Source: Spirochaetae bacterium HGW-Spirochaetae-1 (GTDB lineage Bacteria > Spirochaetota > UBA4802 > UBA5550). Taken from it: a stretch of DNA of 64,000 nucleotides. This document shows positions 1 through 64,000 of the stretch, one piece after another. The notes beneath the pieces are model-generated. The model made no database searches. It had not been told where the DNA came from and worked only from the letters and a program-made list of their open reading frames with translations. The first letter of the stretch is position 1, and each line of letters starts with the position of its first letter. The translations under genes were made by a program, and so were the position numbers. The stretch covers positions 496,001 through 560,000 of the forward strand of contig PGXY01000007.1 in the NCBI GenBank assembly GCA_002839375.1. Reading direction: 5' to 3'.

Positions 1-253
1 CTATCCGCTCGGAAAGGTGTATCAATTTGAGGGTCTTTCCCTTTTCTTTCAATATTTTGGAAATGGTTATAAGAACCCCGATACCTGAAGAGTCCAGGTA
101 CGTTACATTGGCAAAATCAATCACAATATTTTTTTCCGTTTCATTCACCACATCAAAGAGTTTTTCCTTCAACCCTTTCATTTTGATCATTTCCACATCG
201 CCGTTTATGATAATGATAAGTTCCTGGCCGGAATCTACTGTTTGAATATCCAT
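1..253 (-). CDS. STAS-domain anti-sigma factor antagonist (partial, C-terminus outside window)
   Basis: The minus frame is open from an ATG at 251-253 to the window edge and gives 84 residues. It reads as a SpoIIAA/RsbV-like STAS domain. An early strand ends in INGDVEM, then comes IVIDFANVTYLDSSGIGVL, where the DSSG serine is the residue normally phosphorylated by an RsbW/SpoIIAB-type kinase. Proteins of this family bind an anti-sigma kinase in partner switching and are reactivated by PP2C/SpoIIE phosphatases. A strong ribosome site (GGGAGGT) precedes the start. No cognate kinase is visible. A SpoIIE-type phosphatase lies far away at 43272-45542 and need not be its partner. Confidence 0.85.
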   Translation of the reverse strand, partial: MDIQTVDSGQELIIIINGDVEMIKMKGLKEKLFDVVNETEKNIVIDFANVTYLDSSGIGVLITISKILKEKGKTLKLIHLSERI

Positions 254-659
254 ATTATTCTACCTCCCCTTCTCCCGAAAACAATTGCTGACATCCGGGA
301 CTACGCTCTTTTCTTGGGACACGAGACAAGAAAAGTCACTATTTGTCCATCATTAATTATAAGGGACCATAACGGTCTTTCTATTATAATCGTACAAAAC
401 GTGCTAATTTATAATGAAATAATTACCGGGAGACCTGGAGAAAATAAAATTGTTACAATGAGGGCCGATAGCGTATCAGCCCTGTGTTAATTTATCGCCC
501 CTACGGGTTGACGCGACTGCCCCTTCGCGTCCCTATCGCGGGTGTGGCAGGGATTATCTGTGTTGACGAGGGGCGCGTCCGGGGTATTTTTATCTTGACT
601 AAATCTAATCTCGTATGTAATTTATTTTCAGTAATAATAATTGGCACATGAGGTATATC
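254..659. other. Intergenic stretch with hairpin and repeat
   Basis: I see no convincing gene here. The stretch holds a perfect 7-bp inverted repeat, GACGCGA/TCGCGTC at 510-516 and 525-531, with an 8-nt loop. It is followed by a GC-rich segment at 535-568 that resembles 1749-1778. The GC-rich character contrasts with the AT-rich flanks and suggests debris of a mobile or recombining region. Confidence 0.5.
535..568. repeat. Imperfect direct repeat, left copy (partner 1749-1778)
   Basis: The segment starts ATCGCGGGTGTGG and continues to TTATCTGTGTTGA. The partner at 1749-1778 starts ATCGCCGGTGTGG and continues to TTATATGTGTCGA, four to five bases shorter in the middle. The two copies flank hicBA and the Rhs remnant, so they may mark the edges of an accessory patch. 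The match is short and could be fortuitous. Confidence 0.4.
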
Positions 660-875
660 ATGAAATTTAATATAATTCTTGAACCGGCGGAAGAAGGAGG
701 CTTTAACGTTTCTGTTCCGGCCCTTGATGGATGTTATACCCAGGGTGAAACGGAAAAAGAAGCGCTTGAGAATGCCAGGGAAGCCATTCTCTGTTACCTT
801 GAAGGTCTTGAAAAAATAAATCAGATAAAATCTGCGCCGAAATCAATTATGAAGCAGATTGAGGTCAGTCTTTGA
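660..875 (+). CDS. hicB: HicB-family antitoxin
   Basis: A 71-residue protein of the HicB/UPF0150 type. It has an amphipathic beta start ([15 protein letters not shown]), the family motif around [18 protein letters not shown], and a following helix with [10 protein letters not shown]. It should neutralise the HicA RNase encoded just downstream by forming a complex with it, and may act as autorepressor. There is no room for a long C-terminal DNA-binding domain, so this is the short form. I chose ATG 660 over the in-frame ATG at 648 because GAGGT at 650-654 sits 5 nt upstream of it. The stop overlaps the hicA start, implying translational coupling. The gene order is hicB-hicA, the reverse of the classical order. 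Confidence 0.88.
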
Positions 876-1087
876 GTAAAACGTTTTCCGGCAGCCAGAT
901 TGTAAAAGCCCTCAGAAGAATCGGTTTCATCGTAGACCACCAGAAAGGTAGCCACATATTTATGCACAACCTGGAAAAAAATATATCTGTCATTATCCCG
1001 AATCATAAAGAAATAAAAAAAGGCACGCTCAATAATATAATCAAAAAAGCCGGAATTACCATTGATGAATTGAAAACATTAATTTAG
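872..1087 (+). CDS. hicA: HicA-family mRNA interferase toxin
   Basis: A 71-residue dsRBD-like HicA toxin that would cleave mRNA and arrest translation when HicB is degraded. The motif QKGSHIFM carries the conserved catalytic histidine, with the preceding helix [14 protein letters not shown] typical of the family. The later [19 protein letters not shown] matches the canonical region that follows. The start is TTG at 872-874, inside the TTGA overlap with the hicB stop. A weak start dependent on antitoxin translation fits a toxin gene. The 3-prime end overlaps the Rhs remnant on the other strand by 9 bp. Confidence 0.9.
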
Positions 1088-1516
1088 CTCTTCCCCCTTC
1101 GTGCTGTTCAATATCCCCGTCACATACTCATAGAGGTTCACACCCTCGGAATAGACCTTGCCCCAGAACTCCTGTTCTTCCTGTTGCCGCTCCTCTTCAT
1201 CCCCTCCCCTGGGCCGGTCATACACCGCGGGATTATTCCGGAACAGCGGATCAGCGGAGAGCCACCGCCCCAGCCAGCTTGCGTAGTACCGGGCCCCGAA
1301 GTAGTACAGGCCCGTGGCGTCGTCTTTCTCTTTGCCCGTGTACCGGTACTCCTTGAGTTTTACCTCTTTCTGTGCCGTGCCGGCCATGAGGCTCGTGTCA
1401 CCGTAGGGAAAATATTCTTCATAGGAAATGATGCTTCCGGAATTGTCCAGTTCCAGCGAGGCGCTGTCCAGGTGGTTGGAGAATGGAAGTAACAAGTTGC
1501 AAGGCAAAAGGAGCAA
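1079..1516 (-). pseudogene. Rhs/YD-repeat core, C-terminal fragment
   Basis: The minus frame encodes the end of an Rhs-repeat-associated core domain. Recognisable pieces are NHLDSASLELDNSGSI, then YEEYFPYG, then YRYTGKEKDDATGLYYFGAR and GRWLSADP, ending near GVNLYEYV. Intact Rhs proteins are over 1000 residues and end in a variable toxin. Here only about 130 core residues remain, with almost nothing after the core. Similarity begins near 1480; the first codons read through the palindromic repeat 1487-1559. Another Rhs piece lies at 1571-1714. This is a decaying remnant, not a working gene. Confidence 0.85.
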
Positions 1517-1559
1517 GTCTGACTTTCTATTGTACCTTGTACCTTGTACCTTGTTACTT
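1487..1559. repeat. Small palindromic element with tandem heptamers inside the Rhs remnant
   Basis: Arms at 1487-1504 and 1542-1559 are inverted and match at 16 of 18 positions, with the outer 10 bp (AAGTAACAAG/CTTGTTACTT) perfect. The right arm includes three tandem copies of TACCTTG (1533-1553) plus a variant TTACTTG. It sits exactly between two Rhs fragments and appears to replace the missing coding segment. Confidence 0.7.
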
Positions 1560-1570
1560 GCAACTGTCTT

Positions 1571-1714
1571 TTAGTATTCGGCGTTGTCGATGTTGTTCGT
1601 GCGTTGTAAAAGAACGGCCGAGGCGATGTTGTCCCGGTAGTTCCAGGTAACGTCTACCAGGGTCTCCAGGCTCGTGATGTTGCCATTCTGGTTATAGTAA
1701 TCACTTATTGTCAA
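1571..1714 (-). pseudogene. Rhs/YD-repeat core, upstream fragment
   Basis: The minus strand reads SDYYNQNGNITSLETLVDV, then TWNYRDNIASAVLLQRTNN, then IDNAEY and a stop at 1571-1573. NGNITSL and TWNYRD are typical YD-repeat/Rhs core motifs that normally lie about 80 residues upstream of the NHLGSASLE region. Both pieces are on the same strand and in the expected order, so they come from one ancestral gene. The intervening part has been lost. Confidence 0.7.
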
Positions 1715-1748
1715 GCAGAAGGGCGTGTCCCTGCGGGTCCCGGCAGGG

Positions 1749-1778
1749 ATCGCCGGTGTGGGGGTTATATGTGTCGAA
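1749..1778. repeat. Imperfect direct repeat, right copy (partner 535-568)
   Basis: See 535-568. The remaining sequence between 1779 and 1924 shows no gene or clear signal. Confidence 0.4.
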
Positions 1779-1924
1779 TAACGTCTTTGATGCGCTTTGA
1801 GGAAATTATTTTATTGTGATGAATATCCCGGCAGCATGAAAGCGTGCCGGAATACAATACGGTTCCCCGGTACAGGTTCCGGGATTGCGGAGTTACCTAT
1901 GTCATGAACCGTGAGGTGACAGGC

Positions 1925-2599
1925 TCATTCTGCCTGTACAAACTGCTTCCCATGGATTCTGCCAGCCTGTTCAAAGTACTGTTTCTTATGAACATTTCTT
2001 TTAGCGCCCACAGCGGTCAGAAATGGATGATTTGTCGCTGCTATATTTACAACCCAGGCCGGAAGTGACCCTCCCATTTCGGCGTGCAGCCAGTATTTTA
2101 CATATATTTTGTCATTTTCATATCTTTTGAATGTAAACTTGCCATGCATCTCGGGCATTCTCACGCAACCTGAGTCTTTTTTGTAATCGCTTTTCATTGA
2201 ATCAATTGTAACCCAGCCGTCTCCCTTTTCGATATCCCACCATGACTTCACTTTTACCACCAGGTCCCTGTCGGTTACTACGGGCACATCGAGAACAAAA
2301 TACATGTCGTATTCCCGTTCACTGTACTTTTTGATCACATAGAGTTCCTTGCACATGCCATACCATTCATGGTATGCATCACAGTCTTTCACGAATTCAA
2401 CACCCACTTCAAAGGGAACGACTTCGTACCCGTCGGCATAGAGTTCCTTATAATCAGACCCCGGGTACGGCCTTGAATAGACCTTGACTCCCCTGGCGTC
2501 CTTTATCATTTTCCACGTGCCGTTGTCTCCGGCAAAACCCTGTAATGATATAAAAACAACGAGTAGCAGTATCTTACAGCAGATGATTCGAGATTTCAT
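1925..2599 (-). CDS. Secreted START-domain (SRPBCC) lipid-binding protein
   Basis: A 224-residue protein with an N-terminal signal peptide (MKSRIICCKILLLVVFIS, cleavage probably after GFA). It continues with a START/Bet v1-like fold: the opening TWKMIKDARGVKVYSRPYPG is typical, followed by CDAYHEWYGMCKE, VVTDRDLVVKVKSWW and a C-terminal amphipathic helix region. START domains form a hydrophobic cavity for lipids or sterols, and bacterial ones are often exported. ATG 2597-2599 was chosen over an ATG 18 codons upstream because GAGGAAGGGG lies just before it and the signal peptide starts there. The gene is monocistronic. The ligand is unknown, but the location beside a fatty-acid regulon makes a lipid plausible. 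Confidence 0.75.
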   Translation of the reverse strand: MKSRIICCKILLLVVFISLQGFAGDNGTWKMIKDARGVKVYSRPYPGSDYKELYADGYEVVPFEVGVEFVKDCDAYHEWYGMCKELYVIKKYSEREYDMYFVLDVPVVTDRDLVVKVKSWWDIEKGDGWVTIDSMKSDYKKDSGCVRMPEMHGKFTFKRYENDKIYVKYWLHAEMGGSLPAWVVNIAATNHPFLTAVGAKRNVHKKQYFEQAGRIHGKQFVQAE

Positions 2600-2689
2600 G
2601 GCCCCTTCCTCGCAGCGAAAAGCTGCTTTAATTGTAGGATATTTAAGGATCACGGCAAGAACCTAAAGGATACAAAAACAGGATTAAAC

Positions 2690-2747
2690 CAGGAAAACAA
2701 AAGGCCTCACCCTCCCCCGCTTTATCGCGGTCCGGAAGCGTGAGGCC
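2690..2747 (-). terminator. Rho-independent terminator of the SCP2-ligase-thiolase operon
   Basis: The 8-bp stem GGCCTCAC/GTGAGGCC occupies 2703-2710 and 2740-2747. On the minus strand it is followed by TTTTGTTTT. It begins 6 bp after the thiolase stop. Confidence 0.75.
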
Positions 2748-2753
2748 CGATAT

Positions 2754-3929
2754 CTACACTTTTTCTATAAGCAGAGCGCCCGCATTACCAAAAGCGCCGC
2801 ACAGCGATGCAAGGCCGTAGCGTGCATCAGGGAATTCTGTTTTCATCACGTTGAGCAACGTTATGATTATTCTGGCTCCCGATTGTCCCAGGGGATGTCC
2901 AAGGGCCAGGGCTCCGCCCCACACATTGACTTTATCAAAGGGTGCGTTTTCCTTATCCAGCTTGAGCTCACGGATACAGGCCAGGGACTGGCTGGCAAAA
3001 GCCTCGTTCAGTTCAATAGCACCTATATCCTTGGGAGACAGGCCCGTCTTCTGAAACAGCTTTTTAACCGCGGGAATAGGACCTATCCCCATTACCGTAG
3101 GATCACAACCGGCCAGAACACCATAGCTGTATTTGTATGAATACTTGAGTCCCAGTTCATCGGCTTTTTTCCTGCTCATCATAAGGATGGCGCAGGCCCC
3201 CTGTGTAAGAGGAGATGATGTAGCCGCAGTAACTGAACCATTGGGTCTGAAAGGAGTATTCATGGTTTTCATCTTTTCCCTGTCCATGACATCGCGGATC
3301 CACTGGTCGCTATCGATCATTTTTTCGTTTCCATCATCATCGAGTCCCTTGATGGGGATTATCTCATTTTTAAATTTACCGGCGTTACGAGCCTCGGCAG
3401 CTTTTTTGTTCGACCAGACCGCCATATTATCCATATCGTCACGTGAAATTTTGTACTGCTCGGCCACCTTTTCGGCCGTTGCACCCATAAGCAGGTCCGC
3501 CCCGTTATAAAACTGCAGCAGGCGCGGAGGAAAATTCATATTGGCTCCCATGGGAACCTTTTCCATATCTTCAACACCGGCTGAAATGATGATATCGGCC
3601 TCACCAGTCATGATGGCCCTGGCTCCGTGCATGGTGGCAGACATGCCCGATGGGCACTGGTTGGTGAGCGTATTGGAAGGCACTGTATCGGGCAGTCCCG
3701 CCGCAAGCCAGGCAAGCCGGCCTATATCATTCTGCATCCCCGACGGGTTGGCGCTGCCTACAAAAAGAGCGTCAACATCCGCAGGCTTGACCTTGGGATT
3801 GCGTTCAAAAAGTCCGGCATACACCGATGTCAGCAACTCATCGGGACGCAGGTTCCGAAACCAGCCCTTGTCCTTGTGGGCCCTTCCGTTTGGTGTTCTT
3901 GCACCATCAATAAATACACACTCTTGCAT
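2754..3929 (-). CDS. Thiolase family protein (acetyl-CoA acyltransferase)
   Basis: A 391-residue thiolase that cleaves 3-ketoacyl-CoA with CoA in the last step of beta-oxidation, or runs the reverse condensation. The acyl-accepting cysteine is C92 in NQCPSGM. The loop NEAFA and the histidine motif [16 protein letters not shown] are intact. The C-terminal proton-transfer cysteine is present, but the usual CxGGG-type motif reads [11 protein letters not shown], a divergent form. The gene is last in a leftward operon after the SCP2 and acyl-CoA ligase genes and follows an AAGGAGAG ribosome site. The operon promoter region carries the palindromes of the neighbouring TetR regulator. Substrate chain length cannot be told from the sequence. 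Confidence 0.93.
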
Positions 3930-3978
3930 AATTATCTCTCCTTATAATCAAACCGCATTAATACGGCTGTTTGCAAAA

Positions 3979-5865
3979 TCAATTCACATTTATTTTTCCG
4001 AGAAAATCATCGACCGCCCATTGTCTCAGAAGTTTCTTGTTTATTTTCTGGACCTCAGTCAAAGGCAGTTCATCGACAATTTTCAGATATTTTGGCAGGG
4101 CATATTTTGCTATTTTTGACTTGAGAAATTCCATCACTTCAGCCTCGGTGATAACCGCTCTGAATTCCTCCCGGGGCTGAATATATACGGCCACCCTTTC
4201 GCTCCCTTCACGATCAGGATCGGGTATACCGATAGTAGCAGCCATCTCCACGTAGGTATGACTGTTAAGAATATCATCAACCTCGCGCGAGTAGACCTTG
4301 TAGCCCGAAACGATAATCATATCCTTGGTCCTGTCCACAATGTAGAAATATCCCCGCTCATCGATTCGCACGACATCACTGGTATGGATATATCCATCTT
4401 CGTCAATTCCGCTTCCCGCATCAGGCCAGTAACCCAGCATGCGTTGAGGCCCCCGCAGGAGCATTTCCCCGGTTTTCCCCGTCAGCATCTCCTCCCATGA
4501 CAATTCGCGCTGCGTATCCACATCAATTATTTTCACTTCCGTGTCGGGGAACGGAACGCCGATAGTCCCCCTTTTTTCCTTTGTTTTTTTGCCTTTTTTA
4601 CCGCTGTTCGCCGTAAGCCTGAACTGCAGGCCGAGAATCTTCGTAAACATTTTCCCGAACAGGCGCGTACCCATCAATCGAATAAAAGTGTTAATCACAG
4701 GCCCGACTCCCGGAATACGCAGAAAATTGCAAACAATCATCAATGGCGTCCTTCCACCGATGATCCTGGTCAGAATGGAGGTATTGAGATGCGACACGGG
4801 CGACATCTCGGAAAGACCGTAACCTTCCATGATCCCGCCTCCGGTCTTCTCCTCGAACTCCTTCTGCGTTCCTTCGGCAAGGGGAGCCGATCCCGATATT
4901 CCCAGCATGGCGTATCCCTTAAGCTCTTCCCGGGCCAGATTCATGAACTGGACTGGCACGCCGATCTGAAGCACGGGGAAGTGTTCCTTTATCATGTCAG
5001 CCATTCCCTTTGTATCTCTTGGTTCGGGAACAAGAAGAAGATTGAAACCGTACAACATCATAGCATGCATGATAACGTGGCCATATGAATGGAAAAAAGG
5101 AAGAGAAAGGAGCACTGATATCCCGCCCCTTGCTACCAGACCGATCTGCCCCAGGGCATGAAGGTTCTGTACCGAATTGGCAAAAATATTCCGGTGCGTC
5201 AGCATGCACCCCTTGGGAACTCCCGTTGTACCGCCGGTAAATAAAAGCGTCTCTACATCATTCACCACATCGTATTCAACCTCGGGGGGTTCGGGAGAAT
5301 TCTTTTTAATAAGCTCCGTCATCCAAGTTGTGAATCTCACATTGGCGAATTTGTATGTCTCCTCATATTCCTGAAGGTCTGCCAGAGTCGTTCCGTAATC
5401 ATCGAGCTTTGTCAGAATAATAAAATCTATATCGATTCTTTTAGTAAGGATGGATATAACATCGACATGGCCGGCCATAGCTATTATTGCGCGCGGCGTC
5501 CCCTCCTTCAGTTTGTGTTCCAGTGTATCGGCTGGTTCAAGCGAACTGCAGGGGATATGCACAAGACCGGCCCGCGATATGGCATAGTCGGCAAGTATGA
5601 ACTGGATGGATGTGGGAAGTATGGTGGCGACCCGATCACCTTTTTTCAGGCCCATATTAAAAAAAGCCGTAGCCAGACGGTCAACCTTATCCTTCAATTC
5701 GGGGTACGTCATCTTATAGCTTAACTGGACAAGTCCATTCTTCCTGTACTTTCTCGCATTTTCCGCAAGTATGTCATAGACAGGCTTGTCCGTATACGGA
5801 GCAAAAGTAGAAGGAATTCCCACCAATCGATATTCTTTTTTCCATGGTACATTCTTGGCGGCCAT
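3979..5865 (-). CDS. AMP-forming acyl-CoA ligase (long-chain fatty-acid CoA ligase type)
   Basis: A 628-residue ANL-superfamily enzyme that activates a fatty acid to acyl-CoA through an acyl-adenylate. The nucleotide-binding loop reads LLFTGGTTGVPKGCMLTHRN. The A5 motif is GYGLSEMSPVSH. The hinge region is YFYIVDRTKDMIIVSGYKV, and the C-terminal part ends with LTEVQKINKKLLR, which carries the catalytic lysine region. Between A5 and GTIGVPFPDTEVKI there is an insertion of about 60 residues, hydrophobic then lysine-rich (GKKGKKTKEK), that ordinary FadD enzymes lack; it might touch membrane. The start at 5863-5865 has GGGAGAAAG upstream. An in-frame start 21 codons earlier lacks such a site. Middle gene of the SCP2-ligase-thiolase operon. 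Confidence 0.92.
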   Translation of the reverse strand: MAAKNVPWKKEYRLVGIPSTFAPYTDKPVYDILAENARKYRKNGLVQLSYKMTYPELKDKVDRLATAFFNMGLKKGDRVATILPTSIQFILADYAISRAGLVHIPCSSLEPADTLEHKLKEGTPRAIIAMAGHVDVISILTKRIDIDFIILTKLDDYGTTLADLQEYEETYKFANVRFTTWMTELIKKNSPEPPEVEYDVVNDVETLLFTGGTTGVPKGCMLTHRNIFANSVQNLHALGQIGLVARGGISVLLSLPFFHSYGHVIMHAMMLYGFNLLLVPEPRDTKGMADMIKEHFPVLQIGVPVQFMNLAREELKGYAMLGISGSAPLAEGTQKEFEEKTGGGIMEGYGLSEMSPVSHLNTSILTRIIGGRTPLMIVCNFLRIPGVGPVINTFIRLMGTRLFGKMFTKILGLQFRLTANSGKKGKKTKEKRGTIGVPFPDTEVKIIDVDTQRELSWEEMLTGKTGEMLLRGPQRMLGYWPDAGSGIDEDGYIHTSDVVRIDERGYFYIVDRTKDMIIVSGYKVYSREVDDILNSHTYVEMAATIGIPDPDREGSERVAVYIQPREEFRAVITEAEVMEFLKSKIAKYALPKYLKIVDELPLTEVQKINKKLLRQWAVDDFLGKINVN

Positions 5866-5984
5866 AACTTTCTCCCAAATGAGATCTTTATTTTTCGATA
5901 CATATCCGTGCATTGCAGAACAATGCACAGACAGAGGTATCTTTATGACAAGATAAGGAAGAAGGGGAAAATCTTCCAGGTCTT

Positions 5985-6557
5985 CTATGAAAACAGGGGC
6001 TGCGTAGCCATGGCGAAACTCATATCGCCTTCAATCTTCATTGCACCGGACATGAAAAGATTAACGGGATTCGTGTCTTTTCTCATAAGAGCGGCGGTAT
6101 CCTTTGCACTCATCTTGAATATTGAATGAGGCTGCTGTGCACCGTTGAGTACAGCTTCAATTTTGAAGGTGTAGCCGTCTTCATTGGCTATTTCTGCAGT
6201 AAAACTTCCCTTGAGAGAATTAAGGGCATTGTATTTTGATTTGTTGAGATCGCTCTGAAGACCGAAGAGCATGTCAAGATTCTGAGTCTGGATCATTTTG
6301 TTGAGGTCATCCTCGGTTATTTTGATATACATATTTGAGCCGGAAATATCTCCTTTGGTAAACAACAATGATTTTCCGTCCTTCAGCGTGTAAGCGTATT
6401 TTTCGCCGTTTACCTCAACAACCATGGATATTTGTGTACCTGAAAGTTCCTGAGCCGCGCTGTTCTTGGCGAGCAGGTCTTCCACTATGCCCGGCATAAG
6501 TTTTGAAAGCAGATCGGCAACGCTCGTATCCGCTGGTACTGTTGGTAGTGTAGCCAT
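5985..6557 (-). CDS. SCP2 sterol-transfer-domain protein
   Basis: A 190-residue soluble protein with an SCP-2-like lipid-binding fold: AQELSGTQISMVVEVNGEK, then DGKSLLFTKGDISGSNMYIK, then a conserved LNKMIQTQNLDMLFGLQSDL stretch and a final MKIEGDMSFA. SCP2 domains bind acyl-CoAs, sterols or fatty acids and often accompany beta-oxidation genes. It is first in the leftward operon. ATG 6555-6557 follows GAGGAGA; an upstream in-frame start would place the operator inside the gene. The two palindromic operators at 6584-6623 lie 26-66 bp upstream, so the TetR regulator very probably controls it. Ligand not determinable. Confidence 0.85.
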   Translation of the reverse strand: MATLPTVPADTSVADLLSKLMPGIVEDLLAKNSAAQELSGTQISMVVEVNGEKYAYTLKDGKSLLFTKGDISGSNMYIKITEDDLNKMIQTQNLDMLFGLQSDLNKSKYNALNSLKGSFTAEIANEDGYTFKIEAVLNGAQQPHSIFKMSAKDTAALMRKDTNPVNLFMSGAMKIEGDMSFAMATQPLFS

Positions 6558-6583
6558 AATTCGTCTCCTCTGAATTTGATAAT

Positions 6584-6597
6584 ACTGACATGTCAGT
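6584..6597. promoter_or_regulatory. TetR operator copy 1 (ACTGACATGTCAGT)
   Basis: Perfect 14-bp palindrome identical to 6607-6620 and 7483-7496. It lies 23 bp from copy 2 centre to centre, about two helical turns, as expected for paired dimers of a TetR regulator. It precedes the SCP2 gene. Confidence 0.85.
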
Positions 6598-6603
6598 TTC
6601 AGT

Positions 6604-6623
6604 AATACTGACATGTCAGTATT
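6604..6623. promoter_or_regulatory. TetR operator copy 2 (extended 20-bp palindrome)
   Basis: AATACTGACATGTCAGTATT is a perfect 20-bp palindrome containing the shared 14-bp core. On the minus strand a TTGACT (6637-6642) stands upstream, so the operator would cover the minus-10 region of the leftward operon and block transcription. Confidence 0.85.
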
Positions 6624-6750
6624 TTTTTCAAAGAAAAGTCAACAAAAAAATAATTTGACCATATTAATTTTTTTGATATTTCCGGGGATTCAGAATTTGC
6701 ATATTACAAATATTCAAATTAGCATTGACATATATAAAATTTCTATGAAA

Positions 6751-6779
6751 TTGACTTTTATAACTAATTATAATATTAT
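6751..6779 (+). promoter_or_regulatory. Promoter of the TetR gene
   Basis: TTGACT at 6751-6756, a 17-nt spacer, then TATTAT at 6774-6779, near-consensus sigma70 boxes. It lies about 60 bp before the regulator start and about 130 bp from the nearest operator, so strong autoregulation is not obvious. The rest of 6624-6840 is AT-rich without other signals. Confidence 0.6.
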
Positions 6780-6840
6780 ACAAAACGTCCTATCCTATTT
6801 ATTAAATATATAACAATCAACCAGAGGAATATCGGGGAAT

Positions 6841-7455
6841 ATGGAACGATCAAGTATAACACGGGCGAAAATACTGGACTGCGCCAAAAGGCTCTATTCA
6901 CAATCGGGGTATCACGACACACAAATTTCCGATATAATACAGGACGTGAAGATCGGACGGGGAACCGTATATCAGTACTTCAATAACAAGGAACATATTT
7001 TCATTTCACTCCTGGAGCTTTTTTATGAAGAATGGGAAAAAGTAAGCTCGATTGATATCTCCCTGGAGGAACTTCGCAGTATGACTGCCCGGGATTATCT
7101 CCGAATCCGCCTGGGTCAGACCTTCAATTATTTCGACTCCGATCATGACAGGGCCAACATAATATTGAGGACCAGCCTTGGACTGGGCGGTCCCTTTGAA
7201 ACAAAAGTATCACGCCTCGAAAAAAAAATTACGGTCAATATCACCAACGATCTGAAACTGGGCATCCGTAACGGCCACATACACGAAAACATCGACCTGG
7301 AGTTCGTCTCCAACTTCATTGCCGGCGCCATTTTCCGAACATCATTTCACTATTTCGTCAAAAACAGGAGCCCAAAAAAGGCAAAGGAGATGGAACAGAT
7401 AACGGAAAAGGCCTTCAACATGGTGGCCCCCGCCATATTTATAAAAAGTAATTGA
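6841..7455 (+). CDS. TetR/AcrR-family regulator of fatty-acid degradation
   Basis: A 204-residue one-component regulator. The N-terminal helix-turn-helix is classic: ITRAKILDCAKRLYSQSGY, then TQISDIIQDVKIGRGTVYQY, then FNNKEHIF. The rest is a helical ligand-binding domain, most likely for acyl-CoA by analogy with the FadR (Bacillus) and PsrA families. It sits between two operons covering every beta-oxidation step, and identical palindromes precede both. The inference is that it represses them and is released by a long-chain acyl-CoA. The ligand is inferred, not shown. Start supported by AGAGG upstream of the ATG. Confidence 0.9.
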   Translation: MERSSITRAKILDCAKRLYSQSGYHDTQISDIIQDVKIGRGTVYQYFNNKEHIFISLLELFYEEWEKVSSIDISLEELRSMTARDYLRIRLGQTFNYFDSDHDRANIILRTSLGLGGPFETKVSRLEKKITVNITNDLKLGIRNGHIHENIDLEFVSNFIAGAIFRTSFHYFVKNRSPKKAKEMEQITEKAFNMVAPAIFIKSN

Positions 7456-7482
7456 CAAATTTATTTTAAGCTATATTTCGGT

Positions 7483-7496
7483 ACTGACATGTCAGT
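7483..7496. promoter_or_regulatory. TetR operator copy 3 (ACTGACATGTCAGT)
   Basis: Identical 14-bp palindrome 37 bp before the start of the rightward beta-oxidation operon. A possible minus-35 TTGACA lies at 7453-7458, but I see no well-spaced minus-10, so the promoter itself is uncertain. Confidence 0.85.
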
Positions 7497-7532
7497 TTCT
7501 ATCATTTCTTTCCATCTCACCGGAGGTTTTTT

Positions 7533-8639
7533 ATGTCGGAAAATATTATAAGCTTCGACCTGTCTGAAGAACAGGTCATGATGAAGGAAACAATAAGCCA
7601 GCTGGTCAAGAACAACATACTGGATAATGCCCACAATATGGATGAAAACAAGGATTTGCCATCGGAATTTCTCCAGAAATTCTGGGGCCTGGGCATACCG
7701 GCATCGAACATTCCCGAGGCATACGGCGGATTCGGCATGGACTCATCACCATCCATGAACGCCATTGTCCTGGAAGAGCTGGCATGCGGCGACATGTCCT
7801 TTGCCATCGCGGCAACCCTTCCCCTCTTATTCGCCCTGACTGTATCGGAAATGGGAACGGAGGATCAGAAAAGTAAATATCTCCCTTCGTTTTGTTCAGA
7901 AAAATATTTCCCTGCCACAGCGGCAGTCAATGAAATGCGTTTCGGTTTCGATGCCTCTCGACCCGCCACAACAGCGGTGAAAAAAAATGGTTCTTATATC
8001 ATAAACGGCGGAAAATGTTTTGTACCGCTGGCGGATAGTGCTGAACTCATGCTCGTTGCCGCTTCCTGTGACAATAAAGCTGATCTCTTCATTGTCGAAA
8101 AAGACGCGCCGGGAGTAGCCGTCCAGGAACGGGAAAAAAACCTGGGACTTTATGCATTGGCCACCAATGAAGTTACATTCAAGGACTGCGAAATCCCCGC
8201 AGAAAACAGGCTCGGAGGCGATCAGGGATGCAACTTCAATCTCTTCCTGCAGAAATCACGGATCGCACTCTCGGCCATAGGCACGGGAATATCCCGGGCA
8301 TCTTATGAGTATGCGAAAAGCTACGCAAGGGAACGCAAGCAATTCGGGGAGCCCATAGCCAGCAGGCAGAGCATCGCTTTTATGATAGCCGAGATGGCGT
8401 ATGAAGTGGATGCCATGCGGCTTCTTACATGGAAAGCCGCTTCCGCCCTGGAAAACGGAAAAGACGCGCAGCGGGAATCCTATCTCGCCAAACTCTACGC
8501 CGGCGACATGACGATGAAAATTACCGACTACGGCGTCCAGATCCTGGGCGGGCACGGCTATGTCCGGGACCATCCCGTTGAACGCTATTACCGGAACGGC
8601 CGGGGGATAGCGATACTGGAAGGGATGGCCCTCGTTTAA
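7533..8639 (+). CDS. Acyl-CoA dehydrogenase, divergent type
   Basis: A 368-residue FAD-dependent acyl-CoA dehydrogenase. N-terminal helices, then IPEAYGGFGMDS, then the C-terminal domain with RERKQFGEPIASRQSIAFMI and QILGGHGYVRDHPVERYYRN. The usual flavin/substrate loop TEPGAGSD is replaced by NEMRFGFD. The protein ends at ILEGMALV directly after the catalytic-type glutamate, about 15 residues short of the usual C-terminus. The start follows CCGGAGG. A second, canonical dehydrogenase follows 23 bp downstream, so the two may have different substrates or form a hetero-oligomer. First gene of the TetR-controlled rightward operon. Confidence 0.9.
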   Translation: MSENIISFDLSEEQVMMKETISQLVKNNILDNAHNMDENKDLPSEFLQKFWGLGIPASNIPEAYGGFGMDSSPSMNAIVLEELACGDMSFAIAATLPLLFALTVSEMGTEDQKSKYLPSFCSEKYFPATAAVNEMRFGFDASRPATTAVKKNGSYIINGGKCFVPLADSAELMLVAASCDNKADLFIVEKDAPGVAVQEREKNLGLYALATNEVTFKDCEIPAENRLGGDQGCNFNLFLQKSRIALSAIGTGISRASYEYAKSYARERKQFGEPIASRQSIAFMIAEMAYEVDAMRLLTWKAASALENGKDAQRESYLAKLYAGDMTMKITDYGVQILGGHGYVRDHPVERYYRNGRGIAILEGMALV

Positions 8640-8662
8640 ATTATTCTTTCAGGAGAAAAACC

Positions 8663-9862
8663 ATGATTAATCTGGAAACACCCGACTATATCAATAACAT
8701 GCGCAGCAGCATGAACAATCTCGCAAAGGGAGTCCTTCGGCCCATCGCGAGAAAATATGATGAGAGCGAACACGCCTATCCCACGGAACTGGAAATGTTC
8801 CGCAACATCAAGGTGATGGGGCGTCCGAAAAAGAAGAAGGACGGAGAGCAGGCAAGCCCCGACAAGGGCAATGGCAAACCCAAGCGGGGCATGAACCTGG
8901 GAACCGTGGTAACTATCGAAGAAATGTGCTGGGGTGACGCAGGACTCCTTTTGTCCCTCCCCAACTCCGGCCTGGGCAACGCGGCCATAGCCGCCGTGGC
9001 CACGGACGAACAGCTTGAAAAATTCGGCGACAAATGGGCAGCCATGGCCATAACCGAACCCGGATCGGGATCCGATTCCGGCTCTATCACAACAACGGCA
9101 AAACTGGAAGGCGATGAATGGGTCCTCAACGGTGAAAAAATATTCGTCACCTGTGCAGACCGCTGCGATGTCGTGGTGGTATGGGCCACGGTGGACAAAA
9201 GTGCCGGAAAATCCGCCATTAAATCTTTCATAGTCGAGAAGGATCGCCCCGGATTCAAACTGGAACACCTGGAACACAAACTGGGAATCCGGTCCTCCGA
9301 CACAGGCACCTTTGTCCTTGACAACTGCAGAATACCGAAAGGCAACATTCTGGGCGATCCCGAGGTAAAAACAAGCACCGACGGATTCAAGGGCGTCATG
9401 AAGACCTTCGACAACACCAGGCCCATGGTGGCCTCCATGGCCGTCGGCATAGCCCGCGCCGCCCTGGACTTTACCAGGGAAAAACTTGAAGAAAACGGAT
9501 TCGTACTCGATTACAGTAAAAACCTCAATAACGTGAGCAGCATGGAAAAGGAATTCTACACCATGGAAGCGAACCTGGAAGCGATGCGGATGCTGACCTG
9601 GCGCGCGGCATGGATGGCGGACAATGAAAAATTCAACAACGTTGAAGCATCCATGGCCAAGGCCAAATCGGGAAGGTATGGCACGCTCATAACACAGAAG
9701 TGCTGTGAACTCCTGGGCCCCCTGGGCTTCTCTCAGCAGTACCTTGCCGAGAAGTGGATGAGGGACAGCAAGATAATGGACATCTTCGAAGGAACAGGTC
9801 AGATTCAGCATCTTATTATTGCACGCAACGTTCTGGAAATGTCCAGCAGCGAGCTAAAATAA
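8663..9862 (+). CDS. Acyl-CoA dehydrogenase, canonical type
   Basis: A 399-residue acyl-CoA dehydrogenase that forms trans-2-enoyl-CoA and passes electrons to ETF. The flavin loop AITEPGSGSDSGSITT is canonical. The catalytic glutamate region is MDIFEGTGQIQHLIIARNVL, complete to the C-terminus. The N-terminal domain carries a lysine-rich insertion (GRPKKKKDGEQ and following residues, about 25 long) before MNLGTVVTIEEMCWGDAG. Its start has AGGAG upstream. It lies directly behind the divergent dehydrogenase in the operon. No etfAB genes occur in the window, so the electron acceptor is encoded elsewhere. Confidence 0.93.
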   Translation: MINLETPDYINNMRSSMNNLAKGVLRPIARKYDESEHAYPTELEMFRNIKVMGRPKKKKDGEQASPDKGNGKPKRGMNLGTVVTIEEMCWGDAGLLLSLPNSGLGNAAIAAVATDEQLEKFGDKWAAMAITEPGSGSDSGSITTTAKLEGDEWVLNGEKIFVTCADRCDVVVVWATVDKSAGKSAIKSFIVEKDRPGFKLEHLEHKLGIRSSDTGTFVLDNCRIPKGNILGDPEVKTSTDGFKGVMKTFDNTRPMVASMAVGIARAALDFTREKLEENGFVLDYSKNLNNVSSMEKEFYTMEANLEAMRMLTWRAAWMADNEKFNNVEASMAKAKSGRYGTLITQKCCELLGPLGFSQQYLAEKWMRDSKIMDIFEGTGQIQHLIIARNVLEMSSSELK

Positions 9863-9922
9863 ATAGAGGCCTCTGCGGCCGCATTATCAGGGCAAAACTT
9901 TTAGAACTATAAGGAGTATACT

Positions 9923-11089
9923 ATGGACGTCAGTAACGTAAAAAAAATTGCCATTATCGGATCAGGGGCCATGGGTCACGGCATAGCACAGGTGTGCGCC
10001 ATGGCCGGTTACGAAGTGGTGATGAAAGACATCAAGCAGGAATTTCTTGACAATGCTGTAGTCAAGGTCAAAGAAAGTCTGCAGTTTCTCGTATCCAAAG
10101 GGAAAATGGCACAGGATCAGTTTGATACGATCACTACAAAGCTCTTGAAAACATCACTGGATACTAAAGAAGCAATCACCGGTGCCCAGATCATACTTGA
10201 AGCGGTTCCGGAGATTATGGACCTGAAGAAAAAGGTCTTTAAGGAGCTGTCAGATCTCGCTCCGGAAGATGTTATTCTGGTAACCAACACATCCACCATG
10301 AGCATCTCCGATATCGGGTCCGTTGTAAAAAACCAGGCCCGTTTCGCCGGTATGCATTTCTTCAATCCGGTAAACCGCATGAAACTGGTTGAACTGATCT
10401 ATGGCGACAAAACCGATCATGCCACCATTGATCTCCTTTTTGCCGTCTCGCAGAAAATAGACAAGATACCCATCAAGGTACTGAAAGACCGTCCGGGATT
10501 CATCGTGAACAGGATAAGCGCCCCCAACCAGGCTCTCCTGAGCGCCATACTCGATGAAGGTAAAGTGAAGCCGGAACAGGTTGACGGAAAAATGAAAAAA
10601 ATGGGAGTCAAAATGGCGCCCTTTGAAACGGCCGACTTTGTCGGTATAGATGTTTTCTGTCACACCCTGGAATATTATGAAAAAACCCTTTCACCGCAAT
10701 ACAAACCGGGCAAATTTCTCACCGGTCTTATAAAAGACAACAAGCTGGGGATGAAATCGGGCCAGGGAATTTATCAGTGGTCAAACGGAAAGGCCGCAAT
10801 TCCTGAAGGCGAAGATACAGATGAAATAACGCCCATCCACTTCATGGCGATCCAGGTCAATGAAGCTGTGAAGGTCTTCAAGGAAGGACTAGCCGAATCG
10901 GTTCAGGCCATCGATGACGGTGTGAAATTCGGCATGAATGCCTTTGCCGGCCCCTTTGCACTGGCTTCGGGCATGCCGCCCCAACAGCTTGCCGACGCCC
11001 TTAATTATCTTGTGGATCGCTTCAAGCTTGATTTATTTAAGCCGGAACCCGAGATAATCGACGGCTCTTTTAAAACTTTAGGCCGATAA
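9923..11089 (+). CDS. 3-hydroxyacyl-CoA dehydrogenase
   Basis: A 388-residue NAD-dependent enzyme oxidising 3-hydroxyacyl-CoA to 3-ketoacyl-CoA. The Rossmann motif is IAIIGSGAMGHGIAQVCAMAG. The catalytic histidine lies in GMHFFNPVNRMKLVELI, followed by DRPGFIVNRI. At about 280 residues the family minimum is complete; a second 3HCDH C-terminal domain follows (FMAIQVNEAVKVFKEGLAES to about 370), as in the dehydrogenase half of FadB proteins. Thus it looks like a FadB-type dehydrogenase separated from its hydratase, which is the next gene. Ribosome site AAGGAG. Confidence 0.93.
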   Translation: MDVSNVKKIAIIGSGAMGHGIAQVCAMAGYEVVMKDIKQEFLDNAVVKVKESLQFLVSKGKMAQDQFDTITTKLLKTSLDTKEAITGAQIILEAVPEIMDLKKKVFKELSDLAPEDVILVTNTSTMSISDIGSVVKNQARFAGMHFFNPVNRMKLVELIYGDKTDHATIDLLFAVSQKIDKIPIKVLKDRPGFIVNRISAPNQALLSAILDEGKVKPEQVDGKMKKMGVKMAPFETADFVGIDVFCHTLEYYEKTLSPQYKPGKFLTGLIKDNKLGMKSGQGIYQWSNGKAAIPEGEDTDEITPIHFMAIQVNEAVKVFKEGLAESVQAIDDGVKFGMNAFAGPFALASGMPPQQLADALNYLVDRFKLDLFKPEPEIIDGSFKTLGR

Positions 11090-11100
11090 GGAGGGACGAT

Positions 11101-11871
11101 ATGTCCGACGCAATACTTTTCGAACAAAAGGACAACATCGGAATTATAACGATAAACAAGCCCAAGGCGAACCAGTTGAGCCATGAGGTCTTTGAGGGAA
11201 TACGCCGACGCCTGGACGGCCTTGAACTGGACAAGAGTGTCCGCGTAGTAATCATAACCGGGACAGGTGACAAGAGTTTCTGTGCCGGTGCGGACCTCTC
11301 CAGCGGTTTCGGCGATTATAACGCCGTGGATTTTCTGAAGCGGGGACAGGACGTATGGAATAAGGTAGAAGATTTTTCAAAACCGATAATTGCCGCAATG
11401 AACGGACATGCCCTGGGCGGCGGTCTTGAGCTGGCAATGGCCTGTCACTTCAGATTTATGAAAAAAGGCGCGCGCGCGGGTCTTACCGAGACCAACCTGG
11501 GCATCATGCCCGGGTACGGCGGTACGCTCAGACTGCCGCGCCTTGTGGGACGGCCAAAGGCTATAGAGATGATGCTTCTTGGAAAACAAATAGAAGCGGA
11601 AGAGGCCCTGGCTATCGGGCTCGTCAACCGGATCTGTGAAGAGGGAAAACTCATGGAAGAATGCATTGAGTTTGCCACGGAACTGGCGGGGCGTCCTCCC
11701 CTGTCGGTTAAGGCTATTCTTAAAACGCTTTCTTTGAGCGCCTCGGTGTCACCTGAGCAGCAACTCAAGATTGAACGCGAGGAACTGGCACGTCTCTTTA
11801 CAACCAAAGACATGCAGGAGGGAATGACCTCCTTTTTCCAAAAACGAAAACCCGAATTCAAGGGAGAATAA
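11101..11871 (+). CDS. Enoyl-CoA hydratase
   Basis: A 256-residue crotonase-fold enzyme adding water to trans-2-enoyl-CoA. The oxyanion-hole region is NGHALGGGLELAMACHFRF, and the second catalytic glutamate lies in LTETNLGIMPGYGGTLRL. Both catalytic glutamates are present, supporting hydratase rather than isomerase activity. It is separated from the dehydrogenase gene by 11 bp that contain AAGGAGGG, so the two are co-translated. Last gene of the rightward beta-oxidation operon. Confidence 0.93.
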   Translation: MSDAILFEQKDNIGIITINKPKANQLSHEVFEGIRRRLDGLELDKSVRVVIITGTGDKSFCAGADLSSGFGDYNAVDFLKRGQDVWNKVEDFSKPIIAAMNGHALGGGLELAMACHFRFMKKGARAGLTETNLGIMPGYGGTLRLPRLVGRPKAIEMMLLGKQIEAEEALAIGLVNRICEEGKLMEECIEFATELAGRPPLSVKAILKTLSLSASVSPEQQLKIEREELARLFTTKDMQEGMTSFFQKRKPEFKGE

Positions 11872-11883
11872 CAGGCTGATAAC

Positions 11884-12007
11884 AGCCCGCAGGTCAGAAA
11901 ATTTTTTAGCTGTATCATATTCTATGAATGATTTTGCGACCCTGATAATGTGCATAATCACTTTTCCCCTTCTACATGATGCACTATGGACCTGCGGGCT
12001 TTTTTTA
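11884..12007 (+). terminator. Long-range stem with T tract after the beta-oxidation operon
   Basis: AGCCCGCAGGTC at 11884-11895 is perfectly complementary to GACCTGCGGGCT at 11989-12000, which is followed by seven T. The right end is a plausible terminator half, but the loop is 93 nt, much longer than usual. The loop may fold on its own or form a regulated or processed RNA. The stretch holds no gene. Confidence 0.55.
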
Positions 12008-12025
12008 ATGAATCCAGGAGTTACT

Positions 12026-12397
12026 ATGAAATTTTCAATACTTCTGTATCTCTTTTATCTGCTTTTAAAAACCTTCTCATTTTTTTCCCCGTCATTTAAA
12101 AAACGGTTGCGCGAAAAAAATATTACGCTCCTCATAACAACGGAAAATCGTTCACGGAAGCGCTATTATATTATAGAAAATGGTCTGGTGCGTTCCGGGA
12201 AAAAAATTGTTTCTCATCCTGACATGTCACTCATCTGGAAGGACCACGAGACGGGATATGCATACATGCGATGCAGAAGCATAATGGCCTTCATGATGGC
12301 CATGAGAGAAAACAGCCTGAGACTCGAGGGGAAACCCCTCCCTTCACTCTGGTTCATGGGAATCATGGGTGAAATGGCTTCTCATTTAAAAAAATAA
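12026..12397 (+). CDS. Small membrane-anchored SCP2-like protein
   Basis: A 123-residue protein with one N-terminal hydrophobic helix (KFSILLYLFYLLLKTFSFF), then a small domain. The pattern ITTENRSRKRYYIIENGLV, then DMSLIWKDHETGYAYM, then SLRLEGKPLPSLWFMGIM resembles the C-terminal half of SCP2-like lipid-transfer domains, where a loaded-lipid loop is followed by a WFM helix. The assignment is by pattern only. ATG 12026 follows AGGAG; an upstream in-frame ATG at 11924 lies inside the terminator structure and is rejected. It is followed 18 bp later by the AraC-type regulator. Confidence 0.55.
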   Translation: MKFSILLYLFYLLLKTFSFFSPSFKKRLREKNITLLITTENRSRKRYYIIENGLVRSGKKIVSHPDMSLIWKDHETGYAYMRCRSIMAFMMAMRENSLRLEGKPLPSLWFMGIMGEMASHLKK

Positions 12398-12415
12398 TAC
12401 GGGGATATCCGTTTT

Positions 12416-13519
12416 ATGTTTCTTTCAGTCGCCAACAACATCATATTGTTTGCCGCTTCACTGTCCCTCCTGACATCCGTGGGCCAGCTGTTTATGCGGG
12501 AAAGAAGAGAAGAGAATGAAAACCTTTTTTTCCTCTTCTTCGTTCTGGGCGTCATTCTCATTCAATCCCACTCCATTATTACAGGGATAATGTACGAATA
12601 TCCCGCGCTCTTCTTTCTGAATATGACCTTCATGTCGCTACTGGGCCCCATCCTTTTCAGGGCCTATTACTACGTGATTTTTCCCGTGACATCGTTTCGA
12701 TTCAGGCACAGCCTGATCTTTTTCCCTTCCCTGGCAGTCCTTGCCGTCGATCTCCACTATCTTTTCCTGCCGGGAATGGAAAAGACCGCCATACTCCGGC
12801 ATGTCCTCCAGGGATCGGCAACAGTCGCCTCGCGGGTATACCAATTCACTTACCTGCTATCATTGCTGGAAGCCGCTCTGCTTCATTTATATCTGCTCAC
12901 GGTTTTAATCAGGGAGATGCGGGATAACCGGTACGGACGTATCCTCCTCATCGACATCACCTATACGGTGCTCTCTCTTGCTACATTTTCCCTTGCCTGC
13001 ACCGGCATACTTCTGGGCTCCGTGCCCCTCATCCGTACGGGAAGTCTCATGGCCGCAACCCTCCTCATCGGCGCGTACCTGGTGGGATTCCGCTTTCCCC
13101 AGTTTCTCCACCTCTTTTTCGTGAGCGCCATGACGGGCAAACGAAACCGGTCGCTGACTTCAGGCATCGAGATCGACCGGGTTCTGGAACAGCTCATGAA
13201 AACCATGGAGGAGGAAAAGCTTTACCGCGAAGAGGATTTATCCCTGCAATACCTGGCCGACGAACTGTCCATAACACCCCACCAGCTTTCCCATATCATC
13301 AACGAAAGTTTCAATATGAATTTCAACAACTTCATAAACCGCTTTCGTGTCGATGAAGTGCGTCACCACCTGCTGGCAACGCCAAGACGTTCCATTCTTT
13401 CTATTGCCCATGAAGTGGGCTTTAACTCCAAGTCGGCTTTTTATGCCGCCTTCACCCATTTTACCGGAAAAACCCCCACACAATTCCGCAAAGAAAAACA
13501 GTCCGGACGGTTAAATTAA
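12416..13519 (+). CDS. AraC-family regulator with 7TM-type membrane domain
   Basis: A 367-residue protein. About residues 5-240 form a polytopic membrane domain with six or seven hydrophobic segments (for example NIILFAASLSLLTSVGQLF and SLMAATLLIGAYLVGF). Residues about 270-365 form an AraC DNA-binding domain: LQYLADELSITPHQLSHIIN as first HTH, ILSIAHEVGFNSKSAFYAAF as second, ending FTGKTPTQFRKE. This membrane-tethered AraC layout is common in spirochaetes such as Leptospira. It stands directly before the aldehyde oxidoreductase cluster and is the natural candidate regulator for it, perhaps sensing a membrane-soluble compound; this is inference. Confidence 0.88.
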   Translation: MFLSVANNIILFAASLSLLTSVGQLFMRERREENENLFFLFFVLGVILIQSHSIITGIMYEYPALFFLNMTFMSLLGPILFRAYYYVIFPVTSFRFRHSLIFFPSLAVLAVDLHYLFLPGMEKTAILRHVLQGSATVASRVYQFTYLLSLLEAALLHLYLLTVLIREMRDNRYGRILLIDITYTVLSLATFSLACTGILLGSVPLIRTGSLMAATLLIGAYLVGFRFPQFLHLFFVSAMTGKRNRSLTSGIEIDRVLEQLMKTMEEEKLYREEDLSLQYLADELSITPHQLSHIINESFNMNFNNFINRFRVDEVRHHLLATPRRSILSIAHEVGFNSKSAFYAAFTHFTGKTPTQFRKEKQSGRLN

Positions 13520-13658
13520 TTTGTCCTGAATTATAATTCGGGGCGACAAGACCGAAAATATCGTCCTATCCTGTCTCATGTTACCGGATACCTCTCCCCT
13601 TTCAACACGGAGAGCACCTGCCACTGGCACAAAAACATAGAGAAAACAGGAGTTTACC

Positions 13659-15533
13659 ATGCAGGAGATTACAGGCACCAGCAATAAGATTCTTGAAGTT
13701 GATCTCACCATGCAGACATTCACCGTTGCCGATATCAGCGATAAAGACCGCCGCATGTACCTGGGCGGCAAGGGCATAGGCCTCAAACTGCTCTATGACC
13801 GGCTTCAGCCCGGCATTGATCCCCTGGGCGAGGATAATATATTCATACTCGCCATGGGCGTATTCATGGGCACGGGAGTGCCCTGCTCCGGCCGGTTCGA
13901 GGCCATTACCAAGTCACCCCTCACGGGTACCATGGTGACCGCGTCATGCGGAGGCCCCTTCGGTATGGCGCTCAAGACATCGGGATGGGACGCCATGGTG
14001 ATCCGGGGGAAAGCCAGGAACCCCGTTTATCTTGCCGTGGATTCAAAGGGTGTCCGGTTTAAACCAGCCGGGAGCATCTGGGGGAAAAACACTGAAAAGG
14101 CCGAAGAGCACCTGCTGAAAGAAGGATCGGGGGCCATGGTCATAGGCCAGGCCGGCGAAAATCTGGTGCGCTATGCCAACATCCGTTCCGGTCACCGTTT
14201 CCTGGGAAGAGGCGGCATGGGCGCGGTCCTGGGGTCCAAGAACCTCAAGGGCATCGTGGCCGCGGGAAAGGAATTTAAAATGGCCCCGGTCAATGTAAAA
14301 AAGTTCGAGAAATTAAACAGGCAGTTTCTGAAATACATCAACCAGAACGCCATAACGGCCGGTTCCTTTCGTTCCTACGGAACTAATGCCAACCTTAACC
14401 TGTCCAACGCGGCGGGGATATTACCGGTGAGAAATTTCACCGGCGGCACACACGGCTCGGCTTACAAGATTTCCGGCGAGGCCATGGCCGAAAATTTTAA
14501 CACAAAGTTCGATACCTGCAAGCCCTGTTCCATTCTCTGCGGCCACAAGGGAACCATCGAAGGAGAAGAACGCCACATTCCCGAATACGAAACCATCACA
14601 CTCCTGGGCTCAAACCTGGAAATTTTCGATCCCGTACTCATCTCACGTTGGAACGAACTATGCTCGGAGTACGGCATGGATACCATATCCACGGGCGGCA
14701 CCCTGGCATGGGCCATGGAGGCCACGGAAAAAGGCCTCATTAAAACCGGCCTGAAATTCGGAAATCCCGACGGCGTATCGGAGATGATAAAAGATATCGC
14801 ACTGCGAAGAGGTATCGGCAGGGACCTGGCCCTGGGTTCGGCCCTGGCCTCAAAAAAATACGGGGGTGAGGATTTTGCCATGCATGTCAAGGGCATGGAA
14901 CTGCCGGGCTATGACCCCAGGGGATGTTTCGGTCAGGGGCTGTCCTATGCCACGGCAAATCGCGGCGGGTGCCATTTATCCTCATACGTTCTGTCCCTGG
15001 AAGCCTTCCTGGGAATGGCCGATCCCCATGCCCTGCGATGGAAACCCTTCATGGTTAAATTCCTCGAGAACACCTTCGCCGCCGTGAACTCGCTCCATAT
15101 TTGCCAGTTTACGGCATTCGCGGTATTCCTTGAACCGCCTCTCATCAAGGCAACACCCACTTTTCTTATAAAAATACTGAACCAGAATATTTCCCTGCTG
15201 GCCCTGAACCTCATGGATGTAAGCCTCTGGCCCGAACTCTGGCATGCTATTCTGGGCAAGCGATACATACCCTACCTGAGTATGCTGAAGTTCAGCAAAG
15301 CCGGTGAACGGGTCCACGTTCTCGAGCGTTACATGAATACCCGCGAGGGAATATCCAGAAAGGATGACACCCTCCCCCGCCGTTTGCTTACCGAGGGAAG
15401 GAAATGCGATGCCGGAGAGAAGACCGTGCCGCTTGAGCCCATGCTGAAAAAATATTACCGTCTGAGGGGATATGATGCCAACGGCATTCCGAAAAAACGT
15501 ACCCTCCGCCGTCTCGGCATTACCGTGCAGTAA
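13659..15533 (+). CDS. Aldehyde:ferredoxin oxidoreductase, tungstopterin type
   Basis: A 624-residue AOR-family enzyme that oxidises aldehydes to acids with ferredoxin, or reduces acids in reverse. The N-terminal domain shows YLGGKGIGLKLLYDRL and SGRFEAITKSPLTGT. The [4Fe-4S] ligands are C287, C290 and C294 in CKPCSILCGHKG plus C482 in NSLHICQF, all retained. A cofactor-binding EYGMDTISTGG motif lies near 338-347. Length matches the family (about 605-630). The start follows AGGAG. Two iron-ADH-type genes follow, suggesting an acid-aldehyde-alcohol route. The tungsten cofactor is inferred from the family. Confidence 0.92.
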   Translation: MQEITGTSNKILEVDLTMQTFTVADISDKDRRMYLGGKGIGLKLLYDRLQPGIDPLGEDNIFILAMGVFMGTGVPCSGRFEAITKSPLTGTMVTASCGGPFGMALKTSGWDAMVIRGKARNPVYLAVDSKGVRFKPAGSIWGKNTEKAEEHLLKEGSGAMVIGQAGENLVRYANIRSGHRFLGRGGMGAVLGSKNLKGIVAAGKEFKMAPVNVKKFEKLNRQFLKYINQNAITAGSFRSYGTNANLNLSNAAGILPVRNFTGGTHGSAYKISGEAMAENFNTKFDTCKPCSILCGHKGTIEGEERHIPEYETITLLGSNLEIFDPVLISRWNELCSEYGMDTISTGGTLAWAMEATEKGLIKTGLKFGNPDGVSEMIKDIALRRGIGRDLALGSALASKKYGGEDFAMHVKGMELPGYDPRGCFGQGLSYATANRGGCHLSSYVLSLEAFLGMADPHALRWKPFMVKFLENTFAAVNSLHICQFTAFAVFLEPPLIKATPTFLIKILNQNISLLALNLMDVSLWPELWHAILGKRYIPYLSMLKFSKAGERVHVLERYMNTREGISRKDDTLPRRLLTEGRKCDAGEKTVPLEPMLKKYYRLRGYDANGIPKKRTLRRLGITVQ

Positions 15534-15603
15534 AATGACATCTTTCCTCGTCGATATCGACGGGGAAATGAACAGCATATTGTGACTTTCATACAGGAGA
15601 AGG

Positions 15604-16764
15604 ATGAAAATGAAATTATTCGATTACAGATTTTTCAGTCATTCCAAGATAGTATCGGGCAGTTGCGCATTGGAGACCATTCCGGCTGAACTGGAAAGCT
15701 ATGATGCCCGCAAGCCCCTGGTGATAACGGGAAAAGACATCACACGTCGCGGCCTGGAGAAAAAACTGATCAGGGCCTTTTATGATTCGGGTTTTCCTCT
15801 TGGCGGGATATATGATGAAGTGCGTGATTATGCCGGTATAGGCCTGGCACAAGAAGCAGCCCATCTCTTCAGGGAAAGAGGCTGTGACTCTCTCATTTCC
15901 CTCGGAAGCGGACCCATAACAGATACTGCCAGGGCAGTCAACATCCTTGTATCCGATGCCTCCGGTGATCCTTTCAGGTTTTTCGACGGAACGCCCCTTG
16001 CCATAAAAATGAAGCCCATGGTTCTCATTCCCACCTGCTGTTCCGGCGGGCTTGAGGCCGGAAATATCATCACTCTGGACAACCGGCAGTTTCAGTCCGA
16101 TTCACTCTATCCCGATGTCGTTATCCTGGACAAGCGGATGACTCCCGCCTGTTCATCGCGATGCGCCGCAGAGTCGGCCGTTTTGGCCATGGACAATGCC
16201 ATCTCAGCCCTCATGGACAGTAAAAGCAATCCCATGAACGATGCCTTTATACATGCATCACTTCAGTTCATATCACAAAACCTGGCAAAGTCAATGCGGC
16301 GGCCCAAAAATAAAAAGATCAGTCTTGCCATGGCCAATGCCGGGGTTATGGCCGGAATTGCCGCATCAAATGCAGGGCCCGGCCTGGTGCGGCTCCTATC
16401 CGAAGAACTATCCCGCTCAACAGGCCTTTCCCGGGGCGTGTTCACGGCGATGTTGCTTCCGTCAGCACTTGTTCACCGGGAGCAACAGCCTGACCCCCTG
16501 AACGGTGATCTGCTGCTTGCGCTGAAAGGCATGGATGTCTTTTCTGGGACGCCGGAAAGGAAACGGAGCAGCAGAGGTATCGAATCCGCCCTTGATCTTA
16601 TCGGCATGACAAAAAAAATAATTCCTGAAACCCTGTCCGCATTGAACATTCCTTACTACAAGCTTGAAGATGCCGCAGAAAAAGCGGCAGCCAGGAGCCA
16701 TAAAACCTTCTCCAGCGAGGACTGTCTTGCCGTTATGGGTCTTAGCCGGCAGGTAAGAAAATAG
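15604..16764 (+). CDS. Iron-ADH-family paralogue lacking metal ligands (probable pseudo-enzyme)
   Basis: A 386-residue protein that aligns end to end with the intact iron-containing alcohol dehydrogenase at 17381-18628. Key residues have changed. The nucleotide loop GGGS has become LGSGP at 100-104, and GTGSE has become CSGGLE. Of the four metal ligands D-H-H-H, only the aspartate (D197) remains; the histidines align with S201, R263 and R277. It therefore cannot bind iron in the usual way. The frame is full length with a good AGGAG site, so it is maintained, not decaying. It may be a structural or regulatory partner of the active enzyme. It sits 70 bp after the aldehyde oxidoreductase. Confidence 0.85.
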   Translation: MKMKLFDYRFFSHSKIVSGSCALETIPAELESYDARKPLVITGKDITRRGLEKKLIRAFYDSGFPLGGIYDEVRDYAGIGLAQEAAHLFRERGCDSLISLGSGPITDTARAVNILVSDASGDPFRFFDGTPLAIKMKPMVLIPTCCSGGLEAGNIITLDNRQFQSDSLYPDVVILDKRMTPACSSRCAAESAVLAMDNAISALMDSKSNPMNDAFIHASLQFISQNLAKSMRRPKNKKISLAMANAGVMAGIAASNAGPGLVRLLSEELSRSTGLSRGVFTAMLLPSALVHREQQPDPLNGDLLLALKGMDVFSGTPERKRSSRGIESALDLIGMTKKIIPETLSALNIPYYKLEDAAEKAAARSHKTFSSEDCLAVMGLSRQVRK

Positions 16765-16791
16765 CAGGGAACGCAGAAAAAGGAGTTTGAT

Positions 16792-17364
16792 ATGAATATA
16801 AACAAATACCCGGAAATACAACCGAAACAAAAAATTATAAAAAAGATTTATATCTTCATCATGCTTTTTATAGTGGGCCGCGCCATTGAGGCAGCGGCAA
16901 AAGTGGACAAGACCGTGAAGGATATCTTCAACGGCCTTCCCGACGATTTCATCTTTTATCTCGGGGTCAATCCCGGCGGCCCCTACATGGTTGTGGGCAA
17001 GGAAAAGGACGGAACGGTAAGATATCTTGGGTGGAAACTTTACGGTAAAAAAATCAGTCTCGCTATGAGGATCAAGAACGTCGAGTCCGCCATCAAGGTC
17101 TTCACATTTCAGGAATCCACGGCCCTGGCTTACAACTATGACCGTTTTATCGTTGAAGGAGACCTGCCGCGGGCCCTGGCCATTGTCAGGGTACTTGACA
17201 TCGTTGAGGTCTATCTCCTGCCAAAAATAATCGCCCGGCTTGCCGTTAAACGATATCCTCACTGGTCCGAAATGTCCCCGGTGATAAAGTATACGGGCAG
17301 GATCAGAATTTATGTCAAATCATTCACCACGGGCCTGGTCAGGGTCATACTTCAGAATTTATAA
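16792..17364 (+). CDS. Membrane-anchored SCP2-like protein
   Basis: A 190-residue protein with an N-terminal hydrophobic segment (IYIFIMLFIVGRAIEAAA) and a small domain. The central stretch KKISLAMRIKNVESAIKVFT, then STALAYNYDRFIVEGDLPRA, resembles the SCP2-type loaded-ligand loop followed by an EGDL helix. A basic C-terminal tail (RIYVKSFTTGLVRVILQNL) may be amphipathic. The family is assigned only by pattern. The start follows AAGGAG, and the stop is 16 bp before the active iron-ADH. With the protein at 12026-12397 it would be the second membrane lipid-binding-like protein in the cluster, possibly presenting long-chain substrates. Confidence 0.55.
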   Translation: MNINKYPEIQPKQKIIKKIYIFIMLFIVGRAIEAAAKVDKTVKDIFNGLPDDFIFYLGVNPGGPYMVVGKEKDGTVRYLGWKLYGKKISLAMRIKNVESAIKVFTFQESTALAYNYDRFIVEGDLPRALAIVRVLDIVEVYLLPKIIARLAVKRYPHWSEMSPVIKYTGRIRIYVKSFTTGLVRVILQNL

Positions 17365-17380
17365 AAGGGGGAGAAATATT

Positions 17381-18628
17381 ATGATAATGCCGGATTTTTA
17401 CGATTTCTGCTGCCGTGTCAGAACAGTTTCAGGGAACAAGGCCCTGGAAGAAATACCGGGCCTCCTGGCAGGAATGAATTCCCGCCGCCCTTTGATCATC
17501 ACCGATAAGGGAGTGGAAGCAGTCGGGCTCATCAATGTGTTAAAAAAAGCCCTGGGGAAAAAGCTGTCTATCGGCGCCGTCTTCGATAAAGTACCCGTTG
17601 ATTCCGACTATAAAATTGTCGATGAGGCTGCCGCACTTTACCGTTCAAAAAAATGCGATTCCATAATAGCCGTGGGAGGCGGTTCGGTCATCGATACCGC
17701 AAAAGGTGTGAACATAGTGGCGTCTCTGGGAGGCAAGAGCCTGCTTCAATACCAGGGCGCGGGAACCGTGCGACAGAAACTCAATCCCATGGCCATAATT
17801 CCCACCACGGCCGGTACCGGTTCGGAAATGACCCTGGTTGCCGTTATTGCCGACACTGACCGGCATATTAAAATGCTTTTCGTGTCCTATTTTCTGCTTC
17901 CGGACCTGGCCATACTGGACCCGCGCATGACCGCAACCCTCCCTGATTTTCTCACGGCCGCAACGGCCATGGATGCCATGACCCATGCCTGCGAGGCCTA
18001 TTACTGTATGGAAAAGAACCCCATGAGCGACTCCTTTGCTCTCGGGGCTATTGAATTGATAAGCAGAAATCTTCTCAGGGTAATGAAAAACCCGGGAGAC
18101 ATGGATGGAAGACTGGCCCTGGCCAGCGCTTCAACCATGGCCGGCGGCGCCTTTTCAAACTCTATGGTAGGGCTCGTACACAACCTGGGGCATACAATCG
18201 GCGCCCTGTGTCATGTTCCCCACGGTAACTGTATGAGCATACTTCTTCCCTATGGTTTCGAATATAACCTGCACCGCAGGGCCGCAATCATCGGCGAGCT
18301 GCTCTTTCCCCTTGCAGGCCCGGAGGTATATGCTAAAACCCCCAAAAAGGACCGACCGGAAAAGGTCATTGAACACATCCGGCAGATGAACCAGGATCTC
18401 CACGATGTAACGGGTGGACGGCATCCGCGCTTTTTAAAAGAAATAAAAAACCGCCAGGGTGATCCCATGGTTCCCCGTTCCATGCTCCCTGACATTGCCG
18501 CGGCAATGATGATGGACGGTGCAAGGATGCACAATCCCGAGGAGATACTGCCCGATGATGCGCTCATGGTCCTGGAGCACGCCTGGGAGGGAACTCCCCT
18601 GGATAGGAAAAAAGTTAAAAAAGGATAA
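17381..18628 (+). CDS. Iron-containing alcohol dehydrogenase
   Basis: A 415-residue group III (iron-type) alcohol dehydrogenase interconverting alcohols and aldehydes with NAD(P). Nucleotide loop GGGSVIDTAKGVN (99-111), then TTAGTGSEMT. Metal ligands D198 and H202 in AMDAMTHACEAY, H267 in VHNLGH and H281 in VPHGNC are all present. ATG 17381 was chosen for its GGGGGAG ribosome site; an upstream in-frame start lies inside the previous gene. It is the active counterpart of the degenerate paralogue at 15604-16764 and ends the tight part of the cluster. Confidence 0.93.
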   Translation: MIMPDFYDFCCRVRTVSGNKALEEIPGLLAGMNSRRPLIITDKGVEAVGLINVLKKALGKKLSIGAVFDKVPVDSDYKIVDEAAALYRSKKCDSIIAVGGGSVIDTAKGVNIVASLGGKSLLQYQGAGTVRQKLNPMAIIPTTAGTGSEMTLVAVIADTDRHIKMLFVSYFLLPDLAILDPRMTATLPDFLTAATAMDAMTHACEAYYCMEKNPMSDSFALGAIELISRNLLRVMKNPGDMDGRLALASASTMAGGAFSNSMVGLVHNLGHTIGALCHVPHGNCMSILLPYGFEYNLHRRAAIIGELLFPLAGPEVYAKTPKKDRPEKVIEHIRQMNQDLHDVTGGRHPRFLKEIKNRQGDPMVPRSMLPDIAAAMMMDGARMHNPEEILPDDALMVLEHAWEGTPLDRKKVKKG

Positions 18629-18742
18629 ATCTCAGGTAAGATTGCAATAAAAAACCGATTGGACGGTAATATTGGTTGACGCAGATATGGTACTGCCGAT
18701 CATTCCTCTGTACTGATCAATCTAGGAACAAGGAAAATCGGC

Positions 18743-19708
18743 ATGGCATTAATAAAAGGATTAAAAAAGCTTCTTTTCCCGCTACTGGCCACGGGCCTGT
18801 TGTTCAGCGCCTGCACCTCCATGGGCGCGAAAACTATACCAATGGCGGAGCTGGAAAAGAAGTATTTTTATAACAACTCGAAATGGATTGAAGTCGACGG
18901 CATCAAAGTCCACTACATTGACGAAGGCAGCGGACCGGTACTGGTGCTGCTCCATGGTGTATGCGCCTCACTGCATACCTGGGACGGCTGGGCAAAGGAA
19001 CTAAAAGGACAATACCGCATTATCCGCTTCGATAATATGGGATTCGGCCTCACTGGCCCGTCAAAAAATCCCCGCTATGAGATCGATAATTATATCCGGT
19101 TTCTCGACAAATTCACGACGGTCCTGAACCTGAAACATTTTACGATCGTTGGGAACAGCCTCGGTGGATATATCTCCTGGAACTACGCATTGGCCTATCC
19201 GGAAAAAGTGGACAAAATGCTTCTCATCGACACCGTCGGTTACAATCAGGAAGTGCCGGGGCTCATGAAGCTGGCCTGCTTTCCCATCATGAGACCCATT
19301 GTGCGACACATCATGCCTCGTTATTTCCTCGACAAGGCTGTAAAAGAAGTTTACGGCGATAAAACCAGGATAACACCGGAGCTCCAGGCTCGTTATTTCG
19401 AACTGGCCATGCGCGAAGGCAATAAAAACGCCTGGGTTGATATCTTCATGGTCATGAAGGCGCAGTCAAAAAGTAAAACGCTGTCTCTAAAAATAAAAGA
19501 CATTGCAGTTCCAACTATGGTCATGTGGGGCGGCAAGGATGAATGGGTTCCCGTGAGCCAGGTTGAGAACTGGAAAAAGGATCTTCCCTCGGCACGATAT
19601 GCAGTATTTGACAAGGCAGGGCATGTCGGGATGGAAGAGATCCCCGTGGAAACGGCCCGCGAGGCACGTCTTTTTTTCGAAGGAAAGGAATCAGGCATGC
19701 CGAAATAA
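18743..19708 (+). CDS. Alpha/beta-hydrolase lipoprotein
   Basis: A 321-residue lipid-anchored hydrolase. The signal peptide ends in a lipobox LLFSAC, so it is probably anchored to a membrane facing the periplasm or surface. The alpha/beta-hydrolase triad is visible: nucleophile serine in GNSLGG, acid in GGKDEWVP, histidine in AGHVGMEE; the oxyanion loop is LLHGVCASLHTWDGW. Esterase, lipase or epoxide-hydrolase-like activity is possible; substrate unknown. It follows the iron-ADH by 114 bp on the same strand and might supply acyl or alcohol substrates by cleaving esters; that link is inference. Confidence 0.85.
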   Translation: MALIKGLKKLLFPLLATGLLFSACTSMGAKTIPMAELEKKYFYNNSKWIEVDGIKVHYIDEGSGPVLVLLHGVCASLHTWDGWAKELKGQYRIIRFDNMGFGLTGPSKNPRYEIDNYIRFLDKFTTVLNLKHFTIVGNSLGGYISWNYALAYPEKVDKMLLIDTVGYNQEVPGLMKLACFPIMRPIVRHIMPRYFLDKAVKEVYGDKTRITPELQARYFELAMREGNKNAWVDIFMVMKAQSKSKTLSLKIKDIAVPTMVMWGGKDEWVPVSQVENWKKDLPSARYAVFDKAGHVGMEEIPVETAREARLFFEGKESGMPK

Positions 19709-19737
19709 GTCATTGCCGAAAAAGAATGAATTGATGA

Positions 19738-20979
19738 TCAGCAGGACCTGTCATTGAAGCAGTACTGGACCATGGTGGTTTTATTCTCCCGGGATTTAAA
19801 ATCCCTGAATATCTTCAGAACCTTTCTTTCCAGTCCTGCCAGGTTACTGTTAATGAGAGCCACATATGAAGAGTAATACTGATACATTCTGAGATACAGG
19901 GATGCATAAAATCGTTTTATTCCTTCCGAAAATGAAACCTTCCCGGCATTTTTATCCCCATCCCTGCCGTCCAAAAAAATTTTTATCATTTTTTCTCCCG
20001 GAACATGTTCCAGTATCTGCTTTTTTATTTCGGGAGAAATAAGGGGTGATACATCATGGCTGCTGCTCCTCACGGGATTGTCCAGGGATTTGACGTCAAC
20101 AAGCGCGGCCCGCACGGGCTCCAGTGTTTGTACCTGTTCCCCTGCGTATGCATGAAATTTTTCTTTGGAAGTTTCCTTCATGGTCAGATGTTTTTTCCGG
20201 GTCGGAACCGGTTCCTTCTCTACCAGAATATTTTTTCTGCTTTTTCTCAGGATCAACGCCAGGACCGACTGATTGACCGTTCTGGTGAGCATATATCTAT
20301 GAACCTCCAGGGAAGCATTGTCGCTCCGCAGAGGTACCGGCACAAAACCGTTATTTATCGTAAAGGCGTAGCTGTATCCGGCTTCGCGCAGGGTCCTTAT
20401 GGTAACTGGTGAACGGACACCGAAGGGATAGATAAAAGCGGTTACCCTGGATCCGAGTTTTTCTTCAAGTATCTTCTTTGATTTATATATCTCATCCATG
20501 AAGGCCTTTTTATTTTTCCTGTAGAGTTTCTCATTCACGAAGCTGTGAAAATATCCGTGAGCAGCGATGGAGCAGCCGTCCCTGGCCAGCTGCTGCAGTT
20601 GCTCCCAGGTTAAGGCATAGTCCTTCTTGCTTATGATATTAGGATAGATACCCAGCAGTGGCTTGATATTATACTTTTTTAATACCTTATAATATGCCTC
20701 CAGAACAGTCCGGTGGCCGTCATCTATGGTCACCAGAATATTTTTATTCCCCTTTATTTTTCCCTGCGTCAGATCATTATACGAAATAAAAGTGAATCCG
20801 TTTTTATGCAGGTAATCGCAATGCTGATCGAGTTCCTGCAGGGAAAAGCTGAACATATTTTTGTCTCCCATAAAGGTATGATACGCCAGCACATAAAACC
20901 CGGTACCGGTGCTGGTGCTATTGCCCTGGGCCGTACTGAAAGCAAGGAACGCTGAAAAAAGAAGAGAAAGAGCCGTCAT
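19738..20979 (-). CDS. Polysaccharide deacetylase with extended C-terminus
   Basis: A 413-residue exported protein with signal peptide MTALSLLFSAFLAFSTAQG. The NodB-type domain spans about 25-240: start FYVLAYHTF, metal-binding TIDDGHR (for TFDDG), the His pair in AAHGYFHS, and IYPFG. It would remove acetyl or related groups from a glycan in the periplasm or at the surface. The last 160 residues are basic, match nothing I recognise and may bind substrate. The start was set at 20979 because GAGG lies 6 nt upstream. Third gene of a leftward group with a lipoprotein and a NeuB-type synthase. Confidence 0.85.
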   Translation of the reverse strand: MTALSLLFSAFLAFSTAQGNSTSTGTGFYVLAYHTFMGDKNMFSFSLQELDQHCDYLHKNGFTFISYNDLTQGKIKGNKNILVTIDDGHRTVLEAYYKVLKKYNIKPLLGIYPNIISKKDYALTWEQLQQLARDGCSIAAHGYFHSFVNEKLYRKNKKAFMDEIYKSKKILEEKLGSRVTAFIYPFGVRSPVTIRTLREAGYSYAFTINNGFVPVPLRSDNASLEVHRYMLTRTVNQSVLALILRKSRKNILVEKEPVPTRKKHLTMKETSKEKFHAYAGEQVQTLEPVRAALVDVKSLDNPVRSSSHDVSPLISPEIKKQILEHVPGEKMIKIFLDGRDGDKNAGKVSFSEGIKRFYASLYLRMYQYYSSYVALINSNLAGLERKVLKIFRDFKSRENKTTMVQYCFNDRSC

Positions 20980-21012
20980 GGTCAACCTCAAATAATTAGT
21001 CTGCTACTATAT

Positions 21013-21525
21013 CTATGATAAATCCTTCTTCACCTGTTCGGCGATTTCCTGTTTTCTTGTATCAATGACTTTCCCGTAATCGCTGCTGATGGAAAGTACA
21101 CTTTTTTCAAGAAGTCCCAGGTACTGCCGAAGCGGAGGCAGGAGATACTTTTCAATATAGGTATATTGCTTCCAGTCCTCATCCTCTTTATAGTCGTTCA
21201 TTTTATGCAGGGTAACCTGCTCAAGCTGATACATCTTTTCATAAAATGATATGGCAGCGGCCGGTTCATATTTTTTCATGATCCCGTTCAGTTTTTTTTC
21301 ATTTTCTTTCAGCGCCGCTTCACTGTAAGCATGGGTAAAGATATAATCCAGTTTCACCGATGGATCAAAACCATAACCGAATCCCAGCGCCCCCGTTGTC
21401 TCCGACAGAATCGTTTTCTCCTGCCCGGTATAATATGTGCTTTCTTTTTTAAAAACCTTGTAGTAAAGGGAACACTGAACAAGCAGTATGGGTATCAGAA
21501 GTATTATCCATTTTTTCATTCTCAC
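21013..21525 (-). CDS. Lipoprotein of unknown function
   Basis: A 170-residue protein with a type II signal peptide (KKWIILLIPILLVQCS, lipobox LVQC). The mature part is helical and charged, without a domain I recognise; a stretch with GFGYGFDPSVKLDYIFTHAY follows the anchor. The GTG start at 21523-21525 is preferred, since AAGGAG stands 6 nt before it. Ten bases separate it from the NeuB-type gene upstream and 33 bp from the deacetylase downstream, so the three are likely one operon. Confidence 0.7.
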   Translation of the reverse strand: MRMKKWIILLIPILLVQCSLYYKVFKKESTYYTGQEKTILSETTGALGFGYGFDPSVKLDYIFTHAYSEAALKENEKKLNGIMKKYEPAAAISFYEKMYQLEQVTLHKMNDYKEDEDWKQYTYIEKYLLPPLRQYLGLLEKSVLSISSDYGKVIDTRKQEIAEQVKKDLS

Positions 21526-21535
21526 ATCTAACTCC

Positions 21536-22576
21536 TTAAACTAAATATTCTCTTCGTATAAGAAAATCCTTTTTAATGTCGGTGGAGGCTGTTCTTCCGA
21601 TCACCAGTCCCGCCTCATTGGGGGCGATGCCGACACCGGGCCTGAAAGAAACGAGGTCTTCCTCTTTAATAACAGCACCCTTTGCAATAAATCGGCGCGC
21701 GAAAAGACTTCTCCGGGCGGCCCGGGCCACACCCTTTTCATGCTCACCGTATCCTATTGCTCCCGACCCCAGCATGTCAACGCACTCTTCCACGGATTCA
21801 ATCATGCGGGCAAATTGCTCCGGTGTGACCGATACATCCTTATCGGGACAATCATATGCGCTGTCAATCGTAAAATGTTTTTCAAATATCCTGGCGCCCA
21901 GTGCCGCCGCAGCAACCATGGCCTTTGCGTCGCGGGAATGATCGGAAAATCCCACATCAAGCGAAAACCTTTCCCTGAGACGGACTATCCTCATAAGGTT
22001 TGCCTGTGCCGGTTCCAGGGGATACAGGGAAACACAGTGCAGGAGAATGAGTTCCCCGCCGCTGTTTTTTCTGAATACATTAATGGCATCGGTTATATCA
22101 CGTTCCTGGGAAATCCCCGTGGAGAGAATGGCCGGTTTACCGGTTTTTGCAATCTTTTTAATCAGCGGCAGATTTGTCACCTCCGACGATGCAATCTTAT
22201 ACAGGGAAACATCGAGTGTCTCGAGAAGTTCCACCGACAATTCATCAAAGGGGGATGAAAAGAAAACCAGCCCCAGGTCACGGGACAATTTTTGCAACTC
22301 TGCGTACTCCTCCCCGGTCAGGGTAAACTTTTCGAAAAAATGCCATGGGGATTCATCGGTAAAATCCTCCCTGCCGCTTTCAAGCAATGCCGTTGTATAT
22401 ATCGAATTGAGCTGCTGCGGCACTATAGTCTGAAATTTAACCGCATCGGCTCCAGCCGCAGCAGCCGCTTCAATCATGGCCCGCGCAACTTCCATATCAC
22501 CGTTATGATTGAGCCCGATTTCGGCGATAAAAATACACCTTCTATTATCTTTTTTTCCAATAATCGTATCCAGCAT
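21536..22576 (-). CDS. N-acetylneuraminate/pseudaminate/legionaminate synthase family protein
   Basis: A 346-residue NeuB-family enzyme, which condenses phosphoenolpyruvate with a hexosamine derivative to make a nonulosonic acid. TIM-barrel motifs are AEIGLNHNGD, AVKFQT, YKIASSEV, ILSTGIS, HCVSLYPL, GFSDHS and EKHFTID. The C-terminal SAF (antifreeze-like) domain starts near RRSLFARRFIAKGAVI. The exact sugar product cannot be read from sequence. No cytidylyltransferase (NeuA-type) gene is nearby. It begins a leftward operon with a lipoprotein and a polysaccharide deacetylase, pointing to a surface or flagellar glycan. Start supported by AAGGAA. Confidence 0.9.
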   Translation of the reverse strand: MLDTIIGKKDNRRCIFIAEIGLNHNGDMEVARAMIEAAAAAGADAVKFQTIVPQQLNSIYTTALLESGREDFTDESPWHFFEKFTLTGEEYAELQKLSRDLGLVFFSSPFDELSVELLETLDVSLYKIASSEVTNLPLIKKIAKTGKPAILSTGISQERDITDAINVFRKNSGGELILLHCVSLYPLEPAQANLMRIVRLRERFSLDVGFSDHSRDAKAMVAAAALGARIFEKHFTIDSAYDCPDKDVSVTPEQFARMIESVEECVDMLGSGAIGYGEHEKGVARAARRSLFARRFIAKGAVIKEEDLVSFRPGVGIAPNEAGLVIGRTASTDIKKDFLIRREYLV

Positions 22577-22802
22577 TGACCTATTCCTTGGCAGTTTGTA
22601 TAATAGGGAAACTTCTCAAAAGCCTATATTTAATAACCGGTTATTACTATTATCGTTCAATTTCCCTTTCGACATAATCTATCTCCGTCTCGTTATAAAA
22701 TTTTAATAAGTTTTCAGCGTTACCACGCTAACGTAAGTGAACATGAGACTCATAACGGCTCTGTATCTGCTAAAAAATCCCTTTCACAAGGGTTTAATTT
22801 TA

Positions 22803-22830
22803 TTGACATATACTTTTTCATAACTATACT
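22803..22830 (+). promoter_or_regulatory. Promoter of glpK
   Basis: TTGACA at 22803-22808, a 16-nt spacer and TATACT at 22825-22830 match sigma70 consensus closely. It is 61 bp before the glpK start. The rest of the gap from 22577 shows only a small CCCTT/AAGGG hairpin near 22780. Confidence 0.7.
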
Positions 22831-22891
22831 ATTTAAATGTCACATCAGTATATACATAATATAATTATAAATGAGGCGTATAGAGAGTTAG

Positions 22892-24379
22892 ATGGACAAA
22901 AAATTTATAATTTCCATTGATCTGGGCACCACCGGTAACCGTGTTTTCTGTTTTGACGAAACAGGCCACCCCATTTCCAGTGAATACAAGGAATTCACCC
23001 AACATTTTCCCAAACCAGGATGGGTCGAACACGATGCAGAAGAAATATGGAAGTCCGTATTGGAACTGATACCTACGGCTATAGAAAAGGGCGGACTGGA
23101 TTCCCGAAACGCCCTTGCCATTGGTATAACCAATCAGAGAGAAACGGTTGTTTTATGGGACAAAACCACGGGAAAACCCATCTATAATGCTATTGTCTGG
23201 CAGTGCAGGAGAACGGCTGATATCTGCAACCAGCTGAAAAATTCCGGATATGAAAAAAATTTCCGGGAGAAAACAGGGCTGGTCATCGACGCTTATTTTT
23301 CCGGTACCAAGATAAAATGGATGCTCGACAATGTCATGGGAGCCAGGGACCTGGCTAAAAAGGGAAAGCTTCTCTTCGGCACCATCGATACGTGGATATT
23401 ATGGAATCTGACAGCGGGGAAATCCCACAAAACAGATTATACCAATGCGTCCCGTACGCTTATTTTCGACATCAAAAAGAAAAAATGGTCGAAGGAACTT
23501 ACGGAAATTCTGAATATTCCCGTAAACATACTGCCCGAAGTGAATGATTCAGCCTCGCATTTTGGCGAAACAAAAGACGTCAAAGGCCTGCCCGACGGTG
23601 TTGTCATTGGAGGAATTGCCGGCGACCAGCAATCCGCCATGGTGGGACAAAACTGTGTTTTTGAAGGCACCATGAAAAACACCTATGGCACTGGATGCTT
23701 TGTGCTTATTAACAACGGAAACAATTTCACCATTTCCCAGAACGGACTCCTCACGACACTGGCCTGCGACAACAAGGGAAAACCGGTCTATGCCCTGGAG
23801 GGATCAATATTCATCGGCGGCGCGGTCATTCAGTGGCTACGGGATTACATGAAATTTTTCCACAGCAGTACTGAATCGGAGGGCATGGCCACCTCGCTCT
23901 TCAACAAGGAAGACGAAGTGGTTCTCATTCCAGCCTTTGTGGGACTGGGGGCTCCCTACTGGAAAATGGATGCCCGGGGCGCAATTTTCGGACTCACAAG
24001 GGACACGACACGGGAGCAAATCGTGAAGGCAGCCCTGAAGTCCATAGCCTTCCAGTCCATGGATGTTATCACGGCAATGCAGAACGACACGGGAAAAAAG
24101 ATAAGGGAATTGCGCGTCGATGGCGGAGCGACCCAGAATAATTTCCTCATGCAGTTCCAGGCCGATATACTGGGAATTCCCGTGCTTCTTCCGGAAATAA
24201 TTGAATCAACCGCCCTGGGAGCGGCGTACCTGGCAGGAATCACGGCGGGGGTATTCGGCAATGTGGATGAAGTGGCTCATAAAAACAAAATATCCTCTAA
24301 ATTCGAACCGGTCATGAACGAAGCGGCAATTAATCGTGAAGTCATGCTCTGGCGTGAGGCGATCAAACGATTGCTATAA
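22892..24379 (+). CDS. glpK: Glycerol kinase
   Basis: A 495-residue FGGY kinase making glycerol 3-phosphate from glycerol and ATP. N-terminal phosphate loop DLGTTGNRVFCFDE, glycerol-site region GWVEHDAEEIW, the NQRET motif in GITNQRETVVLWD, and the C-terminal ATP-binding signature LRVDGGATQNNFLMQFQADI are intact. Length matches the family (about 500). The ribosome site is weak (GAGAG), but a near-consensus promoter precedes the gene. No glycerol transporter or glpD is beside it. Followed 65 bp later by a small MshEN-type gene. Confidence 0.96.
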   Translation: MDKKFIISIDLGTTGNRVFCFDETGHPISSEYKEFTQHFPKPGWVEHDAEEIWKSVLELIPTAIEKGGLDSRNALAIGITNQRETVVLWDKTTGKPIYNAIVWQCRRTADICNQLKNSGYEKNFREKTGLVIDAYFSGTKIKWMLDNVMGARDLAKKGKLLFGTIDTWILWNLTAGKSHKTDYTNASRTLIFDIKKKKWSKELTEILNIPVNILPEVNDSASHFGETKDVKGLPDGVVIGGIAGDQQSAMVGQNCVFEGTMKNTYGTGCFVLINNGNNFTISQNGLLTTLACDNKGKPVYALEGSIFIGGAVIQWLRDYMKFFHSSTESEGMATSLFNKEDEVVLIPAFVGLGAPYWKMDARGAIFGLTRDTTREQIVKAALKSIAFQSMDVITAMQNDTGKKIRELRVDGGATQNNFLMQFQADILGIPVLLPEIIESTALGAAYLAGITAGVFGNVDEVAHKNKISSKFEPVMNEAAINREVMLWREAIKRLL

Positions 24380-24444
24380 TTATTCATTCAAAGCTCATTC
24401 GATCACTATAGTTTATATAGAATAATAATCTCTGGAGGCATACA

Positions 24445-24642
24445 ATGGCAAAGCCCTTATTAGGTGAGATACTGCTGGAACAGGGTGAAATTTCTCAGGA
24501 GCAGCTTAATAAAGCACTGGAAGTTCAGAAAAATGAAGGTGGCCTGATTGGAATCATACTGGTTACCCAGGGTGCGATCACGGAACAGATACTGGTTAAA
24601 TACCTGGCTCTCCAGGCCGAGCGGGTTACAAGTTCAAACTGA
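24445..24642 (+). CDS. Free-standing MshEN/GspE-N-like domain protein
   Basis: A 65-residue protein made only of two tandem copies of the motif found at the N-terminus of type II secretion and type IV pilus ATPases: LLGEILLEQGEISQEQLNKAL with a closing EVQ, then IGIILVTQGAITEQILVKYL with a closing ALQ. In MshE, paired motifs like these bind cyclic di-GMP. The conserved arginine before LG is missing in both, so binding may be weakened. No ATPase domain follows; the stop is real and is followed by a hairpin. Ribosome site TGGAGG. A possible cyclic di-GMP sensor or adaptor; function unknown. Confidence 0.7.
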   Translation: MAKPLLGEILLEQGEISQEQLNKALEVQKNEGGLIGIILVTQGAITEQILVKYLALQAERVTSSN

Positions 24643-24655
24643 AGCATTCAGAACT

Positions 24656-24698
24656 GATGGCAGAATTTCTCTTTATACTGAAGGGAAATTCTGTCATC
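24656..24698. terminator. Hairpin between convergent genes
   Basis: GATGGCAGAATTTC and GAAATTCTGTCATC pair over 14 positions with one G-T, loop 15 nt. There is no good T tract on either side, so termination is likely but not certain. It separates the MshEN-type gene from ilvE. Confidence 0.5.
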
Positions 24699-24708
24699 AT
24701 CATTCCCA

Positions 24709-25743
24709 TCACAGTTCGACTACATCGAGCCAGCCGTGTTTATCTTCCAGATCACCGGTTTGTATATTAGTAAGCCTGTTGTAGAGTTCAGTAATAACCG
24801 GGCCCACCGATTTACCGTCGCCGTACACAAAATCATGATTTCTGAATTTAATATGACTTACCGGTGTAATAACGGCAGCGGTTCCCACAGCTCCCACCTC
24901 ATCGAATTCTCCCAGCTCCGCCGCTTCAACGGGTCGGCGCTCCACCTTCATTCCCATATCAGCGGCTATCACCGAGAGGCTGTCATTGGTAATACTGGGA
25001 AGAATGGAACGGGACTCGGGTGTTATATACGTGTTTCCCTTTATGGCAATAAAATTTGATGTGCTGAATTCATCGATATATTTCTTTTCCCGGGAATCGA
25101 GATACAATACCACGGGAAATCCTTTGTCCTTGCCAAACTGCCCCCCCGAAAGACCGGCGGCGTAGTTGCCCCCCACTTTACAATCCCCCACACCCAGAGG
25201 AGCAGCCCTGTCATACTCTTCAACAACGAGGGCCTTTACCGGCGCGAATCCGCCCTTGTAATAGGGACCCACGGGAGTCGCCAGAACCAGGAACAAATAT
25301 TCCGATGCAGGTCCCAGGCCTACCCTTGCGCCCGTACCAATGATGAGCGGCCGGATATACAGGCTTGCGCCGGTTCCGTAGGGTGGTACAAAACGTGCGT
25401 TGGCCCTCACTGTTTTCCTTACAGCATCAAGAAAAAGATCCTGCTCAACAATGGGCATATATATTCTCTGGCAGCTCTTTTTCAATCGAAGCCCATTCTG
25501 GTCCGGTCTGAAAATGACTATCTTCCCCTGTTTTGTCGTAAAGGCTTTCAATCCCTCAAAGGCTTGTTGTCCATAGTGCAGTGAGGGCGCTGCCATATGC
25601 AGCTGTACGAATTCATCGCTGGAGAGCTCTCCCTGCGACCATTTTCCATCCTTGTTCGTGTAACGGATATTAAAATCGGTTTTTATATATTCAAAGGACA
25701 AATTTGCCCAATCAAGATTCGCTTTATCAATTGTTTTACTCAT
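24709..25743 (-). CDS. ilvE: Branched-chain amino acid aminotransferase
   Basis: A 344-residue class IV PLP aminotransferase that makes or degrades leucine, isoleucine and valine with glutamate/2-oxoglutarate. The PLP lysine lies in DCKVGGNYAAGL. Flanking motifs YGQQAFEGLKAF, SLYIRPLIIGTGARVGLGPA, EFSTSNFIAIKG and GTAAVITPV are those of the long BCAT II group. Start preceded by CGGAGAG. Monocistronic, converging with the MshEN-type gene. Confidence 0.94.
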   Translation of the reverse strand: MSKTIDKANLDWANLSFEYIKTDFNIRYTNKDGKWSQGELSSDEFVQLHMAAPSLHYGQQAFEGLKAFTTKQGKIVIFRPDQNGLRLKKSCQRIYMPIVEQDLFLDAVRKTVRANARFVPPYGTGASLYIRPLIIGTGARVGLGPASEYLFLVLATPVGPYYKGGFAPVKALVVEEYDRAAPLGVGDCKVGGNYAAGLSGGQFGKDKGFPVVLYLDSREKKYIDEFSTSNFIAIKGNTYITPESRSILPSITNDSLSVIAADMGMKVERRPVEAAELGEFDEVGAVGTAAVITPVSHIKFRNHDFVYGDGKSVGPVITELYNRLTNIQTGDLEDKHGWLDVVEL

Positions 25744-25888
25744 AGTAATCTCTCCGATAATATTTCAGTTTGCACACGGGGGATATTTATTGAATATACA
25801 GGTTAAATTGTCAAGAATAATGAATGAAAAATCATCCGTGGAAATCATGGGCAGTGCCGGGATTCCGTTTCATTACTAATTTAAAAAA

Positions 25889-25938
25889 CCCCCTTATGGG
25901 CACATCTAAAATTTAATTTTCAGAGGTTCCCTTATTTT
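25889..25938. repeat. Palindromic dispersed repeat, copy A (minimal form)
   Basis: GGGCACATCTAAAATT (25898-25913) is inverted against AATTTTCAGAGGTTCCC (25915-25931), with CCCTTAT bordering both halves. The ends match the larger copies at 33214-33325 and 53956-54037. It looks like the two terminal arms joined without an interior, as in a MITE-like or REP-like element. Confidence 0.65.
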
Positions 25939-26002
25939 AATTGACTGAATTAAATTCATGTATCTAATACGTTCCATAAGGGATACGGGAACAACTATCG
26001 GA

Positions 26003-27190
26003 ATGAATATTAATAATACTCTTATTACAGCTTTACGGGCTCTCTCTCGGAATAAAATGCAATCGGGATTGACCAGTCTTGGCATTATAATTGGCATATC
26101 ATCGGTAATAATCATGATGGGACTGGGAAGCAGTGCGCAGATTACCGTTCAGGATAAGGTAGCAAGCTTCGGTGTCAATACCATGTCAGTATTGATCAAT
26201 CAGCCATACAGTTTTAATGATTACGATTTAGATGTTCTTAAGCGTACGTTTCCCCAGATAAAATATATTACGCCAATCATAGAATTAAAAAAAGTCTTCC
26301 TTAAGCATAATAAATATTCGCTTATTTCACAGTTCTGGGGAGTAAATAATGATTATTTTGCCATGAAGAATTATTCTATATCGGCAGGTAGATTATTTAC
26401 GAACGAAGAGATAGAAACAAATTCGAAGGTCGCCATAGTGGGGATGACGATTGTGCGTGAACTGTTTCAAAATCGTAATCCACTGCAGGAACCTGTAATA
26501 ATAAACGGCATACCATTTAATGTAGTTGGTGTAATAAAATCCATGGGAAAATCGTTATCCCGTGACGATTTTGACAATCTGGTCATTATCCCCCACTCAA
26601 CAGCTATAAATACGATCCAACGAGAAATCGGATATAATCAACTCTATATAGCAAGCCATGATGAAAAAATGTTAAGAGAAATAAAAAATATTCTATCTCA
26701 ATATATAGAAAACAAGGTGGGGTTGAATATAGAAAAATCAAAGGACCTATATAAAATAAATCTGAGTACCAAAAAAATGCAGATGGCCAAAGATATATCC
26801 CAGGCCCTCACCTATCTCCTTATCGGAATTGCCTCCATTTCACTTTTCGTAGGGGGTATTGGCATCATGAATATCATGCTGGCGTCGGTATCGGAAAGAA
26901 CACGCGAGATAGGTATCCGCATGGCCATTGGCGCGAAAAAAAAGGATATACTCCTGCAATTCATCCTTGAAACAGTAATACTGACAATAATGGGAGGAGT
27001 AGCAGGAATTATACTGGGGCTTATAGTTTACACGGCCATTATTTCCATGACTGGCTGGCCTTTCATCTTTTCCCCGAAATCTATAATTTTGTCTCTTGTC
27101 TTCTCCACCATTGTAGGCGTATTTTTCGGCTACTATCCTGCCCGAAAAGCAGCTATAATGAAACCCATTGATGCGCTGAAATACGAGTAG
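26003..27190 (+). CDS. MacB/FtsX-type ABC transporter permease
   Basis: A 395-residue permease: N-terminal membrane helix within LTSLGIIIGISSVIIMMGLG, a periplasmic MacB-PCD domain (about 45-265), and three C-terminal helices with the FtsX signature VSERTREIGIRMAIGAKK and final YYPARKAAIMKPIDALKYE. Such permeases normally pair with an ATPase like MacB/LolD and often a membrane-fusion protein. None is encoded nearby. Start set at the ATG matching the paralogue start (MNINN); a longer in-frame start at 25958 also exists. The two paralogues converge with only 11 bp between stops. Confidence 0.87.
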   Translation: MNINNTLITALRALSRNKMQSGLTSLGIIIGISSVIIMMGLGSSAQITVQDKVASFGVNTMSVLINQPYSFNDYDLDVLKRTFPQIKYITPIIELKKVFLKHNKYSLISQFWGVNNDYFAMKNYSISAGRLFTNEEIETNSKVAIVGMTIVRELFQNRNPLQEPVIINGIPFNVVGVIKSMGKSLSRDDFDNLVIIPHSTAINTIQREIGYNQLYIASHDEKMLREIKNILSQYIENKVGLNIEKSKDLYKINLSTKKMQMAKDISQALTYLLIGIASISLFVGGIGIMNIMLASVSERTREIGIRMAIGAKKKDILLQFILETVILTIMGGVAGIILGLIVYTAIISMTGWPFIFSPKSIILSLVFSTIVGVFFGYYPARKAAIMKPIDALKYE

Positions 27191-27201
27191 CCGCAATACC
27201 C

Positions 27202-28383
27202 TTATTCATGACGCAGCGCATCAATTGGATTGAGCAGCGATGCTCTGCGCGCCGGGTAATAACCAAAAAAAACTCCCACCATAATCGAAAACAAGAAGGA
27301 AATAAATACGGGAAAGAATGATGCGACAAAAGGCCAATCTATAGAAAAGACAATGATAATGTAACCGAATACACCAACCAGCACCCCGATTATCCCGCCA
27401 CCTGCACTCAGGATAACCGATTCAGTTAAAAACTGCAGGAGGATATCCTGCCTTTTGGCACCGATAGCCATCCTGATCCCTATTTCCCTGATTCTTTCAT
27501 TTACCGAAACGACCATTATATTCATGATACCCACGCCGCCTACAATCAAAGAGATAGATGCAACGCCTATCATGAGGAAGGTCAGTGATTTCCATATGTA
27601 CTCGGTAATTTTCAGTTTTTCATCCGAGGTCAATATGTTAAAATCATCCTTATCGTTCTGATTTAAACCATGCTTCGTCCTGAAATAATTCCGGAGAATT
27701 TCATAGGCTTCATCCACACCCGATTCGGACTTCACGGACAGATACAACTCATGGAAATTTAAATTGCCGAAGAGCTTGATACCGCCCGTGGTATAGGGAA
27801 CCAGAATATAATTATCCAAATCCCTCCCCGACATAGCCTGCCCCAGGGATTCTACCGTCCCGATTACATAAAATGGAACCTTATCGACAATGATAGTTTC
27901 CCCTATACAATCGGCGTTATCGAAGAGTTCGGCTCTGACCGTATCACCGATAATAACCACTTTTTTATTATACTGGATATCCGATTCATCAAATTCCCTG
28001 CCCTGCTTGATCACATATTCACGCAGTTTCAGAAAATCATTATTAACCGCGTTTACCCTGGTTTTCATGTACCGGTTTCTGTATTTGAGAGACATTGATT
28101 TGTTTTCATTAAGGGGAGAAATATATTTGATATCGGGGATAATTTTCTGAATTTTTTCCACATCCGTCATCCGGATATAGATACGATCGCTTCTAATCTG
28201 CATGGCGTTTTTGCCATAGGAATAGATCTTGCTCTTGACAACGATCCTGGCGCTATTGCCGATGCCGGCCATCATTATCACCGAGGAAACTCCGACAATG
28301 ACACCAATAGTGGTTAAAAATGAACGTGTGCGGTTCTTGTTCAAAGACCGCATAGAACTTATAACTGCATTGTTGATATTCAT
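27202..28383 (-). CDS. MacB/FtsX-type ABC transporter permease (paralogue)
   Basis: A 393-residue paralogue of the convergent gene at 26003-27190, with the same layout: MNINNAV start, first helix in LTTIGVIVGVSSVIMMAGI, periplasmic domain, then VNERIREIGIRMAIGAKRQD and terminal YYPARRASLLNPIDALRHE. The start ATG overlaps the argH stop (ATGA), so it is translationally coupled to argH although functionally unrelated. The two permeases may form a heterodimer. The ATPase must come from elsewhere. Confidence 0.87.
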   Translation of the reverse strand: MNINNAVISSMRSLNKNRTRSFLTTIGVIVGVSSVIMMAGIGNSARIVVKSKIYSYGKNAMQIRSDRIYIRMTDVEKIQKIIPDIKYISPLNENKSMSLKYRNRYMKTRVNAVNNDFLKLREYVIKQGREFDESDIQYNKKVVIIGDTVRAELFDNADCIGETIIVDKVPFYVIGTVESLGQAMSGRDLDNYILVPYTTGGIKLFGNLNFHELYLSVKSESGVDEAYEILRNYFRTKHGLNQNDKDDFNILTSDEKLKITEYIWKSLTFLMIGVASISLIVGGVGIMNIMVVSVNERIREIGIRMAIGAKRQDILLQFLTESVILSAGGGIIGVLVGVFGYIIIVFSIDWPFVASFFPVFISFLFSIMVGVFFGYYPARRASLLNPIDALRHE

Positions 28384-29792
28384 AAATGTTTTTTCAGATT
28401 CTCTATCTCTGCCTTGAGTAAAACTATCTGCCTGTCCACTTCTTTCAACGCAGTGCTTCCCGCTGAAAGCTTGCGTTCCGTTGATGATTCGGGATTAACA
28501 ATTTCAGTTATGTCATCATCGATGACGGAAGAAAAAGCCGTCAGATCCTCTCTTGCGAGGGAGAAAAAATCTTTTCCTGTCTCCTCACAATGCCGGACTA
28601 TTTTCCCCACGATCTCGTGTGATTCCCTGAAAGGAACACCTTTCTTCACCAGGTAGTCGGCTATATCCGTTGCCGTGGAAAAATTGCTGAACACGGCCCG
28701 GCGCATTTTGTCCCTGTTTATCGTCATGGTTCCCAGCATGGCGGACATGCCTTCCAGGGAAAGCTTTACGGTATCAATAGAATCAAAAAGCGGTTCCTTG
28801 TCCTCCTGCAAATCCCTGTTATAGGTCATGGGAAGGCCCTTGAGCACGGTAAGCATGGCCACAAGGTTTCCGTTCAGCCTCCCGGTTTTTCCCCGGATAA
28901 GCTCGGCAAGGTCGGGATTGCGTTTCTGCGGCATTATGGAGGAACCGGTCGTTACCGCATCGGACAGACGGATAAAATTGAATTCCGATGTAGACCAGAT
29001 AACCAGCTCTTCACAGAAACGGGAAAGATGCACGCCAAGCACCGAGGCAAAATAAAGAAAATCGAGGATAAAATCACGATCGCTCACGGCATCCATGGAG
29101 TTGAGAATTAAATCACTAAAACCCAGTTCTTTTCGGATAAACTCCCGGTCATTGGGATAGTTAACGCCCGACATGGCTCCTGCTCCCAGGGGTAGCGATG
29201 AACAGGATTCTTCCGCTGTTTTAAGTCTTTTGATATCTCTCATAAGCTGCCAGGCATAGGCCAGCATGTGATGACTGAACCGGACAGGCTGCGCCACCTG
29301 CATATGGGTGTAACCTGGTATGAGTACATCCCTGTTATTCCCGGCCACATCAAGCAGAATTTCAACAAAAATAATGATGAGCCGTCTGATTTCAACTGTC
29401 TCATCGCGTATATACAGACGCATATCAAGGGCAATCTGATCATTCCGCGATCGGGCTGTGTGAAGTTTCTTGCCGGCTTCGCCTATTTTTTCAGTCAGGC
29501 GGGACTCTATGTTCATGTGGATGTCTTCGAGCGAAACAGAGAAAGGGAATACTCCCGCATCGATTTCCGCTTCGATTTCCCTCAGTCCAATAATGATAGA
29601 CGAGAGTTCTTTTTCATCAAGAATTCCGATTCTCGCCAGCATTCCGGCATGAGCTATGGACCCGCGGATGTCCTGTTTATACAGCCGTGAATCAAAGTGA
29701 ATGGAGACAGATAGACGCTCAGTAATATCCGATGAAGAAGTATTAAACCTGCCGCCCCACAATTTTTTTTTGTCATCAGGACCCTTTTTCAT
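28380..29792 (-). CDS. argH: Argininosuccinate lyase
   Basis: A 470-residue fumarase/aspartase-superfamily enzyme splitting argininosuccinate to arginine and fumarate. Signature GSSIMPQKRNPD with the catalytic serine loop; also TARSRNDQIALDMRLYIRD and YTHMQVAQPVRFSHH. Length is typical. ATG 29790-29792 has AGGAG 6 nt upstream; a TTG one codon before is less likely. Its stop overlaps the permease start. No other arginine gene is beside it. Confidence 0.95.
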   Translation of the reverse strand: MKKGPDDKKKLWGGRFNTSSSDITERLSVSIHFDSRLYKQDIRGSIAHAGMLARIGILDEKELSSIIIGLREIEAEIDAGVFPFSVSLEDIHMNIESRLTEKIGEAGKKLHTARSRNDQIALDMRLYIRDETVEIRRLIIIFVEILLDVAGNNRDVLIPGYTHMQVAQPVRFSHHMLAYAWQLMRDIKRLKTAEESCSSLPLGAGAMSGVNYPNDREFIRKELGFSDLILNSMDAVSDRDFILDFLYFASVLGVHLSRFCEELVIWSTSEFNFIRLSDAVTTGSSIMPQKRNPDLAELIRGKTGRLNGNLVAMLTVLKGLPMTYNRDLQEDKEPLFDSIDTVKLSLEGMSAMLGTMTINRDKMRRAVFSNFSTATDIADYLVKKGVPFRESHEIVGKIVRHCEETGKDFFSLAREDLTAFSSVIDDDITEIVNPESSTERKLSAGSTALKEVDRQIVLLKAEIENLKKHL

Positions 29793-29906
29793 CAACAGCT
29801 CCTATAAGGGAATTTTGAATCAATAAGTCATGACAGGCTTGATTCGTCAATAAAAAGGCGGTATCTTTATAAATTTTAACCGATGTGTAATAAAGAAGCA
29901 AGAATT

Positions 29907-30911
29907 TTAACGTTCATTAACCGCATTTATCAGCTCCCCTAAATAGACATCCAGATCCTCAAGGGAGGGTTTGATTTCATACTCCAGTATATCGGAAAGG
30001 CTTATAAAATCATTGTTTTCCATAATTGCTATGGTCTCCTGAAGCATCTGCTGCAGTCTTTCATTTTTTTCTCCCAGATTCACACCATCATGAACAAATT
30101 CCGTCAATTCAATGTCGAAAACCGGCATGACCTGGTAGCAGGTCCGTATATAATTAAAAACAAAATCAATGAACTGATTCAGCTTTTCAATGCCTTCTTT
30201 ATCTTTTCCGGTCTGAAAAGATACCGCTATATCTTCAATATTCTGCAGCTCTTTCGGCATGCTCTGGCGAATTACCGTAAGGGTTTCAAGAACGACATCG
30301 GGTGAATCAATACTGTGAAGTATCAACTTTTTCATCTCCGGACTCATGAGTATGAGCCTGAATATTTCTTTTAGAATAGGAAATATATTGCCGTGCTTCT
30401 GGAAATAATTCTTATATTCTTCAATCGCGTCCATATCCCGGACTTCATTTTTCATTTTTTCAAGAAACAATATATAATCGGCAACGGTTCTGTTTTTGTA
30501 TCCAAAGGCGTTGGCATCGAGGCCCGTGAGTTTTACTATAGACTTGAAAACATCGTTCATCCATTCAAGCCCCTGTGATAGATGCTCTAACTGTCCCTGC
30601 TCTACTTTTTCCGTATCTTCAAGCAGTGAATCTATAAAAGCCCCGGCCCTTGCACAATACCGGGCTCCTTCGTCAATTGATGAAAAGACAATATCGGACT
30701 TTGACTGGATGATACAGTTGATGCATGCAATTTTCTCAAGATCATGAAGCGGTATATCGTCCACCGTATATGGCTCTCCGTCGATATGCACTTCGGAAAA
30801 TATCAGGTCGCGCTCACTGGACCATCCATTGATGGAATTGATGACGTCTGCAATCGTCATCTCCTGCTGCAACTGGAATTCTATTGGATGATTATTTATT
30901 TGAATTTCCAA
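29907..30911 (-). CDS. Conserved protein of unknown function downstream of fliD
   Basis: A 334-residue cytoplasmic protein, no signal peptide or membrane segment. The first 70 residues may form a small beta-grasp-like domain (MEIQINNHPIEFQ, then VHIDGEPYTVDDIPL). The rest is helical and acidic, with no enzyme motif. The TTG start at 30909-30911 is supported by GAGAGG 6 nt upstream. It lies 55 bp after fliD on the same strand, so a flagellar role such as FliD or filament handling is possible. This is inference from context. Confidence 0.6.
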   Translation of the reverse strand: MEIQINNHPIEFQLQQEMTIADVINSINGWSSERDLIFSEVHIDGEPYTVDDIPLHDLEKIACINCIIQSKSDIVFSSIDEGARYCARAGAFIDSLLEDTEKVEQGQLEHLSQGLEWMNDVFKSIVKLTGLDANAFGYKNRTVADYILFLEKMKNEVRDMDAIEEYKNYFQKHGNIFPILKEIFRLILMSPEMKKLILHSIDSPDVVLETLTVIRQSMPKELQNIEDIAVSFQTGKDKEGIEKLNQFIDFVFNYIRTCYQVMPVFDIELTEFVHDGVNLGEKNERLQQMLQETIAIMENNDFISLSDILEYEIKPSLEDLDVYLGELINAVNER

Positions 30912-30966
30912 TTTCTACCTCTCAACTGGGAATAATCTTTATGGGGAAGCAATCCTTTCTGACCGG

Positions 30967-32991
30967 TCATTTCCCTTCATCGCCATTGCCAAGCTGCTGG
31001 TTCATCCAGCTCTTCTGTGCCTTGGCGCCGGAAATGGCTTTTTCCATGGTGCCGAATTTCTGCCTCAGTTTTGCTTCGTATTTTTTCAAATGATCCGTAT
31101 GTCGGTCTATCCGCTCATTGGCCATCTTGATCGATTCATTTTCAAGGTCAATTCTGGAGGCAATTACGTTTTTCCCGAATCCGACATAGGTGTTCAACCG
31201 GCTTACCAGGATGTACGCCATGCCGTTATCGGTCTTATTGTCGCCATCGGTATCGGAGCCGAAAAATACCTCTACTCCCTCGGGATTTTCCATTATTGAT
31301 GATCTGAGCAATCCTTCATCAACCTGAAGCTTTCCTTCCTTGATTGATTCCCATTCTGCATTCACCTTGCCTGTTGAGATACCCATCTGTGTTAAAATTT
31401 TTATGGGCTTCTCCAGCCTGCTGGGATAGGCGCCGTTAATAGTCGACTTCAGCATGTTTTCCAGGCTGATGAGAGTCATGTCACCGACAAAAATTCCCTG
31501 TTTCCGCAGGTTATTTTCATAGTCACCGGGCCGCGTAGAACGTTCAACCTTGGTGAGCTCCCGGTGCAGTATTATATAATTATTATAGGCTTCCACGAAC
31601 TTTTTAATTTTATCTATGGATTTGGTTGCATCCCGATCCACCTTAACCGTGATGGGATTTTGCGACGGCATCTTCAGATCAAGACTGAGGCCCTTGATTA
31701 CATCGTTGAGATCATTATTCTTGTCCCGAATAATCTCAATGCCATCCACCTTCAGCCTGGCATCCTCGGGTTTGGCTATTTCATTTTTTGCCTGCAGCGC
31801 ATCCTTATCTTTTACCGGAGTGGCGAACTTTGCCTCAGAGAATTCACTCATACCGTCATTACAGTAAAAAATAACTTTGCTAATTTTTTTTCCGGCAAAA
31901 TCGGACCCTACGGGCATTTCCTGTTTGCCCTTTGCATCCTTATCCACAGAATATATTTTTTCTTCACGTTTCCCCGCTTCATCAACGGAAACGACTCCCA
32001 CACCCAGGAGACTGTCATAGGCCTTTTCGGGCTTCGTTTCTTCCGGGGGTCTGATGCGGGACACATTATAACCATTCAGCTCTATCCCCTTTACCGTTAT
32101 CTTTTCATCAGGCCCTATTTCAAGGCGCGAAGGAAACTGTTCCTCTTCCTCTTTCTTGGGTTTCTGGTAGGTAAATGTAAATTCAAGCAGCGTGTCCTTT
32201 GAAACAGTTGCGGAAACAGGAAGCGTGTATTCCTGCCAGAGCAGACCATTGAGAGATAACTTTTTACCATCCTCGCTGACTTTGATATTGCCCGTCTGCT
32301 TATCAGTTTCCTTCTGCCCCATGTATGAGGTAAAATACCTTTTATCAAAAAGCAGGGTGGCTCCCTCGACCTCGCCGCCCTTTGGCCCGCTGGCCAGCCC
32401 TGTTTTTCTTAAAAAATCAAGATCACCCTGGATAATAATTTCTCCTTTCTTTCCGGAGATCTTGGACTCCAGGGTCAATACCTCCTCATCACCTGACGTT
32501 CTCACCAGGGATGTGGCAATGGAATCGGACGCCGTTTCATCGATCCTTTCCTTCAGGCTCTGGAGTTTACCACCCTTGAAACGGATATTATAATCGTTCC
32601 CATCAACCTTGAGAGTAAATTTCCCGGCCGGAATGCTTTCGGTTTTTAAAACGGGATCCGTTGACAATTTATGGCTCGAGGCCACCTGAATGATCTCAAT
32701 TTTACGCAGACCGGGATCGGCCTTTTTTGTCGCCCGCACATCAAGAAACTCGGGATTGGAGGACACGGCTATTTTTTCATCGTAAGAAGCGCGGAAACCA
32801 TATAGTTCCTTTGCCGCGTCATTGAGCTCCTTCAGGTTTTTGCTGAGAACCTGAAGAGCTTCTTTCCGTCTTTCATTCTTCTTAATATCCGCTTCAAGCT
32901 GTTTGATTGGTCTTGCTTCAACATTAACAAGTTTCTCAATGATACTGTCGGTATCCAAACCTGAAGCCACTCCGCCCATGGTTATCGGCAT
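30967..32991 (-). CDS. fliD: Flagellar filament cap protein FliD
   Basis: A 674-residue FliD/HAP2. N-terminal signature MGGVASGLDTDSIIEKLVNV with coiled coil (about 25-65); C-terminal FliD domain with VEAYNNYIILHRELTKVERS, MLKSTINGAYPSRLEKPIKI and GISTGKVNAEWESIKEGKLQ. FliD caps the growing filament and promotes flagellin folding; in spirochaetes this happens in the periplasm. It is longer than enterobacterial FliD (about 470), as expected for spirochaetes, and the extra sequence is in the middle. Ribosome site GGGAGG. Located between flaG and the unknown gene. Confidence 0.95.
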   Translation of the reverse strand: MPITMGGVASGLDTDSIIEKLVNVEARPIKQLEADIKKNERRKEALQVLSKNLKELNDAAKELYGFRASYDEKIAVSSNPEFLDVRATKKADPGLRKIEIIQVASSHKLSTDPVLKTESIPAGKFTLKVDGNDYNIRFKGGKLQSLKERIDETASDSIATSLVRTSGDEEVLTLESKISGKKGEIIIQGDLDFLRKTGLASGPKGGEVEGATLLFDKRYFTSYMGQKETDKQTGNIKVSEDGKKLSLNGLLWQEYTLPVSATVSKDTLLEFTFTYQKPKKEEEEQFPSRLEIGPDEKITVKGIELNGYNVSRIRPPEETKPEKAYDSLLGVGVVSVDEAGKREEKIYSVDKDAKGKQEMPVGSDFAGKKISKVIFYCNDGMSEFSEAKFATPVKDKDALQAKNEIAKPEDARLKVDGIEIIRDKNNDLNDVIKGLSLDLKMPSQNPITVKVDRDATKSIDKIKKFVEAYNNYIILHRELTKVERSTRPGDYENNLRKQGIFVGDMTLISLENMLKSTINGAYPSRLEKPIKILTQMGISTGKVNAEWESIKEGKLQVDEGLLRSSIMENPEGVEVFFGSDTDGDNKTDNGMAYILVSRLNTYVGFGKNVIASRIDLENESIKMANERIDRHTDHLKKYEAKLRQKFGTMEKAISGAKAQKSWMNQQLGNGDEGK

Positions 32992-33549
32992 TACAGTTTC
33001 CTCCCGTGGCTGGATAGGGAATAATTATACATAGGAATGTTTCTCATAAATATATCTTCTCAGGTAATTATCGTCAAATTACCGATTTTAATAATATCTT
33101 ATTTTCAGGGGACATAAATTTTTTTTGAAAACAAATAAAGCACCATAGGCAAACAAATACATTAAATATTGCATAATCTATTTAAAATTAAATCCATTAT
33201 AACTTTTTATTATGGGCACCTCTAAAAATAAGGTTTTTCATTAACCAAAAAATGAAAAAACCTTATTTTTCCTATGCTTGTGCCCACAAGGGAACTTCCA
33301 AAATCTAATTTATAGAGGATCCCTTATTTTATACAATATAAAACAAATGATTATAGGAAAACATAAGTGGTAATAAAGGGGATAATAACAGCGAAAAACA
33401 ACAATGCCCGATTCAAATGCGCAAAGATACCCCCTGCACACGAATTATTCAACAAAAAGGTGTGCACCGGTGGTCTCTTCTCCACCACAGTGAGTCTGAT
33501 TACTTACCGGGAAATATAAAAATCATATTCCAGGTATAAAACATGCAGC
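32992..33549. other. AT-rich intergenic region between flaG and fliD
   Basis: No gene seen. It contains repeat copy B (33214-33325). On the minus strand GACGATAA (33068-33075) resembles a sigma28 minus-10 for fliD, but I find no good minus-35 at the right distance, so it is not called. Confidence 0.5.
33214..33325. repeat. Palindromic dispersed repeat, copy B (composite)
   Basis: Two nested palindromes. The first runs from GGGCAC (33214) to GTGCCC (33285) around a 19-bp stem with one bulge, AAAAATAAGG to CCTTATTTTT, at 33224-33242 and 33251-33270. The second pairs AAGGGAACTTC (33288-33298) with GAGGATCCCTT (33315-33325). Outer sequence patterns match copies A and C. The first stem with its U run could also end transcription from flaG. 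Confidence 0.75.
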
Positions 33550-33888
33550 CTATCGGGACTCATCCACGAATGTGCCAAGAAATTCCTGGATATGTTCCAG
33601 CAACTTGATGGCGTTCTTTGCAGGGATCTCCCTGATAACCTCTTCAGTTTCAGGATCTATCACCCGCATTATAACGCGGTGAGTCTTTTCATGATAAGTG
33701 AAGGAAATTTTTTCACCGAACTTGGCCAGTGAATAATTAAGTTTTTCCACTGCCTCGAAAATTTCCTTTTTCGACGGTTCAGCATTAGCTGTTTTCCCTT
33801 CGGTACGATTTTCACCCGCCTGCGTGTTTTCACCATTGCCGGTCGAGTATTTAAAACTGTCAACCTTGTCGATTATTCTTCCAATATT
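33550..33888 (-). CDS. flaG: FlaG family protein
   Basis: A 112-residue FlaG protein. The N-terminal half is linker-like; the C-terminal FlaG domain (about 50-110) reads KLNYSLAKFGEKISFTYHEK, then VIMRVIDPETEEVIREIP and LLEHIQEFLGTFVDE. FlaG proteins influence filament length and are usually next to flagellin or fliD, as here. ATG 33886-33888 is preceded by GGAGGT at 6 nt. A longer GTG start with its own AAGGAGG exists 10 codons upstream, but the homologous region begins at MNIG. Confidence 0.88.
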   Translation of the reverse strand, partial: NIGRIIDKVDSFKYSTGNGENTQAGENRTEGKTANAEPSKKEIFEAVEKLNYSLAKFGEKISFTYHEKTHRVIMRVIDPETEEVIREIPAKNAIKLLEHIQEFLGTFVDESR

Positions 33889-33930
33889 CATGATAAACCT
33901 CCGTGTCCTTACTGGCACCTCCTTGCAAAA

Positions 33931-33970
33931 TAAAAAAGTTCCTCCTTCCGGTCTCCCAACCGGAAGGAGG
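33931..33970 (-). terminator. Terminator after the second flagellin gene
   Basis: The 11-bp stem CCTCCTTCCGG/CCGGAAGGAGG (33941-33951 and 33960-33970) with an 8-nt loop is followed on the minus strand by AACTTTTTTA. Another 9-bp hairpin, GAAACTGCT/AGCAGTTTC (33973-34000), stands just before it. Together they would end flagellin transcripts or stabilise their 3-prime ends, with partial read-through into flaG. Confidence 0.8.
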
Positions 33971-34017
33971 CCGAAACTGCTGCACTGCAGGAGCAGTTTC
34001 TAATTTTATAGTGATTC

Positions 34018-34863
34018 TCATTCCAACAGTTTCATTACAAGCTTTGGCTTAAAATTCGCTTGAGCCAGCATCGCAACACCAGTCTGAATGAGAATCTGGT
34101 CCTTTGTGTACTCAACCATCTGAGCAGCCATATCCACGTCCCGCACGCGGGAATCCGCAGCAAGCATATTTTCATAGGATCTGGTCAGAGAACTGATAGT
34201 GTTCTCCATCCGATTATAGTAGGCGCCAAGATCTGCCCTCTGTCGATTTAGCTTCTCAAGAGCTATATCAACATACCCAATCATGGCATTCGCCTGACCT
34301 ACAGTCGAAATAGAACGCTTCTTACTCGCCTCATCTACGAGGTTCAGGGCCTTCGCACCAATGGTGGAAATGTACACCCTGATCCGCTGATTGCTGTTGG
34401 CTCCAACATGGAAGAACATACTGCCGACTTTACTAGTTTTAGCGAAAGCTCCTGTCAGCATTTTCATCCTGTTGAATTCAGCAGAAGTCGAGATGCGGTC
34501 GATCTCTTCGATAAGCTGCGACACCTCCACCTGGATCTGTGTTCTGTCACTATTGGAATAAATTCCATTAGCAGACTGAATCGACAATTGTCGGATCCGC
34601 TGGAGAATATCGTTAACCTGCTGGAATGATCCTTCCGCGACCTGTACAAAAGACAGACCGTTCTGAGCATTTTTCTCAGCCTGGATCAGACCGTTAATCT
34701 GTGTCCTCATTTTCTCAGACACGGCCAGTCCGGAAGCATCATCACCAGCGCGGTTTATTGCTTCGCCCGAAGCAAGCTTTTCGATAGACTTATCCAGCCG
34801 CGCCGCGACATTCTGCATTTGCCTGTTCGCAAATATCGCGCTCATGTTGTGATTGATTCTCAT
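34018..34863 (-). CDS. flaB: Flagellin FlaB-type (core flagellin)
   Basis: A 281-residue core flagellin of the spirochaete FlaB type. N-terminal [20 protein letters not shown], then [20 protein letters not shown], and the spirochaete-style middle SMFFHVGANSNQRIRVYIST; C-terminal DMAAQMVEYTKDQILIQTGV. There is no D2/D3 hypervariable insertion, as usual for periplasmic filaments. The last residues FKPKLVMKLLE differ from the usual Q-S-A-L-x-LL ending. It follows GGGAGGG closely. Second of two FlaB genes, 336 bp from the first, so stoichiometry may differ. Confidence 0.94.
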   Translation of the reverse strand: MRINHNMSAIFANRQMQNVAARLDKSIEKLASGEAINRAGDDASGLAVSEKMRTQINGLIQAEKNAQNGLSFVQVAEGSFQQVNDILQRIRQLSIQSANGIYSNSDRTQIQVEVSQLIEEIDRISTSAEFNRMKMLTGAFAKTSKVGSMFFHVGANSNQRIRVYISTIGAKALNLVDEASKKRSISTVGQANAMIGYVDIALEKLNRQRADLGAYYNRMENTISSLTRSYENMLAADSRVRDVDMAAQMVEYTKDQILIQTGVAMLAQANFKPKLVMKLLE

Positions 34864-35199
34864 AGCACCCTCCCTTGGTTTGTGAATCAGGATCGCCGTT
34901 TTTTTTAATGTCCAAGCTTTCCCGGTTTTTCAGTCCCAACATCTTGTTGGAAAAGGAACCGCACAGCAGTTCAAAGGTTTTCTCCTTAATCGCCGTCCGG
35001 ACTGCCCATAATCCAGACAACACCGGCGCCGAATAATTCCGGCAGCCGATGATGCCCTCCCAACACCACAAGCTGCCGGAATCTCTTCCCGGCAAAATAA
35101 TACGTATTGGGCAGTCACCAAGGGAAATGGTGCGAGAACCATCACAGGTTGAATTTTCAAAGAACATTATTAGTCTTACTTCAGGGACTTTTTAGTTTA
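34864..35199. other. Spacer between flagellin genes with hairpin
   Basis: No gene seen. ATTCCGGCAGC (35036-35046) pairs perfectly with GCTGCCGGAAT (35072-35082), an 11-bp stem with a 25-nt loop and no U run. It may be a processed 5-prime leader or a protein-binding site for the second flagellin mRNA. No clear sigma28 box was found here. Confidence 0.5.
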
Positions 35200-36057
35200 C
35201 TACATAGATCCGTTTAACAGTCTCAGTGCCGATTGCGACTGCAGGTTCGCCTGACTGAGCATCGCTGTTCCGCTCTGTACAAGCACCTGATTTTTCACAA
35301 ACTCAACCATCTCCTCAGCCATGTCAGCATCTCTGATCCTGGACTCGGCTGCCTGGATGTTTTCATAAGCCACCATAAGTCCTTTGGCGGTCATATCCAT
35401 CCGGTTGTAGTATGCGCCTAAATCGGCTCTCTGCTTGGAAAGAATCTGCAAAGAGTTATCCAGCAGGCCAATGGCATCATTCGCACCACCGGGAGACGAA
35501 AGAGAGATCGCAACCTTACCCGTGGCATCCCTGAATCTGAATGCCTGGGCGGTCATCGTTCCCACGTATACGCGTTCCCGCTGGTTCTGGTTTGCACCAA
35601 GATGAAACCACATGCTGGCCTTGGGATTCACTCTCGAAAACTCTCCCGTCAGCACTTTAAACTTGTTAAACTCGGCCTGTGAGGCGATTCGGTCAACCTC
35701 ATCAACAAGAGCAGACACCTCAACCTGAATCAGCTGCCTATCCCTGTTGGAATAGATGCCGTTTGCGGACTGAATGGCAAGCACCCTTACCCGCTGAATA
35801 ATCTGAGCCGTCTGGTTCAGATAACCTTCAGCAGTCTGGACGAAAGACATACCGTCTTCGGTATTTCTTTCCGCCTGCCTGAGCCCCTGAATCTGGGTAC
35901 GCATCTTTTCAGATACGGCCAGACCTGATGCATCATCTCCTGACTTATTGATCCTCTCGCCGGAAGAAAGCTTTTCCATGTTTTTCTGGACGCCCCATTG
36001 AGAGAATTTCAAAGTCCTGTTTGCATTAATTGCACTCATGTTGTGATTAATAATCAT
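35200..36057 (-). CDS. flaB: Flagellin FlaB-type (core flagellin)
   Basis: A 285-residue FlaB flagellin. N-terminal [20 protein letters not shown], then [20 protein letters not shown], middle [20 protein letters not shown] and a standard ending [16 protein letters not shown]. Distinctly closer to canonical FlaB than the second copy. ATG 36055-36057 follows AAAGGAGTG; the frame is open 51 codons further upstream, but that part contains the leader and is not flagellin-like. First gene of the filament block, with a sigma28-like promoter about 174 bp upstream. Confidence 0.95.
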
Positions 36058-36672
36058 TTTACACTCCTTTGTTTCTGTGTTTTTCCCGGCTTCCTTGCCA
36101 GACTGATCCCGAGGGCCGAAGATCAGTAATTGATACCAGGTTATCGACTGAAAAATCAGTCTGTAACGGCCCGGTTCCAGGCTTGTATCTGGGCACATAC
36201 AAGCCTGCAACAGAATGAGTGGTCATGACGTTATCGCCAACAGGCCAATCGTTTTCAAAGAACCCGAAGTAAGAAGGGACTACGCCCTGTTCGAAAGTTC
36301 GTCACCTTTGGTGGTCATATTTAACACTGTTATAGGCTGTTATGGACAATTGAAGGTTATTATATTATAATATGATCGTTTTTTATCATGTTTGATCCAT
36401 TTTCCATTATTTTGATGTTTTTTTGCATTTTTCCTGTTTTTTTACAATAAATGCAGTAAAGACATATGAATGGCGGTATTTTAATGGCGGTATCATGTAA
36501 GTGAGTGTATTTAATTCTGTTGAATGATGTCGGATGGATTTAGAAGCAAGTCATACAATGAATCGGCTTTATTTCAGGACCAGAGAAGGCTATATGTAAA
36601 AAACTATTATGCAAACAGAAGATGCTCTGACCCTCATATTCCGCAGTGAAATTTATTTATCGGGATAATCCG
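36058..36672. other. Long leader and intergenic region upstream of flaB
   Basis: No gene seen. It contains the sigma28-like promoter (36231-36257), a very AT-rich block (36340-36470) and a direct repeat AATGGCGGTAT near 36468-36494. The stretch also ends the beta-propeller/OmpA gene, for which no terminator was seen. Confidence 0.5.
36231..36257 (-). promoter_or_regulatory. Sigma28-like promoter for flaB
   Basis: On the minus strand GGCGATAA (36231-36238) stands 15 nt after TGAA (36254-36257), close to the FliA consensus TAAA-N15-GCCGATAA. It points at flaB and leaves a leader of about 174 nt. One mismatch in each box. Confidence 0.5.
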
Positions 36673-38655
36673 TCAGGGAGCGGCCTTTTTTACCCTTTTG
36701 AAGAAAAACTCTGTACGCCTGTTCCTGCTCCTCCCCTCTTCCGTATTATTGGGGGCGATAGGTTTCTTTTCGCCAAAACCAGTAGAGTCCACTCGCTCGG
36801 GTGAAATACCGTTTTTTATCATATATTCCACTACCGAATCTGCCCTGCGCTCGGAAAGCTTCTGATTGTAATCACTATCTCCCGTGGAATCGGTATGTCC
36901 CTGAACTTCAACATCGAGATTCTTATTCTCTTTTAGAAGGGTTATGAGTTTGTCCAGAATATCCAGCGATTCCTTTTTAAGGTAGGCCCTGTCAACCTCA
37001 AAGAGAATATTATCCACCACAACAGGCCTATCCTGCTGCAGTTCATCGAGCTCAATAACCTTTTCCTTATCCTGATTGCTCACAATTGCTTTTTTGGGAA
37101 CAAAACCCGGGGCTGTAATCACCAGTTCGATATTATCACCGCCAGGTACTTTTATATCTCCTGAGCCGCGAACGGTCTCCTTTGAATGATGTACTATCCT
37201 GCCCTTATCACGCTTTTTTATCTCCACAGTAGCAGTAATATTTTTACCCGTCTTATCTCTCACATTTACGGTCAGGTCACGAAGACTCTCGATCTTATCC
37301 TGATCCTTTTTATCATAGATTCTCTGCGGTGGCGCCACATCATCTTTCTTTTTATTCTTGTCATCGGTAAGAGTTGCGAATCCGCTGCCTCCGTCGACTA
37401 TTTTAGTATAGTATTCAGTTCCCAGGGCATAGAGATAATTTCCCGCCGGGAGAAACATGATGCCTCCCGAGGCCACAGGCTGTGAAACAGCTCCGGGGAA
37501 AGGAGTAGTATATTCCCAGATAGCTTCCTTGCTGACAAAGTTGGAGGCCTGCAGGAGTCCATATGTCATATCCTTGCCATTGACCGTTTTTGCCTGGTTG
37601 CGTGCTATATATATCTGGTCTCGTACCGTGACAAAAAGGGGACCTGACCTGGGCGATACGACAATCCTTTCATTAATATTTCCCGTTTCTGGATCAATCA
37701 CTGCCACATCGCTGTTCCCTATGGCAAAAAGAATGGCCCTGTCGGTAAAACTGGGATTAGAGGTTATGTAATCGCCATAATCTTTCATCCAGATGGTTCG
37801 GCCATCCCGAATATCAAGACAGTACATGCTCATGGTGCAGGGGATGTATACCTTCTGCTTATACACAACGGGAGGAATTATTGCAAAGGGTTTCGGCAGG
37901 TCCCTGGACCAGACCTGCTTACCTGTTTTCACATCCAGGCAATGAACGGTATACCGGCCGCTGGAATAATCCATGGACTGGGCAAAGATAAGATCATCAT
38001 AAAAAGTTGGAAAACCGCTGAATGATTTAATGAGTTCATTGTCCCACTGCAGGTGACCATTGTTGATGTCCCGGGAAAGAAACATGTTTCTCGTACCGTA
38101 CAGGATAATCTCGCCGGAAATAACAGGATCGGAGTAAATGCCGTCCACCATGGGTAGAGGCTTATAGCCCGAGAGACCCTGCCGGCCCGTCTGTTCTTCA
38201 CGCATCGCCGTACGCGCCCACAATACCTTTCCCGTGCGCTTGTTGAATGCATATATGGCGATGGGGTCGGTAAGAAAGAGGGTATCACCTTTAATCAGAG
38301 GATACTTGACCTTTCCGGCCGCACGCGACAGGGCCTTGAACTGACGGGAAATATCCTGCATCCTCACTTTCCAGATGAGTTTCCCGTATTCCTCATCTAT
38401 ACAGTACACCGTGGCGCTGCGATCGACAAAATATACACGGCCATCGGACACAACGGGATTAAACACCTGGTCATCGGCCTGGAACAGCCATTTGAGATTA
38501 TTGTTCTTTACGATTATCTCATCATTATTTCCGGTAAAATAAATATTTCCCTTGTAAATAGGCCAGTCAGCCCCCTGAAGCTGCGCAGGGTAAAAACCCG
38601 GGGTCAGAGCCGCCGCTATTGAAAACAGGAATGCAATGATAACCGTATTTCTCAT
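36673..38655 (-). CDS. PQQ-type beta-propeller / OmpA-like fusion protein
   Basis: A 660-residue exported protein. Signal peptide MRNTVIIAFLFSIAAALTPG. Residues about 30-420 form a PQQ-like propeller with repeats such as YCIDEEYGKLIWKVRM, AFNKRTGKVLWARTA, HCLDVKTGKQVWSRDL and CLDIRDGRTIWMKDY. Residues about 455-545 look like a PEGA or carboxypeptidase-regulatory-like beta domain. The end is an OmpA-type peptidoglycan-binding domain (ILFEVDRAYLKKESLDILDK, then VEVQGHTDSTGD and RSRNRRTEFFF). It would hold a propeller on the cell wall. It lies 12 bp after glgP, so they are co-transcribed, though the functional link is unclear. Confidence 0.87.
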   Translation of the reverse strand: MRNTVIIAFLFSIAAALTPGFYPAQLQGADWPIYKGNIYFTGNNDEIIVKNNNLKWLFQADDQVFNPVVSDGRVYFVDRSATVYCIDEEYGKLIWKVRMQDISRQFKALSRAAGKVKYPLIKGDTLFLTDPIAIYAFNKRTGKVLWARTAMREEQTGRQGLSGYKPLPMVDGIYSDPVISGEIILYGTRNMFLSRDINNGHLQWDNELIKSFSGFPTFYDDLIFAQSMDYSSGRYTVHCLDVKTGKQVWSRDLPKPFAIIPPVVYKQKVYIPCTMSMYCLDIRDGRTIWMKDYGDYITSNPSFTDRAILFAIGNSDVAVIDPETGNINERIVVSPRSGPLFVTVRDQIYIARNQAKTVNGKDMTYGLLQASNFVSKEAIWEYTTPFPGAVSQPVASGGIMFLPAGNYLYALGTEYYTKIVDGGSGFATLTDDKNKKKDDVAPPQRIYDKKDQDKIESLRDLTVNVRDKTGKNITATVEIKKRDKGRIVHHSKETVRGSGDIKVPGGDNIELVITAPGFVPKKAIVSNQDKEKVIELDELQQDRPVVVDNILFEVDRAYLKKESLDILDKLITLLKENKNLDVEVQGHTDSTGDSDYNQKLSERRADSVVEYMIKNGISPERVDSTGFGEKKPIAPNNTEEGRSRNRRTEFFFKRVKKAAP

Positions 38656-38667
38656 GTCAGGCCTCTG

Positions 38668-41226
38668 TCACGCCCAGATTATATTTATCTCGGGATCAAA
38701 TTTCCGGTATGAATCATCATGACTTGCCAGCACACGCACGGTGAAACCAAACTGGCCTGACTTAAGGCAGAGGAGCTGACCCACGTATTCATATAAATTA
38801 TTATCAATTTTATTAATGAGCGACATGGGCAATGCGGCGCCTTCGGAAATCTCATCTTTCTGGCTCAGGGAACCAAAATAAAGCTCCACCTGAACATCAT
38901 CGGGAGTCAATTCTCCCAGGTTGACCTGGGCGGTTACGGTAATTTTTGACCCCACAGTGATTTCCTTCTCCTTATTAAAGGAGAGGTCCTTAATCTGTAT
39001 CTGGTCCCATTTTTTATGAGCAGTATGTTTCCACTTTGACAGGCTTTTTGCTATCCGATAATTATCGCCCGACAGTATGGAAAAATTCTTGTGGCCTTTA
39101 ATATAATATTTTTCAGCGTAATCCTTCACCATCCTGTTGGTATTGAATACGGGATTAAGCGTTTTCATCGATTCCTTTATCCTGGCAAGCCATTCCCTGG
39201 GAAGACCATCAAGCCCCCTGTTATAGAACATGGGAATTACTTCCATTTCAAGGATATTGTAAAGCGAAAGGCTCTCTACATCATCCTGATATCCGTGGTC
39301 ATCATACACCTCACCCTTGCCGATGGCCCATCCGTTATTCGCGTTATAGGCCTCATCCCACCATCCGTCAAGAACGCTGATATTGATGCCGCCATTGGGT
39401 ATGACTTTCATGCCACTGGTGCCCGAAGCCTCTTTAGGCCGAATGGGAGTATTGAGCCAGATATCCACTCCCTGTACCATATACCTTGCAATGTTGATCT
39501 CATAATCCTCGAGAAAAACAATCCGGTTTCTGAACCGCTCATCCTTGGCGAGATGGATTATCTGCTTAACCAGTTCCTTCCCCATATTGTCCCGCGGATG
39601 AGCCTTGCCGGCGAAAATAATCTGTACCGGCCTGTCCTTGACGCTCAGGATAGAAGCAAGCCTGCCCATATCACGAAGGAGGAGAGTCGCCCGCTTATAC
39701 GTCGCAAAACGCCGCGCAAAACCAATGGTCAGGGCGTCGGGGTCCAGCACCGAATTGGACTTATCCGCTTCCTTGGGAGGAAATCCCCGGGCAAGCATCT
39801 GCTTTTTCAGCAATCTCCTGGCAAAAGCGACCAGCCTTTCACGCGACCTTTCACGACAGCGCCACAGTTCCGAATCGGGTATTTCATCGATATTTGCCCA
39901 TATGCTGTTGTCGGCAGGGTTGTCGATCCAGCGGGGACCAAGATAGCGGTTGTAAAGCCGCATCATCTCGTCGGAAGTCCAGGACAGGGTCTGCACTCCG
40001 TTGGTGATATGACCGATGGGAATTTCATGTTCCGGCAGCGTGGACCAAATATTTTTCCACATATTGCGCGAGACATGACCATGCAGCTTCGACACACCAT
40101 TGCTAGCCGCCGCCGTCTTGAGAGCCAGGACCGTCATGCAGAAAGTCTCCTGCTTATCAAAGGGATTTTCTCTTCCCAGGCCCATAAACCGTTCGCGGGT
40201 TATTTTCAATTTTTCATAGTAATGAGAAAGATATTCATCGACCATTACCGGGTCAAAACGGTCATTACCGGCCGGTACCGGCGTATGCGTGGTAAAAACA
40301 TTGCTTGATACGACGAACTCATAGGCTTCGTCAAAAGTCAGTTTATTGTCACGCATGGAATTATATATCCGCTCCACGGAAAGAAACGCGGCATGGCCTT
40401 CATTCATGTGATACACAGTACAGTTGACCCCCAGCGTCTTGAGCGCGCGGACACCGCCGATCCCCAGCATGATTTCCTGCCTGATTCTCATCTCCGTATC
40501 TCCGCCATAGAGCTGATCGGTTATGGTCCTGTCCTCCAGATTGTTATCCTGGATGTTTGTATCAAGAAGAATAAGCCTGATTCTTCCGATAGATGACTGC
40601 CAGAGCTGGGCATGCACAATTCTGCCCGGGAATTCAACGGAAATTTTTACAGGTTCGCCTTTGTCATTCCTTAACAGCTCAATGGGGAGATTGTAAAAAT
40701 CCAGTTCGGGAAAGCTTTCCTGCTGCCAGCCATCCATGTTCAGATACTGGTGAAAATAACCGAGCCGATAAAGCAAGCCAACACCGAAGAGAGGAAGCCC
40801 CAGTTCGCTGGATGATTTCAGATGATCTCCTGCCAGGACTCCCAATCCTCCGGAATAAATGGGAAGGCACTCATGGATGCCGAACTCCGCTGAAAAATAC
40901 GCAACCTTCGCATCTTTGTAATCGACCAGATTTTCTTCAAACCAGGACTTACTTGAAAGATGCCGGTCCAGTTCCGTTACAACCCTTTCCATATGGGCCA
41001 GGAAGCTTTCCGATTCAGCCGCCTCGTCAAGCTGAGTCTGTGAAACCGTACCAAGAAGCTTCACGGGATTATGTTCTACCTCCCTCCAGAGATCCACATC
41101 GAGTCTCCTGAAAAGCTCTATGGCTTCATAATTCCAGACCCACCATAAATTATACGCTATCTTCAACAGCGGCCTTAATTTTTCTGGTAAATATGGAGTA
41201 ACATTAAATTTTTGTACATGCCCCAT
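38668..41226 (-). CDS. glgP: Alpha-glucan phosphorylase
   Basis: An 852-residue alpha-glucan family phosphorylase that releases glucose 1-phosphate from glycogen or maltodextrin. N-terminal DUF3417 region with LKIAYNLWWVWNYEAIELFR; active-site parts YFSAEFGIHECLPIYSGGLG, then GFARRFATYKRATLL. The PLP-lysine motif is EASGTSGMKVIPNGG and is intact. It is the longer non-classical type, without the muscle-enzyme N-terminal arm. A good start at MGHVQKF; no other glycogen genes in the window. First gene of a two-gene unit with the beta-propeller protein. Confidence 0.95.
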   Translation of the reverse strand: MGHVQKFNVTPYLPEKLRPLLKIAYNLWWVWNYEAIELFRRLDVDLWREVEHNPVKLLGTVSQTQLDEAAESESFLAHMERVVTELDRHLSSKSWFEENLVDYKDAKVAYFSAEFGIHECLPIYSGGLGVLAGDHLKSSSELGLPLFGVGLLYRLGYFHQYLNMDGWQQESFPELDFYNLPIELLRNDKGEPVKISVEFPGRIVHAQLWQSSIGRIRLILLDTNIQDNNLEDRTITDQLYGGDTEMRIRQEIMLGIGGVRALKTLGVNCTVYHMNEGHAAFLSVERIYNSMRDNKLTFDEAYEFVVSSNVFTTHTPVPAGNDRFDPVMVDEYLSHYYEKLKITRERFMGLGRENPFDKQETFCMTVLALKTAAASNGVSKLHGHVSRNMWKNIWSTLPEHEIPIGHITNGVQTLSWTSDEMMRLYNRYLGPRWIDNPADNSIWANIDEIPDSELWRCRERSRERLVAFARRLLKKQMLARGFPPKEADKSNSVLDPDALTIGFARRFATYKRATLLLRDMGRLASILSVKDRPVQIIFAGKAHPRDNMGKELVKQIIHLAKDERFRNRIVFLEDYEINIARYMVQGVDIWLNTPIRPKEASGTSGMKVIPNGGINISVLDGWWDEAYNANNGWAIGKGEVYDDHGYQDDVESLSLYNILEMEVIPMFYNRGLDGLPREWLARIKESMKTLNPVFNTNRMVKDYAEKYYIKGHKNFSILSGDNYRIAKSLSKWKHTAHKKWDQIQIKDLSFNKEKEITVGSKITVTAQVNLGELTPDDVQVELYFGSLSQKDEISEGAALPMSLINKIDNNLYEYVGQLLCLKSGQFGFTVRVLASHDDSYRKFDPEINIIWA

Positions 41227-41362
41227 TGTCAGCTCCTCAATTTTTCACGGGAGGGTTTCAAACCGCCCGATTGATAGTCACAAAAAGTATCACCATGTGC
41301 AAACAAAGCAATTTTCAATCTGTTCACACTGAAGCCCCGATGACATAAAAGCAGGAAAAGAA

Positions 41363-43225
41363 TCAGGCCGTTACCGGCAAATATAAAGATACGGTGGTCC
41401 CTTTATCTTTAATCGAATTAATATCGATATACCCCTTGTGCCGTTTAACAATAGCATAACTGATGGCAAGTCCCATACCACTGCCCATATCCTTTGTGGT
41501 GAAATAGGGGTCGAAAATCCTGTTTAAATCATCCCGGTCAATACCCCTGCCTGAATCCTCGATAATTATCTGAACATACCTCCCTTCCTGGAGAGAGATA
41601 CCGTTATGCATCTCTTCATTTTCCACCTGTATGTTCATTGCTGCAATTTTAAGCATGCCGCCATAGTCCATGGCTTCAAGGGCATTTGTGATAATGTATT
41701 CGAGCACATGACCAATCTGAAATTCATCCACTTCGACCATCCAAAGGTTCGAAGAAATATTCAACACACATTTACAGGGGGCTCCTTTCAACAGAGGATC
41801 GCAGATATTAGAAATGAGGAGCTTCATATCTGTATTCTTCTTAACGGGCTTCCCGCCTTTTGAGAAAGTACTCAATTGATGTGTCAGCTCTTTCACTTTA
41901 AGTGCAGCCTTCTCTGCATCGTTGAGTGTATCAATCAATTCGATGTTTTTCGGATCAATTTCCATTCGTGCCAGGGAAAGATTGCCTATAATGGCCGTGA
42001 GAGCATTATTATAATCATGAGCTATCCCACCTGCCAAAATCCCAATGGCCTCGAGTTTCCTGGCCATGAGTAATTCCTGTTCCATTTTTTTCTTATCAGA
42101 TATATCTCTCAAAATACCGTTAAAGAAGGCCATTCCCTCAGTTTTTGTCTTAATAAGGGAAACAGAGCCCTCTAAATAGATTTTTTTGCCGCTTTTCGCC
42201 ACACCGGTCCAGTTTTTCAGCATACTGAGTTTTCCTGATTTATAAACCTTGTTAAAAAAACTGTATACGCTTTCTTTTTCTTCGGGATCAACAAATTTTT
42301 CAAAAGGACTTCCGATTATTTCTTCTTTCGGATAACCCAGCTTTTCACTCAGGGCCCGGTTTACATAGAGAATCCTTCCTTTAATATCTGCCTCGTAATA
42401 TCCGTCCTCTATGCTTTCCATGACGGATATCCATTTCTCTTCACTCCTGCGCAGGGACCGCTCGAACTGTTTTTTATCTTGTATATCTGAATATACACCC
42501 TGTGTGCCGATATAGATTTTTTCATTTTCCCCATTATACCTGTACACACCCTCGGAACATACGGAAAAAAAATGAGAATCCTTACCCGACTCACTATCAA
42601 AGGACACATTGAGAATTTCCTTCGATTTTGTCATGAGTCGAACCTCGAAAAAACGTGTCATCCTGTTTCCCGTTCTTCTTTCGAGGATGCGATTCCGTGC
42701 CATTTCCCTATCATCGGGATGTACCAGGTCAAGAATACTGGTTCCAATGAGCTCTTCCTGTTTATACCCGTAGCGACTCACAGATTCGCTTATAAATGTA
42801 ATACTACCGTTTGTGTCAACCCGATAAACGATATCGGGAATGACTTCCAGCATGGTTCTCAGTTTTTCTTCCGATTCAAGGTAGAGCTTTTTGATATTTT
42901 TCAGTTCAGAAATATCGTCAATAACAAGAATATATTCATTTTCAGCAGCATTGAGCAGAGATGTTTTCAGGTATTTTGCCGTGTTGCCAGAGTCATTGAT
43001 TTTAATCTCGAGTTCATTCGCCGATTTTGTATTATAATTCTCAAAAAGACTCCGAAAATGGCCTATATAATCAAAAAGGCAGGTATTCAGAACATCATTA
43101 TTTTTTTTAAACTGGCCGTTCAAGGAAAGCAAAGAAAAAGCACGGTCATTGATGGATATAATCCTGCCATCAGCATTACAGCAACAAAGTCCCATCCCTG
43201 CTTTTTCAAACAGATCCAGATCCAT
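41363..43225 (-). CDS. PAS-domain sensor histidine kinase
   Basis: A 620-residue soluble kinase with three PAS domains (about 5-115, 130-255 and 260-380): IPDIVYRVDTNGSITFISES and IEDGYYEADIKGRILYVNRA are PAS cores. The histidine-kinase part has the H-box AGGIAHDYNNALTAIIGNLS and the ATPase motifs NALEAM, DSGRGIDRDD and GSGMGLAISYAIVKRHKG. No membrane segment and no receiver domain in the protein; no response regulator gene is next to it. ATG 43225 is preferred to an ATG 5 codons upstream because GGGAGA stands 7 nt before it. Cotranscribed with the SpoIIE-type phosphatase 46 bp upstream. Confidence 0.88.
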   Translation of the reverse strand: MDLDLFEKAGMGLCCCNADGRIISINDRAFSLLSLNGQFKKNNDVLNTCLFDYIGHFRSLFENYNTKSANELEIKINDSGNTAKYLKTSLLNAAENEYILVIDDISELKNIKKLYLESEEKLRTMLEVIPDIVYRVDTNGSITFISESVSRYGYKQEELIGTSILDLVHPDDREMARNRILERRTGNRMTRFFEVRLMTKSKEILNVSFDSESGKDSHFFSVCSEGVYRYNGENEKIYIGTQGVYSDIQDKKQFERSLRRSEEKWISVMESIEDGYYEADIKGRILYVNRALSEKLGYPKEEIIGSPFEKFVDPEEKESVYSFFNKVYKSGKLSMLKNWTGVAKSGKKIYLEGSVSLIKTKTEGMAFFNGILRDISDKKKMEQELLMARKLEAIGILAGGIAHDYNNALTAIIGNLSLARMEIDPKNIELIDTLNDAEKAALKVKELTHQLSTFSKGGKPVKKNTDMKLLISNICDPLLKGAPCKCVLNISSNLWMVEVDEFQIGHVLEYIITNALEAMDYGGMLKIAAMNIQVENEEMHNGISLQEGRYVQIIIEDSGRGIDRDDLNRIFDPYFTTKDMGSGMGLAISYAIVKRHKGYIDINSIKDKGTTVSLYLPVTA

Positions 43226-43271
43226 CCCAAGTTCTCCCATTTGAGAATAGTATAACAGGATAATTCTTTAA

Positions 43272-45542
43272 TCAACTATTTTTCTGGATATATTCGAAAC
43301 CGATCAGAACAATATCATCCTCGCTGATGGCATCACCCTGGAAATTTTTAACATTGTCAATTATCAGGTCCAGAGAGTCCTTCAATGGCTTGCTGCTCTG
43401 TTTTTTAATGATATTCAGCAGTCCGTTATAGCCGAGCATTTCTTTGTTTTTATTGATGGTTTCATGAATGCCGTCGGTATATATAAACAGCCTGTCACCC
43501 TGCTTGAGGGAGACCGTCATTTCCTCGATAACGGCCTCTTTAAACATACCAATGGGTTTACCTCGCGGTGTGAGTAACTCCACAGATTTTTCCTTTTTTC
43601 TGAAGAGTACCGGCGGACAATGACCTCCTCTGGTAAATGTAAAATTCATGAAAGGACCATCCTGCTCAAAAAAACCGTATATGGCAGTGAGAAAATAGGA
43701 TCCCATGCTTGAATATAACTCTCTGTTCAACCTCTGCAGTAAAGGGACAGGCCTGTCGCCGAATTTTATACTTAATCTATCGATTGCCGATTTCACCAGT
43801 GCAAGAAACAGGGCTGCTGAAATGCCATGCCCTGCCACATCTCCGAGAAAAACTCCCAGCCTGTTGTTGCTCAGTTCATTAAAGGAGAAGAGATCACCAC
43901 CGATTGCCTCCAACGGCATATAACAGTACCCGATTGCCAGGCCGGGAAATTGGGGGGCTTCAGCGGGAAGAATCTGCTTTATGATCATCTGCGCATATTG
44001 CAAATCTTTGACCATGGCCTGGTTCTGGGCCCGCAATTTCTCCTCGCTTATCTTAAGAGCCTCTTCGGATTTTTTCCGGTCCGTAATATCTTCTTTTACG
44101 GCAACAAAGTGGGTAATCTTACCCTCCTGGTTTCTGTAAGGCGAAATTGAAGCAAATTCCCAGTATAGTTCCCCGTTCTTTTTTTTATTATGGAATTCCC
44201 CCCGCCACTCATTACCGGCCAGAATGGTCGTCCAAAGATTGTTATAAAAATCTCCGGTTTGCCATCCCGATTTGAGAATCGCCGGTGTTTTCCCCAGGAC
44301 TTCGCGTGAGTTGTATCCCGTAAGGCTTGTAAATTTCGGATTAACGTATTCTATTGTCCCCTTGATATCGGTTATGATTACCGAAGCGGGGCTCTGTTCT
44401 ATCGCACTGGATAATTTACTTATCTCCTCTTCAGCTTCCTTGCGTCCCGTAATATCATCCAGGGTCCCCACGATATTTTTCACATTACTGCCGTGAATCA
44501 GAGTGGAAAGGAAAACAGAGACGATCCTTTTTTCGCCATTCTTTCTTTCCAGTTCCGATTCAAAATGCACTATCGCCGCATCCTTGACAAACCTGGACCT
44601 GAGCAGGCTGAAGATTTGCCGGGTTATTTCAGTATTGAACATGGTGGACACGGCGTTACCAATTATCTGCGACGAGGAATAGCCGGTAATATCCGTAAAC
44701 AGTCTGTTGACCATGAGAAATTTGCCTTCGCTGTCAATGACGAAAATCGGATTGGTATTATCCATTACCCTTTCGATAAATTCATAGGACCTGATAAGAG
44801 TATCCATCATGAATTTCTGTTCACTGATATCTTCAGCTACCTTCATATAATGGGTCGTTTCCCCCTTGCTGTTCTTGATGGGAGATACTGTGGCCGATTC
44901 CCAGAAGATTTCGCCGCTCTTGCGCCGGTTCTGCAGCTCCCCCTTCCATTCCTTGTCGTTGTTTACGGCATTCCAGATGTCCTGATATACAGTGGGTTCG
45001 ATGTCGACGGGATTTATAAAAACATAATTTTCACCTTTGATATCCGCCTGCTTGCAGCCCGTCATTCTTTCAAAACCGGGATTCACATACTCAACAATGC
45101 CGTCTATACCGGCGATAACTATTGATACAGGGCTCTGCTCCACAGCAATGGAAAGCTTGCGTATCATATCTTCACGCTGTTCATTCTCCCAGCTGAGAAA
45201 GCTATTGACCAGTCCCAGCACCTTTCCGTCAGAAAGTTTCTCGCAATTGATCTCGCAGTATATTAATTTACCATCATGGCCCGTAATCCGAATTTTACTG
45301 CATACCGTTTCGGCCCCGGCGAAATCACAGAACATTTTCTGATCATCGACAGGAATAAGTTCATCCAGGGATTTGCCAATATAATATTCAGGGGTATGTT
45401 TGGTATATATCTCAACTGAGGGATTAATGAACAGGCACAGGCCCTCTTCATTAAGTAAAAAAATGATATCCTTACTTTGCCTGAAAAGAAATTCTCTGAC
45501 AAGTTCCAGATTTAGTTCCTTTTTGTCGATATCACCGGTCAT
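43272..45542 (-). CDS. Four-PAS SpoIIE/PP2C-type serine phosphatase
   Basis: A 756-residue RsbU-like phosphatase. Four PAS domains occupy about 15-500; the second and fourth are near copies (AVEQSPVSIVIAGIDGIVEY and AIEQSPASVIITDIKGTIEY). A short coiled linker precedes the SpoIIE domain (about 530-750) with GGDLFSFNEL, LGVFLGDVAGHGISAALFL, FTRGGHCPPVLF and IYTDGIHETIN, all metal-site aspartates present. It should dephosphorylate a STAS antagonist in partner switching. Its ATG lies 4 bp after the trpGD stop, so it is coupled to the tryptophan genes. The STAS gene at 1-253 is one possible client, not proved. Confidence 0.9.
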   Translation of the reverse strand: MTGDIDKKELNLELVREFLFRQSKDIIFLLNEEGLCLFINPSVEIYTKHTPEYYIGKSLDELIPVDDQKMFCDFAGAETVCSKIRITGHDGKLIYCEINCEKLSDGKVLGLVNSFLSWENEQREDMIRKLSIAVEQSPVSIVIAGIDGIVEYVNPGFERMTGCKQADIKGENYVFINPVDIEPTVYQDIWNAVNNDKEWKGELQNRRKSGEIFWESATVSPIKNSKGETTHYMKVAEDISEQKFMMDTLIRSYEFIERVMDNTNPIFVIDSEGKFLMVNRLFTDITGYSSSQIIGNAVSTMFNTEITRQIFSLLRSRFVKDAAIVHFESELERKNGEKRIVSVFLSTLIHGSNVKNIVGTLDDITGRKEAEEEISKLSSAIEQSPASVIITDIKGTIEYVNPKFTSLTGYNSREVLGKTPAILKSGWQTGDFYNNLWTTILAGNEWRGEFHNKKKNGELYWEFASISPYRNQEGKITHFVAVKEDITDRKKSEEALKISEEKLRAQNQAMVKDLQYAQMIIKQILPAEAPQFPGLAIGYCYMPLEAIGGDLFSFNELSNNRLGVFLGDVAGHGISAALFLALVKSAIDRLSIKFGDRPVPLLQRLNRELYSSMGSYFLTAIYGFFEQDGPFMNFTFTRGGHCPPVLFRKKEKSVELLTPRGKPIGMFKEAVIEEMTVSLKQGDRLFIYTDGIHETINKNKEMLGYNGLLNIIKKQSSKPLKDSLDLIIDNVKNFQGDAISEDDIVLIGFEYIQKNS

Positions 45543-45546
45543 AAGA

Positions 45547-47145
45547 TCATATACTGTTCGTTATTTCCTTTAATTGAATAAGCTTCTCCCGGGCCCTTCC
45601 GGAACCGATAGATTCTTCTGCCATTTTAATGCCATCGGCAACATCCGTTCCCAGTCCGGCAGCGATGGCAAATCCGGCATTCAGACACACAATATCACGG
45701 GCTGCTCCGCGTGTTCCATCAAATATTTGATTTATGATATGGGCATTTTCCACGGCATCACCCCCCTTCACCAGGTTGATTCCACTTCGCGCGTAACCCG
45801 CATCCTCGGGCCTGAAGGTAAACAATTTCACTTCTCCATCCCGGATCTCGGCGATAAGAGTTTCGTCGGATATGGATATTTCATCGAGCCCATCATTCGA
45901 TGATACTACATACCCCCGGGAAATGCCAAGATTTTTCAGAACAATAGCAATTTTTTCCACTAATTTCTGGCTGTAAATACCCATAATCTGGAACCGGGCC
46001 GAGGCCGGATTAGTGAGGGGACCCAGGATATTAAAAACAGTCCGTATCCCCATTTCACGCCTGGGGCCTATGGCATATTTCATTGCCGGGTGAAGCTTGG
46101 GCGCAAAAAGAAAACCAATGCCGATCTGATCAATGCAATGGGCCACCTCTTCCGGACCGAGATCGATATTCACATTCAATGCTTCCAGCACATCGGCACT
46201 TCCCGATTTACTTGAAATACTTCTGTTCCCATGCTTTGCTATTTTCACGCCGGCACTGGCGGCAACTATAGCGGCTGCCGTTGAAATATTGAAGGTTCCC
46301 GAAGAATCACCCCCGGTACCGCAGGTATCCACAAGATCACGACTGACAGGCTTTATCTTTATTGACTTATCCCGCATAACCTGTGCAAAGGCGGTTATCT
46401 CCTCCGTTGTTTCACCCTTCAGACGAAGAGCGGTAAGAAAAGACGCTATTTGGGCAGGTGTGCTGTTTCCCTCCATGATCTCGTTCATGACGGATTGCGC
46501 CATATCCCGTGTCAGGTCCTTTTGGTCCATGACCCTGGCAATGGCATCGCGGATCAAAATCCCGTCGGCTTTTTTCTCATAGGAATAATCGAGAAAATTC
46601 TTCAGCAGGTTTTTACCCTCTTTTGTCAGAATGGATTCGGGATGGAATTGAACACCTTCCGTGAGATGCCTCCGGTGCATCACTCCCATTATCTCTCCGT
46701 CATTGCAGTATGCTGTAACTTCCAGTTCATCCGGGAGTGTATTAGTGTCGATTGCCAGAGAATGGTAGCGTGTTGCTTCGAAGCCTTTAGGTATATCACG
46801 AAAAATTCCCTTGCCCCCGTGATCAATGGCGCCGATCTTTCCATGCATGAGATACTTGGCCGAAACGATTTTTGCCCCAAAGGCGTATCCAATAGCCTGA
46901 TGACCAAGGCATACACCGAGAATGGGAATTTTTCCACTGAACTGGCGTATCACCTCAACGGTTATCCCGGCGTCCTCGGGCCTGCCTGGACCCGGGGATA
47001 TTATAATATGGGAAGGCTTCATTTTTTCAATATCACCGACACTAATTGCGTCATTCCGCACTACAAGGACTTTCTGGGAAAGCTCTTCCAGGTATTGTTT
47101 CAGATTATATGTGAAAGAATCATAATTATCAATTAATAATATCAT
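45547..47145 (-). CDS. trpGD: Anthranilate synthase component II / anthranilate phosphoribosyltransferase fusion
   Basis: A 532-residue fusion. Residues 1-190 are a class I glutamine amidotransferase, with the nucleophile cysteine in GVCLGHQAIGYAF and the histidine-glutamate pair in VQFHPES. Residues about 200-530 are TrpD, with DTCGTGGDSSGTFNISTA, KHGNRSISSKSGSADVLEAL and IFNILGPLTNPA. It supplies ammonia to TrpE and adds phosphoribose to anthranilate, steps one and two of tryptophan synthesis. The start overlaps the trpE stop by 4 bp. No further trp genes follow. Confidence 0.95.
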   Translation of the reverse strand: MILLIDNYDSFTYNLKQYLEELSQKVLVVRNDAISVGDIEKMKPSHIIISPGPGRPEDAGITVEVIRQFSGKIPILGVCLGHQAIGYAFGAKIVSAKYLMHGKIGAIDHGGKGIFRDIPKGFEATRYHSLAIDTNTLPDELEVTAYCNDGEIMGVMHRRHLTEGVQFHPESILTKEGKNLLKNFLDYSYEKKADGILIRDAIARVMDQKDLTRDMAQSVMNEIMEGNSTPAQIASFLTALRLKGETTEEITAFAQVMRDKSIKIKPVSRDLVDTCGTGGDSSGTFNISTAAAIVAASAGVKIAKHGNRSISSKSGSADVLEALNVNIDLGPEEVAHCIDQIGIGFLFAPKLHPAMKYAIGPRREMGIRTVFNILGPLTNPASARFQIMGIYSQKLVEKIAIVLKNLGISRGYVVSSNDGLDEISISDETLIAEIRDGEVKLFTFRPEDAGYARSGINLVKGGDAVENAHIINQIFDGTRGAARDIVCLNAGFAIAAGLGTDVADGIKMAEESIGSGRAREKLIQLKEITNSI

Positions 47146-48626
47146 AGATATTCCTCAACCATCTCAATTGCTTTTGTCAACGCCTTCAGCTTGTGTATTG
47201 TTTCATAGTATTCCCTTTCAGGGATGGAATCGGCCACAAGCCCTGCACCGGCCTGGAGATAGGCAAATCCGTCTTTCACAACAAATGTGCGAATAGTGAT
47301 ACAGCTGTCAAAATTCATATCATACGAGAAATATCCTATCATCCCGGAATACACACCACGGCGTTCCGACTCCAGTTCGGAGATAATCTCCATGGCCCGT
47401 ATTTTCGGCGCGCCCGATACGGTCCCTGCGGGAAAAGTCGCCTTTATAAGATCGAAAACATCGCAGTCATGCTGAAGCTTTCCCGTAACGTTTGATACGA
47501 TATGCATGACATGGGAGTAATATTCCACGACCATGAGATCATCGACCTTGATCGTACCGCCCTGGCACACCCGGCCGATGTCGTTTCTTGCAAGGTCAAC
47601 GAGCATAATATGTTCCGCACGTTCCTTTTCATCACCCAGCAGTTCCTGCTCATTGAGACGATCTTCCTCCGGAGTGGCCCCGCGCGGTCGTGTACCCGCT
47701 ATGGGGCGAATATTTACCGTCCCGTCACTGAGCTGCACATGGATCTCCGGCGAAGAGCCGATTATCTCCATGTCATTGCACTTGAGATAGAACATGTAAG
47801 GTGATGGATTGATAATCCGCAGGCATCGGTAGAGATTGAAGGCGTCACCGCTGACGGGAATTTTCAGTCTCTGGGACAGAACTAGCTGAAATATATCCCC
47901 ATCAAAAATATGCTGCTTTGCCTTTTCAACGGCCTCTTCAAAACGCTCTTTTGAAAAATTAGACTTGTATGCAATGCGGCCCTTTTCCTTTTTTACGGCA
48001 AAGGGCTCCAGTTTGAGCCCCTCACCGCTGACCTGTTTGACCATTTCGGTTATCCTGGCAGCGCAGCGGTCATAAATTTTTCCAGCGTCATCACCCTCAA
48101 TAAAGGGTGAATTCACCACAAAAAGTTTATGCGTCAGGCCGTCATACACGATGACCATATCAGCCATAATGAGCTCAAAATCATTCTGACCGATTGTATC
48201 CTTCTGCTGAAGTTCCACTTTTTCAAAATACTGAATGGAATCATACCCGATAAAACCGACAACGCCGTTTACAAAAGGCGGCAGTGAATTATTTTTATAT
48301 GGCTCGATCCGTTTAAAATATTCACGTATGAATTCCATCGGATTTTCATAACGCCCCTTGACATCCTTTTTATCACCGTCCACGATAGAAACGATGCCGT
48401 CCTTACAGGTGATGGCCTTCTCGGAGTTGCCCATGAAACTATAGCGGCCCATGTATTCTCCGCTGACAGCGCTTTCAAGGAGAAACTGGTATCTCCCTCC
48501 CCGTGTCTTAAGGAACAGGGAGATGGGGGTGTACATATCGCCCTGCAGCTCGGTATAAATCGGAATGAGATTATACTCCGAGGCCAGGCGGATAAATTCA
48601 GTTTTTTCAGGATATATTTTTTGCAA
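47142..48626 (-). CDS. trpE: Anthranilate synthase component I
   Basis: A 494-residue chorismate-utilising enzyme making anthranilate with TrpG. N-terminal feedback-inhibition part includes FLLESAVSGEYMGRYSFMG (LLES motif); the catalytic part has IAGTRPRGATPEEDRLNEQE, DLARNDIGRVC, HIVSNVTGKL, FPAGTVSGAPKIRAME and GAGLVADSIPE. Start is TTG at 48624-48626 with GGAG 7 nt upstream. No leader peptide with tandem Trp codons and no attenuator was seen in the 80 bp before it. Confidence 0.95.
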   Translation of the reverse strand: MQKIYPEKTEFIRLASEYNLIPIYTELQGDMYTPISLFLKTRGGRYQFLLESAVSGEYMGRYSFMGNSEKAITCKDGIVSIVDGDKKDVKGRYENPMEFIREYFKRIEPYKNNSLPPFVNGVVGFIGYDSIQYFEKVELQQKDTIGQNDFELIMADMVIVYDGLTHKLFVVNSPFIEGDDAGKIYDRCAARITEMVKQVSGEGLKLEPFAVKKEKGRIAYKSNFSKERFEEAVEKAKQHIFDGDIFQLVLSQRLKIPVSGDAFNLYRCLRIINPSPYMFYLKCNDMEIIGSSPEIHVQLSDGTVNIRPIAGTRPRGATPEEDRLNEQELLGDEKERAEHIMLVDLARNDIGRVCQGGTIKVDDLMVVEYYSHVMHIVSNVTGKLQHDCDVFDLIKATFPAGTVSGAPKIRAMEIISELESERRGVYSGMIGYFSYDMNFDSCITIRTFVVKDGFAYLQAGAGLVADSIPEREYYETIHKLKALTKAIEMVEEYL

Positions 48627-48706
48627 TGTTAAACTCCGTTACATATTTGTAATTAAAAAACGGATTAGACGATAATATTTCATGCTAGAATTTCAAGGTT
48701 TCTTTT

Positions 48707-49618
48707 TCAATCATTATTTTCAAGGCATGTCCTGAAACCATAATAAGGACTCCTGGCCGTGGGACAGCGGCGAAATCGGTAAGCTGGATTCTTCTGGACG
48801 GGCATACTCATAAGCGATCCGCCTCGCAGCACCTTGTATGTCTCGCCGAATTCAGTGTTTGCCGGACCTCCGGGATATTGCCTGAACCAGTTTATTGTCC
48901 ATTCCCAGACCAATCCTGTTGGATGAAAACTCCTGTTCTCATGAGCAATATCAATCAACACGTGCATGAATGATTTGTTTTCTACCCGGCTGTCACTCTG
49001 AAGACCCTGCATATCTCGCAGCTTTATCTCATAAAGCTGCACCATGGCCTCCCACTCCCATTCCGATGGCAGGCGCACCTTTTCTCCGGTTATATTCGAT
49101 TTATACCTGCAATATTCCTCAGCATCATTGCATGACACCTGCAGCACCGGCACCAGGGCCCCATATTCCCTGTAGAGAATATCATCATCATTCATAAAAG
49201 GAGCATTCCAGGAAACATCTCTTTTTTTTTCCCATTGATTGCCCCACACCCAGCCCCAGCCATCACGTTCCGCCTCAGTCCTGTAACCCGTTTCAGCAAT
49301 AAACGCCTTAAAATCATCATAGACTGTAAGTTTTTTTGAAACATGGCATGACTGCAGCTCAACATCATGGCGGGGATAGGAATTATACAGGTATGTGCTG
49401 TTTATGGCAGGACCGGTGAATGACCTGTCGGCGAGAATGGAACGAATTTCATCATCGGTCATTCCCACCGGGTACAGTCCCTGGGGAATTTCGAAATAGC
49501 TATTTCGTTCAACTTTCTTCATTTTGAGGAGGATATTTCTGCCGCTGTGTTCAGTAACCGGTATATTAAATGAACAGGTATTGTTATTCCAGAGAGTCCA
49601 TAATACTGTAGAGGTCAC
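48707..49618 (-). CDS. Formylglycine-generating-enzyme-like (SUMF1/FGE) protein
   Basis: A 303-residue protein with an FGE-sulfatase domain: FEIPQGLYPVGMTDDEI at the front, VLQVSCNDAEEYCRY and RLPSEWEWEAM in the middle, GLVWEWTINWF, and the ending KVLRGGSLMSMP with YRFRRCPTARSPYYGFRTC. Family members oxidise sulfatase cysteines, but many bacterial copies have other roles or only a structural fold. There is no sulfatase nearby. GTG 49618 overlaps the previous gene by 35 bp; ATG 49522 is an alternative but lacks a ribosome site. Third gene of the acidic-GAF-FGE operon. Confidence 0.8.
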   Translation of the reverse strand: MTSTVLWTLWNNNTCSFNIPVTEHSGRNILLKMKKVERNSYFEIPQGLYPVGMTDDEIRSILADRSFTGPAINSTYLYNSYPRHDVELQSCHVSKKLTVYDDFKAFIAETGYRTEAERDGWGWVWGNQWEKKRDVSWNAPFMNDDDILYREYGALVPVLQVSCNDAEEYCRYKSNITGEKVRLPSEWEWEAMVQLYEIKLRDMQGLQSDSRVENKSFMHVLIDIAHENRSFHPTGLVWEWTINWFRQYPGGPANTEFGETYKVLRGGSLMSMPVQKNPAYRFRRCPTARSPYYGFRTCLENND

Positions 49619-51851
49619 TGCCGTCTTCTGGAAACTCGGCTATCATGAAGGTGACCAGCAGCTGAATATTATTGCCGCCCGATGATTCAACGACTTTATT
49701 CCTGATGGCATTGGCAAGAGGTATCGTATATTTTTTGTCCTTTCCCGGCAGCACTAAAAGAAAACGGTTTCGCCCGTAGCGGAAAGAGAAATCGGTGTCC
49801 GACAGCCTGCTCCTGATTATTTTTTCAAAATTCTCCAGGAGTGATCGCGATTCCTCATAGCCGAACAAATTGTAATAGCGCTTGAAATTTTTGATAGAAA
49901 ACAAGGCGAACGTAACCGGAATATTGAGCTCTGCTGCGTTCTCCAGTTCCTCGGCAATGCGGTAAAAAATAACTTCTATATTATCGATATATTTTTTCCC
50001 GCGGGAATCGCTCTCTCGTATCACCTCGATATAACTGAAAATAAACCGTGATATCTTTTTTATTTTATTGTCTATTTTTTTAATATCCACATTATCGCGC
50101 ATGCGAAAAACAACAATAATCCCGTTCAACCGGCTTCCCAGGACAAAAGGATATGCCCTGAATATGGCCATTTTATTAATCCGGTTTTCATCGAAAACAT
50201 CGAGAATCATTCCCGCATTTTTAAAATCATCTACAATTACCGGCGCTTCACTTCTTCCCAGGTGTTTTATCAGATGTGCTTTAGAATTTATCCTGAAATC
50301 GTCCTCCTGCAGGGAAAGAAAATCCTCCAGCTCCACGAAATAAGGGAAAAAAGATCCATCTTTTCTGTCCTGCACAAATATGGCATAACTGAGAATTCCC
50401 AGTTTTTCGAACTCATCCCTAACCGTTACGCGAATCTGGTCAATTGAATTCTCATTCACGATCTTTTCCTGGAACCAGTCCACATGCCGTATATCACTCA
50501 GGTCATTTTTTAAAAATTCTATTTCCCTGTTCAGCTTTTCCTTTTCAACTATATTATTCAGTACAATGGCCGACGTTCTGCAGACTATCCGGATGAAGGC
50601 CTTTTCCTCGTCGGTATAATCCTCCACCGACACCTTATCCCCCAGCAGAACCGCACCGATTATATTTTTCCTGAATACTATGGGAGCCATATACCGGGCA
50701 TCAATGGCAAGATAATTAAGATAATCATCCTGCAGCCCCGGATCATTCTTGTATGCATCAAGATCCATTATTTTTTTAAGCCGGTGCAGTTCGCCCAGAA
50801 TACCTTCATTTTTATTGAAATAAAGACCGTGATTGTCGATTGCTACTCCCTGGGAAACAGGAAGAATCCATCGCAGGCTGTCCGGTGAATCCGGTACTAT
50901 TACCGAGGATGAAGTTGAGCCTATCTGGCCCATGAGCGTAAAAAGTATTACATCATATAGTTCTTCTTTAGTCGTGCATTTTATGATTTCTTTTTCAATT
51001 TCATAAAGCAAAAGATAGTCGTCAAACCGCGTATCTTCCTCAACCTCGGAGTAATCTCCATTTATTGACATATCTGTTTCATCATAGTCGGCTTTAGATA
51101 CGCTTTCAAATTCATCGGTCAACGATTCGCCCATATCCCGGTCGTTATTCCTCCCGGAACTCACAGTCGCTCTTTCAGCTTCGCTTCCATCGTCATGAGC
51201 CTCTTTGATCACCGGTCTCTTTTCAACCGAAAGGTCCGGTTCATCTTCAGGTCCCAGCAAATCAACCTCTGCATCATCGGACTCAAAAGGCTTTGCTTCT
51301 GCAGCCGTAATTATTCTTTCCTGTTTATCCTTGGGAGCAGGACCTTCTCCACCGATCCCCGGACTTCCGGTCCCTGGCAACATGCCGGCACCAGTTGATT
51401 CCTCTTCCCCCGGCAGTTCAAATAATTCATCTTCAATTTCACGCCCTGGGGTAGTCTGTATATCGAGTTCCCTGTCATCGATGGCAAATTCTTCCAGACG
51501 AGCATGGTCAGCCATATCTGATTCAATTGGAGACTCGGAAATTTCTTCATCAATTATAAAGTCATTATCCAGTTCATCGGTGACCGGTACTTCGTCACCA
51601 ATTTCAGCTGAAATATTATTTTCTTCAACGGCAACAAGATCATCACCGTCGAGAACGTAGATCTCATCCTTCCCGTTCACTTCTATAATGGAATCGACGG
51701 GTTTTCCCGTATCGGCCATATCAGGCGACGTTTTATCCTCGTCCACAATGAGATCGGTCTCGGCAGGCCCCATAATTCTGTCCATAATGGTCTCATGCCC
51801 TTTCCGGTTCATCTCCTTCTTATATTCCAGTGCTTTTTCGAGAAGCCCCAT
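49584..51851 (-). CDS. Acidic-N-terminal GAF protein with degenerate GGDEF domain
   Basis: A 755-residue cytoplasmic protein. Residues 1-275 are disordered and strongly acidic (LIVDEDKTSPDMAD, VLDGDDLVAVEENN). Residues about 280-445 form a GAF domain (DYLLLYEIEKEIIKCTTKEE, then ARYMAPIVFRKNIIGAVLLG); a second GAF-like unit covers about 470-590. Residues about 610-755 match a diguanylate cyclase, but the GGDEF site reads RYGRNRF (691-697) and the metal aspartate is serine in FSIKNFK, so it should be inactive. It follows the acidic gene by 2 bp. Likely a sensor or scaffold; ligand unknown. Confidence 0.78.
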   Translation of the reverse strand: MGLLEKALEYKKEMNRKGHETIMDRIMGPAETDLIVDEDKTSPDMADTGKPVDSIIEVNGKDEIYVLDGDDLVAVEENNISAEIGDEVPVTDELDNDFIIDEEISESPIESDMADHARLEEFAIDDRELDIQTTPGREIEDELFELPGEEESTGAGMLPGTGSPGIGGEGPAPKDKQERIITAAEAKPFESDDAEVDLLGPEDEPDLSVEKRPVIKEAHDDGSEAERATVSSGRNNDRDMGESLTDEFESVSKADYDETDMSINGDYSEVEEDTRFDDYLLLYEIEKEIIKCTTKEELYDVILFTLMGQIGSTSSSVIVPDSPDSLRWILPVSQGVAIDNHGLYFNKNEGILGELHRLKKIMDLDAYKNDPGLQDDYLNYLAIDARYMAPIVFRKNIIGAVLLGDKVSVEDYTDEEKAFIRIVCRTSAIVLNNIVEKEKLNREIEFLKNDLSDIRHVDWFQEKIVNENSIDQIRVTVRDEFEKLGILSYAIFVQDRKDGSFFPYFVELEDFLSLQEDDFRINSKAHLIKHLGRSEAPVIVDDFKNAGMILDVFDENRINKMAIFRAYPFVLGSRLNGIIVVFRMRDNVDIKKIDNKIKKISRFIFSYIEVIRESDSRGKKYIDNIEVIFYRIAEELENAAELNIPVTFALFSIKNFKRYYNLFGYEESRSLLENFEKIIRSRLSDTDFSFRYGRNRFLLVLPGKDKKYTIPLANAIRNKVVESSGGNNIQLLVTFMIAEFPEDGSDLYSIMDSLE

Positions 51852-51853
51852 GC

Positions 51854-53839
51854 CTACACACCTATCTCATGAAGAACATTTACATACAGATCAAAATATT
51901 CTGAACTGGCAAATTTTTTCACAACATCCTCAGGAAGTTTTTCAAAAAGCCCATCCAGATATTTTAACAGCTTTTTAATATCGGTCTGCTGTTCATCGGG
52001 AAATTCCCTGACGAAACGGTCAACATCAAGATCATCCTCAATGATAACAATTTTATCCGTAATATCATAAACCGAATCAACAATTTCCACTGACTCGCTT
52101 TTTACTTCGACGACATCTCTTCCCAGTTTTTGTTTGATTAAACCGACATCCTCTTCAAAAATAAGGGCTCCCTTGCCGGAAATATCCTCTTCAATGGAAC
52201 GCCTTTCGCTCTCATAAAAGCTTTCTGCGTCAGGCAGGATATAGTTACAGTATCGTTCACCGTCGTCATAGGCGCCAAAGGGTGAAAATTCAAACTTTAT
52301 AAGATTAAAAATTTCATCAAGGTTTACATTTTTATATTCTTCAAAAAATAATCTTTCTTCAATTAATTCAAAATCTGCCGTATTCAGACCAAATATCTCA
52401 ACAGCCGTTGACGCCTGCTTCGGTCCCTGTATACCATAGAGATCATCTATCTCACGAACATACCTGCCATAATCCTCTTCGAAGACGGCATTATCAACAA
52501 AATCCAGTTCATCATCCTTGTATTTATATTCATCATCCTCAAATTCAAGAAATACATCGTCGGAAATGCCGGCGCTCACAAATGATGCATGAGCTATTTT
52601 TTCTCTGTCTTTATCCTTGTCAGCCTCTTCGAGGATTATAACCCTTCCATCGGAAATCTCGGCCACATCAGGGGCTATTGCCTCAAGTTTATTTTCTTCG
52701 AAGATGGTTTCTCTCCCGGTTTTTTTCCTGGAAATAATTTCATCATCGATAAAGAGAACCTGCTCATTAATTCTTTCTAATTCCCGTATTTCTTCCGGAA
52801 TGATTTCTTTCTCGATAGTGTCAAAAATATTATCAATACTACCATCCCTTTCTTCCCGATAAGGATCACGGTGTTCCCTTTGCGATGGTCCTGTAGCCTC
52901 CTGACCGATTATAATTAAATCTTCTTCCGCAGCTTCCCTTGCGGGCAGCACTTCATCATCAAGCCTGACAGGAATTAGATCAATTTCTTCAAGGCCCTCG
53001 GCATCTTCAGCATGATATGTTTCAACCTGGGCATACCTGTTTTCAGATATTTCATTGCGTTCATGCTCCTCATCGTCAATCTCTTCAATCACCAGGTCGT
53101 GAATGACCGATCCCCTCCCGCGGGATACAGATTCACGGGTTACTTGAGCCTTTTCAGGTTTATCTTCATCGTCAACAATCAATGGCTCCAGAGAAAGATC
53201 ATTGCCACCGGCACTCCCTTCTTCATATAAATCTTCAGAGGATGCCAGGGATGATGATTGAACAGATTCTTCATCATCATTGGCAGCGACATACTCAATT
53301 GTATCCTCGTCATAAATTTCCGTCTCTGTCACATCAGTCATGGGCTCGAGGGCAGCCCGGGGCGATGGCTTCGTCTCCTGTTCGTGGGAAATATTCTTCT
53401 TCAGGGGTATGAGATCAAATTCTTCCAATCCTTCGATAAGGTCATTTTCTGTGAGGAATACTATATCTTCCTTGGCAATTTTTTCAGCCTCACCAAGATC
53501 GATGCTTCCAATAACATTGAGGTTAAAATCCCTGGGAATTCTGTTTTTAACTTCATCGGGAAGCCTGATAGTGAATTCCTCCTTCCGGGGAACCGATTTT
53601 TTTGTCTGAACAGGTTGGGACGCCTTTTTGACGGGTATTTTTTTCAAAGAAGGCATACTGGAATCAAATTCATCTATTATCACACCGGGCATATTTACAT
53701 TATCCTGAATTTCCTGATCATCACCAGATCCAGGCTTAACTGCCATATCACGATGTGTTCCTGAATCTTCTTTTTTCACAGTATTCCCTGCTATCTCTTC
53801 GTATGTCTTTTTCTTCTCATGCATGGTTCTTTCAATCAT
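51854..53839 (-). CDS. Large, very acidic protein of unknown function
   Basis: A 661-residue protein rich in Glu and Asp, no signal peptide or membrane segment, probably mostly disordered. Two related stretches, EGLEEFDLIPLKK (about 145) and EGLEEIDLIPVRLDD (about 290), suggest an internal repeat or binding motif. The last 45 residues look folded and helical: LLKYLDGLFEKLPEDVVKKF, then ASSEYFDLYVNVLHEIG. I do not recognise the family. It heads the operon with the GAF/degenerate-GGDEF and FGE-like genes, 2 bp and a 35-bp overlap apart, so their products probably work together. Confidence 0.7.
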   Translation of the reverse strand: MIERTMHEKKKTYEEIAGNTVKKEDSGTHRDMAVKPGSGDDQEIQDNVNMPGVIIDEFDSSMPSLKKIPVKKASQPVQTKKSVPRKEEFTIRLPDEVKNRIPRDFNLNVIGSIDLGEAEKIAKEDIVFLTENDLIEGLEEFDLIPLKKNISHEQETKPSPRAALEPMTDVTETEIYDEDTIEYVAANDDEESVQSSSLASSEDLYEEGSAGGNDLSLEPLIVDDEDKPEKAQVTRESVSRGRGSVIHDLVIEEIDDEEHERNEISENRYAQVETYHAEDAEGLEEIDLIPVRLDDEVLPAREAAEEDLIIIGQEATGPSQREHRDPYREERDGSIDNIFDTIEKEIIPEEIRELERINEQVLFIDDEIISRKKTGRETIFEENKLEAIAPDVAEISDGRVIILEEADKDKDREKIAHASFVSAGISDDVFLEFEDDEYKYKDDELDFVDNAVFEEDYGRYVREIDDLYGIQGPKQASTAVEIFGLNTADFELIEERLFFEEYKNVNLDEIFNLIKFEFSPFGAYDDGERYCNYILPDAESFYESERRSIEEDISGKGALIFEEDVGLIKQKLGRDVVEVKSESVEIVDSVYDITDKIVIIEDDLDVDRFVREFPDEQQTDIKKLLKYLDGLFEKLPEDVVKKFASSEYFDLYVNVLHEIGV

Positions 53840-53955
53840 AGATCAGATATTTATAATATATGAAAACATCTAAACGGTAATTTATACAAATTCCCTTTTA
53901 AAATACAAAAATTTTTTAAACCAATTATCAATTTACTCATTTCCGCTAATATTCT

Positions 53956-54037
53956 GGGCACCTCAAATAATCAGCTTTTTCTAATAGTTATTCCTGTAAG
54001 GGAACATCCTTATTAAAATTTATCGAGGTTCCCTTAT
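53956..54037. repeat. Palindromic dispersed repeat, copy C
   Basis: Begins GGGCACCTC (53956-53964), then a variable middle, AAGGGAACATCC (53998-54009), and ends GAGGTTCCCTTAT (54025-54037). The order of blocks is the same as in copy B; the inner hairpin of B is replaced by a shorter weak one. AAGGGAACATC and GAGGTTCCCTT are inverted. Confidence 0.7.
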
Positions 54038-54189
54038 ATATAATGTATACTAATATCCGTTCGAATAGACAGCATTAATTCAATCCGATATCTGAAAAAT
54101 AAAATCATAGATCTTTTTATCCCGAAAAATTATCTACCCAACAAACCCTACGATGGGAGTACAATTTATTATCGGTATTTTTCAATTTT

Positions 54190-54229
54190 GAATATAATAA
54201 AAAAAGGATGCCCGCAAGGACATCCTTTT
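54190..54229 (-). terminator. Terminator of the atp operon
   Basis: AAAAGGATG (54202-54210) pairs with CATCCTTTT (54221-54229), 10-nt loop; on the minus strand it is followed by a run of T through about 54195. It lies 26 bp after the atpC stop. Confidence 0.88.
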
Positions 54230-54254
54230 CGAATTTCAAATGTTTAGAAACAAT

Positions 54255-54659
54255 CTATCGCAGAGCAACCCTGAGACGGGCTTTTACCTTGTCCTGCTCC
54301 AGTTTTATTAAAGTCTGTTCTTCCGAAAACTTACCAAGCTGACTCTTCTGCTCTTCCAGCTCTTTCATTTTCTTTTCGAGTTCATCCTTTTTAAGCTCTT
54401 TTTTGGATATTGCCGCTTCTGCAAGAACAATAAGTCTATTATCCTTGATCTCTACAATACCGCCTTCAATAACCAGATAGTCTGTAGAATTATGGTCTCT
54501 CAGTCTCACTTCACCTATTCCCAGCTCGGCTATGAGTGGTGCATGACCATACAGGAAACCAAGTTCTCCATCATAGGCCTGTACAACAACGAAGTCAATA
54601 TCGCCTTCATACAGCGTTTTTTCAGGAGTCAGAATGCTGCAATTTATTTTCCTATTCAT
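54255..54659 (-). CDS. atpC: ATP synthase epsilon subunit
   Basis: A 134-residue F1 epsilon subunit: beta-sandwich (CSILTPEKTLYEGDIDFVVV, then GELGFLYGHAPLIAELGIGE) and C-terminal helical hairpin (ISKKELKKDELEKKMKELEE). It couples rotation and can inhibit ATP hydrolysis. Two bases separate it from the atpD stop. Last gene of the operon. Confidence 0.95.
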   Translation of the reverse strand: MNRKINCSILTPEKTLYEGDIDFVVVQAYDGELGFLYGHAPLIAELGIGEVRLRDHNSTDYLVIEGGIVEIKDNRLIVLAEAAISKKELKKDELEKKMKELEEQKSQLGKFSEEQTLIKLEQDKVKARLRVALR

Positions 54660-54661
54660 TA

Positions 54662-56119
<1,458 letters not shown>

Positions 56120-57001
56120 CTATTCAAGAGCAGCCGCACCACCAACGATCTCAGCTATCTCATTTGTAATCTTGGCCTGACGCGCTCTGTTATATCTGAC
56201 TGTTAACTCTCTTATCATTTCAGAAGATGCATCTGTTGCGTTCTTCATTGCGACCCTTCTGGCAAACTGTTCAGAAAATCCTGATTCTAGGAAACAGGTA
56301 AACAGTTTGACCTTGATATACAAGGGCAGAATATATGAAAATATTTTTGCCGGATTGGGTTCGAAATAATAATCAGTCGATGTGGGAGGCAGAACATCGG
56401 TCTGCTCTTCCACCATTGGTGCTATAGGCAGCAATTTAATTACTTCCGATTTTTGAGATGCTGATGATAGCACCTTTGTATAAGAAATATAAATCTCGTG
56501 AAATTCACCACTGAGGAAAAAGTTCGTCAACTCTGCGCCGATTTTAGCAGCCTCATCAAAGGTAAATTTATCCTCTGGATTGGGGGCTGTTCTAAACAGT
56601 CGCTGATTGATAAAGTTATAGAAGTTTATTCCTTTTTTCCCGACTACATAAATCTGGGCTTCTTTGCCTTCAAGCTCCAGTTTATCCTTTAATTCCATTG
56701 TCTTTGAAGTAACATTGGCATTAAAGCTTCCACATAAACCGCGATTACCCGTAATCTGGAAAATAAGCGCTCTTGTAGGATTTGCAATTTCCTTGAGAAG
56801 AGGATCGTTAAATCCTGAACCGCCAAAAGCAAGCAGATCAGCAATTATATGATTCACCTTTTCTTCATAAGGCTTAGATTTTTCCAGTCTACCCTGCATT
56901 TTTTTCATCTTTGAGGTAGATACCATTTCCATGGTACTGGTAATCTTTTTAGTATTCTTAATTGATACTATTCTATTTTTAATATCTCTTTGAGTTGCCA
57001 C
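56120..57001 (-). CDS. atpG: ATP synthase gamma subunit
   Basis: A 293-residue central-stalk subunit. N-terminal DIKNRIVSIKNTKKITSTME, mid GNRGLCGSFNANVT and C-terminal NATDASSEMIRELTVRYNRA plus RQAKITNEIAEIVGGAAA, all typical. Ribosome site GAGG shortly before the ATG. Confidence 0.96.
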   Translation of the reverse strand: MATQRDIKNRIVSIKNTKKITSTMEMVSTSKMKKMQGRLEKSKPYEEKVNHIIADLLAFGGSGFNDPLLKEIANPTRALIFQITGNRGLCGSFNANVTSKTMELKDKLELEGKEAQIYVVGKKGINFYNFINQRLFRTAPNPEDKFTFDEAAKIGAELTNFFLSGEFHEIYISYTKVLSSASQKSEVIKLLPIAPMVEEQTDVLPPTSTDYYFEPNPAKIFSYILPLYIKVKLFTCFLESGFSEQFARRVAMKNATDASSEMIRELTVRYNRARQAKITNEIAEIVGGAAALE

Positions 57002-57034
57002 AGCAAGTTCCTCTTATGAAATATTTTCTTTAAC

Positions 57035-59105
<2,071 letters not shown>

Positions 59106-59158
59106 TTTGAGCACCTTTTTATCTTCATTAGGATTATAAAAAATTGGGACAGCTCAGA

Positions 59159-59668
59159 TTACTGAACTGTCCCAATTTTATTTAATGTCTCTTTTACGAG
59201 AGCATTTTGATCTTCAGGCTTGAGATTTTTTTGTATAATTTTTGAAGCTATATCGGTTGAGAGCACTACAATTTCCGCCTTCATTTCAGCAAGAGCATTA
59301 TCCTTAGCGAGAGAAATCTCCCGTTTAATACGTTCTGCTATTTCCTTGGCGTCCTTGTTCGCACGCTCAATGATATCATTTCTGATTTTTTCAGCCTCAT
59401 CTCTTCCCTGGGCAATGACCTTGGAAGCTTCATCTTTAGCATTCCCCATCATCTGCCTGTGTTCTGCCAAAAGCTTCTCAGCTTCCTGCCGCGATTTATC
59501 GGCATTCTCGATATCACCGCGAATTTTCTCCGCTCTGGCATCCAGAGCTTCGACAATAGGCTTCCACGCGGCCTTCCAGAGGAGCAATAAAAGTACTAAA
59601 AAAGTAATTATTGTCCAGAGTAGTAGACCGGGATCAACCTTGAGTAAGCCTTCTTTTATAACTTGCAT
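59159..59668 (-). CDS. atpF: ATP synthase b subunit
   Basis: A 169-residue peripheral stalk subunit: one membrane helix (LLLWTIITFLVLLLLLWKAAW) followed by a long charged coiled coil (ALDARAEKIRGDIENADKSR and on). No second b-type gene is present, so a homodimer is expected. Start is an ATG behind AGGAAA. Confidence 0.95.
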   Translation of the reverse strand: MQVIKEGLLKVDPGLLLWTIITFLVLLLLLWKAAWKPIVEALDARAEKIRGDIENADKSRQEAEKLLAEHRQMMGNAKDEASKVIAQGRDEAEKIRNDIIERANKDAKEIAERIKREISLAKDNALAEMKAEIVVLSTDIASKIIQKNLKPEDQNALVKETLNKIGTVQ

Positions 59669-59700
59669 GACATTTTCCTATTAAAAATTTTGTCACCCTA

Positions 59701-59988
59701 CTATTGATGTTGCTCAGCTGCAGGAACTTCTGCTTTTGGGCCAGCAAGTTCTTGTTTAGGAGCCTGAGTAGCAAGCATAAACGTAACAACGAGAGCGAAG
59801 AAGGTGAAACCTTCGATCAGAGCAGCTGCGATAATCATTGCAGTTCTCAGGTCACCACTCATTTCAGGCTGACGAGCCATACCTTCGAGTGCGCCGGCAG
59901 CTAATCGTCCGATACCAAGAGCAGCACCGAAAACGATCAAACCTGCTCCCAAACCAGCTCCAAGATACGAAAGACCTAAGTATTCCAT
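59701..59988 (-). CDS. atpE: ATP synthase c subunit
   Basis: A 95-residue membrane ring subunit with two helices. The loop is ALEGMARQPEM. The ion-binding carboxylate is E59 in AALIEGFTFF. Helix one (GLGAGLIVFGAALGIGRLA) has no glutamine and E59 is followed by glycine rather than serine, so the sodium-binding pattern is absent and protons are the likely coupling ion. The extra hydrophilic C-terminal tail (about 22 residues, Ala/Glu/Pro-rich) is unusual for this family. Confidence 0.95.
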   Translation of the reverse strand: MEYLGLSYLGAGLGAGLIVFGAALGIGRLAAGALEGMARQPEMSGDLRTAMIIAAALIEGFTFFALVVTFMLATQAPKQELAGPKAEVPAAEQHQ

Positions 59989-60087
59989 GCGAATCCTCCT
60001 AAAAGATTTCTTTTATGATATAAATGTTGTTCAAAAATATTTTTTTAAAAAACATTTTTGTGCGCAATAAAAATCATCACTTTACTT

Positions 60088-60879
60088 TTAGTGATGATGC
60101 ATAGCCTCACCAATGAACATCGCCGACAGGGTTGCAAATATATACGCCTGGATAAAAGCAACCAGCAGCTCGAGCAGATAAATCATCAATGAACCGGCCA
60201 CGGAACCAATTCCAATAAAATAATTCTGAAACATCATAACAAGATAGATAAATATTATGATAACAACATGCCCCGCCGTCATGTTGGCAAAAAGACGAAC
60301 AGTGAGAGCGAAGGGCTTGATACACATCCCCATGAGCTCGATGACCCATATAAGGGGGAACAGTGCCAATGGAATACCGCCGGGAACAATGCCCTTAACA
60401 ATCCAGAGTGGCCCCTGTTTTATAAAACCAACTGATATTATTCCTATAAGAGTACAAATTGCCAATCCGGCCGTTACACCCAGATTGCCCGTTGATGTTG
60501 CAGCACCGGGAACAAGCCCGATATAATTGGCAAACAGTATAAAAAAGAATACGGTAAGAAAATAAGGCATTGCCTTGTTTTTCGCGGTGCCGTGAAAATT
60601 AGGCTCCACGATTTCATCATGCACAAAACCGATAAGCGCTTCCCACATGTTAACCCATCGGGATGTAGATCCCATGGCATCCCGCTTAATCTTGCGGGCA
60701 AGAGGAATAAACACTATCAGACACAATAACATGGCTACCCAGAGCATGAGGACCCACTTGGTGATTCTCATATCGAAAATTCCAAAAATCTTTTCATTTA
60801 GATAGTTGTTATTGATTGTATCCCAGATACCACCTGTAAGAACATGGTCCGTAAGGTGATGCATTACTATATCATACAT
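60088..60879 (-). CDS. atpB: ATP synthase a subunit
   Basis: A 263-residue membrane stator subunit with about six helices. The essential arginine is in FALTVRLFANMTAGH; TKWVLMLWVAMLLCLIVFIP and the final helical hairpin VAFIQAYIFATLSAMFIGEA are typical. ATG 60877-60879 follows GGAAAGGAAG; the frame is open another 23 codons but lacks a better start. Confidence 0.94.
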   Translation of the reverse strand: MYDIVMHHLTDHVLTGGIWDTINNNYLNEKIFGIFDMRITKWVLMLWVAMLLCLIVFIPLARKIKRDAMGSTSRWVNMWEALIGFVHDEIVEPNFHGTAKNKAMPYFLTVFFFILFANYIGLVPGAATSTGNLGVTAGLAICTLIGIISVGFIKQGPLWIVKGIVPGGIPLALFPLIWVIELMGMCIKPFALTVRLFANMTAGHVVIIIFIYLVMMFQNYFIGIGSVAGSLMIYLLELLVAFIQAYIFATLSAMFIGEAMHHH

Positions 60880-61316
60880 CGACTCTTCCTTTCCATTTCC
60901 GCCACCTGATGTGACAAAGGTATTAACGAAGTGCACCAACCGGATCATAATTGTTTCTACCCCTTAAAAGATTACCCTCCGCCGGTTATTTCCGTTTCAC
61001 AAACGGCCGGTCCGCGGGTGAGGATATTTTTCTTTTTCTCTTTAGTGCTTTAGATCTTTATAAAATTTGCAAATAAGAAGACAAAATTTATTTTTTTGTC
61101 TATCTTATCTTTAACAACGATGAAAACGCATAGTCTTTATTTGTAAATCTTTTTTTTACAAAATTTTAATTAATTTCCGAAAACCCCCATTGCCAAAAAA
61201 TAGTTTCACCCATACATTAAATCGCTTAAGCCCTTCATCTCCCGATGATAAAATTAAAAAAAGTACATAATTGTATTATTGTTATACCGTCATATCAAGA
61301 AGAAAAACATCGATAC
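60880..61316. other. Gap between atpB and atpZ
   Basis: No gene seen. It contains a small hairpin CCGTTT/AAACGG (60992-61006) and AT-rich runs. If the promoter at 61610-61638 drives the whole operon, this is a long untranslated part. Confidence 0.4.
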
Positions 61317-61583
61317 TCACATCCACTTTATCTTTTTCCGTTGATCGTCATCGGATTCATCCTGTTTATCCTTCTTCATGTCGCTCTGCAGTTCCTTCAT
61401 CATGTGATAAAATCCCACAGCCATGCCCACAATGGTTCCAAGAGACAAAAAAACAGGGGATTTATCATAACGAAGATCAAGCCTGTATCCTATATATACA
61501 AAAATAAAAATTGTAATGGCCAATTGCAGGCCCAGCGTCAGATGGGTCACTATCACCTGGGGAGAGCTTTTCCTCTTCATCAT
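61317..61583 (-). CDS. atpZ: AtpZ/AtpI-family ATP synthase accessory protein
   Basis: An 88-residue protein with two membrane helices (LTLGLQLAITIFIFVYIGYR and PVFLSLGTIVGMAVGFYHM) joined by a short LDLRYDKS loop and ending in a charged tail. The layout is that of AtpZ/AtpI proteins, linked to c-ring assembly or cation handling. The start may be ATG 61583 or 61580, both behind GAGG. It is first in the operon. Confidence 0.8.
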   Translation of the reverse strand: MMKRKSSPQVIVTHLTLGLQLAITIFIFVYIGYRLDLRYDKSPVFLSLGTIVGMAVGFYHMMKELQSDMKKDKQDESDDDQRKKIKWM

Positions 61584-61609
61584 CACACCTCATTTTCGCT
61601 TAGTGCCTT

Positions 61610-61638
61610 ATTCTGGAAATTTAAATTTTAAATGTCAA
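61610..61638 (-). promoter_or_regulatory. Promoter of the atp operon
   Basis: On the minus strand TTGACA (61633-61638), a 17-nt spacer and CAGAAT (61610-61615). Expected transcript start is about 25 nt before the atpZ start. Confidence 0.65.
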
Positions 61639-61745
61639 CACCTAATAGAATCACTGTTTAATTATGTTAAAATAGCGGGGCTCATTGACGATAATTAATT
61701 TGTTGGTAAACCGTCTGCAAATAAAAAACAACAGGGTCATATATT

Positions 61746-62000
61746 ATGAAAATTACCGTAAGATTGATTGAACATGAGAATGAATTTATCGCCAATTGTC
61801 CTGAACTCGATATCAACTGCTATGGTGGTGATAAATGCGAAGCAGTCCGAAGGATACAGAATGTCATAAACTTTTACATAGATTCAGCCAAGGAACTGGG
61901 TCTTGATGTTGAAAATCTCAGTGAAATTTTCATAGACGGTGAGTGGAATAAAATCCCTGAAAAAAATATCATGCCCTGCGCCACTGATACGATCAATTAA
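61746..62000 (+). CDS. Solitary HicB-like protein
   Basis: An 84-residue HicB/UPF0150-fold protein: MKITVRLIEHENEFIANCPE, then LDINCYGGDKCEAVRRIQNV as the usual beta-turn-helix. No HicA-type gene follows and a terminator ends the unit, so it is an orphan antitoxin-like protein or has another role, such as DNA-independent regulation. It diverges from the hicB at 660-875 in sequence. A start ATG behind a weak site. Confidence 0.75.
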   Translation: MKITVRLIEHENEFIANCPELDINCYGGDKCEAVRRIQNVINFYIDSAKELGLDVENLSEIFIDGEWNKIPEKNIMPCATDTIN

Positions 62001-62080
62001 CCCGGAACAGCTTCCCGGGACAATGACAGGACTTATAAAAAGTGATTCAATTATCTCTGATTTAAATCGAAATAGTATTA

Positions 62081-62110
62081 AAAAGGGCGGCAACACTGTA
62101 CCGCCCTTTT
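62081..62110. terminator. Bidirectional terminator
   Basis: AAAAGGGCGG/CCGCCCTTTT forms a perfect 10-bp stem with a 10-nt loop. T tracts lie on both strands, serving the HicB-like gene (plus) and the parvulin gene (minus), whose stop is 7 bp away. Confidence 0.9.
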
Positions 62111-62116
62111 GTTATA

Positions 62117-63523
62117 TTATTTTTTATCCTTCTTTTTTGCCTCTTCCAGCTCGCTATCATCTATCTTAAAACCATTCTGATCCAGAAGATTTTTTTCATA
62201 ATCCCGTTTCTTTTCCGACCGTTTTCTGCTGTAGATCATATACTCGATTCTTTCTTTCATTTCACCAAAGGATTTCGGCGCTTCTTTCTTATTTCCCGGT
62301 GCACGCTTGTTTCTTTCGATTTCCCTCTGCCTGTTTTTATCATATTCCGCTTTCACTTCCTGAGGTGTCACGGTAATCCCGGCAAGAAGAACATCGTTGA
62401 TATAAGCATTGGCCAGGGTAAATTCTTTAAAGGACTGCCATTCCTGAATAAACTTTTCATCCTTATCAATACCTTTCTTAAGGGCTTCCCTGAGCATCAG
62501 CTTTTCATCCAGCATCCTTTCGGCAAGACGTTTCTTTTTTTCCACATCGAAATCCATGTCTTTTTTACCCATATCCCCCCGCTTCTTCTCAATAAAAGAA
62601 AGGAGATCGTTGAGTCCGGCAACGGTGAATTCCTCATTTCCCACTTTATACAGCACATCCTTGGGATTTCTGTAATTGGCTTTTTCGATATTATTGACAA
62701 TATCCTTGGATTCCTTCAGTTTTTTCTCAAAATCTCTCGATGAGTCAGCCTGGAGACGGTTTTTCAACCGCTTTGCCTGGTTTTCATCGTCAATAATATC
62801 CTCGATATTATCGCTGGTGAGCTCTTTCTTTTTATCCACTTTTATAATATATAACGCGTTACGTACCCGCAGAGGTTCTTTTGTGTATTCCCCCTCCTTC
62901 ATGGCAAAAGCCGCATCGCTGAATTCCATATCCCGCATTCCCTTGGTGATAAAGCCTATGTCACCACCTTTTTTCTTTGAATAATCATCAGAGTACTTCT
63001 TTGCCAGTTCGTCGAATTTACCGCCTTTTTCAAGTTCGGCAATTATGTTCTTTGCTTCGGCTATGCGCTCCTGAAAGGCCTTTTCCTGCTCTGCTTCGCT
63101 GAGCTTTTCTCTTTTGTTGTTAACTATCTTATAGTCCTTCACTCTCAGTTTGATAATATTGGCTTTGATTGCCTCTTCCTTGAAGGAAAGATCGTTCTTC
63201 ATATTCTTTCTGTAAAAACCGGCGATAAAATTATTTTTCACCAGGCCAAGAAGTTTGGCAAAATCTTCACTTTTATCGTATCCGGCCTTTGCCGCTTCTT
63301 TCACCGTCAGCCTGTCCAGTGCAATCTGCTTTAATTTTGCTTCCTGTTTCGCCTTTGTCTGAAGTATCATTTCCTTTGAAAGGTGACGAGCTTCCAGCCA
63401 CTGATAAAACTCACCGCGTGTTATCTTCCCTTCATTGTAAGTGGCCAGAACATCGCTATCGCGTTTACACCCCGCTGTCATAAAAATCACGGCAGCCAAA
63501 ATAAGCCATACATACCTTCTCAT
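62117..63523 (-). CDS. Parvulin-type peptidyl-prolyl isomerase lipoprotein
   Basis: A 468-residue exported chaperone. Type II signal peptide RRYVWLILAAVIFMTAGC (lipobox MTAGC). N-terminal SurA-like helical region (VLATYNEGKITRGEFYQWLE). A parvulin domain at about 155-235 reads GGKFDELAKKYSDDYSKKKG, GDIGFITKGMRDMEFSDAAF and ALYIIKVDKK. A second SurA-type helical region follows. It probably folds periplasmic or outer-membrane proteins. ATG 63521-63523 follows AGGAG at 6 nt. Upstream of it lies the end of a beta-barrel-like gene. Confidence 0.87.
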   Translation of the reverse strand: MRRYVWLILAAVIFMTAGCKRDSDVLATYNEGKITRGEFYQWLEARHLSKEMILQTKAKQEAKLKQIALDRLTVKEAAKAGYDKSEDFAKLLGLVKNNFIAGFYRKNMKNDLSFKEEAIKANIIKLRVKDYKIVNNKREKLSEAEQEKAFQERIAEAKNIIAELEKGGKFDELAKKYSDDYSKKKGGDIGFITKGMRDMEFSDAAFAMKEGEYTKEPLRVRNALYIIKVDKKKELTSDNIEDIIDDENQAKRLKNRLQADSSRDFEKKLKESKDIVNNIEKANYRNPKDVLYKVGNEEFTVAGLNDLLSFIEKKRGDMGKKDMDFDVEKKKRLAERMLDEKLMLREALKKGIDKDEKFIQEWQSFKEFTLANAYINDVLLAGITVTPQEVKAEYDKNRQREIERNKRAPGNKKEAPKSFGEMKERIEYMIYSRKRSEKKRDYEKNLLDQNGFKIDDSELEEAKKKDKK

Positions 63524-63773
63524 ACACAACTCCTTATTTTATCAATGAATGAATATGGGGATACTCTCTTATTTAAATCAAGGAAAAAAGTCAAATTCAT
63601 TTTAGCCCATGATTTAAAAAGCAGATTATGTAAATATGGGCATCCTTCTGCAAATGTGTTACAGCGCCATGTAAAAATTTATTTAATTGTCGAGGATATA
63701 CGAAATGCTTGTGATTTCCCAAAAACCACGATGATTATCAGCCATTTAATTGCATAATGCCGGTGAAAAAGAA

Positions 63774-64000
63774 TTAAAATTGTGTTCTGGCTCCCAGTTG
63801 GAGATTGATATCGCTGCCGTTCCTGAGACTCACCATGGATTCAAAGCTCAGACGCACTATGTAGAGGTTCACTTCAAAGCCGATGATGTACACCGGCAGG
63901 AAATAATAAGGCTTATATTTATTCGATGATACCATGGTTAGCGTACCAACATCACCGCTTCCACCGTTATTTGCCATATATATTGCATCGTCAGTAGTTA
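63774..64000 (-). CDS. Probable outer-membrane beta-barrel protein (C-terminal part)
   Basis: The frame is open to the window edge and ends with VSLRNGSDINLQLGARTQF. The alternating hydrophobic pattern (PYYFLPVYIIGFEVNLYIVR, then LSFESMV) and the terminal phenylalanine are typical of the last strands of an outer-membrane beta-barrel. The family cannot be told from this piece. It precedes the SurA-like gene by 250 bp on the same strand; the gap 63524-63773 holds no gene I can support. Confidence 0.55.
   Translation of the reverse strand, partial: TTDDAIYMANNGGSGDVGTLTMVSSNKYKPYYFLPVYIIGFEVNLYIVRLSFESMVSLRNGSDINLQLGARTQF

Follow-up and report, generated by a model that had tools for sequence, protein, structure and literature searches.

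A conserved four-gene module in anaerobic bacteria that joins a predicted SCP2-fold membrane protein to alcohol and aldehyde oxidoreductases and may act on lipid alcohols

Introduction

UbiJ, a small protein that carries hydrophobic ligands, cooperates with soluble enzymes. Anoxic sediments commonly contain ether lipids, which are long-lived there, yet little is known of how anaerobic organisms process such lipids or long-chain alcohols and aldehydes. For alcohols in general, the pairing of an iron-dependent alcohol dehydrogenase (Fe-ADH) with an aldehyde:ferredoxin oxidoreductase (AOR) is already known. Among sulfate reducers, methanol oxidation by Desulfofundulus kuznetsovii is attributed to an adjacent ADH/AOR pair (PMC10907483), and ethanol oxidation by Solidesulfovibrio fructosivorans to ADH and AOR (PMC10084766). 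The formation of alcohols from acids by AOR and ADH is likewise known chemistry, and the two enzymes can also disproportionate aldehydes (PMC12096430). Fatty alcohol is used in ether lipid synthesis; in animals, the acyl-CoA reductase FAR1 supplies the alcohol to the route of alkyl-DHAP synthase (AGPS) (PMC5341075). Here we describe a spirochaete locus in which an ADH and an AOR are encoded next to an SCP2-fold protein and a degenerate ADH paralogue.

Results

The window, i.e. the whole stretch of 64,000 nucleotides that was analysed, contains seven open reading frames within positions 12026-19708, all on the same strand, and the seven genes of the original prediction are thus all present:

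12026..12397, + strand: scpA, a small protein of predicted SCP2 fold with a hydrophobic N-terminal helix; outside the conserved core
12416..13519, + strand: AraC-type regulator with a hydrophobic multi-helix N-terminal half; accessory
13659..15533, + strand: AOR, a tungsten-type aldehyde:ferredoxin oxidoreductase; core
15604..16764, + strand: psADH, an Fe-ADH paralogue without metal ligands; core
16792..17364, + strand: scpB, of predicted SCP2 fold, with a hydrophobic N-terminal helix and a C-terminal helical tail; core
17381..18628, + strand: ADH, an Fe-dependent alcohol dehydrogenase with a full D-H-H-H metal site; core
18743..19708, + strand: alpha/beta hydrolase with a lipoprotein-like signal; outside the core

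A longer reading frame for the ADH begins at 17312. Pfam matches in the window comprise AOR (E values of 1.5e-117 and 7.3e-70), Fe-ADH (twice), alpha/beta hydrolase and AraC HTH domains, which supports the identities that had been proposed for these proteins. Terminator-like sites occur at a frequency near chance; promoter-like sites lie above chance, which is not in itself evidence of function. A search of a viral structure library returned no confident match.

Comparison of the neighbourhoods of 69 scpB loci from four phyla revealed a syntenic core composed of AOR, psADH, scpB and ADH, and this synteny across loci and phyla exceeds chance expectation. The core recurs in Spirochaetota, in Desulfobacterota (mainly Syntrophales) and in one member of the Bacteroidota, and is present without psADH in Aminicenantes. 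The original prediction had named a non-conserved neighbourhood in relatives as grounds for refutation; the comparison did not refute it, the four core genes being kept together in Spirochaetota and Desulfobacterota, but it did not confirm scpA and the hydrolase as part of the set. None of the 33 relative loci inspected has the hydrolase in its neighbourhood, and the AraC regulator, an optional neighbour of the core, adjoins the module in nine loci, the window included. A single unit of seven genes is rejected, as neither hydrolase nor scpA is kept beside the core in relatives, and because both proteins fall outside the system, the surface hydrolysis step that had been proposed loses its basis. 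The beta-oxidation genes near the module also lie outside the conserved neighbourhood in the relative loci compared. A second copy in the same genome adjoins an AMP-binding enzyme, and in one genus the module adjoins a glycerol-3-phosphate acyltransferase.

The SCP2 fold of scpA is supported by an AF2 model and Foldseek, and a family alignment makes 12026 its likely start. Its homologues sit elsewhere in relatives, some of them beside an enoyl-CoA hydratase, and scpA is probably to be grouped with the fatty-acid genes upstream of it and not with the core.

The window AOR has AFOR_N and AFOR_C domains, a CxxCxxxC motif with a distal cysteine, and the second-shell Glu and His of the family. The Fe-S residues are C287, C290, C294 and C482, accompanied by E309 and H439; the four cysteines, the glutamate and the histidine are kept in 51/51 AORs. 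A tungsten bis-pyranopterin cofactor and aldehyde oxidation are putative assignments for this protein. Two distant AOR subfamilies occupy the aldehyde-oxidising slot, and the loci of Syntrophales carry the second of these (32% identical to the window type), followed by a polyferredoxin. At one locus (L103), AOR is replaced by an acid-forming aldehyde dehydrogenase (ALDH) with ELGGN and NAGQSC motifs, and an AMP-ligase is encoded nearby in the same stretch.

The ADH possesses both the D-H-H-H metal site and the GGGS nucleotide motif, and the metal ligands are kept in 66-67 of 67 ADHs. An Fe-ADH and an AOR with complete active sites are therefore encoded together, as in known ADH/AOR pairs. By contrast, psADH is an Fe-ADH homologue by Pfam but lacks the D-H-H-H site and is not a catalytic member of the family: an alignment read by eye places L, N, R and R in the window copy at the positions of D, H, H and H in active Fe-ADHs, and the ligand Asp is kept in 0/58 psADHs versus 67/67 ADHs. 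The protein had been predicted to be a pseudo-ADH, which these data bear out. In a phylogenetic tree, the psADHs form one clade (support 100/100) that joins the module ADHs (95/83); the nearest relative of psADH is the ADH of its own cluster, and psADH has lost its metal site. The pair offers an example of an enzyme from which an inactive partner arose and has stayed next to it. An assignment of psADH as an ErcA-type regulator (NF041833) was rejected at 106 bits against the NCBIfam equivalog cut-off of 550; the ADH, with 269 bits, is also below that cut-off.

The AF2 model of scpB matches the SCP2 fold, and every Foldseek match at E values up to 0.001 is an SCP2 or UbiJ protein. The model contains an N-terminal helix of 24 residues, and its confidence is low for the C-terminal tail. 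A hydrophobic stretch of 19 residues, with a median of 1.75 on the Kyte-Doolittle scale, is found in the homologues, and we infer that scpB is seated in the membrane through its N-terminal helix. Neither scpB nor scpA matches Pfam SCP2 (PF02036) at the gathering cut-off, and lipid binding by scpB is a putative property. Two membrane SCP2-like proteins had been expected; structure prediction supports the fold for both, but only scpB is part of the core, scpA being of a separate family.

One alternative is that the enzymes carry out ordinary oxidation of short-chain or aromatic alcohols, as for ethanol and methanol in sulfate reducers, and that the SCP2-like protein has another role. The precedents cited above are in line with this, as is the presence of methanol dehydrogenases among the nearest solved relatives of the ADH. 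However, scpB accompanies the enzymes consistently and is more conserved in relatives than psADH (~50-66% versus 32-48% identity), and SCP2 proteins recur with other sets of ADH and aldehyde oxidase. In genome G027, a xanthine-oxidase-type enzyme and a Pfam SCP2 protein accompany a different Fe-ADH, and Smithella-type loci combine a different Fe-ADH with an SCP2 protein and an AOR. We consider the short-chain alternative quite unlikely. With hhalign, scpB was not detected as a homologue of the 191-aa Smithella-type protein (L148); the L150 protein, a close relative of the latter, matches Pfam SCP2.

Genomes with scpB are enriched in alkyl-DHAP synthase: in plain genome counts that ignore phylogeny, the synthase is present in 26/29 scpB genomes versus 10/30 without scpB (p 1e-5), in 20/20 versus 5/10 near-complete genomes of the host's order, and, as a close homologue, in 12/42 scpB genomes versus 4/78 others in the order of Smithella. 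The genome under study encodes two close AGPS homologues (E values of 7.7e-210 and 7.4e-159), and at locus L160 the synthase gene lies directly upstream of scpB-ADH. Owing to this enrichment and to L160, ether lipids are a plausible source of substrate. They cannot be the sole substrate, since 30/42 scpB genomes in the order of Smithella do not contain a close alkyl-DHAP synthase, and a single ether-lipid function is weakened by such genomes. As a neutral control, nifH was discarded because it is itself skewed, being over the cut-off in 1/29 scpB genomes versus 8/30 others.

The same associations could reflect biosynthesis, with AOR reducing a fatty acid with ferredoxin, ADH forming the fatty alcohol, and alkyl-DHAP synthase leading on to ether lipids. 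The co-occurrence, L160, the adjoining acyltransferase and the known conversion of acids to alcohols would all fit. The synthase gene, however, sits among genes for GntR, a GlpD-type oxidase and an FGGY kinase, which look catabolic; the ALDH that replaces AOR at L103 is acid-forming; and the PlsA/Ger-type family (DUF2229), found in 55/59 genomes of the host's order, means that this route may not be needed for ethers. We regard biosynthesis as unlikely. Since that family, which includes plasmalogen and alkyl ether enzymes, occurs almost throughout the order, it is uninformative as an explanation of the module's presence. It is compatible with a role in fatty aldehyde disposal, in which AOR would oxidise and ADH would reduce plasmalogen-derived aldehydes with redox balance kept, as the capacity of the two enzymes for disproportionation would allow; yet the module is found in only 29/59 genomes, and we judge disposal to be very improbable.

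Discussion

We propose, with a probability of roughly one half, that AOR, psADH, scpB and ADH act together as a membrane-associated module that processes long-chain (lipid) alcohols and aldehydes, mainly from alcohol via aldehyde to acid. Anchored by its N-terminal helix, scpB would hold a hydrophobic substrate in its SCP2 pocket and pass the alcohol to ADH for NAD-dependent oxidation, and then the aldehyde to AOR, which would form the acid and transfer electrons to ferredoxin. The dead duplicate psADH would most likely enter a mixed oligomer with ADH as a docking or regulatory subunit. An acyl-CoA ligase would activate the acid for beta-oxidation, and ether lipid turnover would be a likely source of the alcohol. 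Of the lipid-alcohol reading in the original prediction, what persists is backed by the SCP2 fold, the exchange of AOR for an acid-forming ALDH near an AMP-ligase, and the co-occurrence of alkyl-DHAP synthase; the hydrolase, scpA and the non-conserved beta-oxidation neighbours drop out. The ability of AOR/ADH pairs in known anaerobes to run both ways (PMC10084766) counts against the proposal.

A more far-reaching and rather doubtful extension of the lipid-alcohol reading would place the module at the end of an as yet undescribed anaerobic route by which alkyl-glycerol ether lipids are broken down. The kinase and the GlpD-type oxidase would generate alkyl-DHAP, from which alkyl-DHAP synthase, running backwards, would release fatty alcohol; glycerol ethers or related diols would be substrates of SCP2-fused glycyl-radical enzymes; and scpB, ADH, psADH and AOR would oxidise the released alcohol to fatty acid.

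The original prediction knew of no described system with this set of genes. A literature search confined to open-licence papers found none describing it, although the ADH/AOR pair is not new; what is new is that a carrier and a dead ADH paralogue accompany it in a module found in more than one phylum. Several phyla of syntrophic and fermenting anaerobes, most of them uncultured, retain the four genes, which define a concrete, testable enzyme set, and scpB offers an example of a putative lipid carrier linked to redox enzymes.

With the sulfate-reducer pair (PMC10907483, PMC10084766), the module shares an Fe-ADH and an AOR, which here too would lead from alcohol via aldehyde to acid and yield NADH and reduced ferredoxin; in the available portions of those papers, the pair acts on short-chain alcohols, and an SCP2 carrier or a dead ADH paralogue is not mentioned. 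UbiJ and other SCP2-fold lipid carriers (PDB codes 6h6o, 1ikt) have their fold in common with scpB, but scpB differs in possessing an N-terminal helix and a C-terminal tail of its own, adjoins redox enzymes and lacks a Pfam SCP2 match. The AGPS route to ether lipids (PDB codes 2uuu, 4bby) shares fatty alcohol as a metabolite, and its gene co-occurs with the module and adjoins it once; in contrast to the FAR1 route, AOR and ADH would use free acid or aldehyde instead of acyl-CoA, and the direction may be opposite. Finally, AOR sensu stricto from Pyrococcus furiosus (PDB code 1aor) and Clostridium autoethanogenum (PDB code 9g7j; PMC12096430) belongs to the same family as the window AOR and has the same Fe-S cysteines, Glu and His, whereas the window enzyme is placed within an SCP2/ADH module.

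Extent of the module

The original prediction treated seven genes (12026-19708) as one system that processes long-chain alcohols, aldehydes or esters at the membrane and feeds beta-oxidation. All seven open reading frames exist as it described them:

12026-12397, scpA, small SCP2-fold protein
12416-13519, AraC-type regulator
13659-15533 (+), AOR
15604-16764 (+), psADH, Fe-ADH paralogue without metal ligands
16792-17364 (+), scpB, SCP2-fold protein
17381-18628 (+), ADH, active-site-complete Fe-ADH
18743-19708, alpha/beta hydrolase, lipoprotein-like

The families found are AraC HTH, AOR, Fe-ADH (twice) and alpha/beta hydrolase; a Pfam search matched neither scpA nor scpB. The AraC protein is hydrophobic, with its HTH at the C-terminus. 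The genome comprises 14 contigs (5.2 Mb), in which the window occupies G000:C7:496001-560000; the window's relatives with a named match are uncultured Spirochaetota MAGs. As this genome holds seven AOR genes, AOR by itself is uninformative here. As one set the seven genes do not stand: AOR, psADH, scpB and ADH form a genuine, widely conserved module, but the lipoprotein hydrolase and scpA are not members.

Searches for psADH and scpB covered 59 genomes from the same family, order and phylum. scpB is present in 29, in all but one of which (G046) psADH adjoins it. A wider scan of ~85,000 species genomes, queried with a 12-sequence scpB alignment, returned 57 loci from Spirochaetota, Syntrophales (Syntrophus, Smithella), Desulfobacterales, Aminicenantes and Perlabentimonas (Bacteroidota), and may miss more distant members because it was built on peptide patterns.

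Gene orders at 69 non-duplicate scpB loci, some cut by contig ends
AOR-psADH-scpB-ADH: 19, plus AraC-containing variants
scpB-psADH-ADH-AOR: 16
psADH-scpB-ADH: 7
scpB-psADH-ADH: 6
AOR-scpB-ADH: 4
Other orders: the rest

Two extra genes, named by reading their sequences, recur: a MoaD/ThiS-like protein of 84-86 aa with a GGG C-terminal end before AOR and, in Syntrophales, a polyferredoxin after it. In two Smithella-type loci (L148, L150) the core is immediately preceded, at about 4.3-8.8 kb, by a second set of AOR, SCP2 protein and Fe-ADH.

No counterpart of the lipoprotein hydrolase was found in 33 relative neighbourhoods. AraC homologues of one family lie next to the module in nine loci, the window included. 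The scpA start at 12026 agrees with the family alignment (a longer ORF begins at 11924). Since its relatives, of about 112-135 aa, are located elsewhere, some adjoining enoyl-CoA hydratase and TetR genes, scpA appears to go with the upstream beta-oxidation genes (thiolase, AMP-ligase, Pfam SCP2 protein, TetR, two acyl-CoA dehydrogenases, 3-hydroxyacyl-CoA dehydrogenase, enoyl-CoA hydratase). Other features of the window are:

1079-1516 (-), short ORF whose translation resembles the end of an RHS-repeat protein
3979-5928 (-), AMP-binding gene (acyl-CoA ligase type) of the fatty-acid regulon
5985-6614 (-), Pfam SCP2 protein adjoining it
22892-24379, kinase of the FGGY family (glycerol kinase type), a few genes past the cluster

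Features of the module proteins

Four cysteines, a Glu and a His are kept in 51/51 AORs examined. Likeness is 64% within the Spirochaetota type and 59% within the Syntrophales type, and only 32% between them, so different subfamilies occupy this slot. The ADH ligands are likewise retained (Asp and two His in 67/67, the third His in 66/67). In psADH the ligand Asp is kept in 0/58, and the third His is absent from the listed residues. In a maximum-likelihood tree psADH forms a single clade (support 100/100), with long branches flagged by the program, and joins the module ADHs (95/83), other Fe-ADHs remaining outside. Loci lacking psADH (Aminicenantes, L102, L103, L160, L168) branch at the base of this unrooted tree, which suggests that psADH may have joined an older AOR-scpB-ADH set.

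The AF2 model of scpB (pLDDT 82, pTM 0.73) has a poorly predicted tail; its 14 Foldseek matches at E <= 0.001 are all SCP2 or UbiJ. The scpA model (pLDDT 88) matches UbiJ/SCP2 as well as the alkylsulfatase SCP2-like domain, and the two proteins are distant relatives (hhalign E 1e-5, probability 82%). The fold predicted for scpB points to a hydrophobic substrate.

The genome also encodes glycyl-radical enzymes, about 1,000 aa long, that carry an SCP2 domain at the N-terminus:

L112:1476-4541 (G000:C6), N-terminus 25.0 bits against Pfam SCP2 (cut-off 21.3)
L217:2433-5456 (G000:C8)
G000:C2:501719-504676

One copy is grouped with genes for an activase, an amidohydrolase and a further AOR and with ThiS-like and EamA genes; a second copy adjoins a kinase/alkyl-DHAP synthase/GlpD cluster. 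Relatives of nearly full length are present in 21/59 genomes, 18 of which have scpB.

A possible ether-lipid link

At L160, a DUF1667 protein, an FGGY kinase and an alkyl-DHAP synthase-like enzyme lie directly upstream of scpB-ADH. The best solved relative of this enzyme is alkyl-DHAP synthase (E 7.5e-69; lactate/glycolate oxidases, about 1e-19).

Close homologues of the L160 synthase in genomes with scpB versus others; p-values are only indicative, since counts of this kind are skewed by relatedness alone, as the nifH control shows
Genomes searched: 26/29 vs 10/30 (Fisher p 1.1e-5)
Order alone: 26/28 vs 9/18 (p 0.0015)
30 near-complete genomes of the order: 20/20 vs 5/10 (p 0.0018)
Genera of the order: 13/14 vs 5/12 (p 0.009)
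Order holding Smithella: 12/42 vs 4/78 (p 0.0006)
nifH control over the cut-off: 1/29 vs 8/30

The synthase often lies within a cluster of GntR/FadR, GlpD-type FAD oxidase, synthase and FGGY kinase. With a DUF362 gene added, this arrangement recurs in Spirochaetota and Syntrophales (L216 and L217, from the window's own genome at G000:C4 and C8, and L218-L249).

PlsA/Ger convert ester lipids to alkenyl and alkyl ethers (PMC11868695; PMC9702350). The family that includes them occurs in at most 55/59 genomes, an upper bound because the Pfam domain counted is found in other proteins too; alkyl-DHAP synthase may thus be unneeded for ether synthesis here. This tilts the reading towards catabolism, without showing it. 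Action of the module on lipid alcohols, as originally proposed, is plausible; ether lipids as their source are an attractive idea and a weaker one.

Direction and comparison with known systems

ADH and AOR jointly interconvert alcohol, aldehyde and acid. At L103, scpB-ADH is followed by an aldehyde dehydrogenase (ELGGN and NAGQSC present); its closest relatives of solved structure form acids, and the stretch also contains an AMP-binding ligase. The second module copy of the window's genome also lies next to an AMP-binding enzyme. In genome G027 the contig with the core module carries, near that module, another set of AraC, Fe-ADH, Pfam SCP2 protein and xanthine-oxidase-type molybdenum enzyme (L267:829-5279). 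These three neighbourhoods speak for oxidation, though none proves the direction.

ADH/AOR pairs of sulfate reducers oxidise methanol or ethanol (PMC10907483; PMC10084766), and such pairs can also run from acid to alcohol (PMC12096430; PMC10084766). The ADH/AOR chemistry is already known; the new element is the carrier together with the dead paralogue.

Follow-up and report, generated by a model that had tools for sequence, protein, structure and literature searches.

A conserved paralogue of iron-containing alcohol dehydrogenases without metal ligands, probably a partner subunit of the intact enzyme encoded beside it

Pseudoenzyme subunits of the prozyme type are known from trypanosomatids, where the heteromer has been proven experimentally. 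The protein described here, referred to as pseudo-ADH, has its closest described relatives among the Group III or iron-containing alcohol dehydrogenases (Fe-ADHs; FucO, Bacillus methanolicus MDH; PF00465/PF25137). Fold, full length and domain order are common to both; the pseudo-ADH differs in that the four metal ligands, His267 and the residues of the NAD signature are gone. In passages of PMC5125639, H267 of FucO is described as substrate-interacting, and the maleylacetate reductases are treated as metal-free relatives of Fe-ADHs which have lost the Asp ligand, as has the pseudo-ADH. The maleylacetate reductases retain activity and the catalytic His (H243 of GraC, equivalent to H267 of FucO), whereas this His is lost in the pseudo-ADH. 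A search of the open-access literature found no dead or non-catalytic Fe-ADH paralogue or pseudo-subunit, and no report in which aldehyde:ferredoxin oxidoreductase (AOR) and Fe-ADH are linked with Syntrophus or with a sterol carrier protein. The pseudo-ADH is probably a partner subunit and not a broken gene.

The gene, its neighbours and its active site

The window, i.e. the whole stretch of 64,000 nucleotides that was analysed, contains a cassette of four genes in the order AOR, pseudo-ADH, S190 and intact Fe-ADH, separated by gaps of 70, 27 and 16 nt. The features of the window and of other loci discussed below are listed in Table 1.

Table 1. Coordinates of features in the window and in related loci
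Feature	Location	Strand	Remarks
S157, 157 aa	window, 11924-12397		Outside all Pfam families; flanked by an enoyl-CoA hydratase-like gene and the AraC gene
AraC-type regulator	window, 12416..13519	+	5' of the cassette; homologue 5' of AOR in some relatives
AOR, 624 aa	window, 13659..15533	+	First cassette gene; Pfam AFOR_C 393 bits, AFOR_N 235 bits
Pseudo-ADH	window, 15604..16764	+	Predicted Fe-ADH fold; all four metal ligands and the catalytic His (E267) gone
S190, 190 aa	window, 16792..17364	+	Predicted SCP2 fold (lipid-carrier-like), hydrophobic N-terminal helix; constant companion of pseudo-ADH
Intact Fe-ADH	window, 17381..18628	+	D198, H202, H267, H281 plus H271; cassette-specific insertion GGRHPRFLKEIKNRQGDPMVP and C-terminal tail
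Second cassette of the same genome	L007 (G000:C3), 6216-11592		Acyl-CoA-ligase-like gene, pseudo-ADH, S190, ADH
Fe-ADH with ferredoxin domain	L100, 7422-9155		START-domain protein downstream
S190 and pseudo-ADH	L101, 201-2036		No adjoining ADH; next gene a Cache/SpoIIE protein
Fused pseudo-ADH and Fe-ADH	L109, 733-2820		695-aa frame, after S190
S190-ADH pair	L127, 905-6149		No pseudo-ADH; alkyl-DHAP-synthase homologue and FGGY kinase adjacent

The reading frame of the pseudo-ADH starts with ATG just downstream of AGGAG and runs for 386 codons with no internal stop or frameshift, in agreement with the original prediction of a good ribosome site and an undamaged frame. The translated protein exceeds the cut-offs of both Pfam domains (Fe-ADH, 80.7 bits against 31.3; ADH_Fe_C, 57 bits against 27). 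Its AlphaFold model (pLDDT 92.8, pTM 0.91) retains the fold intact and matches Fe-ADH structures over the full length, with TM values of 0.84-0.86 to FucO and B. methanolicus MDH1. By sequence and predicted fold the protein is a member of the Fe-ADH family, and its earlier description as a full-length paralogue was confirmed. Annotation by Pfam cut-off would name it an iron-containing alcohol dehydrogenase, and since it scores above the cut-off, enzyme counts in carrier genomes would be off by one for each cassette.

According to family and PDB alignments, the metal-ligand positions are occupied by L194 (Asp), N198 (first His), R263 and R277, and E267 takes the position of the second-sphere His, H267 of FucO. 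The loss of all three histidines had been recognized correctly in the original prediction; the Asp had been regarded as retained in D197, but its position is that of L194. The register which gave D197 and S201 is three residues off, and the 'AMD' in 'LAMDNAIS' is a coincidence. The changes in the NAD signature had been noted before and were found as GGGS to GSGP and TTAGTGSE to TCCSGGLE. Judged from these residues, the window protein has lost both the metal ligands and the NAD signature of a working Fe-ADH, and the glutamate at position 267 sets it apart from enzymes of the maleylacetate reductase type.

The Asp is kept in none of the 62 readable pseudo-ADH rows (64 rows in total) but in all 63 partner ADHs that are readable, a contrast beyond chance. 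The histidines are kept to differing degrees: the first in 24/62 rows, the second in 37/61 and the third in 1/61. The first position holds H, R, Q, N or E, the second mostly H, and the third P, A, R, Q or others. The R/R/S changes had been expected to recur as a common signature of the homologues; the residues vary, and it is the loss of the Asp that marks the family. An equivalent of His267 is present in one of 61 readable rows, the odd L129. The family-wide changes in the alignment are hence the loss of the Asp and, except for this one row, of the His267 equivalent. Among the outgroup Fe-ADHs, 6 of 20 likewise appear without the Asp (distant rows, raw alignment), so that ligand loss alone is not unique to the pseudo-ADH family.

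That the pseudo-ADH is a metal-free enzyme, comparable to the maleylacetate reductases after the loss of their Asp ligand, is unlikely. Metal-independent members of the family in which the Asp is replaced are described in passages of PMC5125639, and some pseudo-ADHs of Desulfobacterota (L107, L113) retain GGGS, TTAGTGxE and two ligand histidines; against this reading, the His of the reductases survives only in L129, substitution is free, in the clade of the window, at the Ser of GGGS and at the TTxGTGS residues, and no invariant new His/Asp/Lys cluster was seen at the old metal site of the pseudo-ADHs.

Distribution, selection and origin

In a protein search of 59 genomes, the window's own and relatives, pseudo-ADHs lacking the Asp were found in 29, with 31 copies in all, two each in G000 and G006. 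A scan with an S190 alignment, restricted to one genome per species, yielded 65 loci, 62 of them with a pseudo-ADH. The locus sets L037-L069 and L070-L134 overlap, with several contigs identical, and their counts are not additive. The second set was retrieved by S190, so that the presence of S190 beside the pseudo-ADH is there by construction; the fairer test of co-occurrence is the pseudo-ADH-anchored survey of the 59 genomes. In this survey 28 genomes contain both genes, 29 neither, one only S190 and one only the pseudo-ADH, on a contig which stops 73 nt past the gene. From the stop of the pseudo-ADH to the next cassette gene the median distance is 18 nt (57 loci; starts chosen by rule).

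The loci belong to uncultured Spirochaetota, to Desulfobacterota (Syntrophaceae, Smithellaceae, Desulfobacterales) and to genomes labelled Myxococcota by the tree tool. Perlabentimonas gracilis M08_MB (L110), the sole member of the Bacteroidota, is the one named isolate; it is in culture, and its genes run AOR, pseudo-ADH, S190, ADH. The carriers are anaerobes, for the most part uncultured, and belong to several groups. Two loci of Desulfobacterota (L070, L071) cluster with the window in the trees of both the pseudo-ADH (99% support) and the ADH (97%), which argues that the cassette crossed phyla as a unit. These two cassettes are the closest to the Spirochaetota copy of the window, and their AOR lies on the opposite strand. 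The genome of the window also contains a second, diverged cassette (L007), in which an AMP-binding acyl-CoA-ligase-like gene takes the place of AOR; its pseudo-ADH is 34% identical to the window copy and has Ala at the Asp ligand and Glu at the third His.

Values of dN/dS (Nei-Gojobori) were 0.06-0.42 in the 40 most similar pairs of homologues among those above 62% identity; the nearest homologue of the window gene itself, at about 55% identity, is too distant for an estimate. In most of these pairs the pseudo-ADH value is roughly double the one for the partner ADH, with the reverse in L093/L098, where the ADH row is truncated. Relaxed selection with dN/dS near 1, which the original prediction had named as evidence against itself, was not seen. 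Selected retention, which it had proposed, is supported by these values together with the orthologues in 29 of the 59 genomes and the intact partner ADH. The reading as a pseudogene decaying towards loss is rejected as extremely improbable: evolution at about twice the rate of the partner ADH would suit it, but dN/dS is well below 1 in all 40 pairs, the frames are full-length and intact across phyla, and some positions have become newly invariant. With its catalytic residues lost, dN/dS below 1 and orthologues kept, the pseudo-ADH is very probably a conserved pseudoenzyme under selection.

Relative to the partner ADH, positional entropy of the pseudo-ADH is 4.0-fold in the GGGS loop, 3.2-fold in each metal helix region and 1.17-fold in residues 5-38 (L149_OUT and L153_OUT were left out of this test). 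E29, S62 and N245 vary in ADHs but are near-invariant across the pseudo-ADHs. It is chiefly at the NAD and metal sites that constraint has dropped, and other residues have become newly constrained. The conserved N-terminal segment is also found in ADHs that have no pseudo-partner; it is therefore inherited and provides no specific evidence of an interface.

In the tree calculated without long-branch rows, the pseudo-ADHs form one side of a branch with 100% SH-aLRT support, as do the outgroup Fe-ADHs. Excluded from this second tree were 13 near-duplicate loci as well as 11 rows on long branches. The first tree contained all 146 rows; there the pseudo-ADHs require two label changes instead of one, and long branches disturb the topology. 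L044 and L048 (partial) were dropped from A1, and rows shorter than 340 aa as well as L129 from A3. On the basis of the second tree, the pseudo-ADH family has a single origin.

The partner ADH, S190 and other neighbours

The partner Fe-ADH is intact wherever it is readable, which bears out one half of the co-occurrence proposed in the original prediction. The other half, a constant AOR, did not hold: AOR, of two kinds, is present in 47 of the 62 pseudo-ADH loci, and for the 15 loci without it, short contigs account for 5, and the flanks of the other 10 are readable. AOR was accordingly rejected as an obligate partner. The triads of L089, L097 and L106 have a Zn-type ADH upstream, an acyl-CoA carboxylase subunit downstream and no AOR. 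Judging from gene content, the constant partners are the intact Fe-ADH and S190 with its predicted SCP2 fold. Both are tighter partners than AOR, and S190 had not been mentioned in the original prediction. Four S190-ADH pairs have no adjacent pseudo-ADH, which is thus not required for every such ADH.

The cassette ADHs are set apart by an insertion (GGRHPRFLKEIKNRQGDPMVP in the window) and a C-terminal tail (WEGTPLDRKKVKKG). Of 59 cassette ADHs, 58 carry both and the remaining one is broken at an assembly gap; both are absent from the ADHs of the S190 loci without pseudo-ADH (0/4) and from other Fe-ADHs (0/20); the insertion is also absent from the pseudo-ADHs (0/60). The ADH of L133, whose contig starts inside S190, has both. 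Insertion and tail represent one event on one branch, so their match with the pseudo-ADH amounts to one coincidence of timing.

In L109 a pseudo-ADH fragment is fused in frame to an intact Fe-ADH. The fragment comprises about 280 aa, with matching residues to about position 258, and is 37% identical to the pseudo-ADH of L121. This is the only fusion in the 41 genomes searched around L109. Further fusions were suspected from open frames of about 800 aa; true stops (TGA, TAG, TAA) separate pseudo-ADH and ADH in all eight junctions read, and therefore only L109 is counted. Over 52 loci, L129 being left out, pseudo-ADH distances correlate with ADH distances at r 0.85 (partial 0.60 given S190) and less strongly with S190 distances (partial 0.34 given ADH); part of these correlations reflects common ancestry.

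A scaffold or substrate channel serving mainly S190 or AOR, instead of a subunit of the ADH, is an improbable alternative. As far as the contigs permit, the loci read have the pseudo-ADH next to S190, and L101 carries these two genes with no ADH next to them (the best match to the ADH in the rest of its genome has 43% identity), as this alternative would have it; on the other side stand the ten loci with readable flanks and no AOR, the closer correlation with ADH than with S190, and the sole fusion, which joins the pseudo-ADH to the ADH. In a separate observation, the cassette Fe-ADH of L100 carries a C-terminally fused multi-[4Fe-4S] ferredoxin domain, an arrangement that fits electron exchange with ferredoxin.

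A role as sensor or regulator of the operon, similar to that suggested by the NCBIfam label ErcA (NF041833), is likewise given a low probability. ErcA resembles Fe-ADHs and, judged by its NCBIfam name only, has been proposed to act non-catalytically; it is the best NCBIfam match of the pseudo-ADH, and an AraC-type regulator is encoded upstream in the window. The score of 106 bits, however, is far under the cut-off of 550, and the intact ADH also has ErcA as its best match, so that the label is uninformative; the gene context differs as well. The pseudo-ADH sits with short spacing within a structural cassette, its known fusion partner is an ADH and not a regulator, and the AraC gene is missing from most cassettes read.

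S190 of the window has no Pfam match by itself. Of 52 relatives, three match SCP2 weakly (best E 8.8e-4) and 49 have no match to E 0.1. Its AlphaFold model matches SCP2/UbiJ structures with a best E of 3.9e-4 and TM values, by target, of about 0.45-0.60 (best SCP2 rows). With its predicted SCP2-like core S190 resembles the SCP2 and UbiJ lipid-binding proteins, from which it differs by an extra N-terminal helix and a C-terminal part. The S190 family is tied to Fe-ADH across phyla. S157 of the window has no detectable relationship to S190.

Lipid-related neighbours include the acyl-CoA ligase of L007 and the START-domain protein after L100; genes of beta-oxidation type lie upstream in the window, recognized by eye only. 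The S190-ADH pair of L127 is found beside a homologue of alkyl-DHAP synthase (PDB 2uuu, E 8e-69), a neighbourhood that hints at ether-lipid metabolism. Strong homologues of alkyl-DHAP synthase (E < 1e-100) were detected in 27 of 29 genomes with and 9 of 30 without a pseudo-ADH, a contrast that follows kinship. For the other S190 loci the search covered 36 of the 65, and 18 of these 36 genomes contained such a homologue. In L158 this gene was considered as broken, an idea dropped when the apparent in-frame stop did not hold up. The link of the cassette to ether lipids is a lead and not a claim. The neighbours, the S190 model and the partial association with alkyl-DHAP synthase point towards hydrophobic substrates; lipid-like ones are plausible, with about even odds.

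Proposed role and comparison with prozymes

Among the roles offered in the original prediction (subunit, carrier, regulator, new chemistry), that of a subunit is best supported; chemistry without iron is less likely, given that the loss extends to the NAD loops and H267. The pseudo-ADH is regarded, with moderate confidence, as a non-catalytic, prozyme-like subunit in a presumed heteromer with the adjacent Fe-ADH. A single duplication, in the lineage of the neighbouring Fe-ADH, would have given rise to it; iron binding and catalysis would have been lost, and the protein retained as a subunit. Through the preserved Fe-ADH fold, pseudo-ADH and ADH may form a mixed oligomer, with the insertion and C-terminal tail of the cassette ADHs as candidate contacts. 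S190 could pass on a hydrophobic substrate, either aldehyde or alcohol, and in cassettes that include AOR this enzyme would convert acid into aldehyde or the reverse. The physical heteromer, the effect on activity or stability of the ADH and the lipid-like substrate are the putative parts of this model.

More tentatively, and with some doubt, a lipid carrier of predicted SCP2 fold, pseudo-ADH and Fe-ADH may constitute a three-protein unit, undescribed before, in which the Fe-ADH is a hetero-oligomer with an obligate dead paralogue; transfer would have carried the unit into several phyla, mostly of uncultured anaerobes. Partly together with AOR, such a unit might convert long-chain aldehydes to alcohols and back for membrane lipids, e.g. 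to supply fatty alcohol for ether lipids. If the partner model is true, the Fe-ADH superfamily includes a pseudo-subunit. The conserved cassette with its lipid-carrier-like protein offers an entry point to long-chain acid/aldehyde/alcohol conversion in anaerobes. The trypanosomatid prozymes resemble the pseudo-ADH in that a dead, conserved paralogue stands beside an active one, probably in a regulatory or structural role; they differ in their unrelated fold, and the heteromer is proven there and inferred here.
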